Under the pieces are notes generated by a model. It saw only the letters and a program-made list of their open reading frames with translations, was not told the origin of the DNA and did not search any database. Below are positions 1 through 21,474 of a DNA stretch of 21,474 nucleotides, one piece after another. Source of the stretch: a virus. The DNA is taken from the IMG/VR virus record IMGVR_UViG_3300034106_000091, positions 1 through 21,474 of that record. One strand, written 5' to 3'. Position numbers and translations under genes: made by a program. The number at the start of each line of letters is the position of its first letter. Within the stretch, counting starts at the first letter, position 1.

Positions 1-47
1 TCCGTGTGGGTCAGTTCGTCTAGGGTGAAATGTTCACTTAGTTGCAT
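1..47 (-). CDS. Endolysin, peptidase M15-like (N-terminal 15 residues only)
   Basis: Only the start of this gene is in the window; the rest lies beyond position 1. The visible 15 codons read MQLSEHFTLDELTHT. This matches the usual opening of the phage and GTA peptidoglycan peptidases of the M15A type (Peptidase_M15_3), which begin with an S-E-H-F-T-L-x-E-L element before the zinc-binding catalytic part. The ATG lies at 45-47, after an AAGG ribosome-binding sequence with about 7 bases of spacing, and overlaps the end of the holin gene by 14 bases. The role is inferred to be cutting peptide cross-links in host peptidoglycan at the end of infection, once the holin opens the inner membrane. The catalytic residues are outside the window, so the enzyme class rests on the N-terminal motif and on the position after a holin. 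Confidence 0.72.
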   Translation of the reverse strand, partial: MQLSEHFTLDELTHT

Positions 48-441
48 TTTTAGACCTTATCTCAGCTATTTTTTCAAGCCCTCTTGACCCAAAATAGAAA
101 CCGAAGGCTAGTTGGCCCCATTGACCTAAGAGCATTGTGTAGTTGTCGTTTGTATTAATTCCAAACGCTGACATAACTGCAAATATTATGTAAGCAAAAA
201 ACAACGCTATTAAACTTAAAGGTCTGATGTTTTTAGATAACCAAGAGTCACTACCCATATCCGCTTGTTGGCGTTTAGTAAGTTCTTGTGCCTCAATATT
301 GTCAGCGTTTAATTCAGCTAACCTGCCTTCTTGTTGCATCTGTAAGAGTTCTTTTTGAGCCTTTGCTTTGGCTTCAGGGTCAGGGATAAACTTGTCCAAG
401 ACCTTCATCCCAACATCGACTAGTGCCATTAGCGGAATCAT
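34..441 (-). CDS. Holin of the 3TM gene-transfer-agent type
   Basis: A 135-residue protein that resembles the GTA_holin_3TM family (holins of phages and gene transfer agents). Visible family traits are the N-terminal stretch DKFIPDPEAKAKAQ (about 16-29), an amphipathic charged helix at about 30-60, and the segment RQQADMGSDSWLSKNIRP (about 57-74) directly before the first membrane segment at about 73-93. A second hydrophobic stretch lies at about 103-119, and an amphipathic N-terminal helix may supply the third. The start is the ATG at 439-441, which forms an ATGA overlap with the preceding gene; a second Met at residue 5 is possible. Its inferred role is to permeabilise the cytoplasmic membrane at the timed end of infection. 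It sits immediately upstream of the endolysin start. Confidence 0.85.
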   Translation of the reverse strand: MIPLMALVDVGMKVLDKFIPDPEAKAKAQKELLQMQQEGRLAELNADNIEAQELTKRQQADMGSDSWLSKNIRPLSLIALFFAYIIFAVMSAFGINTNDNYTMLLGQWGQLAFGFYFGSRGLEKIAEIRSKNATK

Positions 442-890
442 TTTTTACTCCCCCATACAATAAAATAAGCAATCCAACCTGCCGCTAAAAAGCACCAAAA
501 CTGCACCCATCTTACTTTTGATAGTTCGGCATCAAAGTAGTCCTTGTCTGCCTTCTCTATCTTTTCAATTTCGGTCTTTATCTGAATGACCTTATCCCAC
601 TCTTTAGTACCGAACTTCTTTATAAACTCCACCCTTAGTTTGTACTCCTCATCCGTAATTTGTTTACGGTGTCGGTACTCCTCAAGGGCTTTAAATATTG
701 CCCGTTCCTTCTTAAACTCTGCTTCTCTGCGCTCACGGATTCTTGCGTTTGTTTGCGCTTTTGCTACATCTACCGCTTCCTTCTGTACTTCTTCAATGTT
801 CTTGCCAATCTCACGACCAGCTTCACGACCAGTCTTTATACCCTCGCTAATGCCCTTTGCACCTGCTGACAACCCGAGATCATCTGACAC
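438..890 (-). CDS. Small lysis-cassette protein with charged helix and C-terminal membrane anchor
   Basis: A 150-residue protein that I do not recognise by family. Residues 1-45 are Gly/Ala/Lys/Glu-rich, and residues 45-120 are strongly charged and should form a long helix or coiled coil. Residues 128-146 form one hydrophobic segment (VQFWCFLAAGWIAYFIVW), followed by GSKK. That gives a cytoplasmic-type helix anchored by its C-terminus. The start is a GTG at 888-890, five bases after the stop of the upstream gene, with a weak AAGAG-type ribosome-binding sequence. Lying next to the holin, it may be an antiholin or another lysis regulator, or an unusual spanin-like protein. Classical inner-membrane spanins carry an N-terminal rather than a C-terminal anchor, so the spanin reading is less likely. 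The function is inference from position and topology. Confidence 0.75.
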   Translation of the reverse strand: MSDDLGLSAGAKGISEGIKTGREAGREIGKNIEEVQKEAVDVAKAQTNARIRERREAEFKKERAIFKALEEYRHRKQITDEEYKLRVEFIKKFGTKEWDKVIQIKTEIEKIEKADKDYFDAELSKVRWVQFWCFLAAGWIAYFIVWGSKK

Positions 891-895
891 ATTGA

Positions 896-1132
896 TTAAC
901 TCTTACTGAACCAATGTGCAATAAACCCTACGAGTGAACTAATAACAGATACAACCCCCAAGCCGACCCAAAGACCGCCCCTAGAGCGATTAGCCATTGC
1001 AACAAGTTCATCAATACTGGCTTCCATCTTGTCGATCTTTTTAGACATTTCATCGAACTTGGCCTCGTAGTTCTCTACCTTCTGCCAAAGGACACCGTAC
1101 TTTACGGGATCAATCTCAAACGCCATATCCAT
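896..1132 (-). CDS. Small coiled-coil protein with C-terminal membrane segment
   Basis: A 78-residue protein. Residues 15-50 form a heptad-like charged helix (KVENYEAKFDEMSKKIDKME and following). Residues about 53-73 are hydrophobic (GLWVGLGVVSVISSLVGFIA) and end in HWFSKS. This layout, a short coiled coil followed by a single membrane span, is common in small phage proteins beside holins, but I cannot assign a family. It precedes the second single-span protein and the holin, so a lysis-related role such as holin partner or antiholin is a positional inference. The first Met (1130-1132) has no good ribosome-binding sequence. The in-frame ATG two codons later (MAFEIDPVKY) is an alternative start. 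Confidence 0.7.
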   Translation of the reverse strand: MDMAFEIDPVKYGVLWQKVENYEAKFDEMSKKIDKMEASIDELVAMANRSRGGLWVGLGVVSVISSLVGFIAHWFSKS

Positions 1133-1135
1133 GTC

Positions 1136-1237
1136 TTAAAGCAAAGTCGCTATAAACGCATCTGCTTGTGTCATCAAATTCCCATCGGCATCTTGTAGTT
1201 CTGCACCAGCTAAGACTTCTTTTTTAAAATTAATCAT
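1136..1237 (-). CDS. Small hypothetical protein, 33 aa
   Basis: A very short reading frame beginning MINFKKEVLAGAELQDADGN and ending FIATLL. It is supported by an ATGA overlap with the stop of the preceding small gene, a GAGG ribosome-binding sequence about 7 bases before the ATG, and the fact that it fills the space up to the next gene exactly. I do not recognise it. The composition, charged and mostly helical with no membrane segment, is that of a real soluble peptide rather than random translation. The position between the fibre cluster and the lysis cassette says little about function. Confidence 0.5.
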   Translation of the reverse strand: MINFKKEVLAGAELQDADGNLMTQADAFIATLL

Positions 1238-1398
1238 TGTGTTACCTCGTCTGCTGGTAATGGTGTGTTGCCTTCTGCAAGCCATTTTAAATAAGCTTGG
1301 TAGGCTGGGTTGTCAGGGTTAAAGGGAATAATGCCGTGCCACGCACCGTCAATGTACATAACTTGGTCTAATTTATTTTTAACTAATTTGTATTGCAT
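1234..1398 (-). CDS. Small conserved phage protein, 54 aa, fibre-cluster associated
   Basis: A 54-residue protein starting MQYKLVKNKLDQ. It contains IPFNPDNPAYQAYLKWLAEG and then NTPLPAD (about residues 24-50). The element in which F-x-P-x-N-x-x-Y-x-x-Y-L-x-W-L-x-x-G-N is followed by P-x-P-A is a widespread signature of small proteins placed after phage tail-fibre genes, often the C-terminal piece of fibre-associated proteins. The second of two adjacent ATG codons (1396-1398) is chosen, because GGAG stands 5 bases before it and it forms a TGATG junction with the stop of the 274-aa fibre gene. The ATG one codon upstream would form ATGA. Biochemical function is unknown; a fibre-accessory role is inferred. 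Confidence 0.68.
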   Translation of the reverse strand: MQYKLVKNKLDQVMYIDGAWHGIIPFNPDNPAYQAYLKWLAEGNTPLPADEVTQ

Positions 1399-2222
1399 CA
1401 TAGCTCCGCATTAAAAGTTACTCTTAAAGAGGTGTCATTGTTAGCACGAAGTGTAGAAGCCTGTCCTGAAGTTCCACCACTTCCAGAATTAAATCCAAGT
1501 TGAACAGTTTTATTCCCCAGTTGGTCAGCACTTAGGGTTTGTCCAACAGTACCACCTCCACCTAAAGTAACCCAAGTTCCTGTTTTTGATATATTTGGTG
1601 GTATTCTCATAGTTACTGGGTAAGAAAAATATCCTACGCCATCAGCGGTGGTATACCATGCAACGGTATTAATAGATTGATACGCTGTATCCCCACCAAG
1701 TTGATAATAATAACGATAGCAAAGATTTAACTCAGTTCCATAAGGTCTGTAATCAAAGCTAGTAGCTGTAGAGCCTACCTCTAATTGCACATTGCCACAA
1801 GTGCCTGTGTTGAACTCAATGTTAGTGTCTGTTCCCGCAGTAATTGTTCCTGTTATTCCGCTTGCACCAAAGCTACCAGCACCAATCTTGCCTTGTGCTG
1901 TGCCTGTCCACGATAAGACATAAGTACCGCCTTCGGGTAAGTTGGCACCTTCAATGACTTGAATAATAGTACCAGCCGTTATGGTAATTGTGGTATTAAC
2001 ACCAGCAGAGGCTTGTGTAAAGGTATATGTGCCACCGCTTGCACCGCCTTTCCATCTGTCGTGTCCGTAAGAACCTGACGATAAAGAAGTTCCTGAAACA
2101 TAGCCACGCTGATTGATAGTAAACCCGCCATCAATGATTCTGTTCTTGAACCCAAAAGTGCTGTCAGAATTAAATTGGTCGGCTTGGGTTATTCCGTTTG
2201 TGCCGTCTAAGGTTATAGGCAT
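1398..2222 (-). CDS. Tail fibre / receptor-binding-type protein, 274 aa
   Basis: A virion protein that probably forms part of a tail fibre or its tip. The N-terminus MPITLDGTNGITQ is a common attachment-type start of phage fibre proteins. Residues about 24-36 (FGFKNRIIDGGFT) and the following INQRG and HDRWKGG elements are the well-known fibre pattern with K-N-R-I-I-x-G-G and D-R-W. A beta-rich Gly/Thr/Ser part follows, then GNVQLEVGSTATSFDYRPYG (about 143-162) and LCYRYYYQLGG, again a recurring element of phage fibre proteins. No enzyme motif is visible, so binding rather than depolymerase activity is likely. It starts at a TAATG junction with the upstream small gene, preceded by GGAGTCGCA. 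That junction is nearly the same as the one before the 634-aa fibre gene 17 kb away. Confidence 0.8.
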   Translation of the reverse strand: MPITLDGTNGITQADQFNSDSTFGFKNRIIDGGFTINQRGYVSGTSLSSGSYGHDRWKGGASGGTYTFTQASAGVNTTITITAGTIIQVIEGANLPEGGTYVLSWTGTAQGKIGAGSFGASGITGTITAGTDTNIEFNTGTCGNVQLEVGSTATSFDYRPYGTELNLCYRYYYQLGGDTAYQSINTVAWYTTADGVGYFSYPVTMRIPPNISKTGTWVTLGGGGTVGQTLSADQLGNKTVQLGFNSGSGGTSGQASTLRANNDTSLRVTFNAEL

Positions 2223-2233
2223 TATGCGACTCC
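2212..2233 (-). promoter_or_regulatory. Ribosome-binding/start junction before the 274-aa fibre gene
   Basis: The upstream gene ends in Gly-Val-Ala-stop, read as GGAGTCGCATAATG. The ribosome-binding sequence lies inside the Gly-Val codons, and stop and start overlap by one base. The 15-base core (AGGAGTCGCATAATG) is identical to the one at 3113-3127, and 19 of 22 bases match the junction at 19399-19420. Confidence 0.65.
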
Positions 2234-2446
2234 TAACTGTTTTAATTCATCTAGCGTAGTTGCTTGGTCAGCTAGTTGGGTAATATCTCTTAGCCGTTGT
2301 TTTTCAGCTACAATTGCTGTGGTGTCTGCACCCGACTCTAACGCTCTTTGAAACGCTACATCTTGGGCTTGCAATAAAGGTGTACGCTCTGCTCTTAGGC
2401 GGTCTTTGGTAATTGCTTTGGCTTTGTCAAAGTTAATGGTAATCAT
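2222..2446 (-). CDS. Small tail-fibre-associated protein, 74 aa
   Basis: A small, mostly helical protein (MITINFDKAKAITKDRLRAE, then an R-x-x-L-x-D-I-T segment and a TTLDELKQLGVA end). Proteins with the pattern K-x-R-x-x-R-x-P-L-L-x-x-x-D-x-x-F and a later L-R-D-x-T are common beside phage tail-fibre genes and are thought to help fibre assembly or to be part of the fibre base. I cannot assign a tested function. The start at 2444-2446 is preferred, because it gives an ATGA overlap with the upstream gene and has GGGAG about 8 bases upstream. A start five codons earlier at 2461 would overlap the upstream gene by 19 bases. Its last codons, Gly-Val-Ala, contain the ribosome-binding sequence of the next gene. 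Confidence 0.7.
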   Translation of the reverse strand: MITINFDKAKAITKDRLRAERTPLLQAQDVAFQRALESGADTTAIVAEKQRLRDITQLADQATTLDELKQLGVA

Positions 2447-2634
2447 TCTTGGTACTCCCATGCGTTACGGAATGTTCTATCTGAAGGAATATCGCTACCA
2501 TCCACAATTTTGTATGGTTTGCCAGCAGGTACATCTTTAGCGGCAATTTGTTCAATGGTTAAACCACACTCAGGTGCAGGAGTAAGAACAACTACACCGC
2601 CATTATCATTTGGGTAAATTATTAGTTGAGTCAT
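2443..2634 (-). CDS. Small conserved phage protein, 63 aa
   Basis: A 63-residue protein, MTQLIIYPNDNGGVVVLTPA at the start and VPAGKPYKIVDGSDIPSDRT (about 35-54) near the end, followed by FRNAWEY. The element V-P-A-G-x-P-[FY]-K-I-V-D-x-S-D-I-P-x-D-R-x-F-R-x-A-W is a recognisable signature of small proteins in fibre clusters of many phages. The biochemical role is not established to my knowledge. It pairs with the next small helical gene through an ATGA overlap. The pair lies between two fibre genes, which suggests an accessory role in fibre attachment or folding (inference). The start has AGGAAAAATAA upstream, a reasonable ribosome-binding site. Confidence 0.7.
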   Translation of the reverse strand: MTQLIIYPNDNGGVVVLTPAPECGLTIEQIAAKDVPAGKPYKIVDGSDIPSDRTFRNAWEYQE

Positions 2635-2647
2635 TTATTTTTCCTAA

Positions 2648-3115
2648 TTAGCGAAAGATGGCAGCACAAATAACTTCTACATCAATAAAAGAACCGCTAT
2701 CTGCAACCCATGAATTGCAGTAGGCAGATGAAGTATTAGCAGGGCCAACAGCCGAATCTCTGTTGCTATTACTTGCCCCGCCTACTGTTGCAGAAGCAAC
2801 TCCACAATAATTTGCATCAGGCATAGCAGTCGTAAAATTAATTGTGTAAAGCCCAGTCCCTCTATCAGCAACTGTAGTTACATTTCCACTACCACGAATG
2901 GTACAAAACCCACCAGTATTAGTTGTTCCATTAAAGTTTACCCATGCACGACAGCCGTATGCTGTAGCGACTGAGCCATAGCCTGAGTTAAATTGGAGAT
3001 TACCGTTATCAACAGTTACAGCGTTTGTGCCGTTGTTTTGTAGCGTAATTATTCCAGTTGTATCTGCGGTCTGTACTAAACCGCTAGATGTAGATGCGTT
3101 TAATGTGACAGCCAT
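2648..3115 (-). CDS. Tail fibre-like protein, 155 aa
   Basis: A small beta-rich protein. Residues 1-45 are a short fibre-type N-terminal segment (GIITLQNNGTNAVTVDNGNL). Residues about 55-108 carry a recurring phage fibre tip module, with RAWVNFNGT, the TIRGSGNVTTV strand, and YTINFTTAMPDANY. This RAWVNF...NFTTAMPDANY module is widespread at the ends of phage fibre proteins and is probably exposed to the host surface. Five cysteines occur (in YGCRAW, GFCTI, NYCGV, AYCNS and EVICA), which is high for a fibre protein. The start forms a TAATG junction with the upstream 92-aa gene, preceded by GGAGTCGCA. No catalytic motif is visible. A function in host recognition is inferred. Confidence 0.76.
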   Translation of the reverse strand: MAVTLNASTSSGLVQTADTTGIITLQNNGTNAVTVDNGNLQFNSGYGSVATAYGCRAWVNFNGTTNTGGFCTIRGSGNVTTVADRGTGLYTINFTTAMPDANYCGVASATVGGASNSNRDSAVGPANTSSAYCNSWVADSGSFIDVEVICAAIFR

Positions 3116-3127
3116 TATGCGACTCCT
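3113..3127 (-). promoter_or_regulatory. Ribosome-binding/start junction before the 155-aa fibre gene
   Basis: This stretch carries AGGAGTCGCATAATG on the minus strand. It ends the 92-aa gene (Gly-Val-Ala-stop), supplies the ribosome-binding sequence and starts the fibre gene. All 15 bases are the same as at 2220-2234, though the flanking genes differ. Confidence 0.65.
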
Positions 3128-3393
3128 TTAGGATACTTAGCCTTGACCGCCAAGCAGTCAGCAATGTATTTATCAATCTGTGCTTGGTCACCCTTTACTA
3201 CACCATCCAAGTATTCTGTGACATTTGGGTATTCTGCGGCTCTTTTAGCAATATAAGCATGAGCATCTACATAAGCCTGAACTGCGGCTTTATCGTATGC
3301 GACTTCGTTACCATCGGCATCGTAAGCAATGTCGCCTTCAATGACAACAATGTTTGGGTTAAGGTGGTGAATAGCTTTCATTAACTCAATCAT
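3115..3393 (-). CDS. Small tail-fibre-associated protein, 92 aa
   Basis: A 92-residue, mainly helical, acidic protein. Residues 1-40 (AIHHLNPNIVVIEGDIAYD and following) look like a short beta part. Residues 50-90 contain KRAAEYPNVTEYLDGVVKGD, then IADCLAVKAKYPKG. The pattern Y-x-x-x-R-x-x-x-Y-P-[SN]-[VI]-x-[ED]-x-L-D-x-x-x-K with a later A-V-K-x-[KR]-Y-P-K is common to small tail proteins (XkdW-like and fibre-associated families). Its role in the virion or in fibre assembly is not known. It overlaps the upstream 188-aa fibre gene by ATGA and the downstream fibre gene by TAATG. Its terminal codons, Gly-Val-Ala, encode the GGAG ribosome-binding sequence for the 155-aa fibre gene. Confidence 0.72.
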   Translation of the reverse strand: MIELMKAIHHLNPNIVVIEGDIAYDADGNEVAYDKAAVQAYVDAHAYIAKRAAEYPNVTEYLDGVVKGDQAQIDKYIADCLAVKAKYPKGVA

Positions 3394-3956
3394 CCTGCAA
3401 TCTCCATTAAAGTTAATGTTGAATTTGTTGATTCATCGCCTAATTGCGTATTGCTTGAATCATTTGTATTTACCTGACATGACCCACCACCATCAGACCT
3501 ATATTGTAATTTGTAGGTTACAGATGATGTTGTTGATGGAGAATCTATAAATACAATAGTTTGACCACCACCAATAACTCCAGCATTGCTAAATGGTTGA
3601 TAATCCCCCCCATGAGCAATATCAGTTGAATTTCTCAAAAGTCTTATTAAAGCATTGTCGCTTTGTGGGGCATAAATACCATTTAATGAAGCAATAATTA
3701 AAATTCTACTACTAGTTGATGAAGGAGTAATTGACACAGACATCCCTGTCCAATCTGTAAATGTCATTGTTGTAAAACTTATCTGAGTAAAAGTAACAGC
3801 CTGTGCTGGAACCTGAATAACATTACCCACTTTAGGTGATGTAGTTGTAAGAATTGTTCCGCTTACGGCTGGCAAGTCCAATACAGTAGTACCAGCAACG
3901 GCTGGTTCTTGTAGCGTAACGCTTCCGCTAGTTGAGCCTAATAAGACAATAGACAT
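3390..3956 (-). CDS. Tail fibre-like protein, 188 aa
   Basis: Residues 1-40 (GSTSGSVTLQEPAVAGTTVL, then DLPAVSGTILTT) are the familiar repeat unit S-G-x-V-T-L-x-x-P-A-V-A-G-T-x-x-x-x-L-P-A-x-x-G-T found at the N-terminus of many fibre proteins, probably a beta-strand adaptor. Residues 45-188 form a beta-rich domain with SSTSSRILIIASLNGIYA (about 80-97) and a run RLLRNSTDIAHGGDY, resembling tip domains of aquatic-phage fibre proteins. It ends STLTLMEIAG, a usual ending for that domain. The start has AAGGAAAATAT upstream and lies 9 bases after the stop of the 287-aa fibre-like gene. Host-surface binding is inferred; no enzyme motif is visible. Confidence 0.77.
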   Translation of the reverse strand: MSIVLLGSTSGSVTLQEPAVAGTTVLDLPAVSGTILTTTSPKVGNVIQVPAQAVTFTQISFTTMTFTDWTGMSVSITPSSTSSRILIIASLNGIYAPQSDNALIRLLRNSTDIAHGGDYQPFSNAGVIGGGQTIVFIDSPSTTSSVTYKLQYRSDGGGSCQVNTNDSSNTQLGDESTNSTLTLMEIAG

Positions 3957-3965
3957 ATATTTTCC

Positions 3966-4829
3966 TTATAAAACGACCCAGCGACTACCGCTAGGAACAG
4001 TTACTACTACGCCACCATTGATTGTAATGGGTGAAACAGTCGATGCGTTCTTTCCCGTAGGAATTTGATACGAAGCCGTTACGACTTGGCTATTTTCCAC
4101 AAATACTTGGTCACCGCCATTACCTGTTGCCCCACCACCAATTTGTGACCATTTTCCCACTAAATACGAGCCTACAGTTGATGCTGAACCCGATGGGGTA
4201 GTAAGCATGGTGTAAGTAAAGCTAGTGGCATCTACTACAGTAATGCTAAAAGTACCGTTATATTCAACAGGAACAGCACCGCTAACTGTAACAAATGTGC
4301 CTGTAGTCAGGTTATGTGCCGATGCGGTTGTTAAGGTAGCGGTGGTTGTAACACGAGTAATAGAACTAATTGTCTGACCGCTATAGGTTGAATAGCCTTC
4401 AAATTGCTGTAGGGTGGTGTTGTAGCGTATTGAACCTACGGAAGGGGTAGCAGAGCGTTGGGCGGTTGAGCCGTTAGGTAACTTAATTTGACCTGTGCTA
4501 TTGACCGCTAAATTACCCGCCATTGTGGTATCACCAGCAACCGATAGAGTAGAACTACAGGTAACTGCACCAGTAAATGTTGGGGTACTAAATTGCCCAA
4601 AGTTAACCGCATCACCCGTTAGGGTAGCGTTTGCTAGGTTGGTTACTTTGTTGCTGTTAAGGTTTAGTGGCCCTGTCATTGGGGTTTGACCATCTGCCGC
4701 AACCGAATCGGTCATAGCAGAAGCCAAATCGTTCATGGTGTTATTAGCCCATGAGGTCGATATAACTGTTCCAGTTACTACTGGATTGCCCGCTGGAAGT
4801 GTATAAACTCCCGATCCGTTTCTACTCAT
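3966..4829 (-). CDS. Tail fibre-like protein, 287 aa, with inserted FCCH-like module
   Basis: The N-terminus (MSRNGSGVYTLPAGNPVVTG, then SWANNTMNDLASAMTDSVAA and DGQTPMTGPLNL, residues 1-57) is a very common N-terminal module of short-tailed-phage fibre and structural proteins, thought to attach to the tail. A collagen-free beta region follows at 60-150 (FTGAVTCSSTLSVAGDTTMA type). Residues 153-227 form a module of the kind called FCCH-like in phage proteins (TLTTASAH...VTVSGAVP...YNGTFSITV...FTYTML). Its best match in this window is inside the gp10-like protein. Residues 246-287 form a small C-terminal domain ending SGSRWVVL, shared with the 634-aa fibre protein. It starts at an ATGA overlap with the upstream ejection-type gene and leads the fibre cluster. 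Confidence 0.78.
   Translation of the reverse strand: MSRNGSGVYTLPAGNPVVTGTVISTSWANNTMNDLASAMTDSVAADGQTPMTGPLNLNSNKVTNLANATLTGDAVNFGQFSTPTFTGAVTCSSTLSVAGDTTMAGNLAVNSTGQIKLPNGSTAQRSATPSVGSIRYNTTLQQFEGYSTYSGQTISSITRVTTTATLTTASAHNLTTGTFVTVSGAVPVEYNGTFSITVVDATSFTYTMLTTPSGSASTVGSYLVGKWSQIGGGATGNGGDQVFVENSQVVTASYQIPTGKNASTVSPITINGGVVVTVPSGSRWVVL
4149..4373 (-). other. FCCH-like module in the 287-aa fibre-like protein
   Basis: This encodes residues 153-227, the second copy of the module found in the gp10-like protein. It is followed by a GSYLVGKW ending that mirrors GSYTVAKF of the hub copy, so homology extends to the module edges. Confidence 0.7.
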
Positions 4830-6835
4830 TTTGATTCCTCGACTATTTCAGGTTTTTGTGCAATATAACCGCCTACTATTGAATTAACCAATGTTTGCGC
4901 TTTAGCAGACTTTGGCCCAGTTCTAGCAAGTTCTTCCAATTTAGATACAGAATCGGGGTCAACCAACATTTTAGACAGCAAAGTAGCATTTCTAGATAAT
5001 TGCATATCCTCTAAGAAATTAACCACATTAGATGGTTTTAACGGGGTTGCTACTTTACTTGCCATTCCACGCTTTAATTCCTCTGAGGTCATTTGGTTAA
5101 ATGCCGTTGCTGAATTAGCTGGCATACGCTGACCTTGGGCTTGCATAACATCTAAGAACCGTTCAAATCCTTGCCATGCTTGCATACCGCTAGATTCTGT
5201 TACTAATGTGCGTAGGTTGTCACGCTGTTGTTTGTTACCAGCAATGGTACTTGCAAATTTAGGGCCACCAAACTGGTTCTGTACGCCACCTACATTTTGG
5301 GTGGTTTCATTAAATATGCTTTCTAAGTTTTGGCGAGTCCACTCAGGTAATGCGTTGGGGTCTTTTCTGCGTAGCAGGTCTGCCGTGCGCTTGATGTCGG
5401 CAGGGTACAAAGATACGGGTTTTTGTGGCATCAAGACATCTGCGCCCGTAGCACCTTCTGCAATTTGACCTACTGGCCCTTGTCTTAAAGGGTTCATTTG
5501 AGTTTTTTGCGCTACCTCAAACTTTTGGCTACCTCTAGCGTAATCAGGAGAAACAGTATTTAGATAATCATCTAACTGACGGTTTGCTGTCCAAGTAATT
5601 CGTGCGGCATTCTTTTCAGCGCCCGTAACAGCATTCATTTGTTTGCTGTATTGGTCATCTAAATATTGTTTTGCGGCTATTAATGTTTTAAGCGAATTAG
5701 CTGGTTCGTTTTTAACTCCATATGTGCCTGTAGAGCGTACATACTCGACCGCATCTGAAATTTTAGGGTTTGTCATCATGCCAGCAATATCTGTGTTTGG
5801 CACTGCTTGTTTGCCAGCTTGCGTAAAGTATGGCGTTACATTACCAGTAACAGACGATTCCGCACCACGGATAACATTTTGCCCAGCTTGTTGTAGGTTA
5901 AATGGCGTAGCAGATGTAGGCGCACTGGGGCTAATTTGTGGCATTAGATTGCTAAACGCTTGAGCCTGTCCTTGTGGTCTATTAACCATAAACTGACTCA
6001 TAATGCCTTGGCTTTGCGGTGCATTTTCTAAATATCTTTGTGTGCCAGCTAAAGATTTGTTACCACTTACTTGAGCAATAGCCTCTGCGCCCGTAATTGG
6101 ACTACCCATGCGGATTGACTCTTTTTGCAATAAATCTGCTAAACGCAATTGTTCAGGTGTTACATTTCTTAAACCCTGATTTACAACATCGGAAGCAGTA
6201 GTTCTTAAACCACCAACAGGAACACCTGCCGCAGTCATTGCGCCACCAGTTGCTAAAAATTGAGCAACAGGGCTTTCAATGCCAATGCTGTTTAATAATT
6301 CAGAAGTTGATCCACCAACAGCACCCTGAAATGCGGTGCGACCTACTTGGCTACCTATTTCTCTACTAGCGGGCAATAATGGTTTTGTTGCTACCGCTTT
6401 AGTCATAGAGAATGGGTTTAAACCACCGCCAGCCATCAATTCTGTAGTAAACCCAGCTACCCTACCTACTGGCGATTTAAACTCAGCTTCGGGCGTAATG
6501 ATGCCTTTTTCGGTTAAATAAGTACGCATAGGTGTAGCCGCCCTTGGCATTGGCATACCTTCAGTAGTTCCGTACTGATACAACCTTCTTAAATTGTCTT
6601 TGTAACCTAAAAATACATCTCCAAGACCACTAACGCCTTTAAGCATACTTTGCGTTAATTTTCTAGGAATGCTGGCATCTTTAGTTTCACCTAAAACGCT
6701 GGTGTATTGTCCTGCTTGTATGCCTTCTTCAGCTTTGGCTTCACGATATGCTTCTGCCACCGTTTCAAATTCAGGCGTACCTTTTTTGGCTTCGTTTTTT
6801 ACAAGCCATTCAGCGTATTCGGTTGCGTTTGCCAT
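4826..6835 (-). CDS. DNA-ejection-type internal virion protein, 669 aa
   Basis: The largest complete protein in the window. Residues 5-33 (EYAEWLVKNEAKKGTPEFET, then VAEAYREAK) form a short N-terminal helix-turn motif often seen at the start of phage virion proteins that are ejected with the DNA. Residues 125-215 are rich in Gly, Ala, Thr and hydrophobic residues and could insert in a membrane. The rest is Gln/Ala/Asn-rich and helical. No lytic transglycosylase or peptidase motif is visible. The placement after the tail-hub genes and before the fibres is where short-tailed phages keep ejection proteins (P22 gp7/gp20/gp16 or T7 gp14-16 equivalents). The role is inferred as helping the genome cross the host envelope. 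It starts one base after the stop of the upstream gene. Confidence 0.66.
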   Translation of the reverse strand: MANATEYAEWLVKNEAKKGTPEFETVAEAYREAKAEEGIQAGQYTSVLGETKDASIPRKLTQSMLKGVSGLGDVFLGYKDNLRRLYQYGTTEGMPMPRAATPMRTYLTEKGIITPEAEFKSPVGRVAGFTTELMAGGGLNPFSMTKAVATKPLLPASREIGSQVGRTAFQGAVGGSTSELLNSIGIESPVAQFLATGGAMTAAGVPVGGLRTTASDVVNQGLRNVTPEQLRLADLLQKESIRMGSPITGAEAIAQVSGNKSLAGTQRYLENAPQSQGIMSQFMVNRPQGQAQAFSNLMPQISPSAPTSATPFNLQQAGQNVIRGAESSVTGNVTPYFTQAGKQAVPNTDIAGMMTNPKISDAVEYVRSTGTYGVKNEPANSLKTLIAAKQYLDDQYSKQMNAVTGAEKNAARITWTANRQLDDYLNTVSPDYARGSQKFEVAQKTQMNPLRQGPVGQIAEGATGADVLMPQKPVSLYPADIKRTADLLRRKDPNALPEWTRQNLESIFNETTQNVGGVQNQFGGPKFASTIAGNKQQRDNLRTLVTESSGMQAWQGFERFLDVMQAQGQRMPANSATAFNQMTSEELKRGMASKVATPLKPSNVVNFLEDMQLSRNATLLSKMLVDPDSVSKLEELARTGPKSAKAQTLVNSIVGGYIAQKPEIVEESK

Positions 6836-6836
6836 A

Positions 6837-8141
6837 TTAAGGTTTATTTGGTTTGTTTATAATTTCATCTGCTTTTTTTCTTACATCAGTTGTAGACTCT
6901 CCAAAAATACTTGGGTTTACTTCAAGCTGATAGTAAGGAACAGAATTTGGACTATCTTTAGCCAATGCGCTCATCATTGATTGGTGTTGGTCATAAGTAA
7001 ATTTAGCGGAGCGTTTAGCGGCATTAGCAAGTATTCTAAGTTCGCCAGCGGTTAAAGATACATCGCCTGACATAGCCCGTTGTGCCAATGCTCCTTCGGA
7101 TTCTGTAATTGCACCCTCGCCACGCATTTGTTTACGACCTTGCAAAGTAAGCTGTGCCAAACCTTGAATTGCTTGACGAGTATTAGCAACAATTTCTTCG
7201 GTTTTATTACCAGTAACGCCCAACATCTGACCAATTTGAGCCAGTTGTAATTTTTGGTTTGCACCTGCGCCTGTAAATATTTTGTTTGTATCTAAAGACT
7301 GAATAATGCGGTTTGCGGCATCTGCTTGTTGAATTGCTCCGCTAGTTGCTGTTTTAGATGCAACCAACATTGGGGCAACATCACTAAGGCTTTTATTTAT
7401 CATATTGCCAAAATCATATTTACTAGCACCCGCAGAGGTTTTGCTTTCAACCAATTGTTTAGCGTATGCCGCTTCTACTGCTGTCCATGATTTAGGATCG
7501 GCTGGCAATCTACCAACAGCAATAGCGTATTTAATAACATCGGGCTGTTTACCTGCGCCTTGGTATAAAGGTTTATAAGTTCCTGCTTCCAATAAAACAT
7601 CTTCAGGGCCAACCTTAATTGGGCCTTCAGTCATCTTGCTAAATGCAAAGTCACGCTGACGCTGTGTTGCTTTTGGATTGGCGTACAAGTTAGCGTATGC
7701 CGCTGGAACATTAGGTGCTACACCCGCTACAGGGGCTACTTTTCTATATTGAGATGTAAGTTCACCTTGTGGCCCAATCATGTCAGGAGTGGTCTGCATG
7801 GTTAAAGTATTGTCAGGGCCATAAATACCACCCTCAACGGCTGGCGTACCCCGTTTAATCTTTTCAAAGTCAGCAAGTGCTTCGGTTTCACCCTGACGAA
7901 TAGCTTTTGCTAAATCTATTTGGGCTTGATTAGCTTTTTCAATACCTCTTTGACCCATGTAAACATTAGCTAACTGTGCTAAATTTTGCGTCAAAGATGG
8001 GGCTATGTAACGCCCGCCAACCATTTGGCTTTGGGGTTGTTGCATACCTTGTTGCATAAGCATTTCAGCCATCTTTTGCTGACGCAAAATCTGTTGCTGT
8101 TGCATCATTTGTTCAGGGGATAGAGTTCCAATATCAGCCAT
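6837..8141 (-). CDS. DNA-ejection-type internal virion protein, 434 aa
   Basis: Residues 9-40 are strongly Gln/Met-rich (QMMQQQQILRQQKMAEMLMQ and on), a helix common in ejection proteins. Residues 45-80 continue as a helix. Residues 150-235 contain a segment around YANLYANPKATQRQRDFAFS. Residues about 296-370 carry the most recognisable stretch (LQLAQIGQMLGVTG, then GRKQMRGEGAITESEGALAQ and LTAGELRIL), which resembles a conserved part of internal or injection-type proteins of many podophages. I see no catalytic motif. With the 669-aa neighbour and the Gln-rich upstream proteins it forms a likely ejection set. The start has GGAGAG upstream and lies two bases after the preceding stop. Confidence 0.66.
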   Translation of the reverse strand: MADIGTLSPEQMMQQQQILRQQKMAEMLMQQGMQQPQSQMVGGRYIAPSLTQNLAQLANVYMGQRGIEKANQAQIDLAKAIRQGETEALADFEKIKRGTPAVEGGIYGPDNTLTMQTTPDMIGPQGELTSQYRKVAPVAGVAPNVPAAYANLYANPKATQRQRDFAFSKMTEGPIKVGPEDVLLEAGTYKPLYQGAGKQPDVIKYAIAVGRLPADPKSWTAVEAAYAKQLVESKTSAGASKYDFGNMINKSLSDVAPMLVASKTATSGAIQQADAANRIIQSLDTNKIFTGAGANQKLQLAQIGQMLGVTGNKTEEIVANTRQAIQGLAQLTLQGRKQMRGEGAITESEGALAQRAMSGDVSLTAGELRILANAAKRSAKFTYDQHQSMMSALAKDSPNSVPYYQLEVNPSIFGESTTDVRKKADEIINKPNKP

Positions 8142-8143
8142 TT

Positions 8144-8479
8144 TTAATTCTCTCCTGTGGTCATTGTAGGTACTTGACCTCGACCAAATCCACCGTATAC
8201 ATTTTCTGCACCGTATTGCATGATTGCTGGAATAGATTTAGCGTAAACGCCCATCTTGCTTGCAAGACTTTGCTGATTGGGGTCTTGCTTACGCAATGCC
8301 ATTGCTAAAGCCATTGGGTTCATTCCACCGCCTTGGCTTTGTCCTGCTTCGTTCACAAATTGGTTCTGCTGGGCTAATGCCGCCTGTTGGTTAGCTTGCT
8401 GTTGCCCAAAGTTTTGATATACAGGTTGTAGACCGCTAACATCTTGCATCGGAAGTGTTGGTAGGATGTAAGGATTCAT
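8144..8479 (-). CDS. Small Gln/Ala-rich virion-type protein, 111 aa
   Basis: A 111-residue protein with low-complexity composition: residues 24-50 run QQQANQQAALAQQNQFVNEA, followed by GQSQGGGMNPMALAMALRKQ. The C-terminal part (VYAKSIPAIMQYGAENVYGG) is more ordinary. I do not recognise a family with confidence. Gln/Ala-rich proteins of this size are common beside podophage ejection proteins. The ATGA overlap with the S74-domain protein and the two-base gap to the 434-aa protein make co-synthesis and a structural or ejection role likely (inference). Confidence 0.62.
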   Translation of the reverse strand: MNPYILPTLPMQDVSGLQPVYQNFGQQQANQQAALAQQNQFVNEAGQSQGGGMNPMALAMALRKQDPNQQSLASKMGVYAKSIPAIMQYGAENVYGGFGRGQVPTMTTGEN

Positions 8480-9501
8480 AGTTTTCCGTAATCTACGGCT
8501 TTGTAGCCGTCATGTAAGGTTATTACAGCATTCGGATACATTGCCTCTACTTCTTGCGCCATCACGCCTGTGTGCGTTCCATGACCTGCTAGTGGGTGAT
8601 CCTTAAACTCAGCTTTGTACTCATACTCGTATACAGGTAAACCATTAGGTAGCCAGCCAATTGCTTTAATATTTTCTTTGGTACGAATATCCGACATTAG
8701 TGCCGCACCGCCAAGACTAAATAAACCTTGGGTCATTGCGTTGTTTGCGGCATTTTGAGCATTGGATGCGGCTAGATTAGCGTTGTAGCCCATCTGTGTA
8801 GCACCCAAAATATCAGCACCAGCGGTGTTTGCTTGCATAGCAGGGTTTACAAAGGTTGGCCCTTGAACTTGTGCGCCTGTACGAACCGCAGATAAAGTGT
8901 TTAATGGTTCATTTCTAAGGTAAGCTTGCTCTTGTAAGGCAGACTGTCGGGCTTGCTGACCAACACCAAAACCTTGCGTTGTAGCACCTAAAAGAAGGTC
9001 ATTCTCACGCTGGGCTTGGTTACGCATTGCTCGGTCATACGCCTCAGAACCTAGTTGAATACCTTGGTTTGCTAACTGCTGTTCTAATCTTTCACGCCCT
9101 TGCTGTAACTGTGGGGCAAGGCGTTGCATATAGGCTTCTTGGTAGGTCTGACTAGGATTGAACCCTGTGCTTGGTAATTTGCTTATGTCAAACGGGTTAT
9201 CAAGCATATTGCTGACATAACCCAAACCTTTACCAGTAAGTTCGCCAAGTCCTAAACTAGCCTTGTTTTGGTAATCTAAAAGCTGTTGTTGGGCGGGCGC
9301 AAGGGATTGTGTAGCTTTCCACATTGGATTGCCAAACTTATCTTCCCCCGAAACTTCGTACTCAAGCGAACCATAAGGCGTGTACTGATTTACACGATTA
9401 GCCGCAATATTAGCCCGTGCCGCCTCTAAGTTACCTGCCGCTGTTTCCCTAGCCGCCCCTGCATAATCAGGTGGTGGTGGCGCACTTGCCGACTTTCCCA
9501 T
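8476..9501 (-). CDS. Ejection/tail-type virion protein with C-terminal S74-like chaperone domain
   Basis: A 341-residue protein. Residues 5-50 (SASAPPPPDYAGAARETAAG, then NRVNQYTPYGSLEYEVSG) are a recurring podophage N-terminus. Residues 70-265 are Gln/Ala/Asn-rich helix, as in ejection or tail-needle-like proteins. Residues 270-341 form an intramolecular chaperone (Peptidase S74-like) domain: SDIRTKENIK, then LPVYEYEYK, GVMAQEVEAMYPNAV and DGYKAVDYGKL. In known S74 domains a Ser and a Lys five residues later form the self-cleavage pair; here Ser270 and Lys275 fit that spacing. The domain would trimerise the protein and then be cut off, though at 72 residues it is short for the family. AGGAGA precedes the ATG, and the gene overlaps the GNAT-like gene by 35 bases. 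Confidence 0.78.
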   Translation of the reverse strand: MGKSASAPPPPDYAGAARETAAGNLEAARANIAANRVNQYTPYGSLEYEVSGEDKFGNPMWKATQSLAPAQQQLLDYQNKASLGLGELTGKGLGYVSNMLDNPFDISKLPSTGFNPSQTYQEAYMQRLAPQLQQGRERLEQQLANQGIQLGSEAYDRAMRNQAQRENDLLLGATTQGFGVGQQARQSALQEQAYLRNEPLNTLSAVRTGAQVQGPTFVNPAMQANTAGADILGATQMGYNANLAASNAQNAANNAMTQGLFSLGGAALMSDIRTKENIKAIGWLPNGLPVYEYEYKAEFKDHPLAGHGTHTGVMAQEVEAMYPNAVITLHDGYKAVDYGKL

Positions 9502-9898
9502 ATCTTTCTCCTAAAAACTTACATTTGTCTTTTGACATTACAAAAAACAACAAATCTCCAGTAGGAAAAACATCAAGTAATCGTGCTTGTTCCTCAAACC
9601 CCAATTTCTTGACAAACTCTATTGACTTGTCGTTACTACTAACCACGGGGCAAACAATCTTATCTACCCCCAATTGTACAAAAGGATAATCAAAAATGGT
9701 AGATAAGTATTGCCGATTTAACCCTTTTTCAAGATATATATGGCAAGTTACCGATTTTTGATTAAAGTCCTCATACCATACTACTGATTCTATTTGATCC
9801 GTTACCCAGCCAATTGTGCTGGAATTTTCGGGTGTCCATACCATGTCTAACTTTTGAGCGATAAATGGCCCTAACAAGTCTTTATCAAAACATAGCAC
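9467..9898 (-). CDS. GNAT-fold acetyltransferase-like protein of the virion cluster
   Basis: A 143-residue protein of the GNAT-like family often encoded among podophage structural genes. Recognisable elements are the strand HIYLEKGLNRQYLSTIFDYP (about 53-72), VQLGVDKIVCPVVSSNDKSI (about 74-93) and FVKKLGFEEQARLLDVF, followed by the tail MSKDKCKFLGERYGK. The Arg/Gln-x-x-Gly-x-Gly/Ala acetyl-CoA loop typical of active GNAT enzymes is not visible. A GNAT-like fold is also reported for T7 gp13, a virion-assembly protein, so this protein may be structural or a modifier of virion proteins. The start is a GTG (9896-9898) directly after the stop of the gp10-like gene, with GGTGGAG eight bases upstream. 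It overlaps the next gene by 35 bases. Confidence 0.72.
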   Translation of the reverse strand: MLCFDKDLLGPFIAQKLDMVWTPENSSTIGWVTDQIESVVWYEDFNQKSVTCHIYLEKGLNRQYLSTIFDYPFVQLGVDKIVCPVVSSNDKSIEFVKKLGFEEQARLLDVFPTGDLLFFVMSKDKCKFLGERYGKVGKCATTT

Positions 9899-11665
9899 CT
9901 ATAAGACTCCACCTTTTTCCATTACATAGTCGGTACTAGCCCAGCGCACATCAATATCTTGCGATGCAATATTAATGCTGATTCCTGCCGCATAGCCTAT
10001 ACCTGTCACGCCCTGCCAATTTTTAGAAATAGTATTACCACCACCCCATTCCACATCATCCCAAAGGCTAGTATCCCAAACGCCCACACTAATTAAGGCG
10101 GGGTTATAGCTGATCTGTCCTAGTGAACTTTGGGTTTCAAAATCGGTGTTTATACCGCATAGAACGGTCGGTGTGCCGTTATCTACAAATAGGATAGGGC
10201 GTACCATCGTGAAGCGTTTTAACTGCCCCCTAGCGTCAAAATAGCTATATGCTTGTTGGCAAGTAGCCTTGATATTGGTGTCGTTGTCCGATAAGCCATC
10301 ATAGAACTTACCGACAAAGCCGTTACCGCCAAAGTACATATCCTCGTTATGTGACTCAAAGCAGGTAGCATTAATCCCAGTAAAGTTAGCCCATGCCTTA
10401 GTAATGTTGTGCATAACAAACTGTTGTTGTCCACCGATCACGGGGATGTTAAATATCAGCATATTGAACTTAGCAAAATACTGGATTTGCCAGCCAAACT
10501 GGGTGCTGTAAAGGTCTGCGGCTTCGCTTACAGCGTAGTAAATCTTGTCTGTAATATTAATTCGTGGGTCTAAGCGAGAGGACTGTAATGCACCTGCCAA
10601 AGGTACGATCCCGTCTTGGGTAATTAGTAACAAATCCCCGCCAAACTTAAAGAAACAGCGTCTAGTAAAGACTTGACCCAGTTGCCATACGCCAATTAGC
10701 GACCAATCGGTAGGGTCAGATGGATCAGAACCCTTATAAACAATAGCTTCCCCGTTATTAGTAATAAATACAGCGTAATCGTCTACCCCGTAACCTGCGT
10801 CTAATGTCCAAGTACCCATCGCCTGAATAAAACCACCCATACGGGCTACACCGCCAAGGTCATAAGAGGTTGCCGCACCACTAATGGAGTTAGCACCTAA
10901 ATACCAAAAGCGTAACTTATTTTTTTCTACAAAATACAGGCGTTCTTTGTGTAAATTAACATGGGCTAAGTTAGCAGAATCAACACCAGTAATAAATTTA
11001 GCGACTGTGTATGACCCCAATGGGCTTGCTGGGCTAGTAGCTGGTGCTGAAAGTGCCGTGTAAGTAAAGGTTGTGCCACCTGTGACGGTAATTTTAAAAG
11101 TGCCGTTATAGGCGGCTGGGCTTGCACCCGTAATGGTGACTTGATTGCCTGTTACAAGACCGTGTGCTACGGCAGTTGTAAGCGTACAAGTCGTGCCTGA
11201 TGAGGTTAGGTTGCTGATTGTTTGTGCGGTGCTGATATTAGCGTACTTAACCCAAGTCGTACCATCATAAATAAGGGCGGCATCCGTTCCATTAACTGCG
11301 GTTAGGAAGTTACCCCCTGCGGTAGACGCATTGACAAACTCCCAACGGTCGCTTCCTAGACTTGTTACGACTGATGTAGCCGTACCACCGCCTGTAACCT
11401 CATAAATAACGCTTCCAGCACTAGCAAACAGCTTTTGGGTGTTACCCCCTGCGTAGTTCATTAAGGTGTCTACTTGCCCTGATATGCCTGTAGCAAATCG
11501 GGTAAAGCCTTTTCTTAGCTGAATTTGGGATGGGGTAGGATAAAAGTTCTCCAAAACCACCGCATCGAGCGGGTTCATTTCGGCAACAGAATCCCTAGCG
11601 TTCCACCCGCCAATAGGGGATGGTACAGAAGCCGTAGTAGCTGAAAACTTCTTAGCAACAGGCAT
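9899..11665 (-). CDS. Tail hub / DNA-stabilisation protein, P22 gp10-like
   Basis: A 588-residue beta-rich protein. Residues 16-60 (SPIGGWNARDSVAEMNPLDA, then VLENFYPTPSQIQLRKGF) are a signature of gp10-like hub proteins. Residues 235-340 carry LHKERLYFVEKNKLRFWYLG, DLGGVARMGGFI, TWTLDAGYGVDDYAVFITNN, VYKGSDPS and the RCFFKFGGDLLLITQDGIVP region, consistent with a beta-propeller hub that closes the portal after DNA packaging and carries the fibres. Residues 150-224 are an inserted FCCH-like module (TLTTAVAHGL, VTITGA, YNGTFKITV, TTFTYTAL), also present in the 287-aa fibre-like protein. The N-terminus and residues beyond 225 continue the family pattern, so the module looks inserted. It starts two bases after the gp4-like gene stop and lacks a strong ribosome-binding sequence. 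Confidence 0.83.
   Translation of the reverse strand: MPVAKKFSATTASVPSPIGGWNARDSVAEMNPLDAVVLENFYPTPSQIQLRKGFTRFATGISGQVDTLMNYAGGNTQKLFASAGSVIYEVTGGGTATSVVTSLGSDRWEFVNASTAGGNFLTAVNGTDAALIYDGTTWVKYANISTAQTISNLTSSGTTCTLTTAVAHGLVTGNQVTITGASPAAYNGTFKITVTGGTTFTYTALSAPATSPASPLGSYTVAKFITGVDSANLAHVNLHKERLYFVEKNKLRFWYLGANSISGAATSYDLGGVARMGGFIQAMGTWTLDAGYGVDDYAVFITNNGEAIVYKGSDPSDPTDWSLIGVWQLGQVFTRRCFFKFGGDLLLITQDGIVPLAGALQSSRLDPRINITDKIYYAVSEAADLYSTQFGWQIQYFAKFNMLIFNIPVIGGQQQFVMHNITKAWANFTGINATCFESHNEDMYFGGNGFVGKFYDGLSDNDTNIKATCQQAYSYFDARGQLKRFTMVRPILFVDNGTPTVLCGINTDFETQSSLGQISYNPALISVGVWDTSLWDDVEWGGGNTISKNWQGVTGIGYAAGISINIASQDIDVRWASTDYVMEKGGVL
10994..11218 (-). other. Inserted FCCH-like module in the gp10-like hub
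   Basis: This part encodes residues 150-224 of the hub protein, with TLTTAVAHGL, VTITGA, AYNGTFKITV and TTFTYTAL. The same pattern occurs at 4149-4373 in the 287-aa fibre-like protein, where it reads TLTTASAHNL, VTVSGA, EYNGTFSITV and TSFTYTML. The module, named after a ubiquitin-activating-enzyme domain that it resembles, is a frequent insertion in phage structural proteins. Its role is not known; surface binding or stability are guesses. Confidence 0.7.
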
Positions 11666-11667
11666 GG

Positions 11668-12570
11668 TTAGCTACCATATCCTGTATCGGGGATATTAGC
11701 GTAGCCAATGAGGACTTTGCTTGGGTACGGTGCAAACGATAAGGTAGCCGAACCCTTGTCGTTAGCCTTGGCAATGCTAAGATATCGCATATAGTCTTGC
11801 ATTAGAGCGGTTGTATCAAACGACTTGACTTGGAAATACTTGAGTTTTGTAGCTAAGACTAATACGGTGTCATCGAATACAGTCGTATCGGTATCAACGG
11901 TAAAGCTGTTTTTGACTGCTCCAGCGGCACTTCTAGCCCAGCCTTTAGAACGGTACTCAAAACCTAAATATTCCTGTGTATTGTATGGAGGCCAAATTTG
12001 GAACTGACTGCCTAAGATACGCCAGCGAATCCGTGGGCCTGTTGAGATATATCCCGACTTTAGCCACTGCCATTGTTGAGCATCTTCAGGCCCAAGCATC
12101 TGCCAGTGTTTTGTCTTATCCCAGTGAGTATTGTCCGTAATGGTTTCAAAGTCAGGGGGTAAGTCGTATTTGGTCTGTGAGAAGGTAACAGTTCCACCTA
12201 CGCTGGTAGCCGATGCAAGCTGGCTAACAGTTACGGTAGACCCTGCTACGCTTTCTACATAGGTATCTTGTGGAACATTTGTACCGACTACCGAGTAATT
12301 GTTATTTAGACCCGTGACATTACCCACATTCAATAGGTTGTAGGTATTGTTGATGGTGTCGCAGGTCGTAGTAATTGCTGTGGTGTAGAAACGGTACTCT
12401 AGTTCCAAAGCTTGCCAATCATGCTCCTTAACCAAATCAAACCCAGCACGGTTCATCAACGCTAGAACTTGTTGCACATCCTGATTGGTGTTACCTGCTA
12501 CATAGGTAGGAACGGCTAAGTTTAGTTCAGCGGTGACTTGCTGGACTAACTGGAGCATGGTGTATGACAT
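11668..12570 (-). CDS. Head-to-tail connector / tail accessory factor, P22 gp4-like
   Basis: A 300-residue protein. Residues 1-60 (helical, QVLALMNRAGFDLVKEHDWQ) and residues 135-175 (YDLPPDFETITDNTHWDKTK, then WQMLGPEDAQQWQWLKSG) are typical of the gp4-like adaptor proteins that bind the portal ring and seal the head in short-tailed phages. Later elements, IRWRILGSQFQIWPPY and LGFEYRSKGWA, fit the same family. Residues about 71-132 are a Thr/Val/Gly-rich insertion (VVGTNVPQDTYVESVAGSTV, then TVSQLASATSVGGTVTF), a beta module often spliced into phage structural proteins. The start has GAGGAA about 8 bases upstream. Genes for the hub protein and the 215-aa protein flank it directly, as expected for a neck gene. 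Confidence 0.8.
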   Translation of the reverse strand: MSYTMLQLVQQVTAELNLAVPTYVAGNTNQDVQQVLALMNRAGFDLVKEHDWQALELEYRFYTTAITTTCDTINNTYNLLNVGNVTGLNNNYSVVGTNVPQDTYVESVAGSTVTVSQLASATSVGGTVTFSQTKYDLPPDFETITDNTHWDKTKHWQMLGPEDAQQWQWLKSGYISTGPRIRWRILGSQFQIWPPYNTQEYLGFEYRSKGWARSAAGAVKNSFTVDTDTTVFDDTVLVLATKLKYFQVKSFDTTALMQDYMRYLSIAKANDKGSATLSFAPYPSKVLIGYANIPDTGYGS

Positions 12571-12571
12571 A

Positions 12572-13219
12572 TTAGGCTTCCTCTGTGGCTACCGCTTTTT
12601 TACGGGATTTCTTTTCACCAACAGCGGCAAGTATAGCGGCCATCTGATCCTGCATTTGAGCCAGCTTCGCATCTGTTTCTGCTTTTATTTTAGCAGTTTC
12701 TAAGTCCTTTTTGGCAAGTTCTTCTTTCAAAAAATTGATTTCGCTTTCACGCTTATCGGTTTCTGCCGCATTGATAGCTAGATTTAAAAATGCCTTTGCC
12801 TTGTCACGGAACGCATAAGGTGACATTCCTGCCGCCATACCCATGCGCTGTAACTGTAGGTCAGATGCGTGTGCAATCGCTTCAACAGTGTGGAACTTCA
12901 ATGCCCTTAACTCCTCGGCTTGGCTTTTTGACACAATAGGCCATTCCGATACGGGAGTGCCGACAATATCAGGTTCGTTTGCGCCCACACGATTCATGTA
13001 GTTAGCCCACTGGATCGGAAAACGGGTCTTATGGCTAGGTAGCGCATAAGTATCGATCTCGGTCAGGGTATCGCCAGCTACACAGATGTGTACAAAGTCG
13101 AACTCTTTAAATATTGGTCTGCCAGCTTCTAGGGATTCTTGTTCTTGTTGTACTGGTCGCTTGTAGAAACGAACCTGTAAACGGCTGTCTGCGTTGTTTT
13201 CATCTGAAGGTAATGCCAT
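12572..13219 (-). CDS. Conserved phage structural-module protein of unknown function, 215 aa
   Basis: Residues 15-75 (VRFYKRPVQQEQESLEAGRP, IFKEFDFVHICVAGD, then HKTRFPIQWANY) and residues 84-120 (IVGTPVSEWPIVSKSQAEEL, then LKFHTVEAIAHASD) form a pattern seen in proteins next to capsid genes of many podophages. The second part reads like a helix-turn-helix or helix-hairpin segment. Residues 151-203 are a charged coiled coil, and the tail is Lys/Glu-rich. No function has been shown to my knowledge. Possibilities are a minor head protein or a scaffold/assembly factor. It is the first gene after the terminator that follows the capsid genes, with AGGAGA upstream of its ATG. I see no clear promoter in front of it. 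Confidence 0.7.
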   Translation of the reverse strand: MALPSDENNADSRLQVRFYKRPVQQEQESLEAGRPIFKEFDFVHICVAGDTLTEIDTYALPSHKTRFPIQWANYMNRVGANEPDIVGTPVSEWPIVSKSQAEELRALKFHTVEAIAHASDLQLQRMGMAAGMSPYAFRDKAKAFLNLAINAAETDKRESEINFLKEELAKKDLETAKIKAETDAKLAQMQDQMAAILAAVGEKKSRKKAVATEEA

Positions 13220-13250
13220 TTTTAATTCTCCTAAGGTATTAGGTTGTTAA

Positions 13251-13284
13251 AAGGAAAAAAGGGGCTACCAATTAAGGTAACCCC
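13251..13284 (-). terminator. Rho-independent terminator after the capsid genes
   Basis: On the minus strand the transcript would form a nine-pair stem, GGGGUUACC with GGUAGCCCC (one G-U pair), a six-base loop UUAAUU, and then six U residues followed by CCUU. On the plus strand the same hairpin has an A-C mismatch and its U tract is set off from the stem by CCG, so the element is oriented for leftward transcription. It lies 22 bases after the stop of the 97-aa gene. It would separate the portal-to-capsid unit from the tail unit and keep capsid mRNA levels distinct. Confidence 0.85.
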
Positions 13285-13306
13285 CCGTTTTTACTACAAA
13301 AAGCTA

Positions 13307-13600
13307 TTAAACACTAGCCTTACTGAACCAACCATAATCGCCCGATGCCATAGAAGCACCTGACACATATGTACCAGCACCCAAGGTAACTTGGAATGTG
13401 GAAGCGTTGATTACGCAAGTAGCGGTTGATGCGGCAATTGCTACACCAGCTTGTGCGAATACATAGCGTAAGCCATTATTTGCAAAAGTCTGTAGACCGA
13501 GTGGCCCAATAGTAGGAATTGCTGTGCCAGCGGAGTTTGGGTTGGTGTAAGCAACACCATCCAAGTCTACGCCAGCGATGGGGAGAGTTGTATATGCCAT
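13307..13600 (-). CDS. Small capsid-adjacent protein, possible head decoration protein, 97 aa
   Basis: A 97-residue Ala/Gly/Thr-rich, beta-type protein beginning MAYTTLPIAGVDLDGVAYTN and ending GDYGWFSKASV. I do not recognise a named family. Its position directly after the major capsid gene and before the terminator, with a good ribosome-binding sequence (AAGGAAAA), implies strong expression in step with the capsid. Decoration (cement) proteins often sit there and have this size and composition. That role is inference; it could also be a minor head protein. Confidence 0.68.
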   Translation of the reverse strand: MAYTTLPIAGVDLDGVAYTNPNSAGTAIPTIGPLGLQTFANNGLRYVFAQAGVAIAASTATCVINASTFQVTLGAGTYVSGASMASGDYGWFSKASV

Positions 13601-13627
13601 AATAATTTTCCTTTTCTAATCAGTGGA

Positions 13628-14608
13628 TTAAGTGCCTGACAAGATGCCTTGCAATGAAGCATTAGAGCAGGTAAGGTTACCAGCCCAGCCATACAGCTTC
13701 ACGATTGCATCTTGGTTAATCGATTGACGCTCACCACCGATAGGAACGAAATTACGCTCTTTGTGTGGGCGGAAGAAAATGTAGTTGGTGTTCAAGAGAT
13801 ACATATAAAGCGGATTCTCTTGTGCGCCAATACCACCACCGAGTACAACATCGGCAGACATACCACCACCGTAGAACTTCAAGGAAGCAAAGCCAGCCGC
13901 ACCTTCGTCTACACCAGCAATACGCTGGATAGCTTGTAAGGATGCAACATAGCGTTGATACAAGGTGTTACCAGCAATGATGAGGTCTACCTTATCAGTT
14001 CCACGAACAGACTTGATTGCGGCTGAAGTCATAGCGGCTTGGATCAAGGTAGAAGAATCTGCACCTGTAGAAGATTGGTTTTGCCAAAATGTCCAGTTTG
14101 CACGATTAATACCACCGTATGTACCAGTTGTGTTAGCAACAGCAACAGCGGCCGCTAAACCAGTAATGTTCTTACCACCGTTACCTGTACCGTCACCATA
14201 AATGTCACCCGAAATGCGGTTCAAAAGACGGGCTTCAGAAACTTGCATACGACCATCTAACAGGTCGATGATTGCTTCTTTAGACGAGTTTTGGAGCATC
14301 TCTAGACCACTCATGGTTACAGAGTCAGCGTACTGAGTAATGCTGAACTGTGCCGCAGAGATTGGGCTATCAGGGGTGATGTTCAATACTTCGTAACCAC
14401 TGTATGAATTAACATTATTGGTCGAAGGATCGTTGTACATAATTTCCTCAAGGATTACATTACCACCTGAGAATGGGCGTACATTGCCCTTTGAGTTAAG
14501 ACGCTGTAGAACTGCATTGTTCTGCGTCAAGTTGTCGGCCAATACACCGCTACGGCTTTGAATGGTAGTAGCGATAATATCGGTAATTGCACTATTAGCA
14601 AATGCCAT
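13628..14608 (-). CDS. Major capsid protein (probable HK97-fold)
   Basis: A 326-residue protein. Residues 1-60 are a helical N-terminus (ITDIIATTIQSRSGVLADNL, then LQRLNSKGNVRPFSGGNVIL), leading to EEIMYNDP and SYSGYEVLNITP. Residues about 90-150 (ISAAQFSITQYADSVTMSGL, then SKEAIIDLLDGRMQVSEARL) are the pattern of a capsid spine helix with preceding strands. The C-terminal half (LIIAGNTLYQRYVASLQAIQ, VDEGAAGFASLKFYGGG, NPLYMYLLNTNYIFFRPHKE) is typical of capsid proteins of this podophage group. An N-terminal cleavage site is not evident. Assignment as the major capsid rests on these traits, on the scaffold-like gene upstream, on the strong ribosome-binding sequence (AAAGGAAA), and on the terminator downstream that isolates this gene pair. 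Confidence 0.82.
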   Translation of the reverse strand: MAFANSAITDIIATTIQSRSGVLADNLTQNNAVLQRLNSKGNVRPFSGGNVILEEIMYNDPSTNNVNSYSGYEVLNITPDSPISAAQFSITQYADSVTMSGLEMLQNSSKEAIIDLLDGRMQVSEARLLNRISGDIYGDGTGNGGKNITGLAAAVAVANTTGTYGGINRANWTFWQNQSSTGADSSTLIQAAMTSAAIKSVRGTDKVDLIIAGNTLYQRYVASLQAIQRIAGVDEGAAGFASLKFYGGGMSADVVLGGGIGAQENPLYMYLLNTNYIFFRPHKERNFVPIGGERQSINQDAIVKLYGWAGNLTCSNASLQGILSGT

Positions 14609-14631
14609 GATATTTCCTTTATTAAGTTAAG

Positions 14632-15726
14632 TTAAACCCTACCGCTTTCTGCTTCGGCTATTTGAGCCATTAGCATTGAGCGTCTGTCCTTTGCATCTGT
14701 CTTAGACACCTGACCGCTAGGAGTAACGGACTTCGGACTAACAGCAGTTGCTTTAGCTTTTGCTACTTGCTGTGCCTTAGATGCTTGGGTACTTGCTGAC
14801 TTCAGGAGTCGATCCTGATCCAGTTTGTACGCTTCATCGTTTATGCGCACTGCTTTGGCATAAGCCGTTTCAAGGTCTTGGGCTATACCTCGCTCAAGTA
14901 ATTGAGCCATATCTTCCCTTACCATGTCAAAGTGCGGAAACCGCTCCTTGTTACTGCTTACCCGTTCAATTTCTGTCATCAAACGAGCATTTTCTTCTTG
15001 CTCCCGAATCGCTGACAATTGTTGCACCTGCTGTTGTGTTGCTTGTAGCTGTTGCATTAACTGCTGTTGATACGGGTCTACATACGCCTGTTCAGGCATT
15101 TGTAAGCTATCTGAATTTAATTGTATTCCATAATCTTGTGCAAGTCTATTAAACGCTTGTAGCTTCTGTTCGTAAGTTCCGTTAGCCAGCGTGTAGTGCG
15201 CCCGACCTAGACTCTGTATCCAAGCTACTGGGTGAATGCCGTGCTTTTGTAGTTCAGGAACGAATGGGCCAATCGCTTCGGTTAACTGTCTAGCGTTGTC
15301 GGCTTCGGCTTTATAGGCAGATACGCCCTTCTTGTACTCGGCTTCACGCTGGTTAGCGTATTCAGCAAACTTAACGAAATCCTCTTTGTTAAGCTGTTCG
15401 CCCTTTTCCATCTTGTTCCAAATTTCTACATACTCTTTTTTCCATGTAGTTGGGCGTTTTACTTCTTCAGCCACAGCAGGAACTTGTCCCACGCTGTCAG
15501 GTTCTGCAACGATATCGGTTTCGCTATCGACTTCTGCGCTGGCTTCCTTGGCTTTGAAGCGACCTTTTTCGTCACGGTCAGGACTTTCTTCGCTACTTTC
15601 TTCACTGCTCTCGGCTTCGATTGGATCGTCATTTACTTCAATCTCCTTTTCTTCAGGTGCTTCAAGTGTGCCTTCTTCGGCTTGCTCTAGTGCGGCTTCC
15701 AGTAACTCTCTGCGGTCATCTGACAT
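14632..15726 (-). CDS. Probable capsid scaffolding protein, 364 aa
   Basis: Residues 1-50 are very acidic (EESSEESPD before RDEKGRFKAK at 51-60). Residues 90-135 and 240-320 are charged helices, and residues 215-245 are a Gln-rich coiled coil (QQQLMQQLQATQQQVQQLSA). An acidic N-terminus with R-D-E-K-G-R-F and a helical, Gln-rich body just before the major capsid gene is the usual profile of podophage scaffolding proteins. These fill the procapsid and leave before DNA packaging. Residues 161-200 (KHGIHPVAWIQSLGRAHYTL and on) and 262-293 (RFPHFDMVREDMAQLLERGI) recur in that group. It lies 8 bases after the 132-aa gene. Scaffold function is inferred from composition and position. Confidence 0.75.
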   Translation of the reverse strand: MSDDRRELLEAALEQAEEGTLEAPEEKEIEVNDDPIEAESSEESSEESPDRDEKGRFKAKEASAEVDSETDIVAEPDSVGQVPAVAEEVKRPTTWKKEYVEIWNKMEKGEQLNKEDFVKFAEYANQREAEYKKGVSAYKAEADNARQLTEAIGPFVPELQKHGIHPVAWIQSLGRAHYTLANGTYEQKLQAFNRLAQDYGIQLNSDSLQMPEQAYVDPYQQQLMQQLQATQQQVQQLSAIREQEENARLMTEIERVSSNKERFPHFDMVREDMAQLLERGIAQDLETAYAKAVRINDEAYKLDQDRLLKSASTQASKAQQVAKAKATAVSPKSVTPSGQVSKTDAKDRRSMLMAQIAEAESGRV

Positions 15727-15734
15727 GGTTTTCC

Positions 15735-16133
15735 CTATCTATAGTTAAGTTTTGAATACGCTATTTCAGCAATCTGCCGTTTACGGGCTTCTTGGTCTTT
15801 ACGGCTAAATTCATGGGTTTTTTGCTGTGTAGGCACATCATTGCCGATTTCGACACAGTTATTGCGCTTTAGGTTCTCACGGTGCTTAGAACGGCTAGAT
15901 ACCCATGTGCCGTCTGCCATGCTTATGTGACCCTCTATGTCAGGTATCACCGTTGGGGCTTCCTTGGGTGTCATCTCCAGCTTTGCTTGCCATGCGCTGT
16001 CAGCTTCTTCGCCCTCAAAGGGTAGATTCCAATAGGCTAGGTACTTTTCACGGTCATCAAACTTGCTTTGGTCATATTCTTCGTGATCGACCTTGCAATG
16101 CGGGCATTTAACGGTGACTTTGACTAAAGCCAT
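15735..16133 (-). CDS. Small conserved phage protein with N-terminal CPHC motif, 132 aa
   Basis: Residues 10-13 are CPHC, followed by His17. This may be half of a zinc site, but no second CxxC pair follows. Residues 63-99 contain IPDIEGHISMADGTWVSSRS and KHRENLKRNNCVEIGND. The pattern S-x-x-D-G-x-x-[IV]-x-S-R-S-x-H-R-x-x-L-x-x-x-x-C-[IV]-E-[IV]-G-N-[DE] recurs in small proteins encoded between portal and capsid genes of many podophages, with no tested function known to me. The C-terminus is a charged helix. It starts at a TAATG junction with the glycosyltransferase-like gene, with AAGGAG six bases upstream. A role in head assembly is a positional inference. Confidence 0.7.
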   Translation of the reverse strand: MALVKVTVKCPHCKVDHEEYDQSKFDDREKYLAYWNLPFEGEEADSAWQAKLEMTPKEAPTVIPDIEGHISMADGTWVSSRSKHRENLKRNNCVEIGNDVPTQQKTHEFSRKDQEARKRQIAEIAYSKLNYR

Positions 16134-16885
16134 TACATTCTCCTTATGATGTCAGGTAATTGGTCGTATTCTTCGGGTCTAAGTAGGCAAACGCTGTCGT
16201 ACCAGCGGGCATTCTTCCACCGCCAGCAGACAAACTCCTCTTTAGGTAGCAAAACCACGCACTTTAAGCCCAATGCGCCAGCTAAATGCGCTGTTCCTGT
16301 GTCTACGGTCACAATTCCCTTCATCGCCTTCATATGCGAGGCGGTTTGCACCCAGTTTTTCTTCCATCCATCGTCAGGCAGGGGGTGAAATAGCCCATCG
16401 GAGTTAGGATTTAGGCTATAAGCGTCATCACCGACCAGTTCTGCCATGTGTCGGTAGTCAATTGACTTGATGTAGTACAGGGTTTGCTTGCTTGCTTCCC
16501 AATTTACCCCGATCTTGGGCGGGATATTGCTAGGCAGGGCGTGTAAATAGCCTTCTGAACCCACAATCTTCTTACGGGTCACGGGGAACATAGCCTTGAC
16601 TAGCGGGTGGGATAACGAAATATAGTACGGGAGCGACATCGAGCCTATCCAGTAGTCTGATTGGGTTGCCGCACCCTCTGTTAAGTCATTACTAAACACA
16701 TCTACGCTGTGTAATTGACCTAAAAGGTGGTGAAGTGTGCCTTCCTGTAAGACTACGACCTGCTTTGCGCCTAACGCTTTTAGGGCAGGTAGGAATCGGG
16801 CAAACATTAGGATGTCACCAAACCCTTGCTCCATCTGTACGGTGATAGATTTATTGATTAATGGTTCACCTCTCCATACGGGCAT
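16133..16885 (-). CDS. Glycosyltransferase-like protein (TPR/GT9-type C-terminal domain)
   Basis: From its first ATG the protein has 250 residues. Residues 3-45 (VWRGEPLINKSITVQMEQGF, GDILMFARFLPALKALGAK), 194-206 (VDTGTAHLAGALG) and 219-232 (VCWRWKNARWYDSV) match the glycosyltransferase part of bacterial TPR-glycosyltransferases related to heptosyltransferases (GT9-like). The EQGFGD and VDTGTAHLAG elements are the characteristic nucleotide-sugar-side motifs. The likely role is transfer of a sugar to a virion protein or a host surface glycan, but substrate and activity cannot be read from sequence. The frame stays open upstream to 17047 and continues the family there, so this ATG, which has no ribosome-binding sequence, is probably not the true start. 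It lies between the 161-aa gene and the CPHC gene in the head module. Confidence 0.78.
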   Translation of the reverse strand: MPVWRGEPLINKSITVQMEQGFGDILMFARFLPALKALGAKQVVVLQEGTLHHLLGQLHSVDVFSNDLTEGAATQSDYWIGSMSLPYYISLSHPLVKAMFPVTRKKIVGSEGYLHALPSNIPPKIGVNWEASKQTLYYIKSIDYRHMAELVGDDAYSLNPNSDGLFHPLPDDGWKKNWVQTASHMKAMKGIVTVDTGTAHLAGALGLKCVVLLPKEEFVCWRWKNARWYDSVCLLRPEEYDQLPDIIRRM

Positions 16886-17047
16886 CTTGAGCGCAGGTGC
16901 GTAAGGCTGGGCTTGCTTGGCAATAATTTGAGGATGCCAGCGGTATTCAAATAACCTAAAACCTGACTCGTATCTGCCAGCGTGTAGGTGTTCGTAAGCT
17001 AATTTATATTGTGCGTCTGCACTTACAGAAGTAGTAATAATGCCGCC
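16886..17047 (-). other. In-frame upstream extension of the glycosyltransferase-like gene, start uncertain
   Basis: These 54 codons are open in the frame of the gene at 16133-16885 and are bounded by an in-frame stop at 17048-17050. They encode SADAQYKLAYEHLHAGRYES, then GFRLFEYRWHPQIIAK, which is the TPR-like helix and F-x-L-[YF]-E-Y-R-W element that normally stands just before W-x-G-E-P-L in this family. So the stretch is very probably translated. No ATG, GTG or TTG occurs in it. Two ATT codons (17036-17041) stand 4 and 7 bases after GAGG and are candidate non-standard starts. They would overlap the end of the 161-aa gene by about 16 bases. A sequence error or frameshift from the upstream gene are alternatives. 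Confidence 0.6.
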
Positions 17048-17508
17048 TCATCGTCAAGTTCCTCTTGGCGTTTGGCTTCCATTACTCGCAATTGCTCTTG
17101 AATGAGATATTGCTGGTGTCTGTAAGCTACTGCCTCAAGGATGTTATCCCGTTGTCTTTCAAGGTAGCTTATAGACCGCTGTAAATCTAGTGTATCGTCT
17201 GACGGTATATCAGCCTTAACCTCTTGTTTGGATTGTACTTTAGCTTTCTTAACTTTTGCAACAGGCGTTGGATCAATTTGTTCCTTAAACGCTTGCTTGC
17301 GTTCTGCTTTAGCGTCTTTGGTTGCTTGATCTAGTTTGCGCTGTCTTTCCGCTATCTTTGCGGATAGCTTGCGTAAGCGTTTTAAATCATCCTCAGTCCA
17401 TGTCGCATCATCGCCACCAGCTTTTGTATCTGTGGGTGTAGGCGGTATATAGATTTGGAACGCATTTACTTGAAACGCATTAGCTTGGAAAGCGGTAGCA
17501 AAACTCAC
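17023..17508 (-). CDS. Small charged protein with N-terminal NAFQ repeats, 161 aa
   Basis: Residues 4-19 contain three copies of an A-F-Q-x-[NY] unit (TAFQANAFQVNAFQIY). Residues 38-75 and 105-155 are charged, helical coiled-coil-type segments (DLKRLRKLSAKIAERQRKLD; LERQRDNILEAVAYRHQQYL), joined by a Lys/Pro-rich linker. The protein ends in five leucines. NAFQ-type repeats occur in other phage proteins, but I cannot name the function. The start is a GTG (17506-17508) forming a GTGA overlap with the stop of the fibre gene, with only a weak GGGTAG upstream, so it depends on coupling. Its position between fibre and glycosyltransferase suggests the three travel together. It could be a fibre chaperone or adaptor (inference). 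Confidence 0.65.
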   Translation of the reverse strand: MSFATAFQANAFQVNAFQIYIPPTPTDTKAGGDDATWTEDDLKRLRKLSAKIAERQRKLDQATKDAKAERKQAFKEQIDPTPVAKVKKAKVQSKQEVKADIPSDDTLDLQRSISYLERQRDNILEAVAYRHQQYLIQEQLRVMEAKRQEELDDEAALLLLL

Positions 17509-19409
17509 AGAACTACCCAGCGTGACCCACTCGATACAGTCACAGTCTGACCGCTTGCTACCGTCATTGGCCCAGCACTCATAGCACTTGACCCACTTGG
17601 AATCGTATAGCTTGCCGATACAGTGTTGCTGTTTACGACTATGCCGTTAGTGGCGTTTAAGACTGTTCCATTTACTGTATTTGGTGCAGTTCCACCAATA
17701 GCAGGGGGGCTAGATAAATCTAATGTACCGCCAAGCGTTAAGTTGCCTGAAGATGTAACCGTACCGCTAAGACTAATACCTGATACCGTACCTGTACCGC
17801 CTACGCTAGTAACTGTGCCTGATCCCTTGCTATTAAAGGTAGTCCAATCTGTACTTGTAAGGTATCCGTTTACGCTACCAGTTGCGGCAGGCATAGCAAT
17901 TGTTGGAGTTGTTCCACCTGTGCTAGTAATAGGGCTTGTTGCACTTACAGAATTAACATAAGTTCCAGCAGGTTGTTTACCGTTAAAAGTATTCCAATCT
18001 GTGCTTGATAAATAGCCGTCTGTGCTTGTTGTTGCTTGGCTAATGCTGATAGCTGGGGTATTCCCACCACTAGAAGCAATAGGTGCAGTTCCGCTTACAG
18101 AAGTTACTGTACCTGTTGTTGGAGTTGTCCAAGTAGGTGTTGCACCTGTACCTGCGGATGTAAGAACTTGACCTGCCGTGCCTTGGCTACCATCAAATGA
18201 TGCTGTGCCTGTAAGTTCTAGGTTTACCGTATGCAATGTTCTGCCAAAAAAGCCATCACGCCAGTTTCTACCGTTTGTTCCTATGTCTTTTGCATTATTA
18301 GCATTTGGCTCTAAATCAGAAATAATCCTAGCCCTTACATCCAATGTATCTGCATTAGAAAACCCCAATGTAGAATTATTGTTTACAGTAAGGCTTTCAG
18401 CAGTCAGGGCATTTACGCCTGTTACGCTACCTGTATCGTCAACAATGACTAAACTGTTTTGAATCAATTTGCCAGTAGTCAAGTCGTAACGAGCAATAGC
18501 GTTATCGGTTGCGGAAGCAGGGCCAACAACATCACCGCCCAAAGATGGGCTAGTGTTGGTAATAGTAAAGTTAGGATAAGTGCCACTTGTGCTGATTCCT
18601 GTACCAGCGTTTAAAACAACGGTTTGGTCGGGGGCTGAGTTAGTAATTACACCTGTACCTGAAACATAACTAATGCCAGTTCCAGCACTTACAGAAGCCC
18701 TAGCCCGTGCATCCGTGTAGTAAAGGTTTGTACCTTCAGCAATATTGGTCGTGGTTAATACGACTGCGCCTGTCTGCCCGTTGACCGAGGTTACCGTTTC
18801 GGTGTTATCAACCTTCTGCCAAACAGTTCCGTTATATACCGCCCAATCGCCCACAAGCCAATCAGTAATCCCATCAAGGTTAGTATTACCAGCAACGCTG
18901 ACAACATAGTAATAACCTTTAGTACCAGTAGAGGAAGTAAGAGTAGGGGTGTTAGTGCTTGCATTCCAAGTTCCTTGATAGCTAAGTGCGCCTAAGACTG
19001 CGGCAGGAAGTTCAGAAACAGGTACTTTACCGCCAGCATCTAGGGTAGCAACACCGTTAGCCGATCCAGCATTCCTAGTCGATGCCGTGCCTAGTCCCGT
19101 AATGTCTGTATTGGGAATAGTCGAGGATGCAGTCAGGGCAGTAGTTCCTGCGCCCTTGACATAGCCTGTCAGGGTTGTTGCCCCTGTACCGCCATTGGCT
19201 ACGCCTAGCGTACCTGTGACATTGGATGCAGGGATAGTCACCCCGCTAATTGTTCCACCCGTAATGGCTACCGCATTGGCATTTTGCTCTGCCATCGTGC
19301 CAAGCCCAGTAAGGGTATGGTCAGCATTCCAATCGGATGGCTGTACTAGGGTTGAATCCCCAGCGTCAGGTATTGCTGAAGTCTTACTATGCTTAACTGT
19401 TATAGGCAT
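17505..19409 (-). CDS. Large tail fibre-like protein, 634 aa
   Basis: A Thr/Gly/Ser-rich beta-type protein. Residues 1-60 are an N-terminal module with SDWNADHTLTGLG. Residues 63-115 hold NVTGTLGVANGGTGATTLTG, a very common fibre repeat. Residues 139-220 carry a fibre domain with GALSYQGTWNASTNTPTL, GYYYVVSVAG, WLVGDWAVYNGTVWQKVDN and SVNGQTGAVVLTT. Residues 225-300 are strand repeats (DARARASVSAGTGISY). Residues 433-479 and 484-529 are two tandem units with [ST]PI[AT]S[ST]GG and DGYLSSTDWNTFN-like ends. Residues 593-634 form a small C-terminal domain ending SGSRWVVL, shared with the 287-aa protein. The likely role is host-surface attachment. It is unusual in lying directly after the portal gene, with which it shares a TAATG junction. 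Confidence 0.82.
   Translation of the reverse strand: MPITVKHSKTSAIPDAGDSTLVQPSDWNADHTLTGLGTMAEQNANAVAITGGTISGVTIPASNVTGTLGVANGGTGATTLTGYVKGAGTTALTASSTIPNTDITGLGTASTRNAGSANGVATLDAGGKVPVSELPAAVLGALSYQGTWNASTNTPTLTSSTGTKGYYYVVSVAGNTNLDGITDWLVGDWAVYNGTVWQKVDNTETVTSVNGQTGAVVLTTTNIAEGTNLYYTDARARASVSAGTGISYVSGTGVITNSAPDQTVVLNAGTGISTSGTYPNFTITNTSPSLGGDVVGPASATDNAIARYDLTTGKLIQNSLVIVDDTGSVTGVNALTAESLTVNNNSTLGFSNADTLDVRARIISDLEPNANNAKDIGTNGRNWRDGFFGRTLHTVNLELTGTASFDGSQGTAGQVLTSAGTGATPTWTTPTTGTVTSVSGTAPIASSGGNTPAISISQATTSTDGYLSSTDWNTFNGKQPAGTYVNSVSATSPITSTGGTTPTIAMPAATGSVNGYLTSTDWTTFNSKGSGTVTSVGGTGTVSGISLSGTVTSSGNLTLGGTLDLSSPPAIGGTAPNTVNGTVLNATNGIVVNSNTVSASYTIPSGSSAMSAGPMTVASGQTVTVSSGSRWVVL
17823..18113 (-). 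repeat. Two tandem protein-level repeats in the 634-aa fibre
   Basis: This segment encodes residues 433-529 of the fibre protein, made of two units of about 47 residues. Each unit opens with a T-V-x-S-V-S-x-T-x-P-I strand, has [ST]-S-G-G-[NT]-T-P-[AT]-I, and ends with [DN]-G-Y-L-[ST]-S-T-D-W-[NT]-T-F-N. Such units are frequent in phage fibre shafts, and copy number often differs between relatives through recombination. Confidence 0.7.
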
Positions 19410-19420
19410 TATTGAACTCC
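19399..19420 (-). promoter_or_regulatory. Ribosome-binding/start junction before the 634-aa fibre gene
   Basis: The last codons of the portal gene, Gly-Val-Gln-stop, read GGAGTTCAATAATG on the minus strand. GGAG therefore acts as the ribosome-binding sequence and TAATG joins stop and start. The 22-base segment differs at only 3 positions from the junction at 2212-2233 before the 274-aa fibre gene, including the first codons (Met-Pro-Ile-Thr). Confidence 0.65.
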
Positions 19421-21474
19421 AATAATCTTACCGTCTTGTCCTCTAACCACAGTCTTAGGCTGGCTAAGTTTGTCTAGCAATGTAGCCAACATCTGCGCTA
19501 ATTGCTGGTTGCTCATCTGCATACTCTCGATTGCGGGTTGTAGTGGGTGGTTTTTCATATCGGAATATCCTAATTGGTCTTGCAAAATGTTAGCCATTTG
19601 TACATTGTCAGCGTAAGCCGCCTCGCCCGTGTCTAGTCCTGCCGTAATACGGGTGGTTTCTATCTTAGCCGCATTGTTGAGGTAGGCAAGTAACAGTTCC
19701 TTGTTATTGCTGGAATCCATCTTGGTCTGCTCCAAGTCCATCTCCATCTGCATCTGCTGACGGTTACGCTCATCCTCAAGCTGGAACTTAAGCTGGTTCT
19801 CTTGGGCTTGGTACTCCTGTTTAGCCTTCTCCAGTTCAATCTGACCCTGAATCTTAGCCTGTTCAATCTGCTGTTGCATCTGCATCTTCTGTGCTTCTGC
19901 TTGCATCTTGGCTTGCTCGATCTGCATCTGCATTTCCATCTTCTGTTGTTCAGGGCTAGGTGGCTTGGGTTGTCCTTCTGCCATCTTCGCTTGCTCACGG
20001 AACTTGTCAGCGGTTTCGTCAATCATGCCCTCTAAGCCTTTACCAGCCTTAAATGCGGTGACACCAAACTTCAGCATCTCGACCAACATAGGGGTAAGTT
20101 CAGGTGTCATTTGTGCCGCTGGTACTGCTTGCGATAAGAACCCACTCATAGCGGATAGGAACTCTAGACGGTCAGCCTTTTCCTGCTGTTCGTCTTGGAA
20201 TATCATCGAGTCGCTGGTCACCTCAACACGGAAGTTCTTAGCGGATTCGTTACGCAATAAGGCTAAAGCTTGTGGGATTAATTGCTGATCCTGTGGGCTT
20301 AGTTGCATTGCACCACTGATCTTAACGATGGTGTCATCGGTAAAGTGGTTGCAGATAATCTGCGCCTTGATGCTCAAGAGTTCTGTAGCAAAGTCTACGA
20401 CAGCGTGTTGCATGGTCTTTAATCGACCTGCCGCATTGTTAGACTTGATAATCTGTGCGCCAAGGGTTTCATTGGGGTCTGTCTGTCCACGCTGAATATC
20501 AGCGATACCCATAATCTCGTAGATTTGACCCTTAACCTGATCCATTGCCTGATACGACATCTGCAAGGCACTAGCTATTGGGGCAATATCCACAAGGTTA
20601 ATAGCCCCCATCATTCCACCCTTCTCACTGAAGGCGGCATAGTTCTTAACAGGAATCAGGGTATTGTTCTCACCCTCGGAGAACAAGCGGGCAAGACTTG
20701 GTTCGGATGCGTCATAGACACCCCGTACTTTCAGGGCGTTAATGAAGCCATCTATGCGGTCAGCCAGCGTGTCTAACTGCTTGGCTTGGTCTTGGTATAG
20801 AACAAAGTCAGGAATCGGCTCTAGCTTGTCTGTAGTCAGTGTGGCATACAGTGGTTTAGGGCAAGGCCAAAAGTTCTCAAGCTTTAGCGGGTCAGGGCGT
20901 GTATCAAGTATCTTACCTAGTGACTTAGAAATCCAAAGCACCTCGCCCGATGTCTTATCCCAAATCTCATAGATAACGGCTTCGGATGCGCCTTCACCCA
21001 TCTTTTCGTTGAAAGTTTTAGAAGTTTCAGGTTTTGTGTCTAGGGGTATCTTGTTACCCAGTTCCTCACCAAAACGCTCGACCAAGGCAGGGCGTTCCAT
21101 GTAGACCTTACGCCATACAGCGGTTACCTCTTGCCATGTGCGGGCAATTGTGTGACCGAAGTCACGCCAATAAACATAGTCGCATGGCGCACATTCGTAT
21201 TCAATGCGCTCTTGATCCTCACGGTAGATACCACCTTCGGTTTCAGCTTCGTCTGTATCCTCAGTTACTTGTAGCCCATCTTCGGGGATGCCAGCCTCTT
21301 TACCAGCAATGTGTGGTTCGTAGCGTACCCATGATGTACCACGCCCACCAAGCAAACGGTCTAAGACCGACTGACTCATGGCAGACTTGTAGTCACCGTA
21401 ATGGGTAATCTCATAGTCCAATGCCCGTTCAAGCATCATCGATGCCACCCGTGCTACTGGGTCATTATCTCTGA
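19409..21474 (-). CDS. Portal protein, P22-like (5' end outside the window)
   Basis: The reading frame is open to the right edge of the window. Translation from there begins RDNDPVARVASMMLERALDY, so the GTG at 21446-21448 is an internal Val and the true start lies outside. Visible family traits are CDYVYWRDFGHTIARTWQEV, WISKSLG, FWPCPKPLYATLTTDKLEPI and PDFVLYQDQAKQLDTLADRI. Later come YQAMDQVKGQIYEIMGIADI, followed by QRGQTDPNETLGAQ, a portal signature. Counting from that Val, residues 499-577 are a Gln/Met/Glu/Lys-rich coiled coil, followed by a helical tail to residue 679. A long helical C-terminus recalls the barrel of the P22 portal. The dodecameric portal is the head entrance for DNA and the base for the gp4-like ring. 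The gene ends Gly-Val-Gln-stop, embedding the ribosome-binding sequence of the next gene. Confidence 0.88.
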   Translation of the reverse strand, partial: RDNDPVARVASMMLERALDYEITHYGDYKSAMSQSVLDRLLGGRGTSWVRYEPHIAGKEAGIPEDGLQVTEDTDEAETEGGIYREDQERIEYECAPCDYVYWRDFGHTIARTWQEVTAVWRKVYMERPALVERFGEELGNKIPLDTKPETSKTFNEKMGEGASEAVIYEIWDKTSGEVLWISKSLGKILDTRPDPLKLENFWPCPKPLYATLTTDKLEPIPDFVLYQDQAKQLDTLADRIDGFINALKVRGVYDASEPSLARLFSEGENNTLIPVKNYAAFSEKGGMMGAINLVDIAPIASALQMSYQAMDQVKGQIYEIMGIADIQRGQTDPNETLGAQIIKSNNAAGRLKTMQHAVVDFATELLSIKAQIICNHFTDDTIVKISGAMQLSPQDQQLIPQALALLRNESAKNFRVEVTSDSMIFQDEQQEKADRLEFLSAMSGFLSQAVPAAQMTPELTPMLVEMLKFGVTAFKAGKGLEGMIDETADKFREQAKMAEGQPKPPSPEQQKMEMQMQIEQAKMQAEAQKMQMQQQIEQAKIQGQIELEKAKQEYQAQENQLKFQLEDERNRQQMQMEMDLEQTKMDSSNNKELLLAYLNNAAKIETTRITAGLDTGEAAYADNVQMANILQDQLGYSDMKNHPLQPAIESMQMSNQQLAQMLATLLDKLSQPKTVVRGQDGKIIGVQ

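Follow-up and report, generated by a model that had tools for sequence, protein, structure and literature searches.

Two of three near-identical gene junctions in a viral genome fragment appear to be places of repeated fibre exchange, whereas the third appears to be inherited with the portal gene in front of it. The DNA analysed was an IMG/VR virus record of 21,474 bases, referred to throughout as the window. Taken as a whole, our best explanation, to which we assign a probability of about 0.6, is that the shared sequence is a coupled start, inherited at 19409 and marking a fibre-exchange edge at 2222 and 3115, with intronless homing as a fitting driver. The junction geometry, downstream turnover, break positions, endonuclease placement, and occupied and empty sites beneath this reading are direct observations on sequence; our confidence is reduced because the motif is general and the link between its spacer base and fibre type is weak in a wider scan.

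The main genes of the window lie on the minus strand in the order portal, a 634-amino-acid (aa) fibre-type gene, capsid and tail genes, and then small genes alternating with fibres, with some gene names being our own reading of the sequence. Three GGAG-N5-TAATG junctions, with starts at 2222, 3115 and 19409, are each followed by a fibre-type gene:

19409..21472, minus strand: portal gene (phrog_12082), running off the window end
19407..19420, minus strand: coupling junction 3; GGAG, spacer TTCAA, TAATG; portal C-terminus GKIIGVQ
17505..19409, minus strand: 634-aa fibre-type gene behind the portal, starting MPITVKH (PHROGs comparison)
3115..3393, minus strand: 92-aa gene (phrog_9114), constant upstream gene of joint 2
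3113..3126, minus strand: coupling junction 2; GGAG, spacer TCGCA, TAATG
2648..3115, minus strand: 155-aa fibre gene, starting MAVTLNAS (phrog_11355), apparent exchanged side of joint 2
2222..2461, minus strand: 79-aa gene, probably 74 aa from 2446 (phrog_20196), constant upstream gene of joint 1
2220..2233, minus strand: coupling junction 1; GGAG 2233-2230, spacer TCGCA, TAA 2224-2222, ATG 2222-2220
2199..2222, minus strand: first 24 bases of the fibre gene, doubling as an HNH gene start in relatives; empty insertion site after base 2199
1398..2222, minus strand: 274-aa fibre gene, starting MPITLDGTNG (phrog_4492), apparent exchanged side of joint 1

PHROGs comparison assigned the 274-aa and 155-aa genes to tail fiber and the 634-aa gene to tail or unknown-function families. 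The fibre-type proteins at 3966-4829 and 17505-19409 (minus strand), which otherwise differ, have in common a C-terminal stretch ending SGSRWVVL. The small gene before 2222 measures 79 aa from its first ATG; the ATG at 2446, which overlaps the stop of a 63-aa gene, would yield 74 aa, probably the right length. At 2443-2446 (minus strand) that 63-aa gene, ending DRTFRNAWEYQE, overlaps the probable 74-aa start as ATGA, and the pair recurs in relatives.

At all three junctions GGAG stands 7 bases ahead of an ATG whose A is also the last base of the upstream TAA, giving an overlapping stop and start with a Shine–Dalgarno sequence at usable spacing. The initial annotation had described Gly-Val-x protein ends, GGAG and TAATG before fibre-type genes, and we see them at every junction (upstream C-termini ...LKQLGVA, ...KYPKGVA and ...GKIIGVQ). 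Its sequence identities also proved correct: by direct comparison, the minus-strand 22-mers at 2233-2212 (GGAGTCGCATAATGCCTATAAC) and 19420-19399 (GGAGTTCAATAATGCCTATAAC) differ at three positions, and the 15 bases 2220-2234 are identical to 3113-3127 (the 22-mer at 3126-3105 is GGAGTCGCATAATGGCTGTCAC). Allowing up to three mismatches, the 22-mer occurs three times in the window and in 0 of 100 dinucleotide shuffles; GGAGTNNNATAATG is likewise present three times, and its backwards control is absent.

The motif itself is a generic translational-coupling start in phages. A scan for the pattern WAGGAGTNGCATAATG gave 123 matches in 120 viral stretches, among the matches listed (one reading of the scan took 80 of the 120 stretches, a later one all 120). 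Among these listed matches, 103 of the 123 lie between open frames on both sides and are thus gene junctions, with downstream genes that, judged by eye, are fibre-like in about 30 cases and non-fibre in about 73, and on this count a fibre-only motif was rejected. Within the window, a non-fibre pair at 15735-16885 (minus strand; 250-aa and 132-aa genes) is likewise joined by TAATG behind AAGGAG; the gene at 15735-16133 starts in this way, so TAATG is not confined to fibres even there. The shared Gly-Val-x end arises because GGA-GTN-NNN-TAA-TG, with its Shine–Dalgarno sequence and spacing, must read Gly-Val-x-stop. Peptide conservation was rejected as its cause in the small genes, as behind another small gene of this group an almost identical run of bases is read in a different frame (GAGGAGTTAGCATAATG, ending EELA). 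At the portal, peptide conservation does explain the Gly-Val-x end, the glycine codon in 74 relatives being GGA in 44, GGG in 16, GGT in 10 and GGC in 4. With GGAG in the last codons, an ATG 7 bases on and one base in common with the stop, a ribosome finishing the upstream protein could restart on the next gene. Such coupled translation would resemble termination–reinitiation coupling (PMC6728339 and PMC10666635), with which the junctions share a one-base stop/start overlap and a Shine–Dalgarno sequence inside the upstream gene.

To follow what stands behind each upstream gene, we used protein scans with 80 loci kept each, those for the 74/79-aa, 92-aa and 155-aa genes being the best 80 of those listed; the resulting 74/79-aa table holds 80 loci (one without a stop) and the 92-aa table 80. 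Pair, cluster and endonuclease-neighbour statistics cover the loci below L396 plus the window, with junctions 95% alike merged; pairs and loci have common ancestry, so p-values are optimistic. Among the matches listed, what comes after the 74/79-aa gene varies from contig to contig between several fibre types, HNH genes, and holin-like and other small genes, and the successors of the 92-aa gene likewise vary widely. When upstream ends with 80% identity or more are paired, a different downstream gene is found in 92% of 389 pairs for the 74/79-aa family, 58% of 928 for the 92-aa family and 64% of 14 for a 59-aa family (motif-defined families, used for these figures as BLAST clustering lumped the 63-aa with the 79-aa genes), compared with a median fraction of 0.15 over 55 gene-end clusters. 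Even at 95% upstream identity the downstream gene still differs in 9 of 12 (74/79-aa) and 80 of 196 (92-aa) pairs. Where similar upstream sequence gives way to unrelated downstream sequence, about 75% of 357 pairs (74/79-aa) and 87% of 539 (92-aa) have their break no more than 20 bases from the stop. At joints 1 and 2, then, unrelated genes are exchanged with the break at the sequence, and these comparisons support 2222 and 3115 as places of repeated fibre exchange. Each marks the left-hand limit of a fibre cassette open to exchange, in which the fibre is replaced behind a small gene that stays in place, with the break near the stop and start. Relatives of the 74/79-aa gene among named phages have less than 60% identity (11 records).

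The junction at 19409 behaves differently and, from comparison of portal relatives, appears to be inherited with the portal C-terminus. In the portal table (74 of 80 loci, six cut-off matches being left out), TAATG is present in 68 of 74, and the gene after the portal is a fibre of the same N-terminal family in 68, an HNH gene in 4 and something else in 2. Unrelated downstream starts among similar portal ends make up 10 of 243 pairs with BLAST clusters; by motif definitions they number 0 of 232 (GKI, which omits ends followed by HNH genes) versus 5 of 244 with those ends included; at 95% identity the narrower motif gives 0 of 58. Exchange of unrelated genes at the sequence is thus not what is seen at 19409, and its likeness to the other two copies is most likely convergence, not a duplicated cassette. 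Portal relatives among named phages are all below 60% identity (10 records); in genome_contigs, consulted with the host in mind, 10 stretches match a pattern and none is a relative.

The initial annotation had read all three junctions as possible joints for fibre swapping and had named coincident breaks in relatives as the check. Its interpretation is partly supported overall: repeated exchange near the junction, with breaks within 20 bases of the stop in most exchanged pairs, holds at 2222 and 3115, but 19409 is not a swapped joint, the same fibre family having been kept in 68 of 74 portal relatives.

Part of the upstream sequence may accompany the fibre. In loci fetched by protein similarity, the leader GGRGTNGCATAATG stands before fibres behind five upstream clusters. 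Its core, GG[AG]GTNGCATAATG, is found at 39 of 538 merged TAATG junctions, again in five upstream clusters; a fibre follows in 38 of the 39 (33 called by pattern, 5 by eye), and an HNH gene with a fibre start in the remaining one. In these loci, with some genes assigned by eye, the spacer TNGCA behind GGRG occurs before fibres and not before non-fibre genes that have GGRG in the same place. The initial annotation had held that its reading would be refuted if the same junction were equally frequent before non-fibre genes in related phages; outside this group, among viruses at large, this is what is seen, whereas within the similarity-fetched loci the longer leader precedes only fibres and the single HNH gene with a fibre start. 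The variable spacer base, a synonymous position of the upstream valine codon, reads A before 24 of 27 type A fibres and C before all 10 type B fibres, an agreement of 34 of 37 (within-upstream-family permutation p=0.0012) from which the window's 3115 junction departs. The link is weak in the wider pattern scan (among the matches listed, type A 8 of 8 with A, type B 6 with A and 6 with C; p=0.04), and 24 non-fibre junctions from the scan's first 80 stretches, with an A or C spacer base and G or C after the ATG, show no link to the next codon (p=1). The leader also tracks the upstream gene, as 74/79-aa genes with the end IEVK retain GAGGTGAAA although the genes behind them vary. These patterns suggest that the leader can move with the fibre, though not always.

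Homing-endonuclease-like genes occupy the same edge. Seven endonuclease queries find matches in 71 of the 4960 genes in these loci, and 8 of 9 representatives carry homing-type domains, with one GIY-YIG match just below the cut-off. Counting distinct neighbours, a fibre comes next after 28 of 41 endonuclease-like genes versus 438 of 3112 other genes, with fibres called by pattern, loci chosen around fibres and the background drawn from those loci. Most exchanged junctions in the 74/79-aa and 92-aa tables, among the matches listed, are without an endonuclease. At relatives' equivalents of 3956-3966 (minus strand), the joint between a fibre ending ..RWVVL and one starting MSIVL.GSTSGS also holds endonuclease-like genes (L166, L184, L264, L270 and L314).

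One HNH gene, found in relatives and without a copy in the window, opens with the same 24 bases as the window's fibre (ATGCCTATAACCTTAGACGGCACA), an in-frame fusion to the 8 initial codons of that fibre type, and its 3' end, CATGGAG-N7-ATG, overlaps the start of the following fibre. In L089, at 3262-3771, it encodes a 170-aa protein with an HNH domain (Pfam HNH_3, E=1.4e-11), and a scan with the gene gave 33 loci. In nine of these the HNH DNA is 98.6-100% identical behind three upstream genes whose own DNA is 23-28% identical between them. Across those upstream genes the 14 bases before the ATG are 50% identical, and the change lies in the leader; the 24-base start is 92% identical in L516 (two synonymous differences) and 100% in the other eight. 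A tenth locus, L524, has HNH DNA 90-91% identical and a different fibre behind it. Empty sites matching the occupied ones are seen in the window and in other loci that share its fibre start but lack the HNH gene. Furthermore, two HNH contigs (each counted as two loci) have the same 38 bases across the junction as the window despite a different upstream gene. Distant HNH relatives are located elsewhere, many without a fibre behind. Related HNH genes in L157, L159, L190 and L266 open with in-frame copies of the initial codons of four other fibre starts, and their last codons carry GGAG or GGGG 7 bases before the next fibre's ATG.

As driver we propose intronless homing by HNH and GIY-YIG/NUMOD-type genes placed preferentially before these fibres: the HNH gene would use the fibre's own start, and its 3' end would supply GGAG-N7-ATG to the next fibre. 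Enzyme activity, and cutting as the cause of fibre swaps, we infer from these arrangements. A bolder version, which we regard as doubtful, is that an HNH homing family recognises conserved codons (DGT|NG) at fibre starts and lands without breaking translation, its C-terminal NHG codons forming the next Shine–Dalgarno sequence, and that cutting and repair replace the downstream fibre, which would make a selfish gene a main motor of fibre turnover in these phages.

The strongest competitor, itself rather unlikely, invokes convergence and selection only: coupled starts are common, and joints at gene edges survive since both genes stay whole, with no handle or special driver. It accounts fully for the 19409 copy and accords with the generality of the motif (103 of 123 listed pattern matches at gene junctions, about 73 non-fibre by eye) and with the same exchanges being served by other leaders too, but not with the fibre association of TNGCA behind GGRG in these loci (some assigned by eye) or the enrichment of endonuclease genes at the same place. 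Improbable in our view is that the 14-base leader acts as a recombination handle, its identity alone guiding exchange. Upstream homology running through the ATG and downstream homology beginning near GGAG do overlap in the leader; however, most exchanged pairs match only in part over the leader (0.50 in HNH pairs across upstream genes), and exchange is also seen with other leaders. Exchange at the junction would likewise be consistent with endonuclease cutting, or with selection in favour of joints that leave both genes intact. Past duplication of one fibre cassette within the genome, also raised by the initial annotation, is very improbable as the origin of the three junctions: there are three copies in one window, two with MPIT starts, but the 79-aa and 92-aa families are without profile similarity, the fibres differ in N-terminal type and relatives retain the portal junction.

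The idea that short conserved sequences mark the boundaries of phage modules was put forward by Clark et al. 2001 and by Susskind and Botstein 1978, as cited in the passages of PMC3029335 considered here. The exchange edges at 2222 and 3115 share with that proposal a short common sequence; here, however, that sequence is itself a widespread start signal and matches only in part between exchanged pairs. In the portions of PMC2988022 and PMC10448857 covered, the genes of free-standing phage homing endonucleases, of HNH and GIY-YIG type, adjoin genes that are structural or essential, and in T4 the mobE start falls within a UAAUGA overlap; PMC10448857 already reports homing genes at exchange boundaries. 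The genes described here likewise lie beside structural genes, but the HNH gene is fused in frame to the fibre's first 8 codons and its 3' end carries the next fibre's start signal. The word 'fiber', in that spelling, is absent from the main text of PMC10448857 as covered, and the titles, abstract openings and passages searched describe no homing gene that is fused to the start of a fibre and re-supplies the start of the next one.

How phages exchange receptor-binding fibres without damaging the operon is an old question. In this family of junctions the exchange edge can be located to within roughly 20 bases for most pairs that exchanged, a coupled start forms the joint, and endonuclease genes are found there with matched empty and occupied sites. 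Together, these make a homing-driven model of fibre exchange directly testable.
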